Shown here piece after piece: positions 1-60,342 of a DNA stretch of 60,342 nucleotides. Source of the stretch: a virus; IMG/VR virus record IMGVR_UViG_3300005613_000071, positions 1 to 60,342 of that record, one strand, 5' to 3'. The notes beneath the pieces are model-generated. The model saw only the letters and a list, made by a program, of their open reading frames with translations, was not told where the DNA came from and made no database searches. How positions within the stretch are numbered: the first letter of the stretch is position 1; the number at the start of each line of letters is the position of its first letter. A program made the translations under genes and the position numbers.

Positions 1-123
1 CGCTCCGACTCCACCGAGTCATGTTGGTTGACGTGGGACCAACAGGATACTACCCAAGCATGGGACTACTTCCCCTTGTGTATGTCCTTGGTGGCTCGTG
101 TCTCCTCTGATGTCATGGACAAC
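1..123 (+). repeat. Perfect 123-bp direct repeat with 59098-59220
   Basis: Bases 1-123 are identical to 59098-59220, both within coding sequence of paralogous genes and in the same orientation. The contig begins exactly at the repeat's left limit of identity as far as can be seen, which is typical of an assembly broken at a repeat. Confidence 0.9.
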
Positions 124-285
124 ACAGGCAAGTACACCTGCCATGAGACCAATATGTACCAACTCACGGAGTTCATCTCCTCGGTGTACTACCGCAACCA
201 CGCCTTCATTGACGTTGACGACTACGTGATGCACGCTTTCCGTATCCCCAAACCCAAGAACAATGACGAAGAAACAACTGATTGA
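1..285 (+). CDS. Hypothetical early protein, 5'-truncated by the contig start
   Basis: The reading frame is open from base 1 and stops at 283-285, so only the C-terminal 94 residues are present. It is a paralogue of the complete 195-residue protein at 58783-59370. The first 41 codons match it base for base, then the two diverge before converging again on the C-terminal stretch YVMHAFRIPKPKNNDEETT. No known domain is recognised. It overlaps the next gene by 23 bp, exactly as its paralogue overlaps the gene at 59348. The missing N terminus shows that the contig was cut inside a gene. Confidence 0.75.
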   Translation, partial: RSDSTESCWLTWDQQDTTQAWDYFPLCMSLVARVSSDVMDNTGKYTCHETNMYQLTEFISSVYYRNHAFIDVDDYVMHAFRIPKPKNNDEETTD

Positions 286-454
286 TAGCCTGTCTGACTT
301 CAAGGACGACGACCTTGTTGTCATCATGGTGCATGACACCACGGCTCACGAGGACATCTACGACTTCTATGTAGATGCTGTATACCTCGACCCTTTGCAC
401 AACAACTGCGAATCAGAGATTCAATTAACCCTTATCAACCACAACAATGACTGA
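263..454 (+). CDS. Small hypothetical acidic protein (63 aa), duplicated family
   Basis: This is a paralogue of the 75-residue protein at 59348-59575. Both begin MTKKQL and share the segment VHDTT-HED-YDF around residues 23-35. It overlaps the upstream gene by 23 bp and the downstream gene by 8 bp, so it belongs to a tightly coupled translation unit. The function is unknown. Synteny with the second copy (same upstream gene, same overlap) supports both the reading frame and the start. Confidence 0.7.
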   Translation: MTKKQLIDSLSDFKDDDLVVIMVHDTTAHEDIYDFYVDAVYLDPLHNNCESEIQLTLINHNND

Positions 455-671
455 AGAAACCTTATACGACCTCCGTCTCTACGTTAGCGACTGCTTCAAC
501 CACCGCGAATCATACACCGCAGACAGCGGATATATGCGACTCACCAAGCTGATGCAAGAAGAGTACGACCTCGACAACAACGACGTGGACGAGGTGGTAA
601 GCGAAATCGAAGAGCTTGTTGCCAAGTTTATCATGGAGAACTCACCAAAATTTACAGACAATGACGAATGA
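447..671 (+). CDS. Small hypothetical acidic protein (74 aa)
   Basis: A 74-residue, strongly acidic and probably helical protein with no recognised family. It overlaps both neighbours (263-454 by 8 bp and 661-972 by 11 bp). It has no counterpart between the second copies of its flanking genes near 59576-59732, so the two duplicated cassettes have gained or lost genes internally. Confidence 0.6.
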   Translation: MTEETLYDLRLYVSDCFNHRESYTADSGYMRLTKLMQEEYDLDNNDVDEVVSEIEELVAKFIMENSPKFTDNDE

Positions 672-972
672 AGAATGGAGCACAAAGCTCAAGAAACACT
701 GGGAAGAATTGCCTGACCAAATCGAAACACCAATGACTAGTAAAGACATCCAAAACTACATCGAGAAAGACCTCGGCAAACCCCTACGTCACGATCCTGA
801 TATGCTCCTCGAAGCGACACAAGAAACCGCATCCGAATTTGAGCTTGACGAGTGGAGTGTGTTGCGGTTCATGTTAGCCGACGAACCCATAAAGTACAGC
901 CACAGCTATGGATTCCACACTGCATACGGCAGGGCTATCTGCGAACACTTCTCATTTATCTACGGCTCATGA
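661..972 (+). CDS. Hypothetical protein (103 aa)
   Basis: The frame opens further upstream, but the ATG at 661 overlaps the preceding stop codon region by 11 bp, like most junctions in this operon, so it is chosen. The product is a soluble, mostly helical acidic protein with no recognised domain. Its stop codon overlaps the next ATG in an ATGA arrangement (969-972), which implies translational coupling. Confidence 0.6.
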   Translation: MTNEEWSTKLKKHWEELPDQIETPMTSKDIQNYIEKDLGKPLRHDPDMLLEATQETASEFELDEWSVLRFMLADEPIKYSHSYGFHTAYGRAICEHFSFIYGS

Positions 973-1157
973 TACGAGTACACGACATCATCAGTGCCAA
1001 CCCATACGACGGGGACTACCGCATCCGAGTAGAACACATCGAACGGGAAGCACCTGAAACTACACGACAACTACAAAAACATTTACAAACTTCACCACAA
1101 CCCAAGAGCGTAGTCATTGACTGCGTCAATTCAATCTTCAAAGCAACATTACAATGA
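969..1157 (+). CDS. Small hypothetical protein (62 aa)
   Basis: The ATG at 969 overlaps the previous TGA, and the 3' end overlaps the next ATG by 4 bp. A longer upstream extension of the frame exists but would lie inside the preceding gene. The protein is soluble and shows no recognised motif. Its position in the overlapping early operon is the main evidence that it is real. Confidence 0.5.
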   Translation: MIRVHDIISANPYDGDYRIRVEHIEREAPETTRQLQKHLQTSPQPKSVVIDCVNSIFKATLQ

Positions 1158-1381
1158 GCAAAGTCGACAAAGCCAAAATGGACAAATACATGTACAACCT
1201 GATTGAGGAAACACTCATAAGCCTGTGGAAACAGGGTAAGGTCGTTCGGTCATCCAACCCTGATACAAAGACGGGCGAGTACTACTACACCCAGCCATCC
1301 AAGGCCAAGGCCGCCACCAAAAACAGACCTGAATTGGGTGATTACCTGACCTACGAAGAATTCCAATCTCAAATTAACTAA
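1154..1381 (+). CDS. Small hypothetical basic protein (75 aa)
   Basis: A 75-residue lysine-rich protein that starts within the last codons of the preceding gene (4-bp overlap) and ends 2 bp before the next start. A helical N-terminal half is followed by a flexible K/A/P-rich segment (about residues 35-58). No family is recognised. The basic character would fit nucleic-acid binding, but this is only inference. Confidence 0.6.
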   Translation: MSKVDKAKMDKYMYNLIEETLISLWKQGKVVRSSNPDTKTGEYYYTQPSKAKAATKNRPELGDYLTYEEFQSQIN

Positions 1382-1383
1382 TC

Positions 1384-2100
1384 ATGAATTCATTCCAAGA
1401 ATCTAAGAACGAACTCGAAGCGGCTATCCGCTACGCAGAGAACGCTATCTCCTCTGCCAGTGCTACCATCGAGTCGATGGAGTTCCGTCAAGAGATGGCC
1501 AAGAAGCAGTACGCAGAGCAGACGGGACGTGAGCAAGCCCTCCAAAATCAGGTCGATGAACTCAAGTCCGAGCTTGACAAGCTCCGCAAGGAGAAAGAAG
1601 CATCAAGCGGACCATGCGGATGCCAAGCATACCGCGACCTCGAAGAAGCACGTGGCCGTGCAGAGGGTGAGGTTGAATTGCTTCAGAGCTCTATCAAGCA
1701 GTTGGAGCGTGACCTCACCGTCAAGACATCCCAAGCGGAAGCGTGGAAGAAGGAGGCGCGAGAGCCCAAAGAGGGCGCACCTACTATGCCCGTCATCCCT
1801 AAGGACGTAGCCATCGCCATCTTCCGTGAGGGTGTGCAGTCAGGCATCAACGATGCTGTTGCTGAACTCGAAGGGCAGACCATCAATATCGAAGAGAGTG
1901 AATACTGCGGCGACTTCGAGGTGTCCTTTGCACGAGACATCGACCTCGACGACCACCTTGACCTCGACTGGATGCGAGACAAGGTTGGGCAGTACGAGGA
2001 GTCCTTCGTAGTAGATGCACTCAAGGGATTGTGTGCAGACAAGGAGTTCGAGTGCCGTATCCACGGAATCGACGACCAAGAAACAAAAGACAATGATTAA
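1384..2100 (+). CDS. Coiled-coil early protein, long paralogue (238 aa)
   Basis: Residues about 5-125 are heptad-like and rich in E, K, A and Q, predicting a long coiled coil. A cysteine pair (CGC) lies near residue 78. The C-terminal 90 residues are acidic. The paralogue at 59735-60307 has 190 residues and is nearly identical at both ends but lacks about 48 residues of coiled coil after residue 87, so length variation by loss or gain inside the coil is the main difference. No enzymatic motif is seen, and a structural or scaffolding role is only a guess. Confidence 0.75.
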   Translation: MNSFQESKNELEAAIRYAENAISSASATIESMEFRQEMAKKQYAEQTGREQALQNQVDELKSELDKLRKEKEASSGPCGCQAYRDLEEARGRAEGEVELLQSSIKQLERDLTVKTSQAEAWKKEAREPKEGAPTMPVIPKDVAIAIFREGVQSGINDAVAELEGQTINIEESEYCGDFEVSFARDIDLDDHLDLDWMRDKVGQYEESFVVDALKGLCADKEFECRIHGIDDQETKDND

Positions 2101-2395
2101 ATACATCACCTCCCTCATCAGCCCCAGCAAGCCACAGCCTGAGCGCATGAGAAACAAGTTTGAAATCGTAAGTGAATACCCATGCGTCACTATCAAGATG
2201 CGAAGAGGCTTCTTCTTCATGCTTGTTCGTTGCGTAATCGTAGGGCAGGCAGAGATTCGAAGAACTTCAGACGAGCGTACGAAGATATCTAAGGCTATCG
2301 TAGACAGCATGTGGGAGATGCACCGAGAAGCAACACGAATGCAACATGAATCACAAACCAATAATCAGAAATGGAATCAAACCAAGCTGAATTAA
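2093..2395 (+). CDS. Hypothetical protein (100 aa)
   Basis: The ATG at 2093 overlaps the end of the coiled-coil gene by 8 bp. The protein has a basic N terminus, a hydrophobic stretch near residues 41-50 that is too short and charged at its edges for a clear membrane helix, and a polar C terminus. No domain is recognised. It has no counterpart after the second coiled-coil copy, where a different gene begins at 60300. Confidence 0.55.
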   Translation: MIKYITSLISPSKPQPERMRNKFEIVSEYPCVTIKMRRGFFFMLVRCVIVGQAEIRRTSDERTKISKAIVDSMWEMHREATRMQHESQTNNQKWNQTKLN

Positions 2396-2532
2396 TCCTT
2401 AATATGTTCGTCTCCGAGTACGAACGATGGGAGGACTCACAGGCTCGACGCCCAGTCCGACCACCCAACTACGAAAAACTCGGACATAAAATGTTTGAAG
2501 CCTATAAAACCGCTAAGCACTATGGATACTGA
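2371..2532 (+). CDS. Small hypothetical protein (53 aa)
   Basis: The ATG at 2371 opens a 53-codon frame that overlaps the preceding gene by 25 bp and the next by 11 bp. The product is polar with a predicted N-terminal helix followed by an R/P-rich segment (about residues 26-32). It is unrecognised. It is called because the overlapping layout leaves no other use for this stretch. Confidence 0.5.
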   Translation: MESNQAELILNMFVSEYERWEDSQARRPVRPPNYEKLGHKMFEAYKTAKHYGY

Positions 2533-2656
2533 AAACGAAATCATCTACGGATACTTCCGCAACGGAGGCATCTTCGTAACCCCATCTCTTGAACTGGCGT
2601 GGAAGCGTCACACCCATGACGAACCCTTCATCGTATACGACCCATCAGATGAGTAA
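2522..2656 (+). CDS. Small hypothetical protein (44 aa)
   Basis: A 44-codon frame starting at the ATG inside the last codons of the previous gene and ending 8 bp into the next gene. The short sequence with pattern YGYF-GGIFVTPSLE-A could form a small beta-rich domain. No family is recognised. Confidence 0.5.
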   Translation: MDTENEIIYGYFRNGGIFVTPSLELAWKRHTHDEPFIVYDPSDE

Positions 2657-2996
2657 CGAAGACGCCATCAATCACATCAACGATTCATTCGACTTCGACT
2701 CTAAGGCTGTCACCTTGGCCCGCATGTTTGCTTTCGAGGACATCATAGAGTACGACATCATGGAGTGGGTAAAGATGCCCGTAAGCGCAGGTCTTGGCGA
2801 GTTCGTGGAGCACTGCCGTCAGGCTAATGAGATGGTGATACCAAAGTATACATCTCGCAAAACGTACGACCCCATAGATATGGAAGGTGCGCTTCACGAC
2901 CTGTCTGAAAAAATGGAGACGGTCATGATTGCGATGCAGGTGTATGCCGACATCCACTCAACTATGAGGGAAAAAATCCACGGGAAACTTGTTTAA
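2649..2996 (+). CDS. Hypothetical protein (115 aa)
   Basis: The start at ATG 2649 overlaps the preceding gene by 8 bp; a longer in-frame extension would overlap two upstream genes and is rejected. The protein is predicted to be helical, with a regular amphipathic C-terminal helix (about residues 78-112). It is the last gene before a consensus promoter at 2989-3019, so it probably ends the first small-gene unit. Confidence 0.55.
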   Translation: MSNEDAINHINDSFDFDSKAVTLARMFAFEDIIEYDIMEWVKMPVSAGLGEFVEHCRQANEMVIPKYTSRKTYDPIDMEGALHDLSEKMETVMIAMQVYADIHSTMREKIHGKLV

Positions 2997-3019
2997 TAGA
3001 ATCAAATCAACTAAATTTG
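2989..3019 (+). promoter_or_regulatory. Bacteroidota-type promoter before the DnaA-like gene
   Basis: TTG at 2989-2991 and TAAATTTG at 3012-3019 are separated by 20 bp, matching the Bacteroidota consensus of TTG or TTTG, then 19-21 bp, then TAnnTTTG. It overlaps the end of the preceding gene. It implies that the next start codon lies downstream, at 3068. Confidence 0.6.
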
Positions 3020-3067
3020 CAGACGAATCCACTTACATTTATCGACCAAGGTCACGAGGCTCTCCGC

Positions 3068-3412
3068 ATGTATTGCGAAGCCATCGGGATCGACTACACA
3101 TCGTACGACAGGCACTTCAAGCAGACGCAACCGCGAATGGCTTTCGGTGTCGCACTTACGAAGCATATAGGTGACAGCCTCACCGCAGACGTGCTTGGTA
3201 AGGACAGAACAACAATCATACACTACAGACGCAAGCACGAGAACAACCTCGACTGGTGGGATGGGTATGAAACAATGTTCGAGACCGCAGAATACATCAT
3301 CGACTCATACTTCAATGAGATGGCTAAGGTCAACCGCATTGAGTACATCGACGAGATGATTAAGAAGTTAGTTAAAGAGAAAAATTCAGTTCAATCTCAA
3401 ATCAATGTCTAA
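3068..3412 (+). CDS. DnaA domain-IV-like DNA-binding protein
   Basis: The C-terminal half contains DRTTIIHYRRKHE, close to the DnaA signature in which a basic helix-turn-helix reads the DnaA box (RDHTTV-HA-RK). It lacks the AAA+ ATPase domain, so this is a stand-alone DnaA domain IV, known in phages and plasmids as an origin-binding or regulatory protein. A longer frame from TTG 3017 would begin inside the promoter box at 3012-3019, so the first canonical downstream start, ATG 3068 (114 residues), is preferred. The extra upstream residues do look protein-like, so the start is uncertain. A role in recognising the phage origin or an early promoter is inference. Confidence 0.6.
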   Translation: MYCEAIGIDYTSYDRHFKQTQPRMAFGVALTKHIGDSLTADVLGKDRTTIIHYRRKHENNLDWWDGYETMFETAEYIIDSYFNEMAKVNRIEYIDEMIKKLVKEKNSVQSQINV

Positions 3413-3455
3413 TTACAATTTCAAGACCACAAATTATTTTTAAGTAGAGGTTTAT

Positions 3456-3463
3456 TACCTTTG
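3456..3463 (+). promoter_or_regulatory. -7 promoter box of the GIY-YIG gene
   Basis: TACCTTTG matches TAnnTTTG and lies only 4 bp before the ATG at 3468, so the transcript would be nearly leaderless. No clear -33 TTTG is visible. The endonuclease gene seems to carry its own promoter, as expected of a mobile gene. Confidence 0.5.
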
Positions 3464-3467
3464 CCAC

Positions 3468-3977
3468 ATGAATAAGTATTACGTTTATGGGATAATGAAC
3501 ACGGATAAAAAGCTCGTGTACATTGGTAAGGGGAGCCGAGCAAGAGTCTACAGGCAGGCGTTCAACATCAACGAAGATGCTGACTCCTTCTACTCGAATG
3601 GCGGGGACATCACGGAACTAATCACTTTCTTCCATGAAAGAGTATCTGAACGTGACGCTTTCGCACTTGAGAGACAGCTCATCGACGAGCACCTTGATAA
3701 AGGCTTTGACTTAATTAACCTTAGGCTAAATCACTCCAAGGATATGGAGTGGCGCCAAAAGATAAGCGAGTCAAACAAAGGAAAGCACAATCATTGGGGA
3801 GCGAACAACCCAAATAGGCAAAGGTGTTTATACACCGAGACCAATGAAGTGTTCGACACTCTCAAAGAGCTTTGCGACTCCAAAGGATTCAATTACTCTT
3901 CAGTAAAATCCTCGCTAAGCAGATTTAAGAAGACAAACAAACAAAATAAATACTCTAATTTAATTTCTTATGTCTGA
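3468..3977 (+). CDS. GIY-YIG homing endonuclease with NUMOD domains
   Basis: The N-terminal GIY-YIG fold is visible as YVYG (residues 5-8), YIGKG (18-22) and the metal-binding glutamate E68 in ERQLIDEH. It is followed by a NUMOD3-like DNA-binding segment (about residues 93-112, motif KISESNKGKHN) and a NUMOD1-like helix-turn-helix (about 123-155). The architecture is that of phage homing endonucleases that cut unoccupied sites and spread their own gene. It is free-standing, with no intron or intein around it. It has its own promoter and lies between the DnaA-like gene and the recombination genes, whose operon it probably invaded. It overlaps the next start by 8 bp. Confidence 0.85.
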   Translation: MNKYYVYGIMNTDKKLVYIGKGSRARVYRQAFNINEDADSFYSNGGDITELITFFHERVSERDAFALERQLIDEHLDKGFDLINLRLNHSKDMEWRQKISESNKGKHNHWGANNPNRQRCLYTETNEVFDTLKELCDSKGFNYSSVKSSLSRFKKTNKQNKYSNLISYV

Positions 3978-4488
3978 ATACAAATTTAAGGTAACAAACA
4001 TTCGCGGTAAAAATTACGTCGAAGTCAACGAGCGTATCAAATTCTTTCGTCAGGAAGAGCAGTATAAAAACTGGGGTATTCTCACGGAGTTCCCAGTGCT
4101 TGACTCAGAGCAGTGCCTATGCTTGTGCACCATCACTACACCCGATGGTCAAATCGTAGCACAAGGCCACGCTCACGAGGAAAAGAGTTCATCTAACATC
4201 AACAAGACAAGCTATGTCGAAAACTGCGAGACCTCAGCCGTCGGACGTGCCTTGGCAATGCTCGGAATCGGAATCGACACGTCTATTGCATCAGCTAATG
4301 AAGTCTCAGACGCCATTGCTAAGCAAGACGCGAGTCCCTCTGCTCCGACAGAGAACATCATGGACAAAGCCGTGACGTACATCAAGGGGCAGTCCAATAA
4401 GCAGAAGGCTTTCGATAGCATCCTCACCAAGTATGGGGACCAGCTATCTGAGAAGCAAGTAGCAGGCCTCAAAAAGTTCGTGCGATGA
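3970..4488 (+). CDS. Single-strand annealing protein (ERF/Rad52-like family)
   Basis: The protein (172 aa) carries the segment VENCETSAVGRALAMLGIG at about residues 78-96 after a beta-rich N terminus. This pattern is typical of the ERF/Sak-type annealing proteins of phages, which anneal complementary single strands during recombination-dependent replication. The RecE-like exonuclease gene follows one gene later and an SSB-like gene two genes later, which is the usual recombination module. The C-terminal tail (about 115-172) is a small helical extension. The family assignment is from motif recall and not from a search. Confidence 0.65.
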   Translation: MSEYKFKVTNIRGKNYVEVNERIKFFRQEEQYKNWGILTEFPVLDSEQCLCLCTITTPDGQIVAQGHAHEEKSSSNINKTSYVENCETSAVGRALAMLGIGIDTSIASANEVSDAIAKQDASPSAPTENIMDKAVTYIKGQSNKQKAFDSILTKYGDQLSEKQVAGLKKFVR

Positions 4489-4781
4489 TTGGGTTGCTCG
4501 GCTTTATCTCAGGCATCCTCTCATCCATTGCAGTTGCCTCCATCGTGTACGAGCTTCGTGCTCGTCACGAAGGCAACTACGGAAACAAGTATGAAGAGTA
4601 CGTGCCGCAGATGTATCGAATGCGCTCTGGAGGTATGACCATCAGGGAGATTGCCAAGTATACAGGCATCCCCAAGTCCACCGTTCATCGATACTTGCAA
4701 GCTGTAGACCGAGGTCTTCACAGCTCATCAGATTACGAGGTGTCTGAGGATGGCTCGATTAAAAAGAAGCTCAATGATTAA
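4485..4781 (+). CDS. Membrane-anchored helix-turn-helix protein
   Basis: The 98-residue protein starts with a hydrophobic helix (about residues 2-22) that would span the membrane. A helix-turn-helix of the resolvase/sigma type follows at about residues 49-70 (GMTIREIAKYTGIPKSTV) and then a polar tail. It overlaps its neighbours by 4 and 8 bp inside the recombination operon. The helix could tether DNA to the membrane or be a short hydrophobic N terminus of a soluble regulator; the sequence does not decide. Confidence 0.6.
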   Translation: MIGLLGFISGILSSIAVASIVYELRARHEGNYGNKYEEYVPQMYRMRSGGMTIREIAKYTGIPKSTVHRYLQAVDRGLHSSSDYEVSEDGSIKKKLND

Positions 4782-5562
4782 CATCCCCGAAGCCCTGCAA
4801 GAGCGGTACAACAAGCCGCACCTTTCTTACTCGTCGCTGAAGGTGGCGCTCACCGACATGGCGAGGTTCGACCAATACATGAAAGGTGAGTTGAAGTTTG
4901 AGTCACCTGCCCTCGCCTTCGGGTCTCTCTACGATATGCTCTTGTTCGAGCGTGACAAAGCCTTCGATACCTACGCAGTAGTATCAGATGATGCTATCAT
5001 CGACAGGTGCTCTGACAAGACTCGCTCCTCTAAGCGACCGAAGCTTACGAAGGAGTACAAGGATATGCAGAAGTACCTCATCGAGGAGGCAAGCAAGCAG
5101 GGTAAGATGCTGTGCTCACCCGACGACTGGAAGCAAGCGAACGAGATGATCGACAGGCTCGAACGTTGCGGCCTCGTAAGTGACATGTTGTCCTCGGGCA
5201 AGTATCAAGTGGAGTTCAACGAAATGATTGGGCCCGTAAAGGTCAAAGGCTTTCTCGATTGCCTCGGCGACGGGTTCATCGTAGACTCCAAGTCCACTAA
5301 GGCTGTCGATAAATTCCGCTACAGCGTACGTGATTTCTGCTACGACATCCAAGCTTACATCTACTGCAAGGTGTTCGGTGTCAACAAGTTCTACTGGCTT
5401 GTGCAAGAGAAGACGTACCCGTATCTACCTGCAGTAGTAGAGTGTTCAGATGAAACCCTGTTCGCTGGAGAGATGAAGTTCAATGACGCTGTTGAGCGCA
5501 TCACGAACTTCCTCGAAGGCAACAAAGCACCTGACCAAGACTATGTACAATTCAAAGTTTGA
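4774..5562 (+). CDS. RecE-like PD-(D/E)XK exonuclease
   Basis: The 262-residue product begins with the LSYSSLK and ALAFGSLYD motifs (residues 17-23 and 46-54) typical of the exodeoxyribonuclease VIII/PDDEXK family. The nuclease core is E150, D162 in GFLD, D171-x-K173 and Q193-x-x-Y. Such enzymes degrade 5' ends of double-stranded DNA and load a partner annealing protein, here probably the product of 3970-4488. The ATG at 4774 is chosen because it overlaps the previous stop; an in-frame ATG at 4750 is possible. It is followed by 78 bp without a gene. Confidence 0.8.
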   Translation: MINIPEALQERYNKPHLSYSSLKVALTDMARFDQYMKGELKFESPALAFGSLYDMLLFERDKAFDTYAVVSDDAIIDRCSDKTRSSKRPKLTKEYKDMQKYLIEEASKQGKMLCSPDDWKQANEMIDRLERCGLVSDMLSSGKYQVEFNEMIGPVKVKGFLDCLGDGFIVDSKSTKAVDKFRYSVRDFCYDIQAYIYCKVFGVNKFYWLVQEKTYPYLPAVVECSDETLFAGEMKFNDAVERITNFLEGNKAPDQDYVQFKV

Positions 5563-5640
5563 GTATGTATTGCTATGTGCTCTCCACATTTTGGCTTATC
5601 TTTCAATTTATTTTCTAATCTCAATTCTAATTAACAAATC

Positions 5641-5949
5641 ATGAGCGAACAGAAGTATGACTCCGTTCTCGTCGGCTGGGCTGACGAACCCAAGTACAAT
5701 GACAATGGCGAACTCCTCTCTTGGAACTTGCGCTTGAAGGACCACGAACTCAAGGACATGCTTGATCAATACGTCACCAAGCGTGACGAAGAAGGTCGAG
5801 GTGGCAACGTATACGTGACTCTCTTTATGAGCAAGAATGGCAAGGCGTGTGCCCGTGTGTTCAACCCGAGCAGCGAGGCCGCGAAGGAGAAGCGTCAACA
5901 GAAACAAGGGTCTAATGCAGAGCAAGAGTCTGCGGACTTGCCCTTCTAA
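5641..5949 (+). CDS. Single-stranded DNA-binding (SSB-like) protein
   Basis: A 102-residue protein with a beta-rich N-terminal 75 residues, a Q/N/E-rich linker and the C-terminal tail ADLPF. That tail copies the acidic DDIPF-type tip by which SSB proteins recruit partners. It lacks an obvious canonical OB-fold signature, so it is probably a diverged phage SSB. It lies directly after the exonuclease and annealing genes. The gap before it (5563-5640) is AT-rich but shows no good TAnnTTTG box. Confidence 0.65.
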   Translation: MSEQKYDSVLVGWADEPKYNDNGELLSWNLRLKDHELKDMLDQYVTKRDEEGRGGNVYVTLFMSKNGKACARVFNPSSEAAKEKRQQKQGSNAEQESADLPF

Positions 5950-6061
5950 ACCAGTAGGGCTTTACGCAGCTATCGAGTGGGGGCTGAGGAACATTAAGTT
6001 CCTTGGTCCCTTCTCTTTCTGTGGAAGTAAAGACGACATCAACCTGACATTTCACTGCATC

Positions 6062-6277
6062 ATGATTGACTACGACATCGACTTCAAAGTCTTTATACCC
6101 TCGTTTACAGAGAAGTACATCTGCATCATCATCCCGAACAAGAAAGGGGACAACAGCGTACTACTCACTCGTGACGATTGCAGTAGCGTTATGGGGAGCA
6201 AGGTCTCCATGCAGTGGATTGCCGACAAACTAAAAAAGAAATGGGAAATGAAGATCTCCCCAGCATCTATAGCTTGA
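6062..6277 (+). CDS. Small hypothetical protein (71 aa)
   Basis: The frame extends upstream to beyond the SSB-like stop, but the first ATG outside the SSB-like gene is at 6062. The stretch 5950-6061 is open in the same frame with no ATG, so the true start could be earlier with a rare codon. The product has a beta-rich centre and a basic C-terminal helix. No family is recognised. It overlaps the following gene by 37 bp. Confidence 0.5.
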   Translation: MIDYDIDFKVFIPSFTEKYICIIIPNKKGDNSVLLTRDDCSSVMGSKVSMQWIADKLKKKWEMKISPASIA

Positions 6278-6501
6278 CTCTCGACATAGCTTACAAGAAG
6301 GGCAGTCGCATAATCAACAGGGATGCGTGGGCTATCAGCAGGTACGACACTCCTAATGAAATCATGGCCAACGACAGCAAGACTATGGACAGACTGAAGC
6401 TGGAGTTTTATGGCAAGACATACAAAGGTCAGAAGCACCTCATCATAAAGGGTGTTCGCAGCAAGAAGGTTGTGGGTAAAGTAAATCGAACAGCACTATG
6501 A
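6241..6501 (+). CDS. Hypothetical basic protein (86 aa)
   Basis: An 86-residue lysine-rich protein starting at ATG 6241, within the previous gene. It overlaps the DUF3310 gene by 4 bp. The sequence shows alternating helices and strands with a basic C terminus (KGVRSKKVVGKV), possibly for nucleic-acid contact. No family is recognised. Confidence 0.5.
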   Translation: MGNEDLPSIYSLTLDIAYKKGSRIINRDAWAISRYDTPNEIMANDSKTMDRLKLEFYGKTYKGQKHLIIKGVRSKKVVGKVNRTAL

Positions 6502-6806
6502 AACCATCTGAAAGACAAGAGGGCGGAGAGCATTACAACATGCCCATCCAACCCACTGAGTTCATCTTCAAGAACAACATCCCGTTCATCGAAGGTAACG
6601 TCATCAAGTATCTATGCAGACACCGCCAAAAGAATGGGGCGGAGGATATCCTAAAGGCCATTCATTACTTAGAACTAATCCTAGAATTCGAATACAATGA
6701 AAGTGACATTCTTCAAAGACGTCTTCGACAAGGACGCACCGCACCATGTCAACGTGATGACCGCCCTCGACAGAATCAAGACGGGCCAGTCGAAAACCAC
6801 GATTGA
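6498..6806 (+). CDS. DUF3310 family protein
   Basis: The first 65 residues carry the DUF3310 pattern: HYNMPIQPTEFI, then EGNVIKYLCRHRQKNG-EDI, then AIHYLE. This is a short phage-wide family often annotated as a nucleotide kinase-like protein with no proven reaction. The conserved domain ends near residue 66. The remaining 36 residues overlap the primase-helicase gene by 110 bp in another frame, so they are probably an unconserved tail. It sits just upstream of the replication genes, as in many phages. Confidence 0.75.
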   Translation: MKPSERQEGGEHYNMPIQPTEFIFKNNIPFIEGNVIKYLCRHRQKNGAEDILKAIHYLELILEFEYNESDILQRRLRQGRTAPCQRDDRPRQNQDGPVENHD

Positions 6807-8562
6807 TGCTGTACGATCGGGTGATAAGGACGCGAAGAAAAAACTTCCTGTCGTATGCTTTAGCGGTGAGTTTGCGTCACGTGCAGACGATGCTCTATTC
6901 GAGCACAGCGGACTCATTGTTCTGGACTTTGACCACATTGATGTTGACAAATCCAAGAGCGTACTTGCCACGGACAGCTATGTATTTGGGTGCTGGGTTT
7001 CACCGAGTGGTGATGGGCTCAAGGCTCTGGTAAGAGTCACCAATCCTGAGCGACACAGAGACCACTTCCGAGCCCTACGTACGTACTTCCACAAGCAATA
7101 CGACCTTGAGGTTGACGAGTCAGGCATCAACGAGTCTCGTGCATGCTTCGAGTCCTACGACCCAGAGCTAAGCCTCAACCCAGACTGCAAGAAGTTCGGG
7201 GCGTTTGCCACCGAGCGTAGCGAACAAGTGCAAGAGGCTAAGCGAGGAGAGTTCACGGACTACATGAAGCTCAACCTTGCAGCGCGTATGATACGCCAAG
7301 CAGATGACGGAGAGAAGCACGCAGCCCTACTGAAGTCTGCTAAGCTTGTGGGTGGGTACATCTCAGCAGGACGCATCGAAGAGGAGGAGGCTGTGCGCAT
7401 TCTCTTCCGCGAGATTTGCAAGCGTGATATCGACAGCGAGCAGGCGGCTATGACAACCATCCGTCAGGCTATCGAGGTAGGCAAGAACATGCCCATCCGC
7501 GAAGTCATAGACAATGAACAAGATGCACAGCGTGATCTGCTCATCAACGACGGAGACATGTCATTCATCTCATCCGATGACGAAGACTTCCGATGGATCG
7601 ACGACTACGCCAACGGCAAGATTCCTGTAGGCTTAGATACTGGTGACGACAAGCTAGACAACTACTTCCGTTACAAGAAGGAATTCGTTATCATGAATGG
7701 ACACTCGAACGTAGGTAAGACAACCTTCGCTCTTTACATGATGGTGAACTCAGCCGTGAGGCACGGGTGGAAATGGGTAGTGTACTCCTCGGAGAACCGC
7801 ACAGCCTCTCTGAAGATGTCTCTCATGCAGTTCGCGGTCAACAGGAAGATCGGGGACATGACGTATGAGCAGCGTCGGACGGCGTACAAGTGGGTGAACG
7901 AGCACTTCACAGTCATCAGCAACAACCAAGTGTACTCTTACTCAGACATCCTCGTCTTCCTTGAGAAGATCGTGCGTCAGCAGGAGTGTGATGCTGTGTT
8001 CGTGGATCCCTACAACAGTCTCAAGATTGAGCTTTCAGGCAATGGCAACTCTCACGACTACCATTACCAAGCTGCTTCAGAGTTCTTGACTTTCTCCAAT
8101 GCAAACAACGTAGCGGTGTGGCTTAATATGCACGCTGTCACCGAGGCTCAACGCCGCAAGGGTGATGACGGGTTGCCTGTAGCTCCGTATGCAGAGGACA
8201 CAGAGGGTGGTGGTAAGTTCGTGAACCGAGCAGACTGCTTCATCACGATACACCGCAAGGTGCAAGCCCCAGATCACAACATCAAGAAAACTACTGAGCT
8301 GCACATCAGAAAGGTGCGCGAGACAGAGACAGGAGGACAGCCTACACCTATCGACGACCCGATAACGTTCACAATGAACACATCGCACACAGCTTTCAGA
8401 ATCAACACGACAGGGAGCGAGCTGTTCCAAGGTGTTGACAAGCAGTTCGATAAGTACAAGCAGTTCAACATGCCCTCTAACAGTCTATTCTTAGAAAATT
8501 CCGCTGTAACTTCGCATAGTGAAGCGACAAAGCAAAGGAACTTCGAAGAAGAAGTCCGCTAA
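6697..8562 (+). CDS. Bifunctional primase-helicase (VirE-N/BT4734-like plus DnaB-like ATPase)
   Basis: The N-terminal 175 residues match the BT4734/VirE-N type primase-associated domain: VCFSGEF, LIVLDFDHID and SPSGDGLKALVRV are its conserved blocks. The C-terminal half is a RecA-fold helicase of the DnaB/RepA type with Walker A GHSNVGKTT at about residues 335-343 and Walker B AVFVDPYNSL at about 434-443, followed by a MHAVTEAQRRKG segment. It would unwind DNA and prime at the phage fork. The ATG at 6697 begins MKVTFFKDV, a normal start for this family, despite the 110-bp overlap with the DUF3310 gene. The last 44 bp overlap the next gene. Confidence 0.85.
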   Translation: MKVTFFKDVFDKDAPHHVNVMTALDRIKTGQSKTTIDAVRSGDKDAKKKLPVVCFSGEFASRADDALFEHSGLIVLDFDHIDVDKSKSVLATDSYVFGCWVSPSGDGLKALVRVTNPERHRDHFRALRTYFHKQYDLEVDESGINESRACFESYDPELSLNPDCKKFGAFATERSEQVQEAKRGEFTDYMKLNLAARMIRQADDGEKHAALLKSAKLVGGYISAGRIEEEEAVRILFREICKRDIDSEQAAMTTIRQAIEVGKNMPIREVIDNEQDAQRDLLINDGDMSFISSDDEDFRWIDDYANGKIPVGLDTGDDKLDNYFRYKKEFVIMNGHSNVGKTTFALYMMVNSAVRHGWKWVVYSSENRTASLKMSLMQFAVNRKIGDMTYEQRRTAYKWVNEHFTVISNNQVYSYSDILVFLEKIVRQQECDAVFVDPYNSLKIELSGNGNSHDYHYQAASEFLTFSNANNVAVWLNMHAVTEAQRRKGDDGLPVAPYAEDTEGGGKFVNRADCFITIHRKVQAPDHNIKKTTELHIRKVRETETGGQPTPIDDPITFTMNTSHTAFRINTTGSELFQGVDKQFDKYKQFNMPSNSLFLENSAVTSHSEATKQRNFEEEVR

Positions 8563-9031
8563 GAAAAGGGAGTTAGGTAAGTATAAGAGTGGATTGGAAA
8601 AGACATGTGCTAACCTTCTCGCTGAATCGGGGCTAAGTTTTGCCTACGAGGAACGTGAGTACGAGATCCTCCCCAAGTTTAACTACCCCCAGACGTATTG
8701 GAAGATGACCCCTAAATCCAAGGGGCTTATCGACAAGACAGACAAGGTGGTTCTCCCAATCAAATACACTCCTGATTTCGTAGCTAAAGACGGGAGCTGG
8801 ATCATAGAGACCAAAGGGTTTATTCATTCTCACCACGACTTCCCCATGAGGTGGAAGCTGTTCATGGATTACCTGATAAAACTAAACGAGCCGCTCCCGA
8901 TGTTATTCATTTGCCGTAACAGGCAGCAGATAGAAGAAGCCATCCAAATAATAAAATCAAATGGACAAAAAACAAATACCCATCGAAGAGCTGGGTCGCG
9001 TGTACGGGGTAGCCGTAAGCAGGATGTATGA
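8519..9031 (+). CDS. Endonuclease I-like PD-(D/E)XK nuclease (Holliday junction resolvase type)
   Basis: The fold signature is E27 in SGLEK, D86 in YTPDF and E97-x-K99 in IIETKG, arranged as in the T7 endonuclease I family. Those enzymes resolve branched DNA and debranch replication products before packaging. The start is GTG at 8519, because the N terminus is strongly basic as usual and no ATG lies close. The C-terminal 25 residues overlap the next gene and look unconserved. The neighbours are replication genes. Confidence 0.75.
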   Translation: MKRQSKGTSKKKSAKKRELGKYKSGLEKTCANLLAESGLSFAYEEREYEILPKFNYPQTYWKMTPKSKGLIDKTDKVVLPIKYTPDFVAKDGSWIIETKGFIHSHHDFPMRWKLFMDYLIKLNEPLPMLFICRNRQQIEEAIQIIKSNGQKTNTHRRAGSRVRGSRKQDV

Positions 9032-9218
9032 GGTCATAACAAATTACAGTGAAGACCTGTACACACAGAATGGCAAACCCAAAGAGGATCCTGGACAGGT
9101 GTCACGAGTCTTAGACTCTATGGTGTCTAAGCTCAGGCACGAAGCCAGCCTTATACGAGACGCCTCTTACGAATATTGGGAAGCAAATGCAAAGCCAGAA
9201 GAGAAGGAGTTATTCTAA
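8961..9218 (+). CDS. Hypothetical protein (85 aa)
   Basis: An 85-residue, largely helical protein overlapping both flanking nuclease genes (71 bp and 32 bp). Residues 8-28 might form a helix-turn-helix (IEELGRVYGVAVSRMYEVI), but the match is weak. It is unrecognised otherwise. Confidence 0.5.
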   Translation: MDKKQIPIEELGRVYGVAVSRMYEVITNYSEDLYTQNGKPKEDPGQVSRVLDSMVSKLRHEASLIRDASYEYWEANAKPEEKELF

Positions 9219-9678
9219 CACGACTGGTAGATTTGCGGAAGAGAGATTCAAGAGGGCGGCCAAGCGGCTAGGGTTTGAGGTAATCAAATCCAGCAAGAAA
9301 GAAGACATGCAGAAACACATCGACTACTGGCTACACTACAGCGATAGGAAGCATTCAGTTGATGTGAAAGGGAACAACCTGCCAGATGAAATCTGGTGTG
9401 AGTTCAAGAACGTAGCGGGGAACGAAGGATGGATGTATGGCAACGCACATATCATCGCATTCGATATGCCTGAAGAAGGCGGATTCTCCATTGTAGATAG
9501 GGAAGAACTACGAGAGTGGTGTGAGAAGAATGTAGCTGACATATTTGTTGACAAGCGCAATGCGTATCGAAAAAAGTACCAGCGCAAAGACAGACTTGAC
9601 GTCATCACCATGCTCAACTTACACGACCTTAAGGAGTTAGATTCCTACCGAGTCTGGCCCTACGAGACGGATTATTGA
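9187..9678 (+). CDS. Putative PD-(D/E)XK nuclease
   Basis: The 163-residue protein has a helix with E18/E19, then D46 in HIDYW, D59-x-K61 in VDVKG and E72-x-K74 in CEFKNV, followed by GWMYG-AHIIAFDM. This order fits a restriction-endonuclease-like fold. Substrate and role are not evident. It lies between replication genes and the ribonucleotide reductase, so DNA processing or recycling of host DNA for nucleotide supply are plausible guesses. Confidence 0.6.
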   Translation: MQSQKRRSYSNTTGRFAEERFKRAAKRLGFEVIKSSKKEDMQKHIDYWLHYSDRKHSVDVKGNNLPDEIWCEFKNVAGNEGWMYGNAHIIAFDMPEEGGFSIVDREELREWCEKNVADIFVDKRNAYRKKYQRKDRLDVITMLNLHDLKELDSYRVWPYETDY

Positions 9679-9720
9679 CTATCTTGTAGGTCCTTTTAAC
9701 CACCATTTTTTACAGCACCC

Positions 9721-10704
9721 ATGAGCAACTCGATCTTTGAGAAGAGGCTGAGCTATAAGCCCTTCGACTATTCTGAAATCACCGACCCCCTCATCAACGC
9801 GATGTGGGCTAGCCACTGGACACACAATGAATTCAACTTTAAGTCAGACGTCCAGGACTACCATACCTCACTCACGAAAGAGGAGCAAGGCGTTATCAAA
9901 CGCGCTATCCTTCTCATCTCACAGGTGGAAGTGGCGGTGAAATCGTACTGGTCGAACATCGGCAAGCACCTGCCCAAGCCAGAGATTGCAGATATGGGTG
10001 CTGTATTTGGTGGCGTTGAGGTCATCCACTCACGTGCTTACTCAGAGATACTGACGAAGCTGGGGTTGGAGGATGAGTTCAAGACCTTGCTTGATAACGA
10101 GCCAGTGCTCAACCGCGTTAACTACTTGAACAAGTATGTGGACCGCGTGTATGAGGACGATCGAAAGCAGTTCTTGTACAGCCTCATCCTATTCACACTC
10201 TTTACTGAGAACGTGTCTCTGTTCAGCCAGTTCTACACCATCCTGGGATTCAACAGGTTTCAGGCTGTCTTCAAGGACACGTCGAACGTGGTGCAGTACA
10301 CGAGCAAGGAAGAGAACCTTCATGCAGAGGGTGGCATGGCTCTGATCAATCAAATCCGCCGCGAGCATCCTGAGTTGTTTGATGCTGAGCTTGAAGAACG
10401 CATCAGTCACGAGGCTGAGGAAGCCCTTCAAGCAGAGGGTCGCTTGATTAACTGGATCCTTCAAGGGTTTGAGAATCAGTTCCTTAGCGAGTCTATCTTA
10501 AACAACTACTTGAACAACAGAGTTAACGAAAGCATGCGTCGCATCGGCTTTAATCTTGAGTTCCCTGTGAACCAAGAGAAGCTGGAGGTTACGGCATGGA
10601 TGGACGAAGAGGTGTATGCGTCCGCGTTATCTGACTTCTTCCACAAGAAGCCTATCGATTACGCAAAGAGCACCAAGAGTTTCACAGCAGAAGAACTATT
10701 TTAA
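9721..10704 (+). CDS. nrdB: Class I ribonucleotide reductase, small (beta) subunit
   Basis: This subunit houses the metal-radical cofactor that starts reduction of ribonucleotides to deoxyribonucleotides. The metal ligands are visible as D43, E100-x-x-H103, E163 and E198-x-x-H201. Tyr107, four residues after H103, is the radical tyrosine position. At 327 residues it is slightly short for the family (about 340-375). The large subunit starts on its last base (10704), so the two are co-translated. It supplies dNTPs for phage DNA synthesis. Confidence 0.95.
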   Translation: MSNSIFEKRLSYKPFDYSEITDPLINAMWASHWTHNEFNFKSDVQDYHTSLTKEEQGVIKRAILLISQVEVAVKSYWSNIGKHLPKPEIADMGAVFGGVEVIHSRAYSEILTKLGLEDEFKTLLDNEPVLNRVNYLNKYVDRVYEDDRKQFLYSLILFTLFTENVSLFSQFYTILGFNRFQAVFKDTSNVVQYTSKEENLHAEGGMALINQIRREHPELFDAELEERISHEAEEALQAEGRLINWILQGFENQFLSESILNNYLNNRVNESMRRIGFNLEFPVNQEKLEVTAWMDEEVYASALSDFFHKKPIDYAKSTKSFTAEELF

Positions 10705-12380
10705 TGAAAGATTTTTACTGGGTCACAGAAGAGACTCGACAATTTATGGAGAAGGGATACCTTGACCCAGGCCAATCGGTCGAAGACAGGGTGAGAGAGA
10801 TAGCTGCCCACGCTGAACGCATCCTAGAAGACACCATGCAGGGTGACTGGGAAGGATTCGCTGATGACTTCTACGAATGTATGAAGCGAGGGTGGTTTAG
10901 CCTGAGCACCCCAGTGTGGGTAAACTTTGGTAAGGATAAGGGCTTGCCTATCTCGTGCTTTGGTACGCAGGTTCAGGACGATACATTCGATATCTTACGT
11001 GGGGCTGCAGAGATTGGAGCTATGAGCAAGGTGGGTGGCGGCACGGCAACGTACTTCGGTAAGCTTCGACCTCGTGGAGCTAAGATCTCTACGGGTGGCG
11101 AGACCAACGGGGCTGTGTCTATGATGGAGCTGTTCAATACGACAACCAACGTCATCTCTCAGGGCAAGGTGCGACGCGGGAGCTGGGCTGCATACCTTGA
11201 TGTGGAACACCCAGACATCGAGGAGTTCTTGCAGATCCGCAGCGAGGGGCACGCTATACAAGATGTGTCATTCGCTGTGTGTATCGGAGACAAGTGGATG
11301 AAGGAGATGATCAAGGGAGACCGCAAGAAGCGTGAGATCATGGCTAAGATTCACAAGAAGCGCAGCGAGACAGGCTATCCATACATCTTCTTTACAGACA
11401 ACGTAAACAACGCACGCCCGTACGTATACGAAGACAAGGGGTTGAAGATCACACACTCACAGTTGTGCGCAGAGATCATGGAGTACACAGACGAAGAGAA
11501 GTCTTTTGTCTGCTGCCTATCCTCTATGAACCTACTGCACTACGACGAGTGGAAGGCCCCCGATACGAAGAAAGATCCAGTCATGGTATTGACAGCCTTC
11601 CTTGACGCTGTGTATTCAGAGTTCATCGATAAAGCCAAGGACATTCCGTTCATGGAGAAAGCTGTTCGCTTTGCTGAGGATCACCGCAGCATTGGGGTCG
11701 GAGCACTTGGCTACCACTCGTACCTGCAGAGCAAGGGCATCCCATTCGAAAGCTTGCAGGCTCGGCTTATAAACAAGGAGATGTTTGCTCACATCATGCG
11801 ACAGACAAACCAAATGAGCATGCAGCTAGGAATGATGGGTGGTGTGTCTGAGTTCATGGAAGGGTACGACTATCGCCACAGCACGCGCATGGCAGTAGCT
11901 CCTACCACCTCGTCCTCATTCATCCTTGGTCAAGTCTCCCCATCTATCGAGCCGCTGCAATCTAACTACTTCACAAAGGATTTGGCTAAAGGCAAGTTCA
12001 CTTACAAGAACCCATACCTTAAAGACCTCCTTGCTGAGAAGGGTAAGGATGATGCAGCCACATGGAAGAGCATCATGATGAAGGGCGGGTCAGTACAGCA
12101 TCTGGATTTCCTTACTCAAGAAGAGAAGGATGTATTTAAGACGTTTGCTGAGATCTCGCAGATGGAGGTGGTTCAGCAGGCCGCTGACAGACAGAAGTTC
12201 ATCGATCAGGGTCAGTCTCTTAACGTGATGATCAGCGATGACGTACCACTAAAGGATGTCAATCAGCTCGTCATCAAGGCGTGGGAGTTAGGTATCAAGA
12301 CTTTGTATTACCAACGAGGAGTCAACCAGGCACAGGCTGTTGGCAGGGATATCTTAAATTGCGCAGTGTGTGAGGCGTAG
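10704..12380 (+). CDS. nrdA: Class I ribonucleotide reductase, large (alpha) subunit
   Basis: The catalytic subunit reduces ribonucleotides using C85 (ISCF), C255 in LCAEI with E257, and a cysteine of the CC pair at 270-271. The radical-path tyrosine pair lies in TLYYQRG and the C-terminal CAVC (553-556) would be recharged by a thioredoxin-type donor. At 558 residues it lacks the N-terminal ATP-cone, so overall activity control by ATP/dATP is probably absent. Gln replaces the usual Asn two residues before C255 (SQLC instead of SNLC), a variant that may be shared with other phage enzymes. It ends the plus-strand replication block. Confidence 0.93.
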   Translation: MKDFYWVTEETRQFMEKGYLDPGQSVEDRVREIAAHAERILEDTMQGDWEGFADDFYECMKRGWFSLSTPVWVNFGKDKGLPISCFGTQVQDDTFDILRGAAEIGAMSKVGGGTATYFGKLRPRGAKISTGGETNGAVSMMELFNTTTNVISQGKVRRGSWAAYLDVEHPDIEEFLQIRSEGHAIQDVSFAVCIGDKWMKEMIKGDRKKREIMAKIHKKRSETGYPYIFFTDNVNNARPYVYEDKGLKITHSQLCAEIMEYTDEEKSFVCCLSSMNLLHYDEWKAPDTKKDPVMVLTAFLDAVYSEFIDKAKDIPFMEKAVRFAEDHRSIGVGALGYHSYLQSKGIPFESLQARLINKEMFAHIMRQTNQMSMQLGMMGGVSEFMEGYDYRHSTRMAVAPTTSSSFILGQVSPSIEPLQSNYFTKDLAKGKFTYKNPYLKDLLAEKGKDDAATWKSIMMKGGSVQHLDFLTQEEKDVFKTFAEISQMEVVQQAADRQKFIDQGQSLNVMISDDVPLKDVNQLVIKAWELGIKTLYYQRGVNQAQAVGRDILNCAVCEA

Positions 12381-12384
12381 TGCT

Positions 12385-12460
12385 TATATTTGCATCGTTA
12401 CACAGGGTTATATATGCTGTGGAACTTCGCTACTGAGAGAGGGCTTCGGCCCTCTCTTTT
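12385..12460 (+). ncRNA. Candidate small RNA with own promoter and terminator
   Basis: TATATTTG at 12385-12392 matches the TAnnTTTG promoter box on the plus strand, 5 bp after the nrdA stop. About 44 bp later a strong intrinsic terminator ends at 12460. A transcript of about 60-65 nt would result. No convincing reading frame fits in it, since the ATG at 12414 runs through the terminator. A TTG at 12359-12361 is 23 bp upstream of the box, slightly too far. It could instead be only a terminator preceded by a chance promoter match. Confidence 0.35.
12436..12460 (+). terminator. Intrinsic terminator after nrdA
   Basis: AGAGAGGGC and GCCCTCTCT pair around a TTCG tetraloop and are followed by TTT. 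It separates the plus-strand replication operon from the convergent minus-strand genes. On the minus strand no T-run follows, though the hairpin is symmetric. Confidence 0.85.
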
Positions 12461-12464
12461 GGTA

Positions 12465-13037
12465 TCACGTCCAGTTGTTAGAGCCCAGTACAACGAAGCG
12501 AGTGCCAGTGAACATGAAGGTCACCCACTCTCCGACACCGATAATAGGTCCAGAATGGTTGTCGAAGAAGTTAGGGGGAGAAGCAAACACATAATGTACG
12601 TCACTAAAATCTGAGAGTGTGCCATACAAAAGACTAGGTCTAACTGTTATATCTGATGTCTTGTTTTTTACCCCCACACAAAAAACAGATCCTGGAGCAA
12701 GATTAAGTTCAACATCTATTTCTCCAGTAAAACCCGCCTTCCACAATGGCCCAGAATTCAACGAAAAAACATTGAAGCCTTGGGGGCCTGAAACTTGTGA
12801 GTAGACATCATCTGGAGTCTCATTAAAGTCAATAAGTGTTTCATGATCTTTTTTGCCAAAGTACATGCGTCCAACCCCTAAGCTGCCGATTGAGGTAAAA
12901 AACCACTCAACATTCTTGTCTTCGTTGGCGCTGTATTTGCCTAAAGAAATGTCTTGCTCGTCGCCCAAGCTGTTTACGACGTCGTTATCTATGAGCCTAA
13001 ATCCAGGCTCTATAAAAGGAAATACGTGGCTTCTCAT
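12465..13037 (-). CDS. Tandem paralogue 3 of the MR-HVFP family (190 aa), putative virion surface protein
   Basis: The first of three neighbouring paralogues by coordinate and the last by transcription. It shares the N-terminal MRSHVFP and the C-terminal pattern W-T-MFTGTRFV-LGSNNW with 13034-13681 and 13678-14277, while the middle is divergent and beta-rich. A central motif GSVFCVG-KN recurs in all three. No known domain is recognised. Tandem beta-rich paralogues with conserved ends and variable centres suggest fibre-tip or decoration proteins that diversify, but this is inference. Adjacent copies overlap by 4 bp. Confidence 0.65.
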   Translation of the reverse strand: MRSHVFPFIEPGFRLIDNDVVNSLGDEQDISLGKYSANEDKNVEWFFTSIGSLGVGRMYFGKKDHETLIDFNETPDDVYSQVSGPQGFNVFSLNSGPLWKAGFTGEIDVELNLAPGSVFCVGVKNKTSDITVRPSLLYGTLSDFSDVHYVFASPPNFFDNHSGPIIGVGEWVTFMFTGTRFVVLGSNNWT

Positions 13038-13681
13038 GATATCCAGTTGTTAGAGCCGAGGAGCACGAAGTTGGTCCCATTCCACATGAGTGTGGTCCAG
13101 CATGATTTGTCGACGACATAACCATCATTAGGGTTGTGTAAATCTATGCTAAAAGCACCAGAACCGAAAGAACCTTCTTCTGGGTAAAACACCCCCGCCC
13201 CTTCGTTGCCGTATACGACTGGAACGAGGTTTCTTTTGAGCACATTGTCTGCGGGGTTCTTTGATCCTATACAAAAAATTTCCCCAGCAGTTAATTTTTC
13301 TGGATCAGGAAGCTCGCTTGCCTCAAGAAATGTTGAGAGAGAAGCGCTACCAGAAACAATAGGGTTTGTCGAAAGTATGTAAGAGGTCCAAATGTTTAGT
13401 GCTATAATTGAATCGTGGCCTCCGCTCCAATCTAAATTTGTTTCTGAAGGGACTGATACATTTGAATCGAGTAAGTACTCTCCTCCTCCCTCCACAATAA
13501 AGTTGATGGATCCAACCTCTGAGCTCGAAGTAAGTGTACTGACCACGTACACACCCCCGTCCGAACCAACACCCCTGTAGTTACTATATTGGGCCGAATA
13601 AAAAGGAGCGCTTTCGTCTATCTCGATTCCGTCGAGCTTTTGAAATTTATTGTTTGATACAGGAAATACGTGCTTTCTCAT
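13034..13681 (-). CDS. Tandem paralogue 2 of the MR-HVFP family (215 aa)
   Basis: It starts MRKHVFPVSNNKF and ends with a WTTLMWNGTNFVLLGSNNW-type tail. The middle includes a glycine-rich block (EGGGEYLL) shared with paralogue 1 and the GEIFCIGSKN motif shared by all. It is the longest of the three. The start overlaps the upstream gene's stop by 4 bp. The function is unknown; the beta-rich composition suits a trimeric surface domain. Confidence 0.65.
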   Translation of the reverse strand: MRKHVFPVSNNKFQKLDGIEIDESAPFYSAQYSNYRGVGSDGGVYVVSTLTSSSEVGSINFIVEGGGEYLLDSNVSVPSETNLDWSGGHDSIIALNIWTSYILSTNPIVSGSASLSTFLEASELPDPEKLTAGEIFCIGSKNPADNVLKRNLVPVVYGNEGAGVFYPEEGSFGSGAFSIDLHNPNDGYVVDKSCWTTLMWNGTNFVLLGSNNWIS

Positions 13682-14277
13682 GATATCCAGCTATTAGACC
13701 CCAGGATTACCCAGCGAGTGCCAGTGAACATTACTGTGACCCAGATATTGCCGCCAGAAGAGTATGTTGTGGTGGAGGATAAACCAAATGCACCCGTATC
13801 AAATGGAGGTATAAAATCTGTGACCGTGTGGACGTCAAGGTTTGGAAGACTACGAGTAGTGGCTATATCCGTTGATGGTTTTGAGCCAATACAAAATATA
13901 GATCCCTCAGAAAGAGAATAGTCTTGTATATCAGTGATATAAAGACGGTTTTTAAAAAGCTCGTTGCTAGAGTTCTTAATGCTTCGGGCATGAAAAAAAG
14001 TAATAAGTAGTGGCTCACTGATTGTTATTTCCGATGGGGCTGATATATCGCTCAACAAATACTCCCCCCCGCCGCCATCGACGATAAAGTCAATACGCAC
14101 TATTAGATCTCCTGCAATATTGAAGTTAGCAGCCCCTTGGACGCCATCTGAACCAGTAGTCTTGTAGTAAATGTTATTTCCGCTAACACCAGCTAATAGA
14201 CTCCTGCCCTCATCTATCGTCTCAACATCTAGCTTATTGAAGCTAGGTCTGCATACAGGAAATACGTGGCTTCTCAT
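13678..14277 (-). CDS. Tandem paralogue 1 of the MR-HVFP family (199 aa)
   Basis: It begins MRSHVFPVCRPSF, carries GGGGEYLL near residue 70 and GSIFCIGSKPS near residue 128, and ends in WVTVMFTGTRWVILGSNSW. It is closer to paralogue 2 than to paralogue 3 in the glycine-rich block. It follows the 14287-14661 gene after 9 bp and is the first copy in the minus-strand operon driven from 14678-14685. Confidence 0.65.
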   Translation of the reverse strand: MRSHVFPVCRPSFNKLDVETIDEGRSLLAGVSGNNIYYKTTGSDGVQGAANFNIAGDLIVRIDFIVDGGGGEYLLSDISAPSEITISEPLLITFFHARSIKNSSNELFKNRLYITDIQDYSLSEGSIFCIGSKPSTDIATTRSLPNLDVHTVTDFIPPFDTGAFGLSSTTTYSSGGNIWVTVMFTGTRWVILGSNSWIS

Positions 14278-14286
14278 AACGCTAGG

Positions 14287-14661
14287 TTATGTAGTAGCCG
14301 TCAACCCAATAGGCACCCAGTTTTCTCCGTTCCAGAAACAAGTGAATACTGCCGCCGAGTCCGTGCCATCACCCCCGTACTGAAGATCGACCTCTCTGAA
14401 GTCGGCGTCATTGGCGAAAGGACCGTATGGATCCATGTTCACAATGCAAGAGAAGTCTCCGTTGTCCTTTCCGATTTCCAATATGATTCCAGAAAGGTCT
14501 GGCTCTGGCTTAACGAGATTGATTACAACATCAGCCCCACCATCCTTAACCAAGATGCGACTCGTATTCATGTTCCAGTCAGCGGAGCCAGAGGCTGTGT
14601 CCACCTCTTGGACTTCTTCTTCTCGAAAGTACGGGATGATAGTCTTATAGTCTCTTGCCAT
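14287..14661 (-). CDS. Hypothetical protein (124 aa), distant relative of the paralogue array
   Basis: A 124-residue beta-rich protein. Its C terminus (FTCFWNGENWVPIG) resembles the tail of the three downstream paralogues (MWNGTNFVLLG), so it may be a shorter member of the same family. It is the first gene of the four-gene minus-strand operon and lies 16 bp downstream of a TATATTTG box. Virion association is inferred from composition only. Confidence 0.6.
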   Translation of the reverse strand: MARDYKTIIPYFREEEVQEVDTASGSADWNMNTSRILVKDGGADVVINLVKPEPDLSGIILEIGKDNGDFSCIVNMDPYGPFANDADFREVDLQYGGDGTDSAAVFTCFWNGENWVPIGLTATT

Positions 14662-14677
14662 ATCTATTTGTTTGATG

Positions 14678-14685
14678 CAAATATA
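14678..14685 (-). promoter_or_regulatory. -7 promoter box for the paralogue operon
   Basis: CAAATATA on the plus strand reads TATATTTG on the minus strand and leaves a 16-bp leader to the start at 14661. It is the same box used before most late genes. No -33 TTTG is visible. Confidence 0.6.
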
Positions 14686-14742
14686 CTAAACACAGGCTTA
14701 TGTGTTTAAGACATAATTTATTCAGCCCCCTTTTTTATTTCG

Positions 14743-14750
14743 TACATTTG
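14743..14750 (+). promoter_or_regulatory. -7 promoter box for the secreted metalloprotease operon
   Basis: TACATTTG fits TAnnTTTG and lies 7 bp before the ATG at 14758, giving a nearly leaderless mRNA. It is divergent from the minus-strand box at 14678-14685, 57 bp away. It gives the two secretion genes transcription independent of the flanking minus-strand blocks. Confidence 0.6.
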
Positions 14751-14757
14751 GTGACGA

Positions 14758-16656
14758 ATGAAAACCATTATCACTACCCTCTTACTGGCAATTACCTTTT
14801 CGAGCATAGCTCAAGAATGTAGCCTATTAGTGCCTGATAACGTTAGAGTTATGGGCATGAATCGAACCGATGTAAACCTCGCTGAGGTTGACACCGTTGT
14901 ACTACCCATCGTGTTCCACATCGTACACACTGGAGCAGGAGAAGAAAATAACATCTCCGACGAGCAGATCATGTCGCAGGTCGATGTTCTCAACGAAGAG
15001 TTCGCAGACAGTAAGATCCAGTTCTGCATGGCTTCTCGTGACCCTGAAGGCAACCCCACTAACGGCATCACTCGCACGGACTATAGCTCCAATGAGGATT
15101 ACATGATGGATGGTATCAGTAATGGATCAGGTAGCGGAGCCGACCAGACACAGCTCAAGAGCGACGTCGGTTGTTGGAATCCTTCTGAGTACATCAACTA
15201 CTATGTCGTCACTGAAATCAACGGAAACGACGGGGGCTGGGGCATTCAGGGTTTTGCCTACCTCGGTCCCACTGGTGACTGCCGAGACGGTGTCGTGTGT
15301 CTGTATAACGTGACTGGAAACGTAGGCACACTCAAGGCTGGGCGTGAGCTTGGGCTCACTGGGGTTCATGAGATGGGGCACCACCTCACATTGTGGCACA
15401 CGTTCAGCAATAGCAATGACTGCGACGAAACAAACTGCGAAACTCAGGGGGACCAAGTGTGCGACACCCCGCCAACAACACCTAACGACATCGGGTGCCA
15501 GACTGCTGATTGTCCAGACGCCTTGATTGAGAACTTCATGGACTACACGCCAGAGACTTGCCGAGAGAGCTTTACCGTGGGTCAGTCGGAGCGCATGCAC
15601 GAGTGCCTTCAAACATCTAGATCAGGCCTAGTAGATAACTTGTCATGCGTGCCTGTTGTAGACTACGACGCCACCGCATTGACAGCCTACTATCAGCAAG
15701 AGTGGTGCACCCCAACCCAAGACATCTGGATTGATGTGGTAAACCAAGGCACTCTGACTATCCCCATGCTTGACGTGCAGCTCTATGTCAACGGCAACGA
15801 ATATGTACAGACTTTGTTTGATGTGCCTGTTGGCACTTCGGAAGTGTTCTTTCCTGACGTGTATGTAGATGGGGCTCAGATGTTTGAGGTTCAGACTATT
15901 AGCGACGTTGACCAATACCAAGACAACGACTACGCATGGTGGCCCATCTCTACAGTTTCGGGTGAGCTGCTAGACATCGTGGTTGGTACAGACAACTGGG
16001 CTAACGAAGTAGACTGGGTGCTGTATGACGATGATGGGGAGGTTGTGATTGGTGATGGGAACTATCCCTTTGGATACGCCACTTACGTGTATGAAGCGTG
16101 CGTGAACGAGGGATGCTACACCTTCGAAGCGACCGACACCAATGGAGATGGCATGTGTTCTCTTGACTTTGGCAACGATGGGGTGTGTGATATTGGGGGT
16201 GATGGTATTACAATCTCAGTAGGTGATAACGTAATCCTTGCTACAGGTCAGACCGAATACTCTCTGTTTGACACAACGTTCTGCTTCACTATCGGAAGCT
16301 GTCCTCTAGACTTTGATGGCAACGGAGCCGTAGGTAATGGAGACATACTTGAGATGATGCTTGAGTATGGATGCAGCAGCGGATGCCAAACAGATCCAAA
16401 CAATGACGGAATCGTAAACGTCATGGACCTGCTCTACATACTGACCAGTCTTGGTGACTGCCCCCTCGAACAAGAATTCTCTGTGGGTATGCTCAAGGAC
16501 TTAACCATTACCGCAGCTTCATCGGGCGGGGTCGGAAGAGATCCGCGTATCTACGATATGACTGGACGTCAGGTTCAAGGACCGCTAGAGAACCTTGCTA
16601 CTGGAGTGTACATCCTGAAGTGGAAGAGTCTAACCAAAAAAGTTTTCGTACAATGA
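14758..16656 (+). CDS. Secreted M43-family zinc metalloprotease with dockerin-like repeats and T9SS type A signal
   Basis: The 632-residue protein starts with a Sec signal peptide (residues 1-19, ending SIAQ). The pappalysin/cytophagalysin-type catalytic site is HEMGHHLTLWH at 204-214, with zinc ligands H204, H208 and H214, base E205, and the Met-turn methionine near residue 261 (FMDY). Disulphide-rich loops follow. A beta-sandwich and a cysteine-rich beta domain come next, then two calcium-binding dockerin-like loops (about 518-560; DFDGNGAVGNGD and DPNNDGIVNVMD). The C terminus (about 595-632; MTGRQV, LATGVYILKW, KKVFVQ) is a T9SS type A sorting domain. The protein would be exported by the host's type IX system. 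A signal peptide plus T9SS tail is very unusual for a phage gene. Possible roles are altering the host surface or digesting external protein; both are inference. Confidence 0.88.
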   Translation: MKTIITTLLLAITFSSIAQECSLLVPDNVRVMGMNRTDVNLAEVDTVVLPIVFHIVHTGAGEENNISDEQIMSQVDVLNEEFADSKIQFCMASRDPEGNPTNGITRTDYSSNEDYMMDGISNGSGSGADQTQLKSDVGCWNPSEYINYYVVTEINGNDGGWGIQGFAYLGPTGDCRDGVVCLYNVTGNVGTLKAGRELGLTGVHEMGHHLTLWHTFSNSNDCDETNCETQGDQVCDTPPTTPNDIGCQTADCPDALIENFMDYTPETCRESFTVGQSERMHECLQTSRSGLVDNLSCVPVVDYDATALTAYYQQEWCTPTQDIWIDVVNQGTLTIPMLDVQLYVNGNEYVQTLFDVPVGTSEVFFPDVYVDGAQMFEVQTISDVDQYQDNDYAWWPISTVSGELLDIVVGTDNWANEVDWVLYDDDGEVVIGDGNYPFGYATYVYEACVNEGCYTFEATDTNGDGMCSLDFGNDGVCDIGGDGITISVGDNVILATGQTEYSLFDTTFCFTIGSCPLDFDGNGAVGNGDILEMMLEYGCSSGCQTDPNNDGIVNVMDLLYILTSLGDCPLEQEFSVGMLKDLTITAASSGGVGRDPRIYDMTGRQVQGPLENLATGVYILKWKSLTKKVFVQ

Positions 16657-17669
16657 AAAAGCTACTGTGGTTCCTGATCCCCGTGCTGTCTTACGGGCAG
16701 GGGATATGCGACATAGAGATCCTTGGGTTCAACCCCATCTCTACAGACATGACGATAGTCATTAATGGTGGGTACTGCACTCCTGAGGCAGGTGATTCTA
16801 TTGGTGAGTTCCTTCTTAGTATAGCCTTCAATCCAGCCCTCGAAGACAACGGGGATTGGGGGTGCATATATCCTAACGGATGGGCATACCTCATCTTCCC
16901 GCTTAACTTTCCTGGCTTTGACATCGGGGAAGGTGATGACGGCATGCTTCAGACAGGAGACACGGTGTCCTTCGCCCTCAATGAAATCCCAACCTTCGGG
17001 AGCGGGACAGCCTACTGCTGGATAGAGATCATGCAGAGTGGAGCTTACTTTGAGGAGTGCTTGGTTATATCTGTATGGCAGATCAACGACAGCAACCCGC
17101 TTGATGGGAGCAACACTGGCATTGGTGGGTTCCCGTATCCTGATGCAGACATATTCAACTCATGGATAATGTGGAGCTTGAACGGAGCCTGTTCACCACC
17201 GCCTCCACCCATCGTGTACGGATGCACGGATATGTTCGCGTACAACTACAACTTTGTAGCGTCTCAAGATGATGGAACGTGCGTCTATCAGGGATGCCAA
17301 GACCCGCTTGCGCTTAACTATTGCGAAGAGTGCGAGGTAGAAGGGCCTTGTATTTATGAACCCCCAGGAGGAGAGGATTGCAGTGACCCGCTAATCTTTA
17401 TTGCAAATACGTTTAGTCCTAACAACGACGGCCTCAACGACTACTGGAAGGTGGTGACTAGAGCTGAGTGCTGGCTGACATGGGAGTTACGCATATACAA
17501 CAGGTGGGGTACGCTCGTATGGATGAGCTATGACCCTGATGCTAAGTGGCTAGGGGAAAGGCTTGACGCCTTTGTTCCTGACGGTGTGTATACGTGGGCT
17601 CTTAAGGCTAAGACTTACGAGTCAACGAAGGTTGTTGACATGGCTGGACAGATAACGATATTTCGTTAA
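16653..17669 (+). CDS. Secreted protein with CHU_C (T9SS type B) C-terminal domain
   Basis: The start at ATG 16653 overlaps the protease stop (ATGA) and gives a clean signal peptide (residues 1-17, MKKLLWFLIPVLSYGQG). A beta-rich domain spans about 20-185. A cysteine repeat region at about 187-240 has the GCTD-FAYNYN and GCQDPLALNY motifs seen in surface proteins of Flavobacteriales. The last 85 residues are the gliding-motility-associated CHU_C domain: FSPNNDGLND, WELRIYNRWG, PDGVYTW. That domain directs T9SS export of type B cargo. With the protease it forms a two-gene secretion operon. Recent acquisition from a host is likely but not proven. Confidence 0.85.
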   Translation: MKKLLWFLIPVLSYGQGICDIEILGFNPISTDMTIVINGGYCTPEAGDSIGEFLLSIAFNPALEDNGDWGCIYPNGWAYLIFPLNFPGFDIGEGDDGMLQTGDTVSFALNEIPTFGSGTAYCWIEIMQSGAYFEECLVISVWQINDSNPLDGSNTGIGGFPYPDADIFNSWIMWSLNGACSPPPPPIVYGCTDMFAYNYNFVASQDDGTCVYQGCQDPLALNYCEECEVEGPCIYEPPGGEDCSDPLIFIANTFSPNNDGLNDYWKVVTRAECWLTWELRIYNRWGTLVWMSYDPDAKWLGERLDAFVPDGVYTWALKAKTYESTKVVDMAGQITIFR

Positions 17670-17974
17670 TTGCAATCCTTCTGACGCAGATCATCGACTA
17701 GAATCTCTAAGCGGGCTACGTCTCTTTCTACGTGGTTGAGCCTGAGGTTTTGCTCTGCGTCGTCAGGCAAGCTGCCCATCTCGCCTCTAGGCCACTTGAT
17801 CCTAAACTCTGAGTTCAGTTCGATCTCTTGGTTGTGACGCATCTTATCTATCTCTAGATGCGAAATCCTTTCCATGATTGTGAAGTATCCCCACACAGCA
17901 CCGCCAACTCCAACTACAATCTGGATCAGCCACTTGATATTTATTCCGAAGCTCGTGCTATCGTCTAATTTCAT
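17666..17974 (-). CDS. Small membrane protein (102 aa), lysis region
   Basis: A single membrane helix (about residues 13-32) precedes a polar helical region that includes a coiled-coil-like C terminus (about 76-99). It overlaps the convergent secreted-protein gene by 4 bp and the next gene by 4 bp. It is the last gene of a three-gene set with the holin, so a role as accessory holin, antiholin or spanin-like protein is plausible. No family is recognised with certainty. Confidence 0.6.
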   Translation of the reverse strand: MKLDDSTSFGINIKWLIQIVVGVGGAVWGYFTIMERISHLEIDKMRHNQEIELNSEFRIKWPRGEMGSLPDDAEQNLRLNHVERDVARLEILVDDLRQKDCN

Positions 17975-18183
17975 TGAACCTGGTTCTTGGCCAAGAGGAG
18001 TTTAATCTCCTGGATGTCCGCCATAAGTTTTTTGAAATCAGATTTAAATTCTTTATTGTCCGCTTCGAGAGCGTATACCCTTGAGCTAAGCTTGTTATAG
18101 TCCGCCTGGAACTTAATCCACCCGCCGACAAGCGTGCCAGCTACGGCAAGAAACTCGAAGTGAGATAGATATTGTTCAATCAT
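17971..18183 (-). CDS. Small membrane protein with coiled coil (70 aa), lysis region
   Basis: The N-terminal hydrophobic segment (about residues 8-24) is followed by a long heptad-patterned helix (about 28-65). It lies between the holin and another small membrane protein with 4-bp overlaps. This pairing of two single-helix proteins is compatible with an antiholin or spanin-like role. No lipobox is present. Confidence 0.55.
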   Translation of the reverse strand: MIEQYLSHFEFLAVAGTLVGGWIKFQADYNKLSSRVYALEADNKEFKSDFKKLMADIQEIKLLLAKNQVQ

Positions 18184-18623
18184 TTCTTGGACTTTTCTAT
18201 GGTCCTACCAGCGAAGTAGGCACCAAATGATGTTAGCATAAGTATCTCCAGCAAAGATACATAACTTTCTTTGACGTTAAATGGCAGATAATCAAGTGAA
18301 TCCAGGACCATAGTCACCATAAACATGCTCATCAAAGCAATCAAAGTTACAGGGCGTATGTACTTAGCGAGCTTGATGTCGCTGTTCATGTCCGCCTTCC
18401 ATCTCTCAGTAACGTTGTTCTGGAATGCAATCTCTGCGTCAATCTTTGCCTTGACTTCTTCTGGACTCAAGTCAGGGTATTGCTTGTCAATAAGGTTCTT
18501 TACAACACCCAGCGCACCCTGATCTGGCAAGAGATCCCCCACTGTATCCAATACGTTAGGGGCCTTCTCTTTAAGCCACTTGCCAAGGCTGGTATCTTTA
18601 ATCTTCTTGCTTTCCTGACTCAT
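18180..18623 (-). CDS. Holin of the three-transmembrane (GTA-holin-like) type
   Basis: The 147-residue protein has the segment ERWKADMNSDIKLAKYIRPVT near the middle, typical of the three-helix phage holin family. Two clear membrane helices follow (about residues 90-110 and 121-141). The N-terminal part is soluble. Holins form membrane lesions that release the endolysin at the end of infection. The gene overlaps the giant virion-protein gene by 26 bp and the next small membrane gene by 4 bp. The predicted muralytic enzymes are far away, at 53914-55209. Confidence 0.7.
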   Translation of the reverse strand: MSQESKKIKDTSLGKWLKEKAPNVLDTVGDLLPDQGALGVVKNLIDKQYPDLSPEEVKAKIDAEIAFQNNVTERWKADMNSDIKLAKYIRPVTLIALMSMFMVTMVLDSLDYLPFNVKESYVSLLEILMLTSFGAYFAGRTIEKSKK

Positions 18624-21600
18624 AGATTTCTTGCATGATGTCGAGGATTGCTACGGTGTGGTTTCTGAAACCTCTCCCGTCAAACTCCTTGACTGAGTTG
18701 TACTTATCATTAATCTCATCGAGAGCCTCAACCTTTTCGTCATCGTTCATCATCTCATACTGAACGCTGTTCATCAGGTTCTCGACGTCTTGATATCTTT
18801 CTTTACCAGCCACAGCCATGAGGCTGTTCATCTGCTCCGTGTTGAAGTAAACCCCGCTCTGCACGAACTTCTCATCATTAAGGAAGGTGTAGTTCTTGCC
18901 GAGCATACGGAGAGCCATCAGTTCTTTTTTGCTTGTCACGTCTGGAACGCTCACCTTGCGCTTCTTGGCAAAGGATGGGGTTGATACCACTTTAGAAACT
19001 GTTTCGGTAGATTCGAACAGCCTGTAGATTTCCTGAGATACTGGGTCATCCTCGCCTTGTCTAAGCTTGGTCACATCAAACAACTGATACATCCATCCAA
19101 CATTGCCTCGTGGGTTCTGCTTGATAGGGTTGCCCTTCCAGTCTACACGAACAGGGATGTCTGCACCTCCAAACGTCCGATCTTTGATCGTGTATTCTAG
19201 GTTAGCCATAAGTCTCTCTGCGCGGTCCATGTCCTTGGTGATGCGTCTGTCTGGCAGGAACTCTCTCTGAGCTCTGTAGATAGCGCTAAACTGGTTTGGA
19301 AGTATGACTGACATACCTACGTTTGCGATGCTGTTCAAGAGGTTATCAGAGGATCTCTCTACCTCCCCGCCAGCGAGGATCTGCAAGAAGTCATTGAGCC
19401 CCTGCAAGAAGCTCTGCTCCATCATGGATCCAGCGGCAGTCAAAGGGCCTATGCTTACCATGTCTGAGAACATGTGTTTAGCAAAGTCAATAGCTCCATC
19501 GTACTCACGTTCCCTCACTTCTTCTTTGTCATACCCTACTGCAACAGCGGCCATCAACGCTCCAGGAAGCCCGAGCTTCATGTAGTTGACGAACACGTCA
19601 TCATCTTGCTTCGACGCATCCTCTCCAGAAAGCATGCGCTTAAGGGCTGAGATGTTTATACTAGTAGGGGGGAACTGGTCGTAAGCAAGGTTCTTCTCTT
19701 CGTCCTCATCCCACTGCACTGGACCAGACAGGATACCCTCAGACAACAGCATCACCGCTGTCTCTGTTACCACGGCTCCGATCATAGCCTTGGCCACGTG
19801 TCTCGAAGCCTCGTCAAGATTGCCCTTCTTCATTTCGCTTGAGGCTCTGGCCGCAGCTACAATAGGTGACGCAAACGTAGCGCTCTCGATAAGGATGTTA
19901 GCTGGCGTGCTACGGAACGGAATCATAAACCTAAGCAAGGCCTTTGCTGTTTGCTCACCGTTGATGTATGGCAACATGTCCAGGGCTTCACCCATCTTGC
20001 GCTCCACAAAGCCTATGCTTTCGTTTACACCCTTAGAGAATGCAGTCTCCTCTTGGAATGTGATTCTACGCCCAGCGCCTCTAGCCTTCTCAGCATTCTT
20101 TCGTGGTGGGTGCTTTAGGAAATCGGCCAACGCCTCACCCTCAAGCCCCATCTCCATGGCCTGCTCGTACAGATTCTTATCTTCAAAATACTTTCTGAAC
20201 GGCGTGTCACCCAGAGACAACAGACGGAACATTACCTCTGCTGGAACTCCGAACGACCCCTGTACTGCCAACTTAAGTCGTTGGCTAGGTGGGATATCCT
20301 TTCCGCTGATAGCAGCCATCATAGATCTAAACGGCATGAGGCCTCTCGACTGTCGCCACTCCGTCGTGTCTTTGTCTTGGCCCGTGATGACTTGATCGAT
20401 GGTATCGACGAAGTTCTCGCCCATGTGACTCATGGCGTAGAAGTACGCGCCAAGAGATACACGCCTGTCGGCGTCATACTCTTTGCCAGCCAGCCTTGAC
20501 AATGACGACATGAAGGCTTTGACAGGAGCGGCGGTAATGTCGACTCCTACATCAAGGATAGAGTTTACCCCGTTGGCTTCGATGTTAGTAACTTGAGACA
20601 TGGTGGTCAACAGGTTTCCTTGAGCAATCTGACCAAGTAGCTCGCCCCATCCGCGCTCAATAACTACGTTGGTGAACGTATCCATCTCTCTTTCTACAGC
20701 CTTCAGGCGCTTGACGGCGTCTTCAAGTTCCTTTCCTACCTTCTCTCCACGTATGGCCCTTGTCTCAAGGTCTTCCACCTGAGCCTGGGCCTGGAACATC
20801 TGACCAGCCAAGTCATCGAGACGCTTGGCTTGCTCCTCAGTTAGCTTGTTTCCTTTGGCTTCTGCTGCCGCCGTGATGATAGACACCAATCCTTTTGGCG
20901 AGCTCCTCTTTACCTCTCTAAAATGGCGAAGCAATCGTCCAGCGGTAGTGCCCATAGATGACATCTCAGCAATAAGGTCTGGGATGATGTCTGCCTCTCC
21001 CCTAGCTACAGCTCTTGCAAGCCTCTCTGCTTGAGCGAGAACGCCGAGGTTGTCGTTCATAGTAGAGATTCTTCCAAGCTGTTCGTCATTGACGATGTCG
21101 ATAAGCTCTTGGTCAGTAAGGTCCTGGACATCTTTCTTTAAAGACTTAAGCTTCTGTGGAGTAATGTAGTTGCGAGGATCCTTAACGATCTTGGTTCTAA
21201 TGTCTGGATCAAAGCGTCCCTTCTGGCGACTAGCCGTCTGACGCATCTTCTTCTTCGTAGCTGTTGCAATCGATGCACGCTCTACTGCATCAGCCATGTT
21301 AGCCGCCACCTGAGACTCGCTGACCGCAACATCAGAAGGTACAACCATATTGTCGTATGCCGCCTCAAGAGCTTCGCGTGAATCAAACTCCATACCAAGC
21401 ACACCCTTGGCGTACCCCTCAAAGCGAGCGACAGCCTTGTCATACTTGGCCCCGCGAGTAGTTCTCTTGATTCTAGATTCTTCTGACTCGATTGTGCCTC
21501 TATCCAGGATTGGGTCTGACATATCGTAGTACTCAATCTTACCTCTCAGGTATACGTCGTTACCGATGATAGTAGCTTCTTCAGCCGACTTAACTGGACG

Positions 21601-24600
21601 TCCAGCCATATCAACAAACACGTTGTGGCTGAATGGGTTAAACTTAACTCTAACCCCGTCATAGTTGAGGTCAGTGCCTGAACCCACAAACTCACCATTG
21701 ACACTAGCCATCGGGAACTTGTTTTCTTGGAACGTAACAATCTTCTCTCTTGCGTTTTGATTTACATAAAGCTCTACGTTCTTAACCGTTACTGCTGGAG
21801 CGTATGTCAATGCTTCGCCGCTAGCAGTCTTGTCGTGCACGGTCTGCACTGGAACGCCAGTGTTCTTCATGACGTTGAGGTTGAGTCGGATACCTACCTT
21901 TTTCCCTGGCTCTATGTTGACTCCCTTAGCCAGGATGCGTCGTGAAGTAGCATCTGTTGACAACGCCTCATCGACTACAGTCTTGGATATCTTTACACTT
22001 GCACCCCTGACCTTAGTCATGGTGCCAACGTCTTTAGTTCTTGTTCTGAAGAGGCTGTTCTCTGCTGCATCTATGGTCTTGCCTTCGAGCTTGGTGTTAA
22101 GCTTTCTTCCTGGGGTAGGCATAACCTTCTCTGTAATTGGGTCTACGTTATCGAAAGACAAAGCCAGCTGATCACCAGGGACAGCATCCAACCCAACTGT
22201 GTTTGCGTCAGATCCGATAGACCGCTCCATCGCTGACTTGTAGTCGCTAATGAATGGCCTTCCTTGGTAGCTACTCATGGAGTACACGCCGTCGTGATAC
22301 ATGAGTTGCTGTACTTGGAATGGAGTCAACCCCATCTTTTTAGCAACCTTCTTCACAAACAGAGTAGACTCTGAATCATCATAGACGTCAAAATCTCTGA
22401 GCCTTTCAATCTGATTTCCAACCAGCTCTTTATAGATTCTAGCTGCGCCGTTTCTTACCTTGTCGTCACCCTTAGACTTGAGGTCTCTGATGGTGGCAAA
22501 CACCTCGGCATCAGAAGCCATTGCGTTCACGTCTGCTCCTAGCGCATTTAAGCGGGCAATAGCTGACGTTCTTACATCTTCTGATATGACTAGGCCCTCG
22601 GAGTAATCAACTTGATTAAACCTGCCTCTAAATACGTTGAACTGATCACGGAAGTGTCCGTCTTTAGGGATGGCATTCTTATCTCCAGTGTTTCCAAGGT
22701 ACAGATCTGCAAGCTTAGTTGTGTTTGCTCCGATCATAGACGCCAAGGCTGGGATGTTGCGAGAATCTCTCTTCTTGGCGGACTTGATGAATTGCTCCTC
22801 GTTCAACTTGCCGTCGATGTAGTACTGCTTGAAGATCTCGTTAATGTCAGACAAGTGTTTAGCCATGGTGTTAGCTCTGTCGCCTCGAACCATGCCGAGG
22901 GTACCGTCTTGTTCTCTCTTTGAGATGGCTTCAATCCTTCCTGGGGAGATGAACTCAGTAGCTCCGCTCTGCACGCGCTTGAGCCCAGCCTTAAATAGCT
23001 GCAAGCTTAGGTTTAAGTTTGGATCGATCTGAGACCCATTGGACGTGTATGACACGAGAAGGTCGTACATCATTTTAAAATCCATTGGATTGACCTCTAT
23101 TGATTCGTCAGCCGCAATAGACTTCATGACCTCGGACCTGCCCTCCTCGTAGTTACCTACTGCATCAGCCACGTCGGTGTTATGATCGTGAATCAAGTGT
23201 TGACGCAAGATGTCTAGTGACTGAGCAGCAATATCCACGCTCTGTTCGAGTGTTGGGTTATCGCCAATCTGCTGCTTAACCAAGCTGCTCTCCATTTGAA
23301 GCAACGATGACTTGTCATTAATCGAGCACGTTCCAGCACCAACCGCGCACAAGGCTCTGGCCTTGTCTCGAAGCTGTGCTTGGTATCTAGTAGACACCTC
23401 TGGGTCTGATACTATCCTGTCCGTAAAGGCGTACGCGGCTCTCTCAGTCACCCCGTCAGAGTCGTCGACGCCGAACTCTTCGTTGGCTTGCTGATATGCT
23501 TCTTGCACTTCCTCAAGGGTGGCGTAATCGTGGATGATGTCGTAAGCAAAGTCCTCCTTGGTGTAGTACTTGTCAACCTTTTGTTGTTCAATCTCATAGA
23601 TCGCATCCACCCTGTCTTGATCCATGGTCTTTACGATACGTTCAAGAGCAGAGATGTAATCCTTACCCATGTATGGCGGCTCACCCTTTGTCTTGCGTCG
23701 CTCTATATTGAGAAGCTTCGTAAACTTAGGCAGGATGTCTCTTTTGATCGAGTCTTTTTCTTTGGCTACGCGCGCTTTATCTTCTTTATATACTGGGGGC
23801 CGAAGCTTCCAGCTCTTCATGACGTCAGCATTGACAGGCTCTGTACTCCCGTCTGGCTTAACTAGCTCAAATTGTCCATACCTAACACTGCCCTTGCCCT
23901 TGCCCATGTCAGTGGCGTACTTCCACCAGTTAATGAAGTCCCACTTGCCGTTGAAAGTCTTCTCTTCTACGAATGAATTAGACGGACCGCCAAACCTATC
24001 ATAGAGCCCTCTTACATACTTGATTTTAAATGATCCACTCTCAGGAAGTTTGGACGGAGACAGAGCTGCTCTCTCAGTCGTGGTTTCTGCTGCTGTCTCT
24101 GACACAACAAAAGCCTCGCCAGTTTTAAGAGATCGCTGCAACTTCTGAAGAATAGGCTTAGCCTGCGAGATGTCCTCGATAAGCATAGCGTCCCGTCCAA
24201 GGGTGGCCTTCATGAACTTGTTGATGGCTACTCTGATGCGGTCAAGAAGATTCGGATCGGAGTAATCGTAGTTAAGGAGTTCTGTAAAGTATTCTACGAT
24301 CTGCTCTTCTGTAACCTCTTGCTCTTTTGCGTTGCGAACTTTACGATACAAGTCGCCCTTCTGCTCCACAATAGAGACGAGCTCTTCCTTGCCTGAGTTC
24401 CGAGCTATACCTTCGAGTTCATCGATCAGTCCGTACACCACCTTGGGGTTGTTCTTGTACGCCTTTCTCAGGGCTGGGCCTATGGTAGTGTGGAGCACCT
24501 CCTCTACAATAACTGCTCGTGGGTCCTTGCCACTCTTTCTAGATTCAGCTAGCCGCTTAGCATTCAGGTGTATTTCAATGCTCCCGTCTGGATTGTTTAC

Positions 24601-27525
24601 TGCAAGAGCGTTCGTTGGGGCGACCACATTAGATGATCTATCGCCAGACTCCTGAGTGTTGTGAACCACCACCTTGAAGTTCGAGCCAGCAGCAGCCTTA
24701 AGCGCTGGAGCAAGCATCTTGTTGATGACCCTAATGTCCTTTTTCGTGAGACCAGGGATAGACGTAATAGCTAGGCTGCCATCACTCTTGGCTTGAAACT
24801 CATCGAACTCTCCGTCAATACCACGGGAAGCAACTTTTTCTTGAGGCTGTTCTCTTACCTCTTCTTTGGTCGGCTCAACCTTAGGCTCGACAGGCTTAAC
24901 GAGATTTCGGATATCAGCAACCCTCTCGGCCTCTGGCTTCAGGTCTCCCTCAGCAGTGCCCGTTCCACCCGTGTCGATCTCCTCCATATTCTTGAGATCC
25001 CAAACAGCCTTCTGGTTGTACTGCTTACCAAGCTCAATGCCTACCTCTTTATCTACTGTGGCGGCTACGTCAATGTATGTCTTATTGTCGTTTGCATCGA
25101 ACCAAGTTCCTACTGAGATCACATCCTCGTTGCCTTCGAACAAGTCGTTGTTATCCTTCACGAATGCTTCGAGATCTTCTGCTGAGATGTCACCCTCGAC
25201 AATCTTGCTTCTCTCTGGGAAGATGCTTACGCTAGTCTTTTCTTGTCCAGCCTGATTTATTCCGTCGAGAGTAAACGTAGACCCCTTAGCTTCTTGGTCT
25301 GCATTGTGGTTTTCAAGCTGAGCTGCAGCTGAGTATTGCTGCGTAACTTCTGGAGCCTTCTCTTCAATGTTTGGGTTTATAGCCTTAAGCCCCAAGTGGT
25401 TGCGAAGGTCCTGCTCTGCAATGTACGCTTCTTCTGCAGCCTTTGTGAGCTCCTCGGTCATACCAGCCTGCGTTTGTGAAGCGCCTCGCTCGTCGCGCAA
25501 TACGCTTCTCTTCTCGCCGAGAACTCCGAGCAGTCTCAATGCTTCCTTCCTGTGGTCATTAGCTTTGTTGAGCCTGTCTGACAAGTCAGATATCACACGA
25601 GGATCGGTATCAACCCCCACTGCTCCGCTCATAGCTTCGTCAAGGGATTCTTTAAGAACAGCAACTTCGCCTCTAATGTTGTCCATCCTGTGGGCAACGC
25701 GAGAGTCCTCGTACTTTCTGCGCTCTTCTATATTCAGGTCAGTGCTCTCACCAGAGTGAGAGTTAATAATGCGCATGCGCTGGTCAACCAACGTGAAGAT
25801 GTTGCCAGTCAGCGCCTCAAGCTCTACGTCACTAACTCCTTGCTTCTGAGCATTCTTGTATCTGATAGTGGCTTGCTCAATAGCGATGTCAATATTATTG
25901 ATTCTCTCCATCTCTTTTGGATGGCGGAGTGTCATCATCCTATAGAACGTTTCCTTGGTAGCTTTCTCTTGCTGAAGCTGTTGGTCAAAGTTCTTTGAGA
26001 GTAGAGGGTCCACAGACTGTGACTTGTTCAAGGACTCAACGTTCTGCTGATCCTTGGACGTCATGCCGCTTTTCTCTACGCGAGAGTTGACGGCTGCCTG
26101 TGGTCTGCGAACAGCGTCGGCTCCCGCATCGAGTGCACGACGCGCACCTCCTGGGGCAGCGATAGTGCCTGAAGAGGCAATACCCATGACGGTAGCCTCA
26201 AGCCACCTGTCGAAGTAGTCGTCACCAGTGTAGTCTACGTTACCACCGATGTCCTCAGACAGCATGCGTGACGCCTCTTGCAATCCCTCAACACCACCCT
26301 CCGACAAAGCCTCAAGGCCTTGGTGTCTAAGGTATGTTCTAAGAGCTTCTGTAGCAGTCTCCTTCCTGAGGGGGTTGCTGATCATGTTCTTGAATGACCT
26401 CTTCAGGATGCTAGATTGAATAGATCCACCGCCAGCTGTAAGGGCGCCGTCCGCCACAGACATAAAGATTCTAGCAGCCTCTCCTTTAGCCGTGTCATCG
26501 AAGACAGGCTCTAATCCCTGCTGAATCCTGTTAAGATCTTCTCTCTCTGAGTCTTGGTAAGTGTTAGATGCAGCCACCGTGCCGCCGACAGCAATGCCTA
26601 CTGGCCCGAGAGCTGCCGCCGCAATGTACGGGGCACTGCCAGACACGGCTCTAGTGGATCTAGTAACGAGTTCAGCAACATCTCCAATGCTGTTAATATC
26701 CGTGGCTCTTTCCACAAAGCCTGTAGTGTACTGAGTTGTATAATCCGTTCTGGCTTTTTCTGTGAAGTCAGAAAGCTCCTGGTCTATAGATCTTTTGTAT
26801 GACTCTCTTACTTCGGCAGACATATATCCAGGCATAGCTGCGGCAGCAGAAGACATTGGGCCAGACAAGAAGTCAATCGTAGACATGCCCAGCTCAACAG
26901 CGTTGTCTCTAAAGAAGTCCCAAACACCACCACCAAAGCCAGTAGTCTCATTGTATCTGTCGTCACCATCCAGCGGGATAGCCAGCCCAAACTGGGAGTA
27001 GAGTCTGTTCGCGTAATCTTCTTTGTCTACGTCAGCCTCGCCGATTCTATTGTTGATCTCGTCGCTGTATCGAGAAAGCAGATCCTTTTGCTTATCTGAA
27101 GCCTTCTTATTGATGGCCTGCTGAATCTCGAAGCTCTTTTGCTCATCGGTCTTGTCCGTAGATCGGATGTCACTGACCATGGAGTTAAACTCTTCGTCAT
27201 CAAAAACGCTAGCATGAAGTTCTGCTTGGTCTGCAGCGAAGCGCTCGGCATACTCTCTACCGATACCGCTTACACTAAGATCTTGTGCGGGCGGAGAAGA
27301 AGCCAATTCTTCTTCCGAAGGCACTGAAGCTATAAGCGGTGTAGTTGTCGCCTCTGGTGATTCTAAATCTTTTTTTTTTGACTCATCAATCAGACCACTC
27401 GCATAATTCAATATGCCATCGTAGTCTATAGACTCGTCTTCAAAGTACAGTTCGTTGGCAATCCATGATGGGTTTTTACCTGCTGTGATGTACTCTTGTA
27501 TTCTTGCTTGAAGCTGTTCGTTCAT
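18598..27525 (-). CDS. Giant internal virion (polyvalent-type) protein, 2975 aa
   Basis: The largest gene in the window. The N-terminal 500 residues include Gly/Ala-rich stretches (about 280-320) that could cross a membrane. A segment near residue 1005 has VIVEEVLHTTIG, close to a metallopeptidase-like helix of large polyvalent proteins. Long helical regions dominate 450-800 and 2050-2250. Near 2560-2700 the pattern MIPFRSTPANI plus hydrophobic helices resembles the LPD38-type terminal domain of injected phage proteins. By position after two ejection proteins it is probably the main ejected internal virion protein. It carries no RNA polymerase motif that I could see. A promoter lies 20 bp upstream. 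Confidence 0.75.
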   Translation of the reverse strand: MNEQLQARIQEYITAGKNPSWIANELYFEDESIDYDGILNYASGLIDESKKKDLESPEATTTPLIASVPSEEELASSPPAQDLSVSGIGREYAERFAADQAELHASVFDDEEFNSMVSDIRSTDKTDEQKSFEIQQAINKKASDKQKDLLSRYSDEINNRIGEADVDKEDYANRLYSQFGLAIPLDGDDRYNETTGFGGGVWDFFRDNAVELGMSTIDFLSGPMSSAAAAMPGYMSAEVRESYKRSIDQELSDFTEKARTDYTTQYTTGFVERATDINSIGDVAELVTRSTRAVSGSAPYIAAAALGPVGIAVGGTVAASNTYQDSEREDLNRIQQGLEPVFDDTAKGEAARIFMSVADGALTAGGGSIQSSILKRSFKNMISNPLRKETATEALRTYLRHQGLEALSEGGVEGLQEASRMLSEDIGGNVDYTGDDYFDRWLEATVMGIASSGTIAAPGGARRALDAGADAVRRPQAAVNSRVEKSGMTSKDQQNVESLNKSQSVDPLLSKNFDQQLQQEKATKETFYRMMTLRHPKEMERINNIDIAIEQATIRYKNAQKQGVSDVELEALTGNIFTLVDQRMRIINSHSGESTDLNIEERRKYEDSRVAHRMDNIRGEVAVLKESLDEAMSGAVGVDTDPRVISDLSDRLNKANDHRKEALRLLGVLGEKRSVLRDERGASQTQAGMTEELTKAAEEAYIAEQDLRNHLGLKAINPNIEEKAPEVTQQYSAAAQLENHNADQEAKGSTFTLDGINQAGQEKTSVSIFPERSKIVEGDISAEDLEAFVKDNNDLFEGNEDVISVGTWFDANDNKTYIDVAATVDKEVGIELGKQYNQKAVWDLKNMEEIDTGGTGTAEGDLKPEAERVADIRNLVKPVEPKVEPTKEEVREQPQEKVASRGIDGEFDEFQAKSDGSLAITSIPGLTKKDIRVINKMLAPALKAAAGSNFKVVVHNTQESGDRSSNVVAPTNALAVNNPDGSIEIHLNAKRLAESRKSGKDPRAVIVEEVLHTTIGPALRKAYKNNPKVVYGLIDELEGIARNSGKEELVSIVEQKGDLYRKVRNAKEQEVTEEQIVEYFTELLNYDYSDPNLLDRIRVAINKFMKATLGRDAMLIEDISQAKPILQKLQRSLKTGEAFVVSETAAETTTERAALSPSKLPESGSFKIKYVRGLYDRFGGPSNSFVEEKTFNGKWDFINWWKYATDMGKGKGSVRYGQFELVKPDGSTEPVNADVMKSWKLRPPVYKEDKARVAKEKDSIKRDILPKFTKLLNIERRKTKGEPPYMGKDYISALERIVKTMDQDRVDAIYEIEQQKVDKYYTKEDFAYDIIHDYATLEEVQEAYQQANEEFGVDDSDGVTERAAYAFTDRIVSDPEVSTRYQAQLRDKARALCAVGAGTCSINDKSSLLQMESSLVKQQIGDNPTLEQSVDIAAQSLDILRQHLIHDHNTDVADAVGNYEEGRSEVMKSIAADESIEVNPMDFKMMYDLLVSYTSNGSQIDPNLNLSLQLFKAGLKRVQSGATEFISPGRIEAISKREQDGTLGMVRGDRANTMAKHLSDINEIFKQYYIDGKLNEEQFIKSAKKRDSRNIPALASMIGANTTKLADLYLGNTGDKNAIPKDGHFRDQFNVFRGRFNQVDYSEGLVISEDVRTSAIARLNALGADVNAMASDAEVFATIRDLKSKGDDKVRNGAARIYKELVGNQIERLRDFDVYDDSESTLFVKKVAKKMGLTPFQVQQLMYHDGVYSMSSYQGRPFISDYKSAMERSIGSDANTVGLDAVPGDQLALSFDNVDPITEKVMPTPGRKLNTKLEGKTIDAAENSLFRTRTKDVGTMTKVRGASVKISKTVVDEALSTDATSRRILAKGVNIEPGKKVGIRLNLNVMKNTGVPVQTVHDKTASGEALTYAPAVTVKNVELYVNQNAREKIVTFQENKFPMASVNGEFVGSGTDLNYDGVRVKFNPFSHNVFVDMAGRPVKSAEEATIIGNDVYLRGKIEYYDMSDPILDRGTIESEESRIKRTTRGAKYDKAVARFEGYAKGVLGMEFDSREALEAAYDNMVVPSDVAVSESQVAANMADAVERASIATATKKKMRQTASRQKGRFDPDIRTKIVKDPRNYITPQKLKSLKKDVQDLTDQELIDIVNDEQLGRISTMNDNLGVLAQAERLARAVARGEADIIPDLIAEMSSMGTTAGRLLRHFREVKRSSPKGLVSIITAAAEAKGNKLTEEQAKRLDDLAGQMFQAQAQVEDLETRAIRGEKVGKELEDAVKRLKAVEREMDTFTNVVIERGWGELLGQIAQGNLLTTMSQVTNIEANGVNSILDVGVDITAAPVKAFMSSLSRLAGKEYDADRRVSLGAYFYAMSHMGENFVDTIDQVITGQDKDTTEWRQSRGLMPFRSMMAAISGKDIPPSQRLKLAVQGSFGVPAEVMFRLLSLGDTPFRKYFEDKNLYEQAMEMGLEGEALADFLKHPPRKNAEKARGAGRRITFQEETAFSKGVNESIGFVERKMGEALDMLPYINGEQTAKALLRFMIPFRSTPANILIESATFASPIVAAARASSEMKKGNLDEASRHVAKAMIGAVVTETAVMLLSEGILSGPVQWDEDEEKNLAYDQFPPTSINISALKRMLSGEDASKQDDDVFVNYMKLGLPGALMAAVAVGYDKEEVREREYDGAIDFAKHMFSDMVSIGPLTAAGSMMEQSFLQGLNDFLQILAGGEVERSSDNLLNSIANVGMSVILPNQFSAIYRAQREFLPDRRITKDMDRAERLMANLEYTIKDRTFGGADIPVRVDWKGNPIKQNPRGNVGWMYQLFDVTKLRQGEDDPVSQEIYRLFESTETVSKVVSTPSFAKKRKVSVPDVTSKKELMALRMLGKNYTFLNDEKFVQSGVYFNTEQMNSLMAVAGKERYQDVENLMNSVQYEMMNDDEKVEALDEINDKYNSVKEFDGRGFRNHTVAILDIMQEIYESGKQED

Positions 27526-27545
27526 GGTAAACGGCTGATTTCAAG

Positions 27546-27553
27546 CAAAGATA
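27546..27553 (-). promoter_or_regulatory. -7 promoter box for the giant virion-protein gene
   Basis: CAAAGATA on the plus strand reads TATCTTTG (TAnnTTTG) on the minus strand. It leaves 20 bp to the start codon at 27525 and lies in the 40-bp gap after the upstream gene. The 55218-55225 box before the lytic transglycosylase has the same sequence. Confidence 0.5.
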
Positions 27554-27565
27554 AGGAAATGTGTG

Positions 27566-28915
27566 TTACTGTCCTCGCCGCCGAATCTCCTTAAGAAGGA
27601 TATTCATGTCGGTATTGTTTATATTAAGGGCACCCATAAGCGCGGTTCTAGTAGCTGATTTGGGTGACGGGTTGAGTTCAAAGTCTGACTCGACTCCATC
27701 CGTGCCCGTTACAACAACGGTGTACGTTTCAGAGCCTGGGTTGTAAATCAACTGCTGGACCTTAGCTCCGCGCATCTCACCAGTACGCAAGACCTCACCA
27801 CCTAACGCTACGCCCGTTCCGCCAATAGACGTTTCATCAGGCATGCCTTCGTTCTTAGTGTAGTTGATGTCACCAATCTGGCCGACTAGTTTCTCAGCAC
27901 TACTGCCCATCTCATACCCTTCTTCTTTCTTTTCTTCTTTCTCTCTCTGCTCGTCTCTCCACTCCTGAAGCATTTCTTGCACGTAGTCGTACTGGTCTTT
28001 AGACATGGATTCAAAACCCTTAGAGCTGCTCGGGTGCTTAGCTATCAGGGCATTACCCTGATTCGACTCTACAGATACAAACTCGCCAGTAGCTCCAGCC
28101 TTCTCTTGAGACCTTCTTCGCGTAACCTGCGGGTTGTTCAACACGTAATTAATAAAGGCTGACTCAGCCTCCACCTCGGTGTCGTACAAGTTGCCCCACT
28201 TCTCCTTGATGACCTTATCTCTTCCAGTCATAACTGGCACTGGCTGCAAGTCTGGCTTGGAGAGGTTTACCAAGTCGTTAAAGTAATCCTCTTTGGTGTC
28301 GTACTTCTTTATGATGCCTCCATCCTTGTCGCGCACGAAATACTTACCTCCAGATTTGGTAACTCTATTGTCCCTCATAGAAGCACCCTCCCCCACTGTC
28401 AGGTTGAAGTCAAGCGTACCAGCCTTCTTGTTGTACACTTCCCCAACACCAGCTATGTCGGTTGTAGCCGCTTGGTTTGGATCCTCGCCGACCTTAAGGA
28501 ACAGACTGTGCTCCTCTTCAAGGGCTTTAAAGTTTTTAATAGCCTCGGTGTACACAGTCTCTGCCTGAGACATCTCATTGTTAAACTTATCGACATCAGC
28601 TTTAAATCTAGCTATGTCGTTTAAGTTCGAAAAATCATAAGCATCTTCAGCTCTGCCCCCAATCCTGTCTTTTATCTCATTAGCATCAGCAGCAAACATA
28701 GACCTAGTAGCTTCATCATTAGTGAAGTCAGCGTCTTTAACCCTAGATCTAGCCTCAGCTTCACGGCGACCGATCTCCATCTTAGCACCAGCAAAGCCAG
28801 AGCCTACTCCAGCAATAGCCTTACCAGCTTCACGGATGCCCTGTATATAAGCTTCGCCAGCAGCAGACTTTCTAGTGTCGAATCTCCCGAGACCAGCAAT
28901 GTTACCCTCTGCCAT
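27566..28915 (-). CDS. Putative internal virion protein (449 aa)
   Basis: A mostly helical 449-residue protein with a Gly/Ala-rich N terminus (about 30-45), charged coiled-coil-like regions at 120-150 and 310-340, and a beta-rich end. It lies between the small ejection protein and the 2975-residue protein, with a 14-bp overlap upstream, which matches the position of the middle ejection protein in T7-like phages. The name is by synteny only. Confidence 0.6.
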   Translation of the reverse strand: MAEGNIAGLGRFDTRKSAAGEAYIQGIREAGKAIAGVGSGFAGAKMEIGRREAEARSRVKDADFTNDEATRSMFAADANEIKDRIGGRAEDAYDFSNLNDIARFKADVDKFNNEMSQAETVYTEAIKNFKALEEEHSLFLKVGEDPNQAATTDIAGVGEVYNKKAGTLDFNLTVGEGASMRDNRVTKSGGKYFVRDKDGGIIKKYDTKEDYFNDLVNLSKPDLQPVPVMTGRDKVIKEKWGNLYDTEVEAESAFINYVLNNPQVTRRRSQEKAGATGEFVSVESNQGNALIAKHPSSSKGFESMSKDQYDYVQEMLQEWRDEQREKEEKKEEGYEMGSSAEKLVGQIGDINYTKNEGMPDETSIGGTGVALGGEVLRTGEMRGAKVQQLIYNPGSETYTVVVTGTDGVESDFELNPSPKSATRTALMGALNINNTDMNILLKEIRRRGQ

Positions 28916-29783
28916 TATTTTCTAATTTCTTAATGAGTCCTTTGACAAATTTATGCAAAGGTGTCTTGCCTTCTCCTGCAAGCTGTTCTAGTTTTCCAAG
29001 GTCTTCTGGTGATACCACGCCCTCTCCGCCTGTCATCTCTCCAATCTTCTGGCCGTCCTGCATGATGTCGATAGGGTTTTCGTCGTGAGAGAACTCACCT
29101 GGAGTCTTGCCTCTAACAAGACCTCCATCTTCCATGAACATCTTTAGAAGTTCTGGGTCTACGCCATCAAATTTCCCTGCTCCTGCAGCCGCCCCAGTCG
29201 CAATACCGCCAGCAGCCTGAATGCCCGCCTGAAGCATAGCCTGTCTTCCAGACCTAGCCAAATCTTCAGCACCGTACTTTTGAGCCAAGCCCTCAGCCTC
29301 TAGTCCACGACCAAGAGCAAGGTCCGTTCTTGCATCAGAGAGCTTTTGTTCAGCCACTCTCTGCTCAGCCGTGCCGACAGCTTCAAGGCCACGCGCTCTA
29401 CGCTGTTGTTCTTCAGCTGCTATCTGAGCCATCCTATCCATGCTGCCCTGAGCCACAGCCTGAGTACCCCCAAGCAGCGCTCTAGCTCCACCAGCTTGCA
29501 AGGCTTCCATCTGGCCAGCTTCTTGCCTCTGTGCCTGCTGACGCAAGTAATCAGACGTAGGGTCTTGCATGACCAGCTGTCTAAGTTCAGAGTACGACGG
29601 ACCCAATCCATACTGTCCACGAGCAGCCTTGGCCTCTCCAGAAAGCTGTTTAGCTTGGGTTATGGCATCTTGAGCTCTTGTAGCTTCATCCTCAGCCTGG
29701 TTTTTAGCTGCTCTTGACGCAGATATTCCAGACGCTAAAGATGTCCCTGCTTTTATTAGTGCCGCTATTGTTAATGGATCCAT
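28902..29783 (-). CDS. Putative internal virion protein / ejection protein (293 aa)
   Basis: The frame extends to 29864, but the ATG at 29783 follows a TATATTTG box by 4 bp and starts a typical sequence (MDPLTIAALIKAGTSLASG), so it is preferred. The protein is rich in Ala, Gln, Gly and Arg and forms long amphipathic helices, as in gp14-like internal proteins that leave the capsid first. The C-terminal 85 residues (from FDGVDPELL) look like a separate small domain. Confidence 0.65.
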   Translation of the reverse strand: MDPLTIAALIKAGTSLASGISASRAAKNQAEDEATRAQDAITQAKQLSGEAKAARGQYGLGPSYSELRQLVMQDPTSDYLRQQAQRQEAGQMEALQAGGARALLGGTQAVAQGSMDRMAQIAAEEQQRRARGLEAVGTAEQRVAEQKLSDARTDLALGRGLEAEGLAQKYGAEDLARSGRQAMLQAGIQAAGGIATGAAAGAGKFDGVDPELLKMFMEDGGLVRGKTPGEFSHDENPIDIMQDGQKIGEMTGGEGVVSPEDLGKLEQLAGEGKTPLHKFVKGLIKKLENNGRG

Positions 29784-29787
29784 TATG

Positions 29788-29795
29788 CAAATATA
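29788..29795 (-). promoter_or_regulatory. -7 promoter box before the ejection-protein operon
   Basis: TATATTTG on the minus strand, followed by CATA and then ATG at 29783. The mRNA would be essentially leaderless. The box abuts the stop of the tail-nozzle gene (29797). Confidence 0.65.
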
Positions 29796-29796
29796 G

Positions 29797-32700
29797 TTAT
29801 TGTTGGGTTCCCCCGTGATTAGCCTTTGATTCTTCGTAAGTTGCGTTGACAGAGTACACCTCATGTAAGCCAGCTCCAGCAGGAGTCTTTGAACACTCGA
29901 CTCTAATGTAGTGGCCTCTTATCTGATCTCCAGTAAGAATCTTTTCAGCGGCTAAGAAAATGGTGTCACCGCCATTTGTATCTATTCCAGCAAGGTCAGG
30001 CCTTTCGTCAAATACGAGCTCATTACTAGATCTGTCAATACTTACAAGCTTTGAATCAAGTACGCTTCCACTAAAAGTTCTAGTTATTTTAACGAACCCT
30101 AGCGTTGGAGAGCCTTTGTACAGCTGATAGCCTATTGGAATATGCTTTCCTTTGAGGCTGGACAGCATTTTAATCCTAGCCCCAAAAGCGCTTTCAGTAG
30201 TTCCTAGAGGGATGTACTCGCTTGTGCTGAGTGAGCTCTCATCCCTAGGTATATTGATATAGAAAGCATCTTCCTTTTCAGAGAAGTTGCTCGATGGCAT
30301 ACGCACGGAAGTAATAGTCTGTCCAGAGCTTGACTGTAAAGATGTATCCCATGCGCTATCCCCCTCTATGGATATCGACTTGTAAGCCTTCACGGTACTG
30401 GGGGAGTCATTGCATATAATCGCAAAGCTAGACTTGGCCACGTCTTGAGAGCCTGGGAATTTATTAGATTCAACAAGGCTGGACTGATAGTGCACAAAGT
30501 AATTAAGGACATCAGACGTGTCGTACTGACACATAAAAAAAGTATTCTTTAAAGAAGCGTAGGTTTTAGGGTAGAATGTGTAGTTAGACTGCCACACGCC
30601 AAGGGCTTCGTTGTAACCGATTGTCCTTATTGTCTCAGTTGGGGTTCTCATCGTTACATACAAGACGCTGTCTTCTGGATCGTACCCAGTGTAGACTTTC
30701 TTAGCTCCAGACTTACTTCTCAAGGAAGCAAAGTCACCATCCATTGATGACTTAATGTCCGTCTCACTTATGACTTCCATCTTCTGGCCTATCTTAACGA
30801 TGGCAGATTGAGAGAGGTCGGCGAAATAACATATCGAATCCCTAACAAGAACAGACTCAGGGTTTTCTGTTCCGTAAAATCCAGAGTACTGTGTAAGGTT
30901 GTTCAGCACCCTGCTTGACAGAGACACCAATCCAGACTGTGTTCCAGTTTGTATGACGTCTTTGTTAATGGCTATCAAAGAACATTTGTTTTCTTGGATA
31001 GAGAGAAGGTTGTCACCAAGCTTGCCTATGAAAGAGCACCTTCCGTTTTCAGAAGGAAGGTCAAAGAAGTTAGCGGCTGAGGTATTGAATGAGCTCAGAG
31101 CTAATATCGACGTGTCATCTGAGTAGGCCTCGCTGTACGTTATGCTGTTGTATCTATTTATCGTTGCAGCCCTTTCAAACGTTGTGTGAGACCTGCCTCT
31201 ACTCCACCTTTTTGACTGGAAGAAGTCAGAAACATACTGGGACTCGATCTCCATGTTCTTGTACACGTACAAGTTTGGGTTGTCGTTGACTTGGAATGCA
31301 CCTCCTGAGTATTCTGGTGTGCTTACTGAGGATGTTCTTAGGTAGCAGTCTCCATCCGATACGATAATGTTGGGGCCGTGGCTTGTATCGTAATCTCCTT
31401 TATATACCCCAACCCTCCCAGCTTCTCCAATTTCATGCCACAGTCTTCTCTCAGATCTTCTAGGGGTTAGTATCTCGACGATAGAGGTGTGGCCCCACAA
31501 AGGGTCCTGGGCGGGTGCGGTTCCGTCTGGATATCTAACTGTGTTATCTGCATCATAGGCCACGGAAAACCAATCCCAACCTGGGTACTTAAGCTCAACA
31601 CCACTTGTTTGGCTTTCGATGCCAGCAGCCACTTGTGGCGCTTCCAGAATAATAAAATCTCCTTTATGCTGAATACTTGGCGTGGCGGATGGAGCTATAG
31701 GGTTGTTGCTATCACCGAGGGTGACGACCCCCACTACATTAAACTCTATCATTGTCGAACTGTCGTTAGCGAGAGGCCAAGTCAAATCGGATGCTGGGTC
31801 GGTATCGCCATTGACAGAGTATTTTACTACTCTGAGCTTGTCCCCTTCTGTGAAAGAGTAATCAACAGCTACCGCCGACTTATCATTCTTGTAGTTGTTA
31901 AGAGTGTCTAGCTTAACATATATCTGCTTCTTAGATGAGTTAACTGAAAAGGCAGATGTTCTAGGTACAAAGGCTCTGCCGACAGAGTACTGGATAAAAC
32001 TCTCGTAGGTAGACATACCGCCGTACACTATTTGATACCTCTCAGCCCATGAAGGAGCATCGTAATTGGAATTCCAATCAATCTCCACGCTGCAAACGCC
32101 CCTATTATCGCTTCTCTCGCCTGGATGCTTCGCGTAGAAACTACCGAGTTTATTTACAAAGCCAGACCTGTTGTATTTGTCGTAATAAACAATCCCAAGA
32201 TCGTGACTACACCCAGCCTTAAAAGTAGTTTTGGCTGCAAATGTCCGCATAGACTTGCTTGACGGACCAATCACATTGATGCCGCCTGTTATGTTGCTGC
32301 TAAGATACTGATCGGTAAAACCACTAGAAAGGCCCCAGTTCACACTATCGAAGGCAAAGTCCCCAGTGGTAGGTCCAGCCACACCTCCAAGCGACCCAGA
32401 GATAACTAGGCTGCCAAACGTAGGTTGGGATATTTCTTTCACGTAAGGGTATACCTTTACAGTTGTCGCATCAGGGTGAGTGACTTTGAAACCCCACTTA
32501 ACCTTCATCTTACCTCCAACAGGAAGTTTCGATCCAGTGGTACCACTAGCCCCTGGGGGCGCATAAAATATCTCAGCATCAAACTCAGAACCACCAAGGG
32601 TTATGGTGTACTCGATCTCGTAGCCATTAAAAAATTCGTCCACTTGTTCGAAAAACAAATCTGTAAACGCACTAAGCGTGACGTCCTCTGGCGACGATAA

Positions 32701-34281
32701 GGAAGCAGAGAACGATGGGGCTTCGATATTCGTTCCAGAATTTCCTGGCGCTGTTATATCTATATGAGTGTCAGCATCTGAAAAGTGCCCCACGCCTAGA
32801 TTGTACGTGTATCCTTGCTGATCGGTAGCGTTGCCTACAAGCAGGTAGTTGGAAGAATCATAACCGCCAACAAAACTTCCCTTGGCCACAGAAGCTTTAG
32901 GTTTGAGGACGATAGAGGTTCTGAACAGGGTGCCTCCAGGCACTGTGTCTCCAGCAGATGTAAATGACGCAACATCAAGAAAATCCCACTCCCAAAACAT
33001 ATTGTCACTGCTATTCGTTCTTGGTGTCGCTGACTCAAAAATAAGATCCGTATCATCGTCAGCGATAAGAACGCTACCTCCAGAAACCTCGTCGGCATAC
33101 TTTGCGGTAAGGTTTACAACCGTCTCAGAGTTAGGCCTGCCCTCCTCATAGTTAGAGTACATGAGCCTGTCTCCTGCAATAGACTGACCCTCAGCTTTCA
33201 AGGGTACGTTGTCGTATAGCTTGTTCACCTGATTGTCAGAAACCGCTTGATATACCCCGTCGTTGTAGAATCTATACAGCCCACTAGAAGCCTCATATAC
33301 AGTCACAGAAGATGCAAACACCTCTCTTGTAAGATTTGCATTAGCGTCAAACTCATCAATAACAAACATAGTAGAGCCATTGTCTCTAGTGCCAAGCAAT
33401 CTAATCTTAGATACATCTCTTATGTACAAGTCTGGCGTGATAGATGATGAGGACTCAGACCTCCACTTAGTGTCAATAATGCACTCGTTGTCTGTGAAAT
33501 ACAACTGACCGCTTTCGTCACCCTCAAGGCCTGAGGCAGCTATGTGATCTGGGAAGGCTAGCTTTGAGTACGGGCCTATGGCCGACAGCTCACCGTCCTT
33601 ATATATGTACTGAACCGCGAATTGAAAGGTGGCTCTTTCAAAATTATTTATCGGGACAGAAGTGTTTGTTTCAAAAGAAAACGTTGGAGGGTTTATTGGT
33701 GCGGCCTTTATAGCGTTTAGAGCGAAGTCAAGCTGAGCATCAGAATAATCATCATACTCACCAGCTAAGGCTCTATCAACATTTATCTTTCTTGGGGGGT
33801 TGTTGTTATCGGTAAAGTACAGTATACTCTGAATGACCCCGTCTTGCTGAAATGCCTTGTTGATTACGTCAGCAGAGACAAATCCATCCTGATCGAAGTT
33901 TAGCCAGTCATTCCTAAACACTGTAAGATAGACTGGGCTTGAAGCAGCATCAACTGGATCATAATTGTTGGCGTCAACACGAACAATCATGTCGTGCGTA
34001 TGAACCCCTTCAGCCGAGGTTGCCACAAAAAGATATATATACCCCAGCTGCGGGTCCTCGACCTTGCCTATGACAGTAACGTCTGCATCAACTGCGGATG
34101 TTTCGCCGTTAAGGATATCGAACAACACCCCCTTGAATCCTCTAACGGTCTTCAAGATAGATTCCGTTCCTGCTCCTCGATGACTGATGGTCACGTTTGT
34201 GGCAGCGACCATCTCCCCGTCTTTTACTAGACGTTGGTCTTTATCCGTGACAAGCTTTAAGGGTCTGTTCTTATCAATCAT
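29797..34281 (-). CDS. Tail nozzle / tubular tail protein B-like (1494 aa)
   Basis: A long beta-rich protein with a start typical of nozzle proteins (RPLKLVTDKDQRLVKDGEMV-ATN-TI). It lies directly after two adaptor-type genes, as gp12-like nozzles do. At 1494 residues it is larger than T7 gp12 (about 800), so extra domains are inserted, as in crAss-like and other Bacteroidota podoviruses. Ser- and Thr-rich beta repeats run through residues 400-1000. It would close the short tail and form the DNA exit. The start ATG overlaps the upstream gene's stop by 4 bp. Confidence 0.7.
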   Translation of the reverse strand: MIDKNRPLKLVTDKDQRLVKDGEMVAATNVTISHRGAGTESILKTVRGFKGVLFDILNGETSAVDADVTVIGKVEDPQLGYIYLFVATSAEGVHTHDMIVRVDANNYDPVDAASSPVYLTVFRNDWLNFDQDGFVSADVINKAFQQDGVIQSILYFTDNNNPPRKINVDRALAGEYDDYSDAQLDFALNAIKAAPINPPTFSFETNTSVPINNFERATFQFAVQYIYKDGELSAIGPYSKLAFPDHIAASGLEGDESGQLYFTDNECIIDTKWRSESSSSITPDLYIRDVSKIRLLGTRDNGSTMFVIDEFDANANLTREVFASSVTVYEASSGLYRFYNDGVYQAVSDNQVNKLYDNVPLKAEGQSIAGDRLMYSNYEEGRPNSETVVNLTAKYADEVSGGSVLIADDDTDLIFESATPRTNSSDNMFWEWDFLDVASFTSAGDTVPGGTLFRTSIVLKPKASVAKGSFVGGYDSSNYLLVGNATDQQGYTYNLGVGHFSDADTHIDITAPGNSGTNIEAPSFSASLSSPEDVTLSAFTDLFFEQVDEFFNGYEIEYTITLGGSEFDAEIFYAPPGASGTTGSKLPVGGKMKVKWGFKVTHPDATTVKVYPYVKEISQPTFGSLVISGSLGGVAGPTTGDFAFDSVNWGLSSGFTDQYLSSNITGGINVIGPSSKSMRTFAAKTTFKAGCSHDLGIVYYDKYNRSGFVNKLGSFYAKHPGERSDNRGVCSVEIDWNSNYDAPSWAERYQIVYGGMSTYESFIQYSVGRAFVPRTSAFSVNSSKKQIYVKLDTLNNYKNDKSAVAVDYSFTEGDKLRVVKYSVNGDTDPASDLTWPLANDSSTMIEFNVVGVVTLGDSNNPIAPSATPSIQHKGDFIILEAPQVAAGIESQTSGVELKYPGWDWFSVAYDADNTVRYPDGTAPAQDPLWGHTSIVEILTPRRSERRLWHEIGEAGRVGVYKGDYDTSHGPNIIVSDGDCYLRTSSVSTPEYSGGAFQVNDNPNLYVYKNMEIESQYVSDFFQSKRWSRGRSHTTFERAATINRYNSITYSEAYSDDTSILALSSFNTSAANFFDLPSENGRCSFIGKLGDNLLSIQENKCSLIAINKDVIQTGTQSGLVSLSSRVLNNLTQYSGFYGTENPESVLVRDSICYFADLSQSAIVKIGQKMEVISETDIKSSMDGDFASLRSKSGAKKVYTGYDPEDSVLYVTMRTPTETIRTIGYNEALGVWQSNYTFYPKTYASLKNTFFMCQYDTSDVLNYFVHYQSSLVESNKFPGSQDVAKSSFAIICNDSPSTVKAYKSISIEGDSAWDTSLQSSSGQTITSVRMPSSNFSEKEDAFYINIPRDESSLSTSEYIPLGTTESAFGARIKMLSSLKGKHIPIGYQLYKGSPTLGFVKITRTFSGSVLDSKLVSIDRSSNELVFDERPDLAGIDTNGGDTIFLAAEKILTGDQIRGHYIRVECSKTPAGAGLHEVYSVNATYEESKANHGGTQQ

Positions 34282-35096
34282 CCTTTAGGCGCTTGCTTGT
34301 AGTTCTTTCTTATAGTCCTCAAGACCTCTTCCTTGGTGAATGACTTCATACGTGAGTTAGCCTTTCTTCTTTCGTTATAGTATTCAGCCCGCGCTCTAGC
34401 CTTTTCATTGGCTGGAACAGCAGCCTTTCTTTCAATCATCTTGTAGTACAGGTAAGAAAGCAAAGCCTCTTCTGCATATACATGAACCTGAGGGTTTGAT
34501 GAGCGAGCCTCATCAGATACGTACTCAATGACGACCTCACTAATGCTAGAGTTGCTCTTAAGCTCTATCCTGTTCTGGTCTAGATTTACTCTAAACTCAC
34601 CTTTATATCTGCCTCCTCCGTGGCCGTAAAGCTGTCCTTGGGTATTCCCATACACGTAGTTTCTAAAGACATAAGAGGCGAAACCCTCGTCGGTAGACCC
34701 ACCTAGATTTCCATCTGTAGAACTCTTGTCGTCCTCTCTATCTAGGAGTCCGTCACCGTCTGAGTCGTAAGTAGTGTTTGATTCAGTAGAATACTTCTGA
34801 GAGTAGTTGATGTTTTTATTTTCACCAAGTACATACACCAACCCATCCCCGCCTACGACGCCAACCTTACTCCAGTCTACATAGTCGTCTGGCAATTCGA
34901 CCGTATTGTTAGATGAGTTCACAGACAGTTTCAAGGATCTTATCACCTTGAGCATATCAAACCCAAGCTCTCTTAACCCTCTAAGCGCGAAGTTCTTAAT
35001 AGCTGCGTCGCTTACGTGAGCAGCGAAGTCGTTGCCATCCATGCTGAGCATGAAGTCATTGATGACCTGCTGTAGTGGTACGTAATTCCTAGCCAT
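34278..35096 (-). CDS. Head-tail adaptor / ring protein (272 aa)
   Basis: The protein starts with helices (QQVINDFMLSMDGND, then an RGLRELGFDML segment), then a beta region, a DSDGDGLLDREDD calcium-binding-like loop near residue 112, and a C-terminal helical hairpin. The arrangement resembles gp11-like adaptors that sit between portal and nozzle. The calcium-loop insert is unusual for this family. It is translationally coupled to its neighbours by overlaps of 1 and 4 bp. Confidence 0.6.
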   Translation of the reverse strand: MARNYVPLQQVINDFMLSMDGNDFAAHVSDAAIKNFALRGLRELGFDMLKVIRSLKLSVNSSNNTVELPDDYVDWSKVGVVGGDGLVYVLGENKNINYSQKYSTESNTTYDSDGDGLLDREDDKSSTDGNLGGSTDEGFASYVFRNYVYGNTQGQLYGHGGGRYKGEFRVNLDQNRIELKSNSSISEVVIEYVSDEARSSNPQVHVYAEEALLSYLYYKMIERKAAVPANEKARARAEYYNERRKANSRMKSFTKEEVLRTIRKNYKQAPKG

Positions 35097-35851
35097 TAGA
35101 ATGATTGTTCGGTTTTTCTTTCTGTTTGCTCTTTCTCAGAGAATACCTGTACGTTTTGATCCCTCAGGTTCAACCCAATCAAGCTTGCAATCTCAATAAC
35201 CAGATCCATTGTGTAGTGCTCTGGCAGTTCAAAGTCCCTACTATTTGTTGAGTCGTACAAATCAACAGCCGATCCAGCAGTCACCCCGTATGTGGGTGGG
35301 TCTTCGGATCGAGCAGGTGTAGCTGTGTCGGTATAGCTCTGAGGAATCTTGTAGTAGCGAACCTTGATCTTTTGAATAGACTCGGGGAACACCTCGATGT
35401 CACCAGAGACTAGAGCCACAGGGAAAGACTCGCTAGGAGCGTTGAGGGTGCTGCCGAGGATGCGCTCAATCTTCTCTTCGTCATATACAATCTCAACTGG
35501 AGTCCTTGTGGTCTGACCCAAAAGCAAACTCCCTGCAGTTGAGATGCTTATCAATCTTGAGAAGTCACTTGGCCTAGCGTATACACCGCTAGCTTTAGTC
35601 ACGTCAGAAGACTTAGCAAAGGTGGCAAGATCCTCGTGGATCTGCTTAAACTTAGACTTGTCTCTACCCTGCCCAAAGCCAGCTCTCTCCAAGCGACTCC
35701 CATCTTTAAGGGTGTCGAATAATCTATTGAAGATTCTCAGTTGAGCGACCTGAGCAAAGCGGTTGAATTCGTCTACAGTAACGAAGCCCTGTTGGTCTTT
35801 ATTGACCAAGTCTTTAAGGGTGTTGTAGACTACGTTTACACTTGCTGGCAT
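35096..35851 (-). CDS. Head-tail connector protein (251 aa)
   Basis: The start at ATG 35851 is chosen because a TATATTTG box ends 4 bp upstream; the longer frame would begin inside that box. The N terminus (TLKDLVNKDQQGFVTVDEF) and the segment IQKIKVRYYKIP are typical of connector proteins of Bacteroidota podoviruses, known to me mainly by position. It lies between the capsid genes and the second adaptor. Confidence 0.6.
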   Translation of the reverse strand: MPASVNVVYNTLKDLVNKDQQGFVTVDEFNRFAQVAQLRIFNRLFDTLKDGSRLERAGFGQGRDKSKFKQIHEDLATFAKSSDVTKASGVYARPSDFSRLISISTAGSLLLGQTTRTPVEIVYDEEKIERILGSTLNAPSESFPVALVSGDIEVFPESIQKIKVRYYKIPQSYTDTATPARSEDPPTYGVTAGSAVDLYDSTNSRDFELPEHYTMDLVIEIASLIGLNLRDQNVQVFSEKEQTERKTEQSF

Positions 35852-35855
35852 ACCG

Positions 35856-35863
35856 CAAATATA
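35856..35863 (-). promoter_or_regulatory. -7 promoter box of the connector-nozzle operon
   Basis: TATATTTG on the minus strand, 4 bp before ATG 35851. It follows a terminator, so the connector, adaptor and nozzle genes form their own unit. Confidence 0.65.
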
Positions 35864-35893
35864 CAAAAACAAAAAGCCCTCTTAAAAGAGAGC
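35864..35893 (-). terminator. Intrinsic terminator after the capsid gene block
   Basis: On the minus strand GCTCTC and GAGGGC pair around TTTTAA and are followed by TTTTTG. It lies between the stop of 35919-36725 and the next promoter box. Confidence 0.7.
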
Positions 35894-35918
35894 CTTTTGA
35901 TCAATAGGTATGTGTCGT

Positions 35919-36725
35919 TTAGCTTAGCTGCTTGTCAATCTCTTCTGCAACTATATCTCCTTTTTCCGTAAGCAAGTGACGAACCATAACGTCTACACCG
36001 TCCATGCCCATAGGAACTGAAAGTATGAGGCTGTCCGTGTCGAACCAGCGAACGGAATCGGCAGTGATCTTGAGAATTTGGTAAGACACAGCTTTGTTCA
36101 CCTTAGCTCGCATGCGAACTGTGGGGTCGTCGAATGACTTGATGAACCCTTCTGGGTTGTTCTTAGCTCTCACCAAGAGGTCGTGCTTGATCTCTGCAAA
36201 GTCTCTGTCCGTATCAAGACCATAGGCCGTAGCTACAGTGAGTAGCTCATCGACTGGCTTTGTGCGGATTAGAAGAACAGCATCGGCAACAAGGAGTTCT
36301 TGATCGATACTGACCTCTGCCTTCTTCACAAAGTCGACACGTCGGAACAGATTACCTCCGTTAGCTTCATTGCGAGGGTGGAGGTCGAGAAAGCGCTTAA
36401 GGTTCGGCTTTGTCTTTTCAACCCACAGCTTGCCCTTGTTGAACATGATGGGGGTCTTGATTGGGTTGTCGGACTGCTCGTCAATGAAGATAGATGGTTC
36501 TGACGCGCAGTATCTAGTTTGACGTACGATATCTTGCGACTCATCATAATAGCTGTACGAAGCGTTACGAATCATGTGGAGAGCCCCATTAGGCTTAACC
36601 ATCTCGTACTCTACGTGTTGCGCCGATGGGCGCTTAGGATCTGGAGTGCCCTGAACCTTCTTGATCGTATTGCTCCCTGTTGTTTTTGTGGCGGCGGGGC
36701 GGCCGCGCTTAGCTTGTTGTGTCAT
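35919..36725 (-). CDS. Hypothetical structural protein after the major capsid gene (268 aa)
   Basis: The frame opens at 36794, but the ATG at 36725 lies after the capsid terminator and begins a normal basic N terminus (MTQQAKRGRPAATK), so it is preferred. The N-terminal 40 residues are K/R/T-rich and probably disordered; the rest is mixed helix and strand. It has no recognised domain. Its place between the major capsid protein and the connector genes suggests a head protein such as a decoration or head-completion protein. Confidence 0.6.
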   Translation of the reverse strand: MTQQAKRGRPAATKTTGSNTIKKVQGTPDPKRPSAQHVEYEMVKPNGALHMIRNASYSYYDESQDIVRQTRYCASEPSIFIDEQSDNPIKTPIMFNKGKLWVEKTKPNLKRFLDLHPRNEANGGNLFRRVDFVKKAEVSIDQELLVADAVLLIRTKPVDELLTVATAYGLDTDRDFAEIKHDLLVRAKNNPEGFIKSFDDPTVRMRAKVNKAVSYQILKITADSVRWFDTDSLILSVPMGMDGVDVMVRHLLTEKGDIVAEEIDKQLS

Positions 36726-36740
36726 TGAATTAGAATTAAA

Positions 36741-36788
36741 AAGTAAAAAGTAATTGAGAAGGGCGGCGATTCCGCCCCTCTCAATTAC
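36741..36788 (-). terminator. Intrinsic terminator after the major capsid gene
   Basis: On the minus strand a 10-bp stem (GTAATTGAGA with TCTCAATTAC) is extended by GGGCGG/CCGCCC around a short loop, then TTTTT. It ends 16 bp before the next start, so capsid mRNA would be cut off here with some read-through to the downstream gene. Confidence 0.8.
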
Positions 36789-36797
36789 CATCATGTA

Positions 36798-38195
36798 TTA
36801 TCCTCTCTTGAGCAACACGTGCTGGTTAGCAGCGCGAGTCACCAAGTTGGATTCAGAGCGGTAGTGGAACTTAGCCACATCCTCACCGTTAGTAGCGTAT
36901 CCGAGGACACCACCACCTTCTACCCAGTGCTCGATATCACGGCTGTAACCGTTAGCAGCTTTGTAGTTCATCTCAAGCGCAGGGGCCTTAACACCCGTAC
37001 GAGCGTCAGCAACGTTGCTCATAGGAATCAAAGCACCAGACACTGCACCAGCAGCAATGGCACCATAAGAAGCACCAACCGTTGGGTCGTTGAGCATCTT
37101 CCAGTCATGCTTGTGGAAGGTGTATCCGCCACGCTGGAAAGACTTAAAGCCCAAAGACACCGCCATGTCAGAAGAGTTGTTGAAGGCTCCAAACTGAGCA
37201 GCGAGACCAGCCGTCAAGTTGGCAGCAGCAGAAGCTCCCTTAGCAAGAGAGTCATCCATGTTAAGCGAAGACTGTCTATCGAGGTACATAGCGTACTCGT
37301 TAGGAGCCCCTTGCTTATCGAGCAACAAGATGATAGCGTCAATATCATCGATAGAGTCAAGCTTAGCATTGTCTGTAGTGGCCACGATACCTCTGTCTTC
37401 GATAGCTGCGAAGTAACCTTCAGAACCAGCGATGGTTCCTCCGATACCAGATACAGCACCCAACTGAGAGTACATGAGCATAGCTTCGCGCTGGTTCATG
37501 AAACGCTTACGAGCATCCATCTCACCCTTGACGTACCATCTGTACTGACCGTTCACCTTCAACCAACCGATGTTAGTTGCTTGAGAACCGTTGACGTGGA
37601 ACGTCTCCTTAGTGATGATGAATGGGTTGGTGCGCTTCGTGATAGCCGTCTCGTAGAACAAGCCAGGCTGATCCGTACCCTGAGCGTATACGTTACCGAT
37701 GACGTTACCCTGCATAGCAGCAGTCACAGCAGCGAAGGTGCCTCCGTCGAGAGCCACCATAGTACCAGTAGCTGCGGTATTTGATACAGTAACAACGATG
37801 TATCTATCGCCGTTAGCTCCCAAGATCACGTCGTTCACGCGAACAGCTTGGTCAGCGATAGTGATAGCCGTATCTTCATCGACCTTAGAGATGGTGAAGG
37901 CGATAGGCGTATTTGCCGTTGTACCAACAGCGTGCGTAAACTGAATCGTTCTGTGCAAGCGACCTTCTTCGTACCACTGTACTTCGTCAGAGGTGCCAGC
38001 GCTCTTCTTTGCGCCGACGAGATCCAAGAAGCCAGTGATACCTTGATCACCGAAAGTTTCGACGTAGAGTTCTCTTACGTCAGGTTTTGTTGGGTCCAAG
38101 AGGGTTCCCAAAGTAGTGTAGGTAGCTGGCGTGAGGTCGAAGTTCTTAGGTCCGACGTCAGCTGGAGTGCTACCAGTTTGTTGACCGAGTGCCAT
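36798..38195 (-). CDS. Major capsid protein
   Basis: The 465-residue protein follows a scaffold-like acidic gene and precedes head-tail genes. The start MALGQQTGSTPAD, the E-loop-like YEEGRLHRTIQF near residue 75, and the segment RWYVKGEMDARKRFMNQREAML near 217 are typical of HK97-fold capsid proteins of marine podoviruses as far as I can recall. No N-terminal prohead protease delta domain is evident. A very strong terminator directly after it fits high expression. Two long open frames on the opposite strand are codon shadows. Confidence 0.8.
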   Translation of the reverse strand: MALGQQTGSTPADVGPKNFDLTPATYTTLGTLLDPTKPDVRELYVETFGDQGITGFLDLVGAKKSAGTSDEVQWYEEGRLHRTIQFTHAVGTTANTPIAFTISKVDEDTAITIADQAVRVNDVILGANGDRYIVVTVSNTAATGTMVALDGGTFAAVTAAMQGNVIGNVYAQGTDQPGLFYETAITKRTNPFIITKETFHVNGSQATNIGWLKVNGQYRWYVKGEMDARKRFMNQREAMLMYSQLGAVSGIGGTIAGSEGYFAAIEDRGIVATTDNAKLDSIDDIDAIILLLDKQGAPNEYAMYLDRQSSLNMDDSLAKGASAAANLTAGLAAQFGAFNNSSDMAVSLGFKSFQRGGYTFHKHDWKMLNDPTVGASYGAIAAGAVSGALIPMSNVADARTGVKAPALEMNYKAANGYSRDIEHWVEGGGVLGYATNGEDVAKFHYRSESNLVTRAANQHVLLKRG

Positions 38196-38240
38196 TTGTT
38201 AGTTATTGTAGGTTGTAAAAATCAAAAAAAAGTTTTGAGA

Positions 38241-39299
38241 TTACCTCCCGAGCGCGGCTCTAAGCTGTGCTGCGAGAGAGCTCTCTCCAGGTTGAGAACT
38301 TCCTTGATTCGGGCTCTTGGCACTAATGTTAGCTGCTTGGTTCACGATTCCTCGTTGGCCATCTGACATCCCCTGCTTGTACACTGACTGGACAATCGTT
38401 TCGATATTGTCAATTACAGCGCGGTGGATATTCAGCTTATCGTAGTCCCAACTCCCATCCCCGTTCACGTAGGGATCAAAGTACTCGTCAAGGCGAGTGT
38501 TCTTCTCTGCAAGCTGACCCTTGTATTCATTCGTCAATCCGAAGGTGAAGGACTTGCCATCACCGAGTTCGAACTCCACACCCTCAAGGGCGTCGAGATC
38601 TTTTCGCATGTTTGAAATCCACTGGTCATCAATAGGAGAAGTGCTTTCGACTTCAGCCTCTGTCTTCACGGGAGCTTTATATGATTCTCTAATGTTAGAG
38701 ATGCTGTCTCGCGCAGACTTAGCGTCCATCTTAAGTTGCAACTGAGAGAGTTTAACCTCATCTTCTGTGTGCAGATTCGGGTCGAGCTTATACTTGCTGC
38801 CTAGAAGAATATCCAACTCCTCTTGAGAAAGGTCTTTGTAATCAGAGATCATCTGAAGTTTTACAGCTGTAAGATCATCCATTTCGGAGGCATCTAGTTG
38901 CTGATATCGGAACCAATCTTGAGGATCTCGGCCTGTCTCGCTGACAAACCGAGCGATAGCTTCTACGCGCTCGTCAAGCACGCTCTCTTGTTGCTGAGGA
39001 GTAAGATCATCCAAAGAAGCAATCTCTCTACCGAGCCTTTCGCTCAAGTATGAAAGAACACTGCCTTCGATATCCACCTCCTCGGTATCTGGGTTTTGTG
39101 TGGTTTCTGTTTCCGTAGTGTCAACTTGTTCTTCAGAAGCTCCCGTTGAAACTTCCTGATCTACCTCACGAGCAGCGTCGATATCGATATACTCTGGCGG
39201 GACAAAATCATCTTGACCCACTCCTTGCTTCAGGTTATCGACCTGATCGTCAGACAGAAACTCCACTGAGGAGTTTTCATTAACATCTTGATTTTCCAT
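38241..39299 (-). CDS. Scaffold-like protein (352 aa)
   Basis: A strongly acidic, helix-rich protein with an E/D/T/Q-rich, probably disordered N terminus (residues 1-85) and a coiled-coil-like centre. It lies immediately upstream of the capsid gene, which is the usual position of a scaffolding protein. The C terminus (SSLAAQLRAALGR) is a basic amphipathic helix of the kind that contacts capsid subunits. The assignment is by composition and position. Confidence 0.65.
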   Translation of the reverse strand: MENQDVNENSSVEFLSDDQVDNLKQGVGQDDFVPPEYIDIDAAREVDQEVSTGASEEQVDTTETETTQNPDTEEVDIEGSVLSYLSERLGREIASLDDLTPQQQESVLDERVEAIARFVSETGRDPQDWFRYQQLDASEMDDLTAVKLQMISDYKDLSQEELDILLGSKYKLDPNLHTEDEVKLSQLQLKMDAKSARDSISNIRESYKAPVKTEAEVESTSPIDDQWISNMRKDLDALEGVEFELGDGKSFTFGLTNEYKGQLAEKNTRLDEYFDPYVNGDGSWDYDKLNIHRAVIDNIETIVQSVYKQGMSDGQRGIVNQAANISAKSPNQGSSQPGESSLAAQLRAALGR

Positions 39300-39314
39300 G
39301 AATTAAATTTTACG

Positions 39315-39322
39315 CAAATATA
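39315..39322 (-). promoter_or_regulatory. -7 promoter box of the scaffold-capsid operon
   Basis: TATATTTG on the minus strand with a 15-bp leader to the start at 39299. No box was found directly before the capsid gene, so this is probably its promoter. Confidence 0.6.
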
Positions 39323-39330
39323 TAACTTAT

Positions 39331-39410
39331 TTACTTTCTGTATTTTGCAACTTTCCTCTTAATCCTCTCGGGCTGAGAGACGAACTGCTTACCCCCTCTG
39401 CTTTAGCCAT
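39331..39410 (-). pseudogene. Frameshifted small basic protein gene (about 26 aa)
   Basis: The ATG at 39410 overlaps the previous stop in an ATGGCTAA arrangement and would read MAKAEG. One base missing in a G-run after codon 6 puts the rest out of frame. In the other frame the text GGKQFVSQPERIKRKVAKYR follows up to a stop at 39331-39333. That text looks like a conserved short basic phage protein, so the run of five Gs is either a sequencing or biological indel or a frameshift site. Unshifted, the frame would end at 39327 after 27 codons. Confidence 0.45.
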
Positions 39411-39588
39411 GCGTCGCAGTTTTAAACTTAGCCTCTTTGACAGCACCAGGATGTGGCTTGTAGTCACCCTTCATCAGGAAGTACCTGCCACGATCTTCCA
39501 TCCAGTGATATCCACTAGGGGGTGGAACACTGACAGTTTTCGTGCTCACCTTGAGCTTCCCGCCTTTGTTGTACTTGACTGCGTTCAT
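39403..39588 (-). CDS. Small basic hypothetical protein (61 aa)
   Basis: It is lysine- and proline-rich with a YNKGGKLK start and a central PPPSGYHWMEDRGRYFLMKG stretch, a pattern I associate with small proteins encoded near the scaffold in marine phages. The start is 1 bp after the previous stop. Function is unknown; it may bind nucleic acid or be a minor head component. Confidence 0.6.
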   Translation of the reverse strand: MNAVKYNKGGKLKVSTKTVSVPPPSGYHWMEDRGRYFLMKGDYKPHPGAVKEAKFKTATHG

Positions 39589-39589
39589 G

Positions 39590-39877
39590 TTACCACTTTA
39601 CTTTATCCGCCCAGTACGCCGCACTCATCTTGCCCTTAGCAATGTTCTTGGCATGCCGAGCTTTGAAGCTTGCACGCTTCTTCTGTCTCGCTGGGGTTGG
39701 GTTCGACTCTGTTACGGTATCTGCTCCTTTTTCTCCAAAGCGAATAAGCTTCACCCTATCCCCTTCTTTGGCCAGTACCATGTGCGACTTCTTCGGATGC
39801 TTTGGCGTGGACTTGGCTTTGTTTACGCCGCTAAGCCCATGCCTCTTCAGCATGTTTTTTATTCTGCTATCGCTCAT
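39590..39877 (-). CDS. Small basic hypothetical protein (95 aa)
   Basis: The ATG at 39877 follows a TATATTTG box by 4 bp; the longer frame reads through that box and is rejected. The C terminus has RASFKARHAKNIAKGKMSAA, a highly basic helical pattern seen in small phage proteins of unknown role. It is the first gene of a short operon with the 61-aa gene and the frameshifted one, located just before the scaffold promoter. Confidence 0.65.
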   Translation of the reverse strand: MSDSRIKNMLKRHGLSGVNKAKSTPKHPKKSHMVLAKEGDRVKLIRFGEKGADTVTESNPTPARQKKRASFKARHAKNIAKGKMSAAYWADKVKW

Positions 39878-39881
39878 GATG

Positions 39882-39889
39882 CAAATATA
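39882..39889 (-). promoter_or_regulatory. -7 promoter box, small basic-protein operon
   Basis: TATATTTG on the minus strand, then CATC and ATG 39877. It is another near-leaderless arrangement and follows directly after a terminator. Confidence 0.65.
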
Positions 39890-39890
39890 A

Positions 39891-39920
39891 TAAAACAAAG
39901 AAAGGGGCTCACGGCCCCTT
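39891..39920 (-). terminator. Intrinsic terminator downstream of the 44-aa gene
   Basis: On the minus strand AAGGGGC and GCCCCTT pair around CGTGA and are followed by TCTTTGTTTT. It separates the fibre-side genes from the head genes. Confidence 0.75.
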
Positions 39921-39940
39921 ATCTTTAGTCTAATCTTCTA

Positions 39941-40075
39941 TTACTTCTCTTTGACCTCTTGAAGATCTTGAAGAGCTGTCACGCCTTCGTTGACTTCCGA
40001 CCATGGGCGGCTAGACAAGTAGACGAGCAAAGCGTCACGCAGGGACGCGGGGATGACGTAGTTTTTTTCTTCCAT
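39941..40075 (-). CDS. Small hypothetical protein (44 aa)
   Basis: A 44-codon frame starting MEEKNYVIPASLRDALLVYL and ending in an acidic helix. The pattern 'M-E-Y-I-L---L-YL--RP--EV' resembles short phage proteins found next to structural genes in many marine phages, with no known function. It begins 19 bp after the preceding stop and ends just before a terminator. Confidence 0.6.
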   Translation of the reverse strand: MEEKNYVIPASLRDALLVYLSSRPWSEVNEGVTALQDLQEVKEK

Positions 40076-40094
40076 TGTATTTAAATTGTTTTTA

Positions 40095-40379
40095 TTAGGC
40101 AAGCGGTGGAGTCACCGTAGCTGTCGGGAACTCAGCAGACATAGCGGAGTTTACGATAGCATCGATGTTGGTCTCCCCAGATTCGTTCGTGTAAGAGAGG
40201 TGGGCTCTATGCTGGTAGACGCCACCGTCTTCCTTTACGGAAAGCGAGATGTTGACGTAGTCGTTAGCACCGATGTGAATATTTTCTACGGTCATAGCTG
40301 GGTTCAAGAGTGTAAATCCATCCATTTGAAACGTGTGCTCACCAGAGATGTTCCAGGTTTGAGATGTGTATAAAGGCAT
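40095..40379 (-). CDS. Hypothetical protein (94 aa), probable virion component
   Basis: A beta-rich 94-residue protein with no recognised domain. The start at 40379 lies 16 bp after a TATATTTG box. It sits in the tail-fibre gene cluster and shares its composition (S, T, N, V-rich). Confidence 0.55.
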   Translation of the reverse strand: MPLYTSQTWNISGEHTFQMDGFTLLNPAMTVENIHIGANDYVNISLSVKEDGGVYQHRAHLSYTNESGETNIDAIVNSAMSAEFPTATVTPPLA

Positions 40380-40395
40380 ATCAGAATGTTTGTTG

Positions 40396-40403
40396 CAAAT
40401 ATA
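40396..40403 (-). promoter_or_regulatory. -7 promoter box before 40095-40379
   Basis: TATATTTG on the minus strand in the 25-bp gap between two genes, leaving a 16-bp leader. Confidence 0.55.
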
Positions 40404-40404
40404 A

Positions 40405-40659
40405 TCAATCAGGCTTTACCCCGTACTCTCCATCTTGAAGGTTATAAGTTGTCTCACCTGAGCTGGTCAAGTAAGTGAATGATCTAGTCTCGCCTGTTGG
40501 GATTTCAAGGGTCTCATAAGTTGCGACATAGGTCCCATCATCCTGAAGACAGTCTTCGAGTGTTTCCTCATTAAAGACCCAAGACATGTTGGGGCACCTA
40601 GAGTCTGTCCAGACTTCCTTAAGCTCAGATTCGGATGTAATTGTTACGCTTCTAATCAT
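40405..40659 (-). CDS. Hypothetical protein (84 aa) downstream of the fibre genes
   Basis: A small beta-rich protein with a cysteine pair (C22, C37) that could be a distal fibre component or fibre chaperone. It overlaps the RCC1-like gene by 4 bp, so it is co-translated with it. No family is recognised. Confidence 0.55.
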   Translation of the reverse strand: MIRSVTITSESELKEVWTDSRCPNMSWVFNEETLEDCLQDDGTYVATYETLEIPTGETRSFTYLTSSGETTYNLQDGEYGVKPD

Positions 40660-41984
40660 GATGATGCTCGGATTAAGAGAAATGTAGCATCGGAACTATT
40701 GTTTCCACAGTACGAATGAATCCAGTTTATTGTAGATCCAGAGTCAATGGGATTTGCTAAATCAGAAATGTCGACAAACCTTGTCCCTCCGATGCCGTTA
40801 CTGATGCCGTTGAGACTAGAATTTGAAGGCAAATTGTGACTACCGTAGATCGCTGGATTTGAACTGTATACTACGTAGCCTCCGTTATACTTGCCCGTAT
40901 AAACATAATTCTGAGCCATGCCATCATTAGCATCTATCTCTTCCCAAAGACCGCCTGTGCTAGTAAGCTGCCTCCACGTTCTGTCAAAGGTTAATCCAGT
41001 ACCAAATGGACTTCCGTAATTACCCGAACTGCAATACCATATTTCACCACCCTTAATAGCCATCATTACGTTTCTGGTGGGTCCAAGGTATTCCCAGTCT
41101 GTGTCGTTCCCCACTTGTTGAGGGTACAGTATATCGGTACTAGTACCAGTTCCAAGGGCCCCGTAAGCATTCTCCCCCCACCTCCAGAGCCTTCCTGTGC
41201 TATCAATAGCTCCAGGAGAGTCACTCATAACCTTAATGTCAGTCCAACCTTCTACGTCAAACGTGCCGCTGGCGGTGCCATCACTCATGAGAGTCCAAGA
41301 CGAAGTGAGCCCGCTTGTCGTGTTCAGTCCAGTTTTTCCTTCGGAGTTCGATCCTATAACATAAAGTTTACCACCATTAGATCCCTTTACCGCGATGTAA
41401 ACAGTGCTGCCATAGTATGGGTATGGGTCTCCGTGAATAGAAACCCAGTCTGTATCACTTCCAATTTGAGCGAAACTATAGTTTGCTGTAGTTCCGCTGT
41501 TTCCAAAATACGCACCGTTTCCGCTGTGGTGAAACGTTCCACTTGTGCTTACGTACATAATACCCCCGTACCCCACGAAAAAGTTGGCAACATTTTGAGC
41601 GGCCAAATGATACTCGTCCTGAGGGGCGGAGGCTGTAACAGCTCTTCCTATGGATGATGTAAAAACAGCACTAGGCCAACAGGTATAAAGGTCTCCAGAG
41701 TCTGTTAGATAGGCAGATCCAAAACCACCGAACTTGAAGTTACCTTTAGAAATAGTGGCCGTAGTTAGCTGTCCTTTTGAAGGGACGGCAGAAGGTATAA
41801 TGACATTACCATCAACCTTAATCTTAAGGACGTCTTGAGCGCCTGCCCCGCCACCCCACATAAGAACCCCTGTGTCTGCCTCTGTGAGAGCAAAGTCTTC
41901 GATAGAACCTCCTCCACCTTGCGTCACAAAGAACCCGCTTACGTTGTCGATATTCGACGTGTCTACTCCAATAATCTTACTCAT
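40656..41984 (-). CDS. RCC1-like beta-propeller tail protein (442 aa)
   Basis: The sequence repeats a block with W-WG-N-YG-LG near residues 265-300 ([17 protein letters not shown]), typical of RCC1-type propeller blades; weaker copies occur at about 205-225 ([14 protein letters not shown]) and elsewhere. Such propellers occur in phage receptor-binding proteins. It overlaps the large fibre gene by 4 bp, so it probably assembles with it at the distal end of the fibre. The host ligand is unknown. Confidence 0.65.
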
Positions 41985-44809
41985 AGCTCAAGCCAAGTAT
42001 TGTCAGGTTTGAAATAAATAGTGCTATTAGCTCCGTCGACAACGTGACCAACAACCCTCACAAACTCTCCAGCTGTAGATGGAGCAGTAGTGGTTACTGC
42101 CCCTGCTGTCGTGCTCATGTATAGCGGCGTGCCCTTTTTAGATGCGCTCCACCCCGTGTTAGAAGACATCTTCACCACGCCTTCAACAAGCAGCTCGTCA
42201 CCACTAGCGGCATCTGTCACAACTGTGAGCATGCCAGTTGCAGCGGTACTATCTGATTGAGCTCCGACAGCTGATGGTGCGGTATTAGCAAAGTTAACTA
42301 GCGTTCCTGCCGTAGCAGCTGGTGCGGTGCCGTAAGCTCCAGTGACAAGTCGAGCTCCGTCTTGGAACTCCCCTACAGTGGTTGGCGCCGTAAATGACTG
42401 AGACATATTGGCCGAGCCGCCACCACCACTCATGGCGACCCAAGAAACTGTACCAGATCCATTTGTTTGGAGCACGTAGTTTGCGGTGCCGTCAGTAGTG
42501 GGGAGCTTAAAACCAGTTCCCAAAGGATCCCCTACTTGAAGCTGTCCGTTTACCCTTACGATGTCATTGTCGAACTCACCGTAGATAAGTGGAGTCGTCG
42601 TGCTGCTGTTGGCAATGTACAGCTTGTTGCTTTCCGTAGTGAGCTGATACCCAGCCTCATACCCAAGAAGAACATTATTGCTACCCGTGGTGAGGTTAAA
42701 CCCTGTGCGGTACCCCACCGCTGTATTAGAAGCCCCAGAGCTTACGACCTTAAGTGATTCATAGCCCACCGCTACCGTGTTGGAGAAGGTAGAAAACCCA
42801 CTTGTTCCCTGGGCTGCGTAATATCCTACCGCTACGTTGCTGTTTCCAGTGCTCAAGAAATAAAGAGATCTACGACCAAGGGCGGTGTTGGCGCCACCAC
42901 TGGTGAGGTAATACCCTGACTCTGCGCCTATCGCAGTGTTCGAGTTCCCTGAAGTAAGGAAGATCATAGCCCTATAGCCCACAGCTGTAGCAAACCTATA
43001 GACAGAGGTTCCGCTTGCACCCTTTCCAGCCGCAGTCCCCACAAGGGTGTTGGCCGCTAGGAGGTTATTGGGAACAGAGTTATACCCAGCCTCATCGCCT
43101 ACAGCAACATTATATTGCTGAGTCGTCAGGCTATGGTTAGCCCCTACACCTATCGAGACATTTCTGTTGCCACTAGTCAAAGATGATCCAGACTGCCCAC
43201 CTACAGATACGTTTCGCTGACCATCCGTCAAGGCGTCGAGAGACTGGGTTCCTATGCCTACGTTGTTGGTGGCAGTGGTGATTGAAGGCCAGCTACTCCC
43301 GATAAGAGTGTTGCTGCCTGAGTCAAGAATCTTAGCCCTGCCAACAACATGAAGCTTCTCTGTAGGGGCGGTAGTTCCGACGCCGACGTTGCCAGCCACA
43401 AGAGTTCCGCTTGCATCATCAGCATTGTTACCTATAGCAACCTTCCCCGCAGCGAGACGAGTAAACCTAACGTCTCCATTGTCTCCAGAGTTTTCTCCAA
43501 TGTGAAGGGCTCTAGATATAACAAATCTATTTACATCACCAGCGTAAGAGAATCTACCCCATTCTCCACCACCTCCCTTTTGAAAGGCCATCCTTCCACT
43601 CCACCCCACTATCCACTGATTCGTGCCGCCTGACCATCCTATCCTGTTGTAAGAGTTTACAAACAGCGTGTTTGAATTTGCAACCCCATCATCTATATGA
43701 AGTGAATAAAGTGGCGAAGTAGTGCCGATGCCGACCCTTGAGTTAGCGATATCTACATATAGCTTATCTGTAGCCGTAGCCACTCCACTTGCATCACCAG
43801 CCCATATGTTGCCAGTAGGGATGTTGGGCACGTCGTTGGCCCTGCCAGCACCCATGATGATGCCAGATATCTTATTACCACTGGTGTTTACCTTGATGAT
43901 GATGCCAAGGTTTTGAATAGCGTTGGTTCCAGTAGGCTTCGTAGTTACCCAACCTCCAGAAGCGCCTAGGTATACTGTCTGACCCTCTGAGTAGATGGAG
44001 GCGTCAGGGACGTCCACGTTGTTAATGAAGCCAAGGGCAATACCCAAACCCTCACCGTCATCGTTTAGATCTTGGTCGAGAACGAAATGAGCTGGATAGT
44101 TTGTAGCAGCATCAGCTGCAATGACTTCAGCGAGGCTTCCAACAGATCCAGTTACGTGAACAGGAGTTCCCTTGTAAAGCACACCGCCGCTAACGTTCTT
44201 TACGTTTTCTGAAATAGTACTTGGGTAAGCGAAGGAAACAGCGCCAGCGCCGTCTGCAGTTAATACTTGCCCCTCACTTCCATCTGCGGCTGGAAGAGTA
44301 TATGCGCTCCACTTGGTGTCGTAATCAGTAGCACTGTTCTTCTGAAGAAACTGATTCTCAGATCCACCAGGAGCATACCCGCCTGAAGACTCACCACGAA
44401 GATCTCCAGTTGAGAACCCAAGACCGTCGTCAGATGTAAAAGTAACAACACCAGTTCCGCTGTCGTAACTGCCCCCTGTAAAGCCTAGCCCATCAGCACC
44501 GTCAGCACCTGGAGCACCATCAATGCCATCAATACCTGGGGCCCCGTCAGCTCCGTCAGCGCCATCAGCGCCATCAGCGCCAGGAACTCCCTGAATACCT
44601 TGTATGCCCTGAGGGCCTTGTGGTCCTTGTGGACCCTGTGGGCCTTGAGCCCCTTGAGGGCCTTGAGGACCCTGAGGCCCCTGAGCTCCTTGTAGGCCAG
44701 CAGAAACCTCTACTGGGCTTACCTCTGGAGAAGAAACCTGGATAGCAGGGGTGGTCTCCACAGAGACCTTTACAACTCCTGGACCGCTATTTACAACCTT
44801 TACTGACAT
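41981..44809 (-). CDS. Tail fibre with collagen-like repeats and adhesin-head repeats (942 aa)
   Basis: Residues about 38-110 are G-x-y triplets ([20 protein letters not shown]), a collagen-like trimeric stalk. Residues about 500-720 contain many short repeats of the form N-N-VAVG---G--LTSG, as in trimeric autotransporter head domains. The C terminus ends in two beta domains (about 770-942). The protein is a trimeric fibre; no intramolecular chaperone motif is recognised. The neighbouring RCC1-like and small genes probably form its tip and attachment parts. Confidence 0.8.
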
Positions 44810-45183
44810 CAGGCTCCTATATCGTCGTTTACTTTAAACGTACCGTACAGGAGAGTCTTTACAGATCCAGCAGTAAACCTGACCCCATTTGTATCAGTGA
44901 CTTGCAAGTCATATACGTACAGTCCTGGAGAGAGGGCACCGACCTCATTAGCGGCGGACGTTATAGCCAACTTAGAGTTGGAAGCCTCTCCACTGGAGCT
45001 GACATAACTTATAGTCAGGGTCTCAGGTGTTGCAGTATCGGAGGTAGCTACCTTCATCTCAAATGTTCCACTCACCCCATGCTCAGGCATCGCAACACCA
45101 AACTCCAAGTTGAGCTCAAATGTATCACCCCTCTTACAGACGATGTCCAAACGATTTGATATATCTACGCTTACTGTAGCCAT
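44809..45183 (-). CDS. Small fibre-associated protein with Ig-like fold (124 aa)
   Basis: A beta-sandwich-like 124-residue protein ([18 protein letters not shown] start, [14 protein letters not shown] near residue 86). It resembles the N-terminal domains of fibre-attachment proteins encoded next to fibres in several phages. It is 1 bp from both the portal and the fibre gene. The assignment is by fold guess and position. Confidence 0.55.
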
Positions 45184-47639
45184 TATTCTTGAATGATGTT
45201 GTTTACGATATCAGTTACTTCCTTGTCTACCCCCTCTGGTCCTTCAGTAAGCTCGTCTCTTTCTCCTTTGCGTTGAGCGATGAGTTTGCTTTGCTCCACC
45301 GCTTGCTTCTCTACCCTATCGTCTTTCCGATCCTCTTTAAGAACTTCGAGCTTCTCTTTAAACTCTTGCTCTTCAGTACGGAATCCAAGGGTGGCCTGAG
45401 CTCTAATAAGCTCAATCTCTCTACGGAACTGGTGCTTGACTTGCTCTAGCTGCATCTCAAGTTGAGTTTTGAGCTGGAGCTTTTGAGCCTCAAGCTGCGC
45501 CTCCATCTGCATTTCTTGCTGCTTGGCTTGTGAGGTAGCTGCTGCTGATTGCTGCTGAATCTGGGCTTGCATCTGAGAATTCTGCATAGCCATCTGTTGA
45601 TTGCGAGTTATACGCTTTGATCGACGAACGATAAGCAAGCGCTCTGCTTGGTTGACATCTCTAAGCTGTCGTATTGCGATCGCGTCTTCGATGTCTAGTT
45701 CCTTCTGAGCAAGGGCTATCTGGATGTTCTGCTCAAGGTATTGCTTCTCAGCGTCCTCCATCTCCTTGACTATCCGAACCCCGAAGTTGTACATGGGAAG
45801 ATTCTCAAAAGAAGAGAGCACCTCCATGTTGGTGTTGCCGACAGCATTGGCATACGCCCTAAAGATAACGCTCTCTCTTGGCAGGATCTGCAGGCACTTA
45901 ACGATGTCAGAGCAAACCTTCTTAAACAAGATCATAGAAGCATGAGTCATATCGTAGATGGCGTTATTGCCAGCGGCGATAGCTTGCTGCTGAACCCCAA
46001 CCAGGGCTTCGCCTCTAGGTGAACTAGCATCCATAGCTTCGTTGATACCCGTTGTATCTCTTATGAGCCTGAGGTAATGGTTGTATAGCCCGATGAACTC
46101 ATTGATGTTTCGGACAGCATTGCCAATCTCTCTGATTGGTGGGTTCTGAAATCCACCCTCGGGGTTCTTGCTTCTGTAGTAGAACACACCAGTCTGCTCA
46201 TAGATGTCGTGCAACTCAAGCGGCTGAAGCTCACCTCCCTTGCCCAACTGCACATTCTCCAAACCTTCAATGTCGATGATGATTCCATCAGGCTTGGCCT
46301 TAGCTACAGCCTGTTGAATCTTTAGGTGAGTAAGCTGAAGTTGATCGGCAAACCCGATGCAGCTATTCACCATAGACTTAGGCATCATGTCCTCTATGTT
46401 CGTAGCAACCACAGAATAAGAAAGGGTCGCCCTTGATAGGTCGTGGAGGTTTTTAGGTATGTTAGTCTTCAGACCGTAGCTAAACAGCTTGCCACAACCC
46501 ATGATGTAGTATCCACCGTACACAGTCTCATTGTCAAGACTCTTAACCTCTCTCTTGTATACTGAGTTTTCTGGTGCTTTGTAGTCGTCACCCTTGTAGT
46601 AAAAGCCTACATTTCCATGTCGACTCTCTTTCTCTTCAAACATCATCTTGTCTACAGACAAGAACTCGAACTCAAGAACGTCTACCATGAACTCATCGTA
46701 GCCGTATTGAGATCTGTTTGTATCTGGGTCGTAAGATGACACGCTCATGCGCTGTGATCTGTTACCAGACTTAGATCTAAACTTCTCTGCTATGTACTGA
46801 TAGTCCTCTTCGGTTAGTTGATCACCAGCCAAGCGCTTAAGTTCGTGGATAGGCATGGTGCGCACATGACCAGCATAGATCATGTCTCCGAATGACGGGT
46901 CTTTAACTTCGCTGTGAACAAAGTCAATAGGATCGACATAGTCGGTTTTAATACCGTAGTTGGGGTCGTTGGTTCTTTTCACCACCGCCATACCCAAGTT
47001 CACGATGTCGTTGACAGATCTTCTATACACTGAATCGTGGAAGTCATTCCACTGGAGCGTCATGTTTGTAGCTATCTGAGCGGCTATCTCTGAAGAGGAC
47101 TTGATGTTATTCCCCATAAAGATTTCAGCCTCCTCTAGTGTGTCGGGAAGCTGTTCTACATCGGCCACGTCTACGCCAGTCTTTTCTTTGATCTGAAGCA
47201 GCTGCTGCTTAGCCTGGATAAGAGCCTCCATCTTTTGGCGCTCTCTGTCTTTCTCGGATGAGGAGAGTGGGTCGACAGCCTCTAGGTTTGGGTACGGTTC
47301 TCTGGAGAGGATCTTGTTGACTACTATCCGCGCAAACTTCGGGAGTATTGGCACTGGAGTAAAGTCAAGGTTCAAGAAGCTGCCATCCCCATTGTTAGGG
47401 TCCATGCTTGTCAAGAGCTGCCTATAGATAGCTGTGTCTTGTGTGCCGTTAGCGTAAGCTCTGTTCTTGAGGAAGGTATCTCTCCTGCGCCTCATAAGGG
47501 AGTTCTCTCTATCGAGAGACCCCCACTGATTCTCTATGGCTCTTGCATATTGAAGGCCATACGAGATACTTTCTTTAACCTCTCTTTTTTCAAGAGGATT
47601 GGGAAACCCTTTTTTAGATGTATTATTCTCCCCGTACAT
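45183..47639 (-). CDS. Portal protein (818 aa)
   Basis: The N-terminal half shows features of podovirus portals: RRRRDTFLKNRAYANGTQ, DFTPVPILPKFARIVVNKIL and a central long wing with helices and a GRS-type crown region. The C-terminal 190 residues form a long Q/K/E-rich coiled helix (Q-rich at about 680-720), a long barrel-like extension also seen in P22-like portals. It lies between TerL and the fibre genes and has its own promoter. At 818 residues it is at the large end of the family. Confidence 0.75.
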   Translation of the reverse strand: MYGENNTSKKGFPNPLEKREVKESISYGLQYARAIENQWGSLDRENSLMRRRRDTFLKNRAYANGTQDTAIYRQLLTSMDPNNGDGSFLNLDFTPVPILPKFARIVVNKILSREPYPNLEAVDPLSSSEKDRERQKMEALIQAKQQLLQIKEKTGVDVADVEQLPDTLEEAEIFMGNNIKSSSEIAAQIATNMTLQWNDFHDSVYRRSVNDIVNLGMAVVKRTNDPNYGIKTDYVDPIDFVHSEVKDPSFGDMIYAGHVRTMPIHELKRLAGDQLTEEDYQYIAEKFRSKSGNRSQRMSVSSYDPDTNRSQYGYDEFMVDVLEFEFLSVDKMMFEEKESRHGNVGFYYKGDDYKAPENSVYKREVKSLDNETVYGGYYIMGCGKLFSYGLKTNIPKNLHDLSRATLSYSVVATNIEDMMPKSMVNSCIGFADQLQLTHLKIQQAVAKAKPDGIIIDIEGLENVQLGKGGELQPLELHDIYEQTGVFYYRSKNPEGGFQNPPIREIGNAVRNINEFIGLYNHYLRLIRDTTGINEAMDASSPRGEALVGVQQQAIAAGNNAIYDMTHASMILFKKVCSDIVKCLQILPRESVIFRAYANAVGNTNMEVLSSFENLPMYNFGVRIVKEMEDAEKQYLEQNIQIALAQKELDIEDAIAIRQLRDVNQAERLLIVRRSKRITRNQQMAMQNSQMQAQIQQQSAAATSQAKQQEMQMEAQLEAQKLQLKTQLEMQLEQVKHQFRREIELIRAQATLGFRTEEQEFKEKLEVLKEDRKDDRVEKQAVEQSKLIAQRKGERDELTEGPEGVDKEVTDIVNNIIQE

Positions 47640-47644
47640 TGGGG

Positions 47645-47652
47645 CAAATATA
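47645..47652 (-). promoter_or_regulatory. -7 promoter box of the portal gene
   Basis: TATATTTG on the minus strand with only CCCCA between it and ATG 47639. It is one of the shortest-leader examples in the window. Confidence 0.65.
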
Positions 47653-47658
47653 CTAAAA

Positions 47659-49782
47659 TTACGAGTGCCAGTGTTTTATCTTATACTTCCTAAAGAATTC
47701 CTTCTCGTTGAGGCTTGACTTAGGCTTTTCTTGTTTTACTTTTTGAGCGGCTAGAAGGGCCAGCCCAGAGCTAATCGTCAAGTCAAACTTAGTTCTGTCA
47801 GAAATCTTGTAGCCTATCCAGTCCTCTAAAGTTCTATTGAAGTACATCTTGCCCACCTCACCCGTCTGAGGATTCTCGCCTATGTGATCGTGGATATATG
47901 TCTCTATAGCTTGAGCGTGAGACTGGATCACGTCTTGAGAGTTGGATGGTATGCCTTTTGTCTTTACGTTAACCTTAGCACTGGAAGATGACAAGTGCGC
48001 TGGTCTACCCATTAAGTATCCATCATAACCTCTTGATTCAAAGTATCTTACGATGCCGTACTTGTTGTTCTCTACGAGTAGCGGGTACCCATAATAAAAA
48101 GCGCACATCAAAACATCTTCGTAAAAGATACTGGCTAGGTCTGGACGAGACGCGTATTCAACTACAAAACAGTTACTTACGGACTCCATGTTAAACTTAT
48201 TGTAGAGGTGCATAGCACCCTTAGACCCTCTCCCATCAACCGTAGCGTCAAGGTCGTACGAGTCGACACCTCCCACGCCTACGTGGTCATTACCTGGATG
48301 TCTCTTCCCGTACTTGTCTATCACTTTGTTTCGGTTCTCTGGCGCTGGCTGCCATGACACATAGAATCTTCCGTTATGGTCTGGAGAGAATATAACCTCT
48401 TTGTCTTTCTCTTTCCACATAAAGTTGCCACGCACAACGGGGTCTGGGAATAGTTCATTGTTGTGGTCAATCTGTTGGTAGATTTTACCAACGTTGAATA
48501 GACTACCCTCGATGCTATCTCGGAAAGCTTCCTCTTCGGTAAAGGGGAACTGCCTGACAACCTCGTTAAGTTCTGAGGCGTCGCTCTTAAGACTATCTCT
48601 TTCGTTCTTTAGGTACGCCTTGCTCCCAAGCTCGATAGGTTCACCATCGATACCGCTAACGGGATTGTTCGGGTCCTCTGAAACTGGATTGCCATACTTA
48701 TCGAAAAATCCTTCGAGGGCTTCGTAAGCTGGTATAAAGATGCGATACAGCCCGCTTTTAGTCCTACCATTTGCATTGCGTTCATTAGGGTTAGAATCTT
48801 CCCAAAGGACTTTGTACTCGCTTCCGCCCTTGTCCATCGGGTTCACTGTACTACCTACAAGAGCCTTGCCAACTACCTTCTTACCGACAATAAGGCAGGT
48901 TCTCTCTATGCGCCATGCCTCTCTGATGTCCACAGGCTTCTCCCACTTGCCAGCCTCATCGAGGTACAGCATGTGTAGCTTCTCTCCATCGTATGCGTTA
49001 TTCGTCGTGTTCTTCCAGTTGATGATGGTGTTGAGCGCGTCACCTTTGTACGACGTCTTGTTGTTCTTAGTGATACGCTTCGAGGGTTCGCGGAAGGCGA
49101 GCTCCATACGGGGGTTGGTAGTTCCGTCTTGAATAGGCTTGAAAAAGAATGGGTACGACCTAAAGATCGGAACCACCTTCTTCATAAAAATATTCTCTTG
49201 AGAGTCTTTACCAGTCTTCGACTGAATCCCAAGAAGCTTGTCTTTAACTTGAGTAGCTTCGTCAACAAGTACAGAAGAACAGATATTAGTATACCCAGAG
49301 CGGCGACACTTAGTATATAGCTGACCGATACAACGGGGATCAGCTTCGCACGCAGCCATGTGTAGAAAGATTTCACGTTGGAAGGCAAGATAGTAAGGAT
49401 ACCCGATGTCGATCTTGGACCACTGGAGAAGCATGTAATGCCTTCCTGTAATGTACGTAGCGATGCCATCATTGTAAAACCAAACACCGTTGCGCCTGCG
49501 CTCAAACTCTCTCTCGATATATGAAGAAAACTTTTTTCTAAACTCCGCTGGCTTCTCGAACCACTCATCCATACTTCGTATCTTCTGCAGTTCTTCGGGC
49601 ATAGGAATGCGTTGCCACATCTGCATCGACTTTGACTTGTCATGGAAGAGTATTTCAGATCGCTTTGGTTTCTTTGGGAGTACAACAAGAAGCCCATGGA
49701 GTTCGACAACCTCTCCTTCCGTACCGTTAGGGTCGATCTTAATCCCTTTATCTTCATATCCATCTAAGTCGATTAGATTCAT
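47659..49782 (-). CDS. Terminase large subunit (707 aa)
   Basis: The packaging motor protein. An ATPase domain includes a P-loop-like TKCRRSGYT near residue 160 and a Walker B LHMLYLDEAG near residue 270 with a coupling segment. The C-terminal RNase H-like nuclease has the acidic VGGVDSYDLD motif near 520 and further acidic residues at 600-640. It cuts and packages genome concatemers. No separate small terminase gene was recognised. It is in an operon with the glycosyltransferase gene (4-bp overlap) and precedes the portal gene. Confidence 0.85.
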   Translation of the reverse strand: MNLIDLDGYEDKGIKIDPNGTEGEVVELHGLLVVLPKKPKRSEILFHDKSKSMQMWQRIPMPEELQKIRSMDEWFEKPAEFRKKFSSYIEREFERRRNGVWFYNDGIATYITGRHYMLLQWSKIDIGYPYYLAFQREIFLHMAACEADPRCIGQLYTKCRRSGYTNICSSVLVDEATQVKDKLLGIQSKTGKDSQENIFMKKVVPIFRSYPFFFKPIQDGTTNPRMELAFREPSKRITKNNKTSYKGDALNTIINWKNTTNNAYDGEKLHMLYLDEAGKWEKPVDIREAWRIERTCLIVGKKVVGKALVGSTVNPMDKGGSEYKVLWEDSNPNERNANGRTKSGLYRIFIPAYEALEGFFDKYGNPVSEDPNNPVSGIDGEPIELGSKAYLKNERDSLKSDASELNEVVRQFPFTEEEAFRDSIEGSLFNVGKIYQQIDHNNELFPDPVVRGNFMWKEKDKEVIFSPDHNGRFYVSWQPAPENRNKVIDKYGKRHPGNDHVGVGGVDSYDLDATVDGRGSKGAMHLYNKFNMESVSNCFVVEYASRPDLASIFYEDVLMCAFYYGYPLLVENNKYGIVRYFESRGYDGYLMGRPAHLSSSSAKVNVKTKGIPSNSQDVIQSHAQAIETYIHDHIGENPQTGEVGKMYFNRTLEDWIGYKISDRTKFDLTISSGLALLAAQKVKQEKPKSSLNEKEFFRKYKIKHWHS

Positions 49783-50909
49783 GACTCACACTCTTTCTTG
49801 TATTGATCTCGTCTAGCCAACAGCTTATCGTATCCATACTCCCCCTCTTCCATCTGCTCAAGAGCTTTCTCTACGACGGAGAAGGCTACTTGCGGAGAGC
49901 CTAGCTTATACACTGCAAAAGAATACATCTCTGGGAACCAGTACTTGTAGTCAGCCATATCTACGTTCGTGTATGCCACCGACGGGTTAGCTAGCCGAGA
50001 GGCCGTCTCCCCCAAGGTGACAGCATACAAGTATCTCTCGCTTTTAATAAGCAGCTCCATGGCCCCTACTATAGGGTCTAGGCGTGACGGTGTGTGCTCC
50101 CAGGCCCTGATGAAGCTGTCGATTACTTTGTCTTGGGGTTCGCCAACATTTTGGCTGAGCTCAGCAATCCTAAGTAGCGAGATAAATACCTCGTCATCAT
50201 TACCTCGGTCTGTGATTCTTGATCTTTTTTCATATTGTTTAATTGCTTTCCTGTATTGACCTGATAGCGCATACGACTGAGCCAAGTAGTACATGCTTCT
50301 CGTATTGCTTGGGTCTCTCTTCAGATCCTTCTCAAAGATCCTTGCGTCGTTAGCATATTTCTTCTGCGCCGTCTCATCCCTCTTAAGCGGTGAGGATCTA
50401 GCGAATACGCCAGCTGTCTTTAGCATCGTACCCTCTGGGGACTCAGACTCATCTTTATGGTCGAAGCCTAGGTACTCGTGAAGAACACCGTAGTACTTAG
50501 CTTTAGACTTAGAGCTCACCATAGTGGGTCGTGAGAAGACGCCTTTGTCAGTTCTGAAGTTCATCCACACCAGGTCCTTGGGAACCTCGAAGCCTTCGAA
50601 GATGTCTTCTTGAAATGGCTCAAGGTTATCGTCAGCATCCATAAACCAAACGATATCTGCATGAGGGCGAGCGAGCTCAAGTACATAGTTGCGGTTCGTA
50701 GAGAAGTCCTTCCACTTATGTTCGTGAAGCTCCCCAGGAATGTTATGACCGTCCATAACCTCTTTGATCTTATCCATGGTGCCGTCGCTCGACCCTGTGT
50801 CGGAGATAACCCAGTAGTTGATATACGGGGCTACGCTATCGAGGCAGCGCTGGATATCCTGCTCTTCGTCTTTGACGATCATAGCAAGGCAGAAGGTAGG
50901 CTTACTCAT
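49779..50909 (-). CDS. Family 2 glycosyltransferase with TPR-like tail (376 aa)
   Basis: The N-terminal GT-A fold shows MIVKDEEQDIQRCLDS, SDTGSSDGT and the DADDNLEPF metal-binding motif (DADD near residue 91). The C-terminal half has helix pairs of TPR type (about 195-345). Such enzymes transfer a sugar from a nucleotide sugar; the acceptor could be phage DNA, a virion protein or host surface. It overlaps TerL by 4 bp, an uncommon place for a glycosyltransferase. It is probably in the late operon started at 51302. Confidence 0.75.
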   Translation of the reverse strand: MSKPTFCLAMIVKDEEQDIQRCLDSVAPYINYWVISDTGSSDGTMDKIKEVMDGHNIPGELHEHKWKDFSTNRNYVLELARPHADIVWFMDADDNLEPFQEDIFEGFEVPKDLVWMNFRTDKGVFSRPTMVSSKSKAKYYGVLHEYLGFDHKDESESPEGTMLKTAGVFARSSPLKRDETAQKKYANDARIFEKDLKRDPSNTRSMYYLAQSYALSGQYRKAIKQYEKRSRITDRGNDDEVFISLLRIAELSQNVGEPQDKVIDSFIRAWEHTPSRLDPIVGAMELLIKSERYLYAVTLGETASRLANPSVAYTNVDMADYKYWFPEMYSFAVYKLGSPQVAFSVVEKALEQMEEGEYGYDKLLARRDQYKKECES

Positions 50910-51097
50910 CAGAAGCTTCTTCCAAATCGATCCATACGAGCCAGCTTAGCCACCCCAGACTTAGGGTTCTTGAGCTCCATATACTTACCGCATGGACACT
51001 TGATATCGTGATACGCTCCGTCGTCACCGAACTTAATAGAGACTCCGCCCTTACTTTCTTCGTGCTTCTTGTCGCACTTGCAAATGTATTCTGCCAT
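50909..51097 (-). CDS. Small zinc-ribbon-like protein (62 aa)
   Basis: CKC near residue 6 and CPCG near residue 35 form a four-cysteine metal site. The C terminus is basic (RMDRFGRSF). It is the second gene after the 5' tRNA-like leader and just before the glycosyltransferase (1-bp overlap). It could bind nucleic acid or be a small virion protein; function unknown. Confidence 0.6.
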   Translation of the reverse strand: MAEYICKCDKKHEESKGGVSIKFGDDGAYHDIKCPCGKYMELKNPKSGVAKLARMDRFGRSF

Positions 51098-51099
51098 GA

Positions 51100-51231
51100 T
51101 TATCGTCCTTGTGAAGCGTAGGGCTTCGTATACTTTTTTGAATTTTTATTCTTCGACTGCTTGGTCTTTGCGTGAACGCCTTTTCTTTTTACGCTCTTAG
51201 ACTTGTAGGTAGATAGTTGTTGTTTAGCCAT
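51100..51231 (-). CDS. Small lysine-rich protein (43 aa)
   Basis: The frame starts at ATG 51231 and encodes a highly basic peptide (K/S/T-rich, KSKSVKRKG). It lies 11 nt downstream of the tRNA-like element's encoded CCA (51243-51245 on the plus strand). The basic composition suggests DNA or RNA binding or a packaged polypeptide. The frame is missed when only longer ORFs are listed. Confidence 0.6.
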   Translation of the reverse strand: MAKQQLSTYKSKSVKRKGVHAKTKQSKNKNSKKYTKPYASQGR

Positions 51232-51242
51232 TTTATTTAATT

Positions 51243-51300
51243 TGGTACCCCCGACAGGATTCGAACCTGTGACCTGATGTATTTAATTTGTATCTTAGGT
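51243..51300 (-). other. tRNA-like 3' half with encoded CCA, in the 5' leader of the packaging operon
   Basis: Reading the minus strand, a perfect T arm (ACAGG, loop TTCGAAT, CCTGT) is followed by CGGGGGT, A and CCA, i.e. a normal tRNA 3' end. The sequence ACCT...AGGT upstream could form an anticodon-like stem, but the acceptor 5' strand (ACCCCCG) and the D arm are absent. A promoter box lies immediately upstream (51302-51309) and the first gene starts 11 nt downstream. The HNH gene begins just beyond it in the opposite direction. It may be a tRNA whose 5' half was lost at the HNH insertion, or a leader element. Confidence 0.55.
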
Positions 51301-51301
51301 T

Positions 51302-51309
51302 CAAATATA
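51302..51309 (-). promoter_or_regulatory. -7 promoter box of the packaging operon
   Basis: TATATTTG on the minus strand directly upstream of the tRNA-like element. On the plus strand it lies 4 bp before the HNH gene, whose start it does not serve. It should drive the tRNA-like leader, the 43-aa, zinc-ribbon, glycosyltransferase and TerL genes. Confidence 0.55.
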
Positions 51310-51313
51310 CGAA

Positions 51314-51802
51314 ATGAATCATTGCACTTACTGCGGAGCGGAAAGCAAAAACCCAAGGTTCTGCTCCAGGTCTTGCTCGGCCAGCTATACAAACAAGGCT
51401 TCACCGAAAAGAAAGTTAAAAAGAAAATGCAAGAAGTGCGATGAAGTAGTAAGAAACTATAGGTCTACACTTTGCCAGCTACACTGGGATGAACACACGG
51501 AGTGGAACAAAGAGAATAGAAGGTCAAAGACGATAGGCGAAGTCGTGGAAAAAAGATCTAATCTACATCGCAGCTCAGCATATGCTGATATAAGAAACTT
51601 TGCGCGACACGATCACAAAGAAATGCTGAAGAATCCATGCTACAACTGTGGATATGATAAGCATGTTGAACTGTGTCATATAAAAGCCATAAGCGAGTTC
51701 ACGTTAGAAGCAACAATCAACGAGGTTAACGCTGCCTCTAACGTGATTCAACTCTGCCCTAACTGCCATTGGGAATTTGACAACGGCGTGTTAGAATTGT
51801 AG
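51314..51802 (+). CDS. HNH homing endonuclease with zinc fingers
   Basis: The N terminus has CTYCG and CSRSC (zinc finger) and the second zinc pair CKKCDEV and CQLHW. The C terminus has the HNH core CYNCGYD, ELCHIKAI and NVIQLCPNCHWEFD. It is encoded against the surrounding late genes. Its stop codon (51800-51802) overlaps the 3' end of the tRNA-Arg gene and its start lies next to a truncated tRNA. This is what an endonuclease gene inserted into a tRNA cluster would look like. It has no intron or intein. Confidence 0.85.
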   Translation: MNHCTYCGAESKNPRFCSRSCSASYTNKASPKRKLKRKCKKCDEVVRNYRSTLCQLHWDEHTEWNKENRRSKTIGEVVEKRSNLHRSSAYADIRNFARHDHKEMLKNPCYNCGYDKHVELCHIKAISEFTLEATINEVNAASNVIQLCPNCHWEFDNGVLEL

Positions 51803-51873
51803 ACGGGGTGGGACTCCAACCCACATATGCCAATTTAGAAGATTGGTGCATTATGCTGTTATGCTACCCGTCC
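51800..51873 (-). tRNA. tRNA-Arg(UCU)
   Basis: On the minus strand: acceptor GGACGGG with CCCGTCT (one G-U pair), D stem GCAT/ATGC, anticodon stem CCAAT/ATTGG with loop CTTCTAA (anticodon UCU, Arg AGA codons), T stem GTGGG/CCCAC with loop TTGGAGT, discriminator A. CCA is not encoded. The D loop lacks GG and the T loop has G at position 56, but D-loop C19 could pair with it, a swapped tertiary pair. It serves AGA codons, which the phage uses in its genes. Confidence 0.85.
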
Positions 51874-51882
51874 ATATGGTTG

Positions 51883-51959
51883 TCGGCGAGGTGGGGCTTG
51901 AACCCACATGTGACCTATTACTCTTTCTACAAGGTATAAGCTTGAGGAGATACTCGCCG
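51883..51959 (-). other. tRNA-like element with intact acceptor and T arm, no normal anticodon arm
   Basis: On the minus strand the acceptor CGGCGAG pairs perfectly with CTCGCCG. The T arm GTGGG-TTCAAGC-CCCAC is standard. Between them 43 nt hold no regular D arm, and only a 4-bp ACCT/AGGT pair with a 15-nt loop is in the anticodon position. The block AGGTCACA before the T arm is the same as in the element at 51243-51300. It ends 9 nt from the tRNA-Arg and may be a degenerate tRNA or a tRNA mimic. Confidence 0.5.
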
Positions 51960-52121
51960 TTATTCTTCGTCCCTCTCCTCGTGAGTGCTTGTCTGGTTTT
52001 CTATCCAGTTTACGTAAGCCTCTATACCTTCTTGAGTAATCGTGATGTCATCCCACCACTCATTTTGAGAATCGCTCTGCGAATCCTCCTGAGTAGTCTT
52101 TTTCTTCTTCGATTTCTCCAT
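51960..52121 (-). CDS. Small acidic hypothetical protein (53 aa)
   Basis: The ATG at 52121 opens a 53-codon frame with a KSKKKKTTQ start followed by an acidic helix containing EWWDDI. It ends directly at the tRNA-like element. Its first 62 bp overlap the end of the coiled-coil gene 52060-52386. The reading frame is small but uninterrupted; no family is recognised. Confidence 0.45.
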   Translation of the reverse strand: MEKSKKKKTTQEDSQSDSQNEWWDDITITQEGIEAYVNWIENQTSTHEERDEE

Positions 52122-52386
52122 TCTCTTTTAATTCTTTTACCATCTGTTCTAGCTTTTGTCGCTCTATAATTAACTCCTTGCAGTCTATTGCTGTCTGCTT
52201 AATCGACTGAAGCTCTGCTTTACGTGCCGAGCCGCCAGCTTCTGGATCTACAGGCCTTCTAACTTCATCTATCATATTGTCGATAGCTACCTGCATGCTG
52301 TCCATCAGCCTCTCCGCTGCATCAACTGTCTTGAACTTCGACGTAGAGGAATCGGTCTTCGGGGATGCGGATATATTCTTTGCCAT
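52060..52386 (-). CDS. Helical coiled-coil protein (108 aa)
   Basis: A mostly helical protein with heptad-like spacing from about residue 20 to 95 and an acidic C terminus. It overlaps the GroES-like gene by 65 bp and the small acidic gene by 62 bp. It has no recognised domain. The position next to the co-chaperonin-like gene suggests a head or tail assembly helper, which is inference. Confidence 0.55.
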   Translation of the reverse strand: MAKNISASPKTDSSTSKFKTVDAAERLMDSMQVAIDNMIDEVRRPVDPEAGGSARKAELQSIKQTAIDCKELIIERQKLEQMVKELKENGEIEEEKDYSGGFAERFSK

Positions 52387-52927
52387 CGATCTTAAATCTA
52401 TAGTCTATATTTTTCTCAAAACCTACGACATCGCCAACCTTAAGGCCCATGCGCTTTGTCTCTTCGCTTTCGAACGCGAGCTTAGCTTTCGTAGTAGGCT
52501 TCTCTTTGAGCTCTACAGTTACCAGGCCAGACTTACCCTCCTTGATGCTCTCTTTCTCTTCCTCTATAGGCGACAAGATCGCCCACCCACCTAGCGGGCG
52601 TACCTCCCCGTCTTTCTTACTCTTGTATGCTATAGCTTGGTTGCTGATAGCGTGCTCTTCGTTGTAGCGCACCAAGAAGTTGTTCTCTATACCAGTCAGT
52701 GGCTGACCCTCATTGAGGACCACCAGGTGGTGGAAGTACAGCGTATCGCCAACTTCAACACCAGTGTCGTACTTAAAGGGTGTGGCCACCACAGGAGCTT
52801 CATTCTTCCTGAGGTCGAACTCTCGAAAGCGATTGTCGACATACAGCTCTAGACCACCAGCAGTAGTCACTGTGTCTTCAATCTGCTTGTCTAGTTCTAT
52901 GACAAACAAATCAAATGTTCTCATCAT
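52322..52927 (-). CDS. GroES-like co-chaperonin (201 aa)
   Basis: The C-terminal 45 residues (GLKVGDVVGFEKNIDYRFKI, then KIDGKEYIRIPEDRFLYVEV) closely follow the end of GroES, which has G-D-V-F-K-IDGEEY-I-ED-ILAVV. The middle (VEVGDTLYFHHLVV) repeats a similar strand, so the protein may hold two GroES-like parts joined. At 201 residues it is about twice GroES length. Phages such as T4 encode a co-chaperonin (gp31) that supports folding of their capsid protein by host GroEL. A similar role for the 465-residue capsid protein is likely but unproven. Confidence 0.65.
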   Translation of the reverse strand: MMRTFDLFVIELDKQIEDTVTTAGGLELYVDNRFREFDLRKNEAPVVATPFKYDTGVEVGDTLYFHHLVVLNEGQPLTGIENNFLVRYNEEHAISNQAIAYKSKKDGEVRPLGGWAILSPIEEEKESIKEGKSGLVTVELKEKPTTKAKLAFESEETKRMGLKVGDVVGFEKNIDYRFKIDGKEYIRIPEDRFLYVEVQDS

Positions 52928-53166
52928 TAAAAATTCAAGTCGTATTCAATTATCACGGGCATACCATTGACGCTCTTCCATAGGGCGTTTTCGCCATCTG
53001 TGTTCACGTATATGAGATACCGCGTTGATGCAAATTTATGAAGAAATTCTGTATCTAGCACGATAGCAGAAACATTTCCTTCGCCAGCTCTCATGCCGAC
53101 ATAATAGGCCATCCCGTTCTTAGGGTCTTGGCCAATAATAATTTTTCTTACGTATCCTTCTTCCAT
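52927..53166 (-). CDS. Small hypothetical protein (79 aa)
   Basis: A 79-residue protein with a beta-strand pattern and no recognised domain. It overlaps both neighbours by 1 bp. It may be an accessory of the assembly genes next to it. Confidence 0.55.
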   Translation of the reverse strand: MEEGYVRKIIIGQDPKNGMAYYVGMRAGEGNVSAIVLDTEFLHKFASTRYLIYVNTDGENALWKSVNGMPVIIEYDLNF

Positions 53167-53462
53167 TAGTTTAGAGATATACCGAGATCTCCCAGCATAT
53201 CCCCCAGGCTGTCGTCTTCATCAGAGTAGGTGCTCTTCATAACGTCTATGACGAGATCGAGCTCCTCCCATGAATCTAGATTGTAGCTGAAGAGAGACTT
53301 CATCTCTACTGATTCATCTTCGGTCGATTCAATTTCATCCATGAGTCCTACTACTATAGCTGACATCACCCTGTCCTCATATCCTCTTGACTTAACAAAG
53401 TTCTCGATTTCGAGTACCTTAGCGTAAAGCTCAGACAAGAATTCCACGTCTTCGTAGTTCAT
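53166..53462 (-). CDS. Acidic helical hypothetical protein (98 aa)
   Basis: A strongly acidic helical protein, first gene of the minus-strand group that ends near the tRNA cluster. A near-consensus box TTTATTTG (one mismatch) lies 22 bp upstream on the minus strand. No family is recognised. Confidence 0.55.
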   Translation of the reverse strand: MNYEDVEFLSELYAKVLEIENFVKSRGYEDRVMSAIVVGLMDEIESTEDESVEMKSLFSYNLDSWEELDLVIDVMKSTYSDEDDSLGDMLGDLGISLN

Positions 53463-53466
53463 GGTT

Positions 53467-53474
53467 TATTTTTG
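53467..53474 (+). promoter_or_regulatory. -7 promoter box of the winged-helix gene
   Basis: TATTTTTG fits TAnnTTTG, 20 bp before ATG 53495. It lies opposite a weaker minus-strand box, so the 53463-53494 gap is a small divergent promoter region. Confidence 0.45.
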
Positions 53475-53494
53475 TCTAAGATACAAATAAATTT

Positions 53495-53917
53495 ATGCCT
53501 AAGAGTAAAGTAAAAAAGAAACGGTTGTTTAGAGAGGTCTCGTTTATGAACGAGCGATACATAAATCACAACCACCTTAAGAACTTTCGAGCAGCTCGTA
53601 TCATGTTCTGCGAGGACAACGACATCTCGTTCAGCCACCTAGAGTTCCTTTTATGGGCTTACGACAAAGAGTTCTGGACTATCAACTACGCAGCTGACGA
53701 GTACGGGTTCAATAAGAAGAACTTCGGCAACAGGATGCTATGGCCCCTTATGAAGCAAGGCCTCGTATATAAGCATTTCGACAAGCTTACCCCTAGTGCC
53801 TCTCGTGAGGACCACCTCTTCCGTGACGAGACTAAGATGAACTACCGAGTGCGCTATGCTATAACGCAAAAAGCCCGCATGGTGGTGCAGGCTTTTTACA
53901 GAAGGCTAGAATATTAA
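53495..53917 (+). CDS. MarR-like winged-helix regulator (140 aa)
   Basis: After a basic N terminus the sequence follows a MarR-type pattern: helices at about 24-60, a DNA-binding helix-turn-helix around residues 68-90 (YAADEYGFNKKNFGNRMLWPL), a wing-like SASREDHLF and the final helix YAITQKARMVVQAFYRRLE. It is transcribed against its neighbours and has its own promoter. It is a candidate switch between early and late genes. DNA target sites are unknown. Confidence 0.65.
   Translation: MPKSKVKKKRLFREVSFMNERYINHNHLKNFRAARIMFCEDNDISFSHLEFLLWAYDKEFWTINYAADEYGFNKKNFGNRMLWPLMKQGLVYKHFDKLTPSASREDHLFRDETKMNYRVRYAITQKARMVVQAFYRRLEY
53868..53897 (+). terminator. Bidirectional terminator inside the 3' coding end of the winged-helix gene
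   Basis: AAAAAGCC and GGCTTTTT flank a smaller GCA/TGC stem (loop TGGTGG). The T-run is inside the stem, so it works in both directions. It lies 17 bp before the stop at 53917 and 17 bp outside the convergent peptidase stop at 53914, so it serves both transcripts. Confidence 0.5.
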
Positions 53918-54387
53918 GTTAGGATCGGCTCGTAGTAAGTCTTGCCTTTATCATCTCGAACAGCTTTAAGGCAGCGCCCACGATTATCTCCGCCATAAAC
54001 GTAACTGACGTGAACCCAATCAGGATTGTCTTCGTCACCAAACTCCCAGATAAGCTGATCAAACGTAAGGTTGTTGAGTATATACTGGAAGATTTGAGAA
54101 TTTGTGCACTGTCCAAATACATCTGCGTCCAGGTCGAGTGCTCTTCCTTCCACGTGTTGACTGCGGCTTGACCCGCCAATAGCAGTGTTGAGCTCAGCCG
54201 AACGATAGCCGCTCGACACGTATATAGGGCACCCGAAAGCGTCCCTAAGAGGTTGAAATATATTGAGCGCAACTTGTCTAAGGTTCTCGATAACCCAGTC
54301 ATCATCAGGTGTATTATTGATGCCACGTCGAGAAGCTGTTGTGCTTTTCGTGCATTCGGCAAGAGTTAGATTTTTAGAAAGATTCAT
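53914..54387 (-). CDS. Peptidase M15A family endolysin (157 aa)
   Basis: Zinc ligands are H78 and D85 in SQHVEGRALDLD and H126 in DWVHVSY, the signature of D-Ala-D-Ala carboxypeptidase and endolysin peptidases of the VanY/M15A group. The enzyme would cleave peptide cross-links of peptidoglycan. No signal peptide is present, so it needs the holin (18180-18623) for release. A lytic transglycosylase gene two genes upstream attacks glycan strands. It converges with the winged-helix gene. Confidence 0.85.
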   Translation of the reverse strand: MNLSKNLTLAECTKSTTASRRGINNTPDDDWVIENLRQVALNIFQPLRDAFGCPIYVSSGYRSAELNTAIGGSSRSQHVEGRALDLDADVFGQCTNSQIFQYILNNLTFDQLIWEFGDEDNPDWVHVSYVYGGDNRGRCLKAVRDDKGKTYYEPILT

Positions 54388-54409
54388 GCCTTGTGGTGGA
54401 GAGGGCGCG

Positions 54410-54604
54410 TTACTTCTGACCAGTCACGCGTCTGTACTCCTCTACAAGAGCCTTCGCCGCTGGAGTTCCTTTGGCAGCAGCGATCTGACCTTCAAGAGAA
54501 GCTATCTTCTTCTTCTTTTCTTTCTCGTTCTTCACAGTCGTATAGAGAGACTTCTGAGCGACACCCCCTTCGGAGTACATTGGGTATTTCTTTTTTGCTT
54601 TCAT
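54410..54604 (-). CDS. Small basic coiled-coil protein (64 aa)
   Basis: The ATG at 54604 lies 5 bp after a TATATTTG box; the frame opens earlier but inside the box. The 64-residue, lysine-rich protein has a central helix (KEKKKKIASLEGQIAAAKG). Phages often have such small basic proteins near lysis genes; no function is known. Confidence 0.55.
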   Translation of the reverse strand: MKAKKKYPMYSEGGVAQKSLYTTVKNEKEKKKKIASLEGQIAAAKGTPAAKALVEEYRRVTGQK

Positions 54605-54609
54605 GTTTG

Positions 54610-54617
54610 CAAATATA
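54610..54617 (-). promoter_or_regulatory. -7 promoter box of the 64-aa gene and endolysin
   Basis: TATATTTG on the minus strand followed by CAAAC and ATG 54604. The endolysin gene would be transcribed from the same box. Confidence 0.6.
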
Positions 54618-54618
54618 A

Positions 54619-55209
54619 TCACTTAGAGTCAACCTCCTCAAACAGAATCTTTTGAATGTAACCCTGAGTCTCTTTAGGTAGGTACTCTAGCCACTCCCTA
54701 GGGTCGCCATAGATATCTACGCCCTCAGCCTTAGCTCTCTCCAAAGCCTTCAAGACTGTTCCCTCCCCTGCATTATAGCTGCCGTATATACGAGCTAGCC
54801 TGTTGACTTCAGGGATGGGCTTAGGTGGCGACTTCACAAAAGAAAGACCAGAGATAGCTTCTATCTTGGCGTCACGCATGATGCGGCTATCAAGAGGGTC
54901 GAAAGGATCTAACCCCTTAGAGATAAAACCCCTATCCTCTAAATCCTTCTGCGTAGCTGGCATGATCTGCCAACGCCCACGAGCGCCAGCTGGAGAGACA
55001 GCGCGGTCAGGGTCTCTCTCCCCGCCAGTCTCCGCCATCATCTGACGCAAGATGCGGTCGCTAGAATTGGTTACATAGCTGAGAGTGTCGCTGCCATGAA
55101 CAGAAGACTCAGGGTCATCAACATAGAACACCTCCCCGCCAGGACCCTCAACCTTAACCTGCTTCACAGGCTTGATGGGATCACCGTTGCTTAATCGTAT
55201 TGATTTCAT
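54619..55209 (-). CDS. Lytic transglycosylase-type (SLT) protein (196 aa)
   Basis: The SLT domain shows catalytic E60 in MMAETGGE, then SPAGARGRWQIMPAT (residues 72-86) and YNAGEGT near residue 148. These enzymes cleave glycan strands of peptidoglycan, in virions to aid DNA entry or at lysis. The start at ATG 55209 is chosen because a TATCTTTG box lies 8 bp upstream; a longer frame to 55248 would cross it. It is the rightmost minus-strand gene and has its own regulatory region. Confidence 0.75.
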   Translation of the reverse strand: MKSIRLSNGDPIKPVKQVKVEGPGGEVFYVDDPESSVHGSDTLSYVTNSSDRILRQMMAETGGERDPDRAVSPAGARGRWQIMPATQKDLEDRGFISKGLDPFDPLDSRIMRDAKIEAISGLSFVKSPPKPIPEVNRLARIYGSYNAGEGTVLKALERAKAEGVDIYGDPREWLEYLPKETQGYIQKILFEEVDSK

Positions 55210-55217
55210 ATCAGAAA

Positions 55218-55225
55218 CAAAGATA
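55218..55225 (-). promoter_or_regulatory. -7 promoter box of the transglycosylase gene
   Basis: TATCTTTG on the minus strand with an 8-bp leader to ATG 55209. It is identical to the box before the giant virion gene at 27546-27553. Confidence 0.55.
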
Positions 55226-55352
55226 CAGTCTTTGCGCCTATTCAGCATTTAAAGCTACAGCCTAGTGATTTTCTTAAATCACCTCATATCTTCTTAGTAG
55301 TGTTTCTCTATTTACTTAAGAAGCTTATCCCTTTCCCCTTGTTGCTTCGAGG

Positions 55353-55383
55353 CAAAGTTACAGCAAAAAACTTACAATGTCAA
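55353..55383 (-). promoter_or_regulatory. Consensus promoter for the leftward genes
   Basis: On the minus strand TTG (55381-55383) is followed 20 bp later by TAACTTTG (55353-55360), a full Bacteroidota consensus. Downstream it gives an approximately 140-nt leader that contains a perfect 7-bp hairpin (GTGATTT/AAATCAC, near 55268-55285). It may be an earlier or alternative promoter to the one at 55218. Confidence 0.6.
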
Positions 55384-55836
55384 CCCCCTAGAGTATTGCT
55401 TTAAGTAATAAGCGTAACTCACTGCTATAGAACAGCTTATATGATACATGCATAGGAAAAAGAAGCAGTGATCGAGAGTGGACTCGCCTAAGAAAAGAAG
55501 TGAGAAATAAAGATTGTGGGGATAATACGTACCTATAGACGTCACACCCCCGCACCCGAAACGCATTACGTACCCCCGTGGGTACAACACGCTACACGTT
55601 TGGCGCATACATTTCAGCTTTTCGTAACAGGCTGGTGGCGAGCAGGTTAGAGCACGGCAGTTGGAGTAGCGGTACAGGTTGGAGTTTGTAGCGTCTATCT
55701 TCGATAGAGGACAATCCCCTCTCCCCTTCCCCACGAATCTGCGATTCACGTCGCATATGACGCCACACTGCAATGCGCTGTCCAGGTCATGACCCGTTGT
55801 CCAGCCTCATGTATGTACGCGGTCTGATGGGCCTTT
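55384..55836 (+). other. Non-coding region of the regulatory hub, function unknown
   Basis: About 450 bp without a convincing gene on either strand. It contains hairpins, for example TCTATC-TTC-GATAGA at 55694-55708 and GAATC-TGC-GATTC near 55736-55748, and a palindrome CATATG within CGTC...GACG near 55748-55761. The longest minus-strand frame (133 aa, cysteine-rich) has no sequence pattern of a real protein. A replication origin or packaging site could lie here, but no iterons or DnaA boxes were found. Confidence 0.4.
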
Positions 55837-55868
55837 TTACCCCCCTTAGGGGGTAACTTTTTTATCAG
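55837..55868 (+). terminator. Intrinsic terminator before the early promoter
   Basis: TTACCCCC and GGGGGTAA pair around CTTA, followed by C and a run of Ts. It insulates the early promoter at 55879-55911 from plus-strand transcription of the hub, which suggests that some RNA is made rightward there. Confidence 0.75.
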
Positions 55869-55878
55869 CAAAAAAAGA

Positions 55879-55911
55879 TTTGGAATTTGGCGGAAGTCGG
55901 TTATACCTTTG
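55879..55911 (+). promoter_or_regulatory. Early promoter of the rightward small-gene operon
   Basis: TTTG at 55879-55882, a 21-bp spacer, and TACCTTTG at 55904-55911 match the Bacteroidota housekeeping consensus in both boxes. The first gene starts at 55964, leaving a leader of about 45 nt that contains the recurrent TTCAAACTTCAAACTTC motif. It is the best promoter found in the window. Confidence 0.75.
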
Positions 55912-55963
55912 CAGAGCCATCGGCAATCGGTTGGTGGCATTCAAACTTCAAACTTCATCTCCG

Positions 55964-56527
55964 ATGAACAACAATCAATCTCGTATCAACCTCCTCAAGG
56001 AGGTTAAGTCAGCAGTCAACACTGCTTCGTTCGCTCCAACCTCAGACCGCATCGAAGATGCGAAGAAGGCGGTTCAGGAACTCATGTCATACGTCGAATC
56101 CCTCGAAGAGGGACTGAAGCCAAAGCGTCGTCGTAAGACGAAGCAGAAGTCTTCCAAGGCTACCCCAGCTACCAAGGTAGCAGACCGCCAAGAGAAGGCT
56201 TTCCATGGCCGTCCTGACACTCCTGTCACACCATCCACACGGAAGCCGAAGGCTTCGGTCGAGGCGGCTCGGAAAGCGGCTCACGACGTGTCACGTCACA
56301 CAGGGGCTGAAAGCCGAGCCAAGCGGAAAGCCGAGGCAGTCAAGGAGGCTGTCGTCATGCCGAAGGCCGCACCTATGAAGGTGACATCACATGATGAGGC
56401 TCGATTGGCCGACCTCGAAGCTAAGATTGAGGCTCTGATTGCCTTGCAATCCATGGGGCATGACGTTACACGTTCTGCTGAAGTACTCTTCAGCGACCTC
56501 CCCTTCGACCCTACTTCAAACCTCTAA
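55964..56527 (+). CDS. Basic Ala/Lys-rich early protein (187 aa)
   Basis: The frame is open from 55880, but that ATG lies upstream of the promoter, so the ATG at 55964, after the leader motif, is used. The centre (residues 50-130) is rich in K, R, A, T and P with repeats like KPKRRRKTKQKSSK, a disordered nucleic-acid-binding tract similar to histone tails. Both ends are helical. It is the first gene of the early operon. It could coat phage DNA or affect host transcription, but neither can be shown. Confidence 0.7.
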   Translation: MNNNQSRINLLKEVKSAVNTASFAPTSDRIEDAKKAVQELMSYVESLEEGLKPKRRRKTKQKSSKATPATKVADRQEKAFHGRPDTPVTPSTRKPKASVEAARKAAHDVSRHTGAESRAKRKAEAVKEAVVMPKAAPMKVTSHDEARLADLEAKIEALIALQSMGHDVTRSAEVLFSDLPFDPTSNL

Positions 56528-56537
56528 TTCATTGAAA

Positions 56538-56696
56538 ATGAACATCTGGCAACAACACATCAACGCCAACTACCGCAGGATGGTAGCTGAACTCAACGAT
56601 ATGGCTCGTTTCGAAGGAAACGACAAGGCTCTTGCGACGCTTGATGCCATCCTCGACTGCCTGAATGCTCAAAGAGCACAACTCGAACAACAATAA
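56538..56696 (+). CDS. Small hypothetical protein (52 aa)
   Basis: The ATG at 56538 begins a 52-codon helical protein; the longer frame overlaps the preceding gene and is rejected. It lacks the leader motif seen before other genes here and follows the previous stop by 11 bp. No family is recognised. Confidence 0.55.
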   Translation: MNIWQQHINANYRRMVAELNDMARFEGNDKALATLDAILDCLNAQRAQLEQQ

Positions 56697-56701
56697 CCCT
56701 T

Positions 56702-56760
56702 GAGTGGGGGAGTATATACACCTTCTGAGTTTACGAAGAAGGTGATATACGACCCCTCTC
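56702..56760 (+). ncRNA. Conserved tandem-GA hairpin element, copy 1
   Basis: The core is GTATAT, a bulged A, CACCTTCT, loop GAGTTTACGA, then AGAAGGTG and ATATAC (56712-56750), a near-perfect hairpin. A GA at 56710-56711 and a GA at 56751-56752 form a tandem GA internal loop, and GGGG/CCCC continues the stem outward. In the terminal loop, GA and GA again flank a G-C pair with a UUUA tetraloop. It lies between 56696 and the leader of the next gene. Confidence 0.75.
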
Positions 56761-56796
56761 TCTAACTCGAAATTCAAACTTCAAAATTCAATCATC

Positions 56797-57000
56797 ATGT
56801 CAAACGTTTCAGACATCATCGACTCCGTCATCGCTTCAGGTTACATGACAAGTGTAGACGTATACAAGACGTTCGAGGACTCCGAAGCCGAACGGAAGTA
56901 CATCCTCAAGTATCACTTGGACGAAGAACTTGAGCAGTTCTTGATGTGCAAGGCAATGGAGGATGCTCTCACCCCCAAGCCTGACAAGCCCCCATACTGA
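56797..57000 (+). CDS. Small acidic early protein (67 aa)
   Basis: A helical, acidic protein following the tandem-GA hairpin and a leader TTCAAACTTCAAA. It ends 7 bp before the first hammerhead ribozyme. No family is recognised. The leader position is the main support for the start at 56797. Confidence 0.6.
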   Translation: MSNVSDIIDSVIASGYMTSVDVYKTFEDSEAERKYILKYHLDEELEQFLMCKAMEDALTPKPDKPPY

Positions 57001-57007
57001 CATCACA

Positions 57008-57060
57008 GGTACACTGATGAGCCTTGATTAGGCGAAACACCCCCTTGGGGTGTCTGTATC
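57008..57060 (+). ncRNA. Hammerhead ribozyme 1 (type I)
   Basis: Stem I is GGTACA (57008-57013) with TGTATC (57055-57060). The core CTGATGA is at 57014-57020. Stem II is GCCT/AGGC (57021-57024 with 57030-57033). GAAA is at 57034-57037. Stem III is CACCCC/GGGGTG (57038-57043 with 57047-57052), followed by TC, with cleavage expected after C57054. All invariant core positions are present. The 5' cleavage product would leave UGUAUCAAACUUCAAA as the start of the next gene's mRNA. Confidence 0.88.
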
Positions 57061-57080
57061 AAACTTCAAATCTGTTCACC

Positions 57081-57209
57081 ATGAACCCTTCCAAACTCCA
57101 AGCCATCCTCGACATGTTCGAAACCTTCGGTGCTGACGTGATGTGTAACACCTCTGACTGGTGTGACCTGACCTGCGAAGAGCAGATGATTGTCGAGGCC
57201 AACCTGTAA
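57081..57209 (+). CDS. Small acidic early protein (42 aa)
   Basis: A 42-residue helical protein with cysteines at 22, 28 and 32. It starts 21 bp after the first ribozyme, following the leader CAAACTTCAAA, and its stop codon directly abuts the second ribozyme. The start is supported by the leader. It is a candidate anti-host peptide, but function is unknown. Confidence 0.6.
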   Translation: MNPSKLQAILDMFETFGADVMCNTSDWCDLTCEEQMIVEANL

Positions 57210-57261
57210 GGTACACTGACGAGTCCTCAATGGACGAAACACCCTTCGGGGTGTCTGTATC
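57210..57261 (+). ncRNA. Hammerhead ribozyme 2 (type I)
   Basis: Stem I is GGTACA (57210-57215) with TGTATC (57256-57261). The core CTGACGA is at 57216-57222, where position 7 varies as allowed. Stem II is GTCC/GGAC (57223-57226 with 57232-57235), GAAA at 57236-57239, stem III CACCC/GGGTG around TTCG (57240-57253), then TC with cleavage after C57255. Stems II and III differ from ribozyme 1 by compensatory changes, which supports selection on structure. It begins right after the stop of the 42-residue gene. Confidence 0.9.
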
Positions 57262-57280
57262 AAACTTCAATTCATCAGAG

Positions 57281-57463
57281 ATGAACACATATCATTACAT
57301 CATCTACTACCAGCGTGACCGCGACGATTGGCGCGATGGTCATATCACGGCTAACAGCCTCGAAGAGGCCTTGAGCAAGTGTCACTACAACTTCCGTCAC
57401 ACTCCGTGGACCTTGAAGAAGGTGGAGTTGGTAAAAGATAACTCGTTGATTGTCAACGCATAA
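57281..57463 (+). CDS. Small early protein (60 aa)
   Basis: The ATG at 57281 follows the second ribozyme by 19 bp with the leader CAAACTTCAA. The protein has a YHYIIYYQRDRDDWRDG start and resembles a small beta-alpha domain. It is unrecognised. Next comes a 24-residue membrane peptide gene. Confidence 0.55.
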   Translation: MNTYHYIIYYQRDRDDWRDGHITANSLEEALSKCHYNFRHTPWTLKKVELVKDNSLIVNA

Positions 57464-57474
57464 CATCACATTAC

Positions 57475-57549
57475 ATGAACAAAAACTTGAACCTCGCTTT
57501 CCTTGCGTGGATGTCACTCCTTGCGTTGGTGGCCTTCCTCCAACACTAA
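57475..57549 (+). CDS. 24-residue hydrophobic peptide
   Basis: MNKNLNLAFLAWMSLLALVA begins a 24-residue peptide with one membrane helix and no leader motif. It sits between a small gene and hairpin copy 2. It is a candidate small membrane toxin or regulator, shorter than usual gene cut-offs. Confidence 0.4.
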   Translation: MNKNLNLAFLAWMSLLALVAFLQH

Positions 57550-57553
57550 AATA

Positions 57554-57611
57554 GAGAGGTGAGTATATATACCTTCTGAGTTTACGAAGAAGGTAATATA
57601 CGAACCCTCTC
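57554..57611 (+). ncRNA. Conserved tandem-GA hairpin element, copy 2
   Basis: Same element as copy 1: the loop GAGTTTACGA and the bulged A are unchanged. The first core base pair changes from C-G to T-A (TACCTTCT/AGAAGGTA), and the outer stem changes from GGGG/CCCC to GAGAGG/CCTCTC, both keeping pairing. The GA/GA internal loop is at 57561-57562 and 57602-57603. A leader with TCAAACTTCAAACTTCAAA follows directly. Confidence 0.75.
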
Positions 57612-57637
57612 AAATGTCAAACTTCAAACTTCAAATC

Positions 57638-57862
57638 ATGAAAAACTTCTTTTCTCAACCTGTTGGCCGTGCGGTTCTGTTCCTCAACGGCTTCCACTTC
57701 GGAAAGCGACTCAACGACCTGAATCGGTGTGCTCGGCTTGTTCCGAAGGACGTGAAGGGCTTTGCCTCCCTCCTCACAATGATGCCTGACGCTGACGCTG
57801 AACACGTTGGCGCAATCATCGACGAGTTGGTGTTCCTCGCTGACCAAATCGAGGGGGTATGA
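57638..57862 (+). CDS. Early protein (74 aa)
   Basis: An upstream ATG at 57614 is in frame, but the leader motif lies between it and 57638, so the start at 57638 (MKNFFSQPVGRA) is preferred. The product is helical with no recognised domain. It overlaps the next gene by 4 bp and begins the longest run of overlapping genes in this region. Confidence 0.6.
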   Translation: MKNFFSQPVGRAVLFLNGFHFGKRLNDLNRCARLVPKDVKGFASLLTMMPDADAEHVGAIIDELVFLADQIEGV

Positions 57863-58056
57863 CACAAGATAAATGCGAACGTGCAGTCCAAGCACTGCAA
57901 AACCACGGCTTCAAGGCCTCTCACGTAATGGGTGGACCTGACGACCACGGGGTGTGGTTGGATGCCGTATGGACAGACAAGCTCGGAGATGCGTGTAGCT
58001 TCCGCATCCACGACGAAGAAATCGAATGGTGGCAAACCCAAAACGAACCAGCATGA
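57859..58056 (+). CDS. Small early protein (65 aa)
   Basis: A 65-residue protein with two cysteines (C6, C46) and conserved aromatic residues (W33, W38, W57, W58). It overlaps its neighbours by 4 bp. No family is recognised; the shape is compatible with a small alpha-beta domain. Confidence 0.55.
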   Translation: MTQDKCERAVQALQNHGFKASHVMGGPDDHGVWLDAVWTDKLGDACSFRIHDEEIEWWQTQNEPA

Positions 58057-58199
58057 CACAAGCAGAACGACTCGACAACCGCACGAAGAACTGCGGTAGC
58101 TTTGAACTTGCGCTCATCAGGGCGTGGTTCAAGGCCGATAGCAACAACAAGAAGATTCTCGAAAACGCCTTCAAGGGCACAATGTTTGACCTCACATGA
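58053..58199 (+). CDS. Small early protein (48 aa)
   Basis: A 48-residue, basic, helical protein starting within the previous gene and ending 4 bp into the next. No family is recognised. It is called from the overlapping layout. Confidence 0.5.
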   Translation: MTQAERLDNRTKNCGSFELALIRAWFKADSNNKKILENAFKGTMFDLT

Positions 58200-58378
58200 A
58201 AAATTACCATAAGTGCCACAAGTGTGGCGGCCAAGGAATCTTCCTCGAATCACAAGAAGTGGGGTGCACCACAAACGGATACATCCAGATAGAGCACGAC
58301 TACGAGTGCGAGGACTGCCGAGCCACATGGGAAGTAAACTTTGAATTAACACCAAAAGAAAGAGATAACCATGAATGA
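58196..58378 (+). CDS. Zinc-ribbon early protein (60 aa)
   Basis: CHKCGG at residues 7-12 and CEDC at residues 38-41 form a four-cysteine zinc ribbon. It ends in a basic-acidic tail. It overlaps the next gene by 8 bp. It may bind nucleic acid, as small phage zinc ribbons often do. Confidence 0.6.
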   Translation: MKNYHKCHKCGGQGIFLESQEVGCTTNGYIQIEHDYECEDCRATWEVNFELTPKERDNHE

Positions 58379-58514
58379 CATCATCGAAGTAATCATCGAA
58401 CTCTCCCGTATGCAGGGGCAGGCAATCGATCGGGCACAGGCAGAGGCCATCAACACTGCCGTAGAGAAAGGCTACGACAAGTGGCAAAACGAATCAAAGG
58501 ATTTGGTTGATTGA
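58371..58514 (+). CDS. Small helical early protein (47 aa)
   Basis: A 47-residue, wholly helical acidic protein. It is the last gene before the structured RNA group at 58527-58748. No family is recognised. Confidence 0.5.
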   Translation: MNDIIEVIIELSRMQGQAIDRAQAEAINTAVEKGYDKWQNESKDLVD

Positions 58515-58526
58515 AGTTTGACCATC

Positions 58527-58608
58527 GAGGGGGCAGAGCAAATAACTCATGTCGGGTAAATACCATAGCTCTTACGGCTGAAACGTCAGTCCGCCCCCTC
58601 ACTTTTTT
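58527..58608 (+). ncRNA. Three-way-junction RNA ending in a terminator-like T-run
   Basis: An outer 8-bp stem GAGGGGGC/GCCCCCTC (58527-58534 with 58593-58600) encloses a stem AGAGC/GCTCT (58535-58539 with 58568-58572) and a second stem GG-CTGA/TCAG-T-CC (58576-58581 with 58586-58592). Inside the first, GGTA/TACC pairs around AA. The closing stem is followed by a run of Ts at 58603-58608. It could be a small RNA, a riboswitch or a processed leader. It is not any known class that I recognise. Confidence 0.5.
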
Positions 58609-58609
58609 C

Positions 58610-58689
58610 AAGGGAGCGCAGTCGGTGCGTACATCAAGGTGTTACACGACACCAAGGATGGCAGTTGTGTTCGAATCCCAACCTCCCTT
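58610..58689 (+). other. tRNA-like element (degenerate)
   Basis: AAGGGAG (58610-58616) pairs with CTCCCTT (58683-58689). A D-arm-like CGC-AGTCGGT-GCG, an anticodon-like stem GGTGT/ACACC with a 6-nt loop, and a T-arm with loop TTCGAAT (58670-58676, one mismatch in the stem) are all present in the usual order. The D arm touches the acceptor stem directly and the variable region is long, so it is not a normal tRNA. No anticodon can be assigned. Confidence 0.4.
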
Positions 58690-58693
58690 CTAT

Positions 58694-58748
58694 GTGTGAG
58701 TGTATATACACCTTCTGAGTTTACGAAGAAGGTGATATACACGAACAC
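58694..58748 (+). ncRNA. Conserved tandem-GA hairpin element, copy 3
   Basis: Same core and loop as copies 1 and 2. Here the stem next to the GA loop is GTGTATAT/ATATACAC, two base pairs longer, and the outer stem is GTGT/ACAC. The GA/GA internal loop is at 58698-58699 and 58743-58744. The leader with CAAACTTCAAA precedes ATG 58783. Confidence 0.75.
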
Positions 58749-58782
58749 TTCAAATCATTTTCAAACTTCAAATCAATTCAGC

Positions 58783-59370
58783 ATGAAACAATATGCAGTA
58801 ATCCACGCTGTCGCAGGACTCTTCGAAGGGTACTCCGACACCACTTGCGAGTTCTTCCCCAAGCGGGGATTCGCAGAGAAGCACATCAACCAAATCCTGT
58901 CTGACTACGCAAACGATGATATGTGTGTGGACGTCAGCGGAGGGTTTGACGATGGCATTTACGCCACCATGACCCGTGACTACGAGGACTATGCGGCTTG
59001 CGTACCATCTGATATGTCGCATGACGATTGGGTTGCAGAGAATGGCGACGACGTTAGTGTCGAGGTGTTCCGCATCATCGAGGTTGATATGTCCAACCGC
59101 TCCGACTCCACCGAGTCATGTTGGTTGACGTGGGACCAACAGGATACTACCCAAGCATGGGACTACTTCCCCTTGTGTATGTCCTTGGTGGCTCGTGTCT
59201 CCTCTGATGTCATGGACAACGACCAATCGGTTCACGGCCTCGAACAACTGACGGACTTCATCTCCTCGGTATACTACGGCAGTCACGCTCTCATCGACAT
59301 CGACGACTATGTGATGCACGCTTTCCGTATCCCCAAACCAAAGAACAATGACGAAGAAACAACTGCTTGA
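58783..59370 (+). CDS. Early protein, complete paralogue of the truncated gene at 1-285 (195 aa)
   Basis: The ATG at 58783 follows hairpin 3 and the leader motif; the upstream frame back to 58639 crosses the structured RNA and is rejected. The sequence has an N-terminal beta-rich part, an acidic centre with DSTESCWLTWDQ near residue 105 and a helical C terminus. No family is recognised. Bases 59098-59220 are the exact copy of 1-123. It overlaps the next gene by 23 bp. Confidence 0.7.
   Translation: MKQYAVIHAVAGLFEGYSDTTCEFFPKRGFAEKHINQILSDYANDDMCVDVSGGFDDGIYATMTRDYEDYAACVPSDMSHDDWVAENGDDVSVEVFRIIEVDMSNRSDSTESCWLTWDQQDTTQAWDYFPLCMSLVARVSSDVMDNDQSVHGLEQLTDFISSVYYGSHALIDIDDYVMHAFRIPKPKNNDEETTA
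59098..59220 (+). repeat. Second copy of the 123-bp perfect repeat
   Basis: Identical to bases 1-123, lying inside the coding sequence at 58783-59370. Identity stops at 59221, where the downstream sequence differs from the first copy. Confidence 0.9.
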
Positions 59371-59575
59371 CCTCATCGCACAATACCCTGACGATGCAGA
59401 GGTGGTAATCGAGGTGCATGACACCACGCTACACGAAGACCTGTACGACTTCACGTTAGACCCCATCTCGTGGGCTCGATTTGACAACACCACAGACAAT
59501 CCAATGGATTCCTTTGACTACAAAACCATGCACGAGCTACGGCTCTGCCCAATCAAGAACACAATAATCGAATAA
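59348..59575 (+). CDS. Small acidic protein, paralogue of 263-454 (75 aa)
   Basis: Starts MTKKQLLDLIAQYPDDAEV and shares VHDTT-HEDLYDF with its paralogue. The upstream gene, start and overlap are conserved between the two copies. It is 12 residues longer than the first copy at the C terminus. The function is unknown. Confidence 0.65.
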   Translation: MTKKQLLDLIAQYPDDAEVVIEVHDTTLHEDLYDFTLDPISWARFDNTTDNPMDSFDYKTMHELRLCPIKNTIIE

Positions 59576-59576
59576 G

Positions 59577-59732
59577 ATGCACATCAATGACTTCATGGCC
59601 ATCTGTGAGCAAGCCACAATCGATCCCGTGCTCGCATCTGAAGACGATGGTGTCAAGACCATCCTCAAGACGCCAACATCAGACGACAACCAACGAGCAA
59701 TGCTCATCAACTACTTCAACAAAAATTTCTAA
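59577..59732 (+). CDS. Small hypothetical protein (51 aa)
   Basis: A 51-residue protein beginning 1 bp after the previous stop. It takes the place that holds four genes (447-1381) in the first copy of the cassette. No family is recognised. Confidence 0.55.
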   Translation: MHINDFMAICEQATIDPVLASEDDGVKTILKTPTSDDNQRAMLINYFNKNF

Positions 59733-59734
59733 TC

Positions 59735-60307
59735 ATGAACTCAGTACAAGAATCCAAGAACGAGCTCGAAGCGGCTATCCGCTACGCAGAGAACGCTATC
59801 TCATCTGCACAGGGTACTATCGAGTCGATGGAGTTCCGCCAAGAGATGGCGAAGAAGAACTACCAAGAGCAGACAGGACGTGAGCAAGCCCTCGAAGCTC
59901 AGGTTGAACAACTCAAGGCCGAGCTTGATAAGCTCCGCAAGGAGAAAGAATCATCAAGCGGACCATGCGGATGCCAAGCATACCGCGACCTCGAAGAGCG
60001 AGCTACTATGCCCGTCATCCCTCGTGACGTAGCCATCGCCATCTTCCGTGAGGGTGTGCAGTCAGGCGTCAATGATGCTGTTGCTGAACTCGAAGGGCAG
60101 ACCATCAACATCTGCGAGAACGAATACTGCGGTGACTTCGAGGTGACATTCGCACGAGACATTCACCTCGATGATGAGCTTGACCTCGACTGGATGCGCG
60201 GCAAGGTTGGGCAGTACGAAGAGTCCTTCGTGGTAGATGCACTCAAGGGATTGTGTGCAAGCAAGGAGTTCGAGTGCCGCATCCACGGAATCGACGACAA
60301 TGACTAA
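59735..60307 (+). CDS. Coiled-coil early protein, short paralogue (190 aa)
   Basis: Starts MNSVQESKNELEAAIRYAEN and ends in an acidic DFEV-FARDI segment as in the first copy. It lacks about 48 residues after residue 87 that the first copy has. The nearly identical nucleotide sequence elsewhere points to a recent duplication. Confidence 0.75.
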   Translation: MNSVQESKNELEAAIRYAENAISSAQGTIESMEFRQEMAKKNYQEQTGREQALEAQVEQLKAELDKLRKEKESSSGPCGCQAYRDLEERATMPVIPRDVAIAIFREGVQSGVNDAVAELEGQTINICENEYCGDFEVTFARDIHLDDELDLDWMRGKVGQYEESFVVDALKGLCASKEFECRIHGIDDND

Positions 60308-60342
60308 TCAAGTGAACGTAAAGCCTGAGGTAATCATCCGTA
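60300..60342 (+). CDS. 5' end of a gene cut by the contig end
   Basis: The ATG at 60300 overlaps the preceding stop by 8 bp and encodes MTNQVNVKPEVIIR before the contig ends. It does not match the protein that follows the first coiled-coil copy (2093-2395), and joining it to base 1 does not give the missing N terminus of the gene at 1-285. Confidence 0.5.
   Translation, partial: MTNQVNVKPEVIIR

Follow-up and report, generated by a model that had tools for sequence, protein, structure and literature searches.

Predicted type I hammerheads of a compact design between small genes of a Bacteroidota podovirus and other phages

The window, by which we mean the whole 60,342-base stretch of an IMG/VR virus record, contains small plus-strand genes that run rightward from position 55964, many of them overlapping. 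Two putative type I hammerhead (HHR) elements lie on the same strand among these genes, copy 1 (57008–57060) between a 67-aa gene (56797–57000) and a 42-aa gene (57081–57209), and copy 2 (57210–57261) between the 42-aa gene and a 60-aa gene (57281–57463). In copy 1, stem I (GGUACA, 57008–57013, paired with UGUAUC, 57055–57060) encloses CUGAUGA (57014–57020), stem-loop II (57021–57033; GCCU and AGGC around the loop UGAUU), GAA (57034–57036), stem-loop III (57037–57053; ACACCCC and GGGGUGU around CUU) and C57054 as C17. Copy 2 has the same stem I strands (57210–57215 and 57256–57261), followed inward by CUGACGA (57216–57222), stem-loop II (57223–57235; GUCC and GGAC around UCAAU), GAA (57236–57238), stem-loop III (57239–57254; ACACCC and GGGUGU around UUCG) and C57255 as C17. 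The core order of a type I hammerhead, CUGANGA, GAA and U-H, is thus present in both, as are the A15.1-U16.1 pair and an H17 residue (C, not G). Cleavage of the hammerhead fold occurs at H17, which places the predicted sites between C57054 and U57055 and between C57255 and U57256. The initial annotation had located every core element and both cleavage positions correctly.

Both copies share a compact design, with a 6-bp stem I that carries no bulge, an A.A apposition at position 7 (A57007 with A57061, and A57209 with A57262), and a 4-bp stem II closed by a UNANU loop. A57209 is the final base of the UAA stop codon (57207–57209) of the 42-aa gene, so that this stop abuts stem I, and the UGA stop upstream of copy 1 (56998–57000) lies 7 nt ahead of its stem I. 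The two HHR copies and the leaders that follow them are repeats (81% and 91% identical). Paired changes had been claimed for stems II and III; stem II bears the claim out, with two compensatory pairs between the copies (C-G to U-A and U-A to C-G), but stem III has no pair substitution, its length and loop being all that changes (7 bp with CUU versus 6 bp with UUCG). The matching stem I reported earlier does form a helix, but with one G.U inside it. When flanking sequence is included, the minimum-energy fold of copy 1 (−20.8 kcal/mol) is a competing one in which UCACAG pairs with CUGAUGA. A window scan found no type III HHR, and no intrinsic terminator was called at the two elements. A pseudoknot between loop II and the leader was considered and rejected by eye, the UCAAU loop of copy 2 having no complement in its own leader.

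The predicted cuts would be followed by a 26-nt leader (UGUAUCAAACUUCAAAUCUGUUCACC, 57055–57080) that ends at AUG57081 and by a 25-nt leader (57256–57280) that ends at AUG57281, and together they would free a 201-nt RNA (57055–57255) with a single 42-aa frame. The view of the leader as a product of the ribozyme, taken in the initial annotation, does not hold, because the CAAACUUCAA leader also stands ahead of non-ribozyme genes at 55942, 56775, 57618 and 58762. Among the operon gaps listed, none that lacks an element exceeds 12 nt, and those longer than 70 nt hold either an HHR (57001–57080 and 57210–57280) or a second conserved hairpin (56697–56796, 57551–57637 and 58515–58782).

This second intergenic hairpin, at 56707–56760, 57558–57611 and 58697–58750, has the core CTTCTGAGTTTACGAAGAAG with a tandem G.A internal loop, fold z-scores of about −4.5 to −5, and compensatory changes in its arms between copies and relatives. 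It precedes the same CAAACTTCAA leader that follows cleavage site 1 and recurs before other genes, it was found in 14 viral stretches, and it has no Rfam family; a promoter, an RNase site and a new ribozyme are candidates for its role. At 58527–58608, a long GAGGGGGC...GCCCCCTC hairpin with internal structure and no Rfam match is followed by TTTTTT, and is possibly a structured RNA with a terminator. Next to it (58610–58689) is a degenerate tRNA-like sequence (AAGGGAG...TTCGAAT...CTCCCTT) that neither ARAGORN nor Rfam calls. Bases 1–123 of the window are repeated exactly at 59098–59220, after which the sequences diverge, suggesting an assembly join or a strain-variant end.

The genes around the two elements are conserved, the 67-aa gene in loci L031, L023, L129, L132 and L108, the 42-aa gene in more than 10 relatives, and the 60-aa gene likewise in relatives. 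HHR presence varies among close relatives. An HHR lies immediately 5' of the 42-aa gene in L031, L127, L129, L131 and L133, and immediately upstream of the 60-aa gene in L048; in L031 the 60-aa gene is preceded by an HHR and a tRNA. The homologue of the 42-aa gene in L124 and L128 is preceded by the second conserved hairpin in place of an HHR. Locus L023 carries tandem hammerheads (4265–4420), of which the second, in front of the 42-aa gene, has a 112-nt insert within stem-loop III. On the minus strand of L031 (about 7684–7488), a conserved hairpin, a hammerhead and a tRNA-like gene (ARAGORN, 7527–7597) precede the 60-aa homologue, and the HHR would free the 5' side of the tRNA; among the loci examined, an HHR before a tRNA was seen in L031 only.

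A strict descriptor, consisting of the full core with stems I, II and III of at least 5, 4 and 6 bp, was applied to both strands. It matched exactly twice in the window and not once in 3119 dinucleotide shuffles, and a looser descriptor gave three matches over all shuffles. The bare CUGANGA...GAAA core occurs at chance frequency, indicating that the signal resides in the stems, and the bare pattern was dropped as evidence. Type I (stems of 5, 4 and 5) and type III descriptors likewise found nothing in 1.57 Mb of shuffled locus sequence.

The initial annotation had expected significant Rfam scores for both elements and had counted non-significant scores as refutation; taken literally, non-significant scores are what the Rfam models returned. 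At gathering thresholds only a tRNA was reported in the window. At relaxed thresholds, RF00163 (Hammerhead_1) scored copy 2 at 22.8 bits against a cut-off of 34 and did not report copy 1, and RF03152 (RAGATH-1 hammerhead) scored 23.9 bits for copy 1 and 19.8 bits for copy 2 against a cut-off of 56.3. At those gathering thresholds Rfam also reported no HHR in ten relative loci (129 kb) full of obvious HHRs, which argues that the shortfall in the window is a limit of those models. Rfam was therefore set aside as arbiter in favour of a homologue covariance model, R1, built from 33 diverse aligned phage HHRs with the window sequences left out. R1 gave 67.0 bits for copy 1 (E = 8.7e-19) and 70.2 bits for copy 2 (E = 8.2e-20) and matched nothing else in the window; these E-values are rough, and the model takes in a few sequences from close relatives of the window phage. 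The significance expected of a covariance model was thus obtained with one made from related phage HHRs, and its scores together with the shuffles rule out a chance origin of both elements.

The alignments behind these scores show strong conservation of the fold. In the 33-HHR alignment, 99.6% of helix cells are paired, compared with 67% after shuffling, and the covariation score is 0.858 versus 0.182 in shuffled alignments and at most 0.113 with slid helices. A set of 21 sequences from the window phage and its close relatives has 100% of helix cells paired and 31 double-sided changes, versus 7.6 in shuffles. The A15.1-U16.1 pair is invariant in both alignments, and the CUGA.GA and GAA core, which has no Watson-Crick role, is invariant across the 33 diverse HHRs. 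The descriptor, R1, the covariation among 21 close and 33 distant sequences, and the conserved position between conserved small genes all support the hammerhead identity proposed in the initial annotation, both elements being complete hammerheads of type I.

The terminase of the window phage has 50% identity to that of podovirus MW202828 and 35–39% to those of Flavobacterium elemo and Cellulophaga phages, which identifies the window as a Bacteroidota podovirus. A blastn search of the region against named phages gave no match, and BLAST of the short HHR sequences against phages gave only chance matches of hairpin length. R1 matched the Flavobacterium elemo phages at 49.6 bits and Cellulophaga phages phi18:3 and phi19:3 at about 45 bits, with no match in phi38:1, phi13:2 or MW202828. 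The elemo HHR site is present in 68 of 68 elemo records, and the stem II strands, GACU/AGUC in elemoE, are GGUU/AACC in elemoB, a fully compensated change. In elemoD (NC_055855.1, 14137–14207) stem II is a hybrid of these alleles (GACU with AACC) that contains two mismatches, and this HHR is likely to be a slow or inactive natural mutant.

Pattern scans of viral contigs place the two elements in a larger population. A first scan returned at least 120 rows, and full descriptors applied to those loci yielded at least 154 unique type I HHRs; a second scan, for which stem III was the selecting feature and the sequences of stem I and loop II played no part, added at least 136. Together the scans cover at least about 225 phage DNA stretches and at least 290 distinct HHRs. 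In 257 Gb of bacterial and archaeal genomes, a strict version of the scan pattern occurred in only two contigs, both belonging to MAGs. Among the first-set matches listed that have sufficient flanking sequence, 132 of 142 are followed by a frame of 25 codons or more whose AUG lies within 90 nt of the cleavage site (median distance to AUG 32 nt, interquartile range 26–41), and in 103 of 142 a frame upstream stops no more than 90 nt away, the commonest spacing being directly at stem I. The corresponding counts on the opposite strand were 42/142 and 46/142, and random same-strand sites gave 58% and 34% with broad distances. In the second set a downstream AUG was present in 133 of the 136 matches listed, at a median of 23 nt. 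The HHRs listed thus lie nearly always directly after one stop and 20–40 nt ahead of the next start, with many first-set HHRs having a wider gap between the upstream stop and stem I. Up to 10 HHRs occur in one locus (second-set matches listed), and many contigs have a single HHR; the window, with two, belongs with the stretches that carry several sense-direction HHRs around small phage genes. A shared stem I within genomes, as in the window, is not supported as a rule, being found in 17% of within-contig pairs among the matches listed.

Type III hammerheads were seen in the same kind of gap in the same loci, 28 unique ones in 26 loci (L014, L017, L019, L026, L036, L062, L139, L137 and others) and none in shuffled sequence, indicating that both topologies serve there; after cleavage of a type III element, the downstream mRNA would carry the ribozyme at its 5' end. 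In one lineage (L019, L044, L063, L064, L074, L099, L110, L114 and others), the 5' strand of stem I is repeated after the 3' strand, so that the mRNA produced by cleavage could fold back on itself as a hairpin at its 5' end. Such a hairpin was found in 23 of 129 first-set matches listed, versus 2.8–5.5 expected. The second-set matches listed gave 2 versus 2.4 expected and the window has none, so that the feature is lineage-specific at most.

The compact design of the window copies prevails in the first set. Among the matches listed, 118 of 145 have a stem I of exactly 6 bp and 5 have one of 7 bp or longer, A.A occupies position 7 in 124 of 152, and 110 of 154 have a 13-nt stem-loop II, usually with a UNANU loop; the 5' A of position 7 is retained even where no stop codon overlaps it. 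In the first set, a UNANU loop goes together with A.A and a stem I of 6 bp in all 61 of the HHRs listed that carry it, compared with A.A in 36 of 65 others, and in the independent second set the figures are 94 of 94 for UNANU loops and 24 of 42 for the remaining matches listed. The p-values of this linkage are inflated by shared ancestry. Since the linkage holds in 155 of 155 cases although the stems vary, a contact of loop II with the end of stem I is the best explanation, and we propose that the UNANU loop probably docks on the A.A cap and takes the place of the bulge that classical type I HHRs have in stem I. This compact kind of HHR is abundant in aquatic phages and has been overlooked by standard RNA-family models. 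No earlier description of the design was found in the literature searched, a body from which subscription journals were largely absent.

From the fold, covariation, placement, conservation and loop II/A.A linkage we infer that the most likely function of the elements, with a probability of roughly 0.78, is that of active cis-acting type I HHRs that cut the rightward polycistronic transcript into near-monocistronic units. Each HHR would fold once its 53 or 52 nt leave the polymerase and cut after C57054 or C57255, by analogy with hammerhead chemistry yielding a 5'-OH and a 2',3'-cyclic phosphate. The upstream mRNA would then end in the ribozyme, with stem-loops II and III and the cyclic phosphate, and the downstream mRNA would start with 5'-OH-UGUAUC and run through a 25–26-nt A-rich leader to the AUG. 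The putative 3' hairpin may protect the upstream product, the 5'-OH end may let the downstream product resist 5'-monophosphate-dependent decay, and splitting would allow neighbouring small genes to be translated and to decay independently. Such end protection and stability, the independent expression, the tertiary contact, and co-transcriptional timing in an early operon are likewise expected rather than observed. The descriptor, R1, covariation, placement, the gap pattern, the UNANU/A.A linkage and a rise in computed accessibility of the start region upon cleavage (0.56 to 0.69 and 0.41 to 0.67) count in favour of cutting, as does the precedent of tandem prophage HHRs that cleave in vitro, one set of them also in E. 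coli (PMC3088659). The competing fold of copy 1, the missed Rfam cut-offs, the HHR-free gaps in L124 and L128, and the phages in which R1 is blank count against it. The punctuation of an early operon proposed in the initial annotation fits this evidence and has a precedent (PMC3088659), its cleavage, 5'-OH ends and early timing being predictions.

Other readings of the same features were weighed. That upstream stops most commonly abut or overlap stem I among the matches listed, as the UAA does at copy 2, could mean that stem I and the core are hidden under the ribosome as it terminates, so that cutting takes place only when upstream translation is sparse and reports on it. We regard such a switch as unlikely, because the stop at copy 1 lies 7 nt away, many of the HHRs listed have larger gaps, and compact phage genomes pack all elements tightly. 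The repeat relationship of the window copies with their leaders and the variable presence among close relatives would also be expected of a selfish or neutral ribozyme-plus-leader cassette whose copies spread into gaps and are tolerated there; the strong purifying selection that the fold shows through its compensatory changes and the stereotyped sense-strand position ahead of start codons make this improbable, and no mobility gene or target duplication was seen.

Hammerhead ligation uses a 5'-OH and a 2',3'-cyclic phosphate. The 201-nt fragment could by this established chemistry, or through RtcB, be joined into a circle encoding the 42-aa protein, its 5' UGUAUC pairing with its own 3' GGUACA, since both window HHRs have identical stem I strands. 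The low share of within-contig pairs with identical stem I (17% of those listed) and the many contigs with a single HHR make a circle very improbable, and circles sought from tandem HHRs by Perreault et al. were not found (PMC3088659). Least probable, and in our judgement scarcely tenable, is that the elements are protein-binding or structural hairpins that only resemble hammerheads. The scores below Rfam thresholds and the alternative minimum-energy fold of copy 1 would suit such hairpins, but catalysis is the simplest explanation for an unpaired core (CUGA.GA and GAA) that is invariant in 33 phage HHRs.

Transcript cutting by the HHRs thus remains the preferred reading, and we lean slightly towards a broader one, that HHRs with an A.A-capped 6-bp stem I, a 13-nt stem-loop II, a UNANU loop and a new tertiary contact form a distinct, unmodelled hammerhead subclass that serves virulent aquatic phages as a general mRNA-punctuation device, with as many as about ten of them on one genome segment, each fixing where the mRNA of one gene ends and giving the following gene its 5'-OH leader. 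A review describes the role of prokaryotic HHRs as an open question (PMC6155905), and the reason for phage hammerheads has been open since 2010–2011. The set described here bears on it, as it is sharply defined, lies below Rfam gathering thresholds, has a stereotyped position that constrains function, and offers a new, testable tertiary module. The cultured members (Flavobacterium elemo phages and Cellulophaga phi18:3 and phi19:3) open mRNA ends and ribozyme mutants to direct study.

Perreault et al. suggested in 2011 that HHRs process long phage transcripts (PMC3088659), and the window elements are a variant of that proposal. Their HHRs also flank single genes or short blocks, and ardA lies near theirs as it does near the phi18:3 HHR. 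Unlike the present set, which comes mostly from virus contigs and is uniformly compact type I with a 6-bp stem I, A.A cap and UNANU loop, theirs is from prophages, mixes types I, II and III, and often has a pseudoknot (PMC3088659). The HHphage element of haloviruses HF1 and HF2 likewise lies directly before a start codon, in the early operon of a lytic virus, where the 5' end of an early mRNA maps within 3 nt of the HHR cleavage site; unlike the window copies, its core has a two-base insertion, presumed to be an adjustment to high salt (PMC3088659). The theta (HDV-like) ribozymes of gut phages are also small self-cleaving phage RNAs, as the present elements are predicted to be, but have a different fold and are associated with tRNAs (PMC10879173), an arrangement approached here by L031 alone. 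RF00163, which includes Schistosoma-type HHRs, shares the permutation, the core and a 6-bp stem I, but its loop II consensus is not UNANU. RF03152 shares the CUGAUGAG...CGAAAC core and a strong stem III, but its upstream hairpin has no credible match in the window. In T7, RNase III processes early mRNA by intercistronic cuts into single-gene mRNAs with 3' hairpins; the phage HHRs would resemble this system in effect and not in ancestry, the cutter in T7 being a host protein, whereas here the RNA itself would cut.
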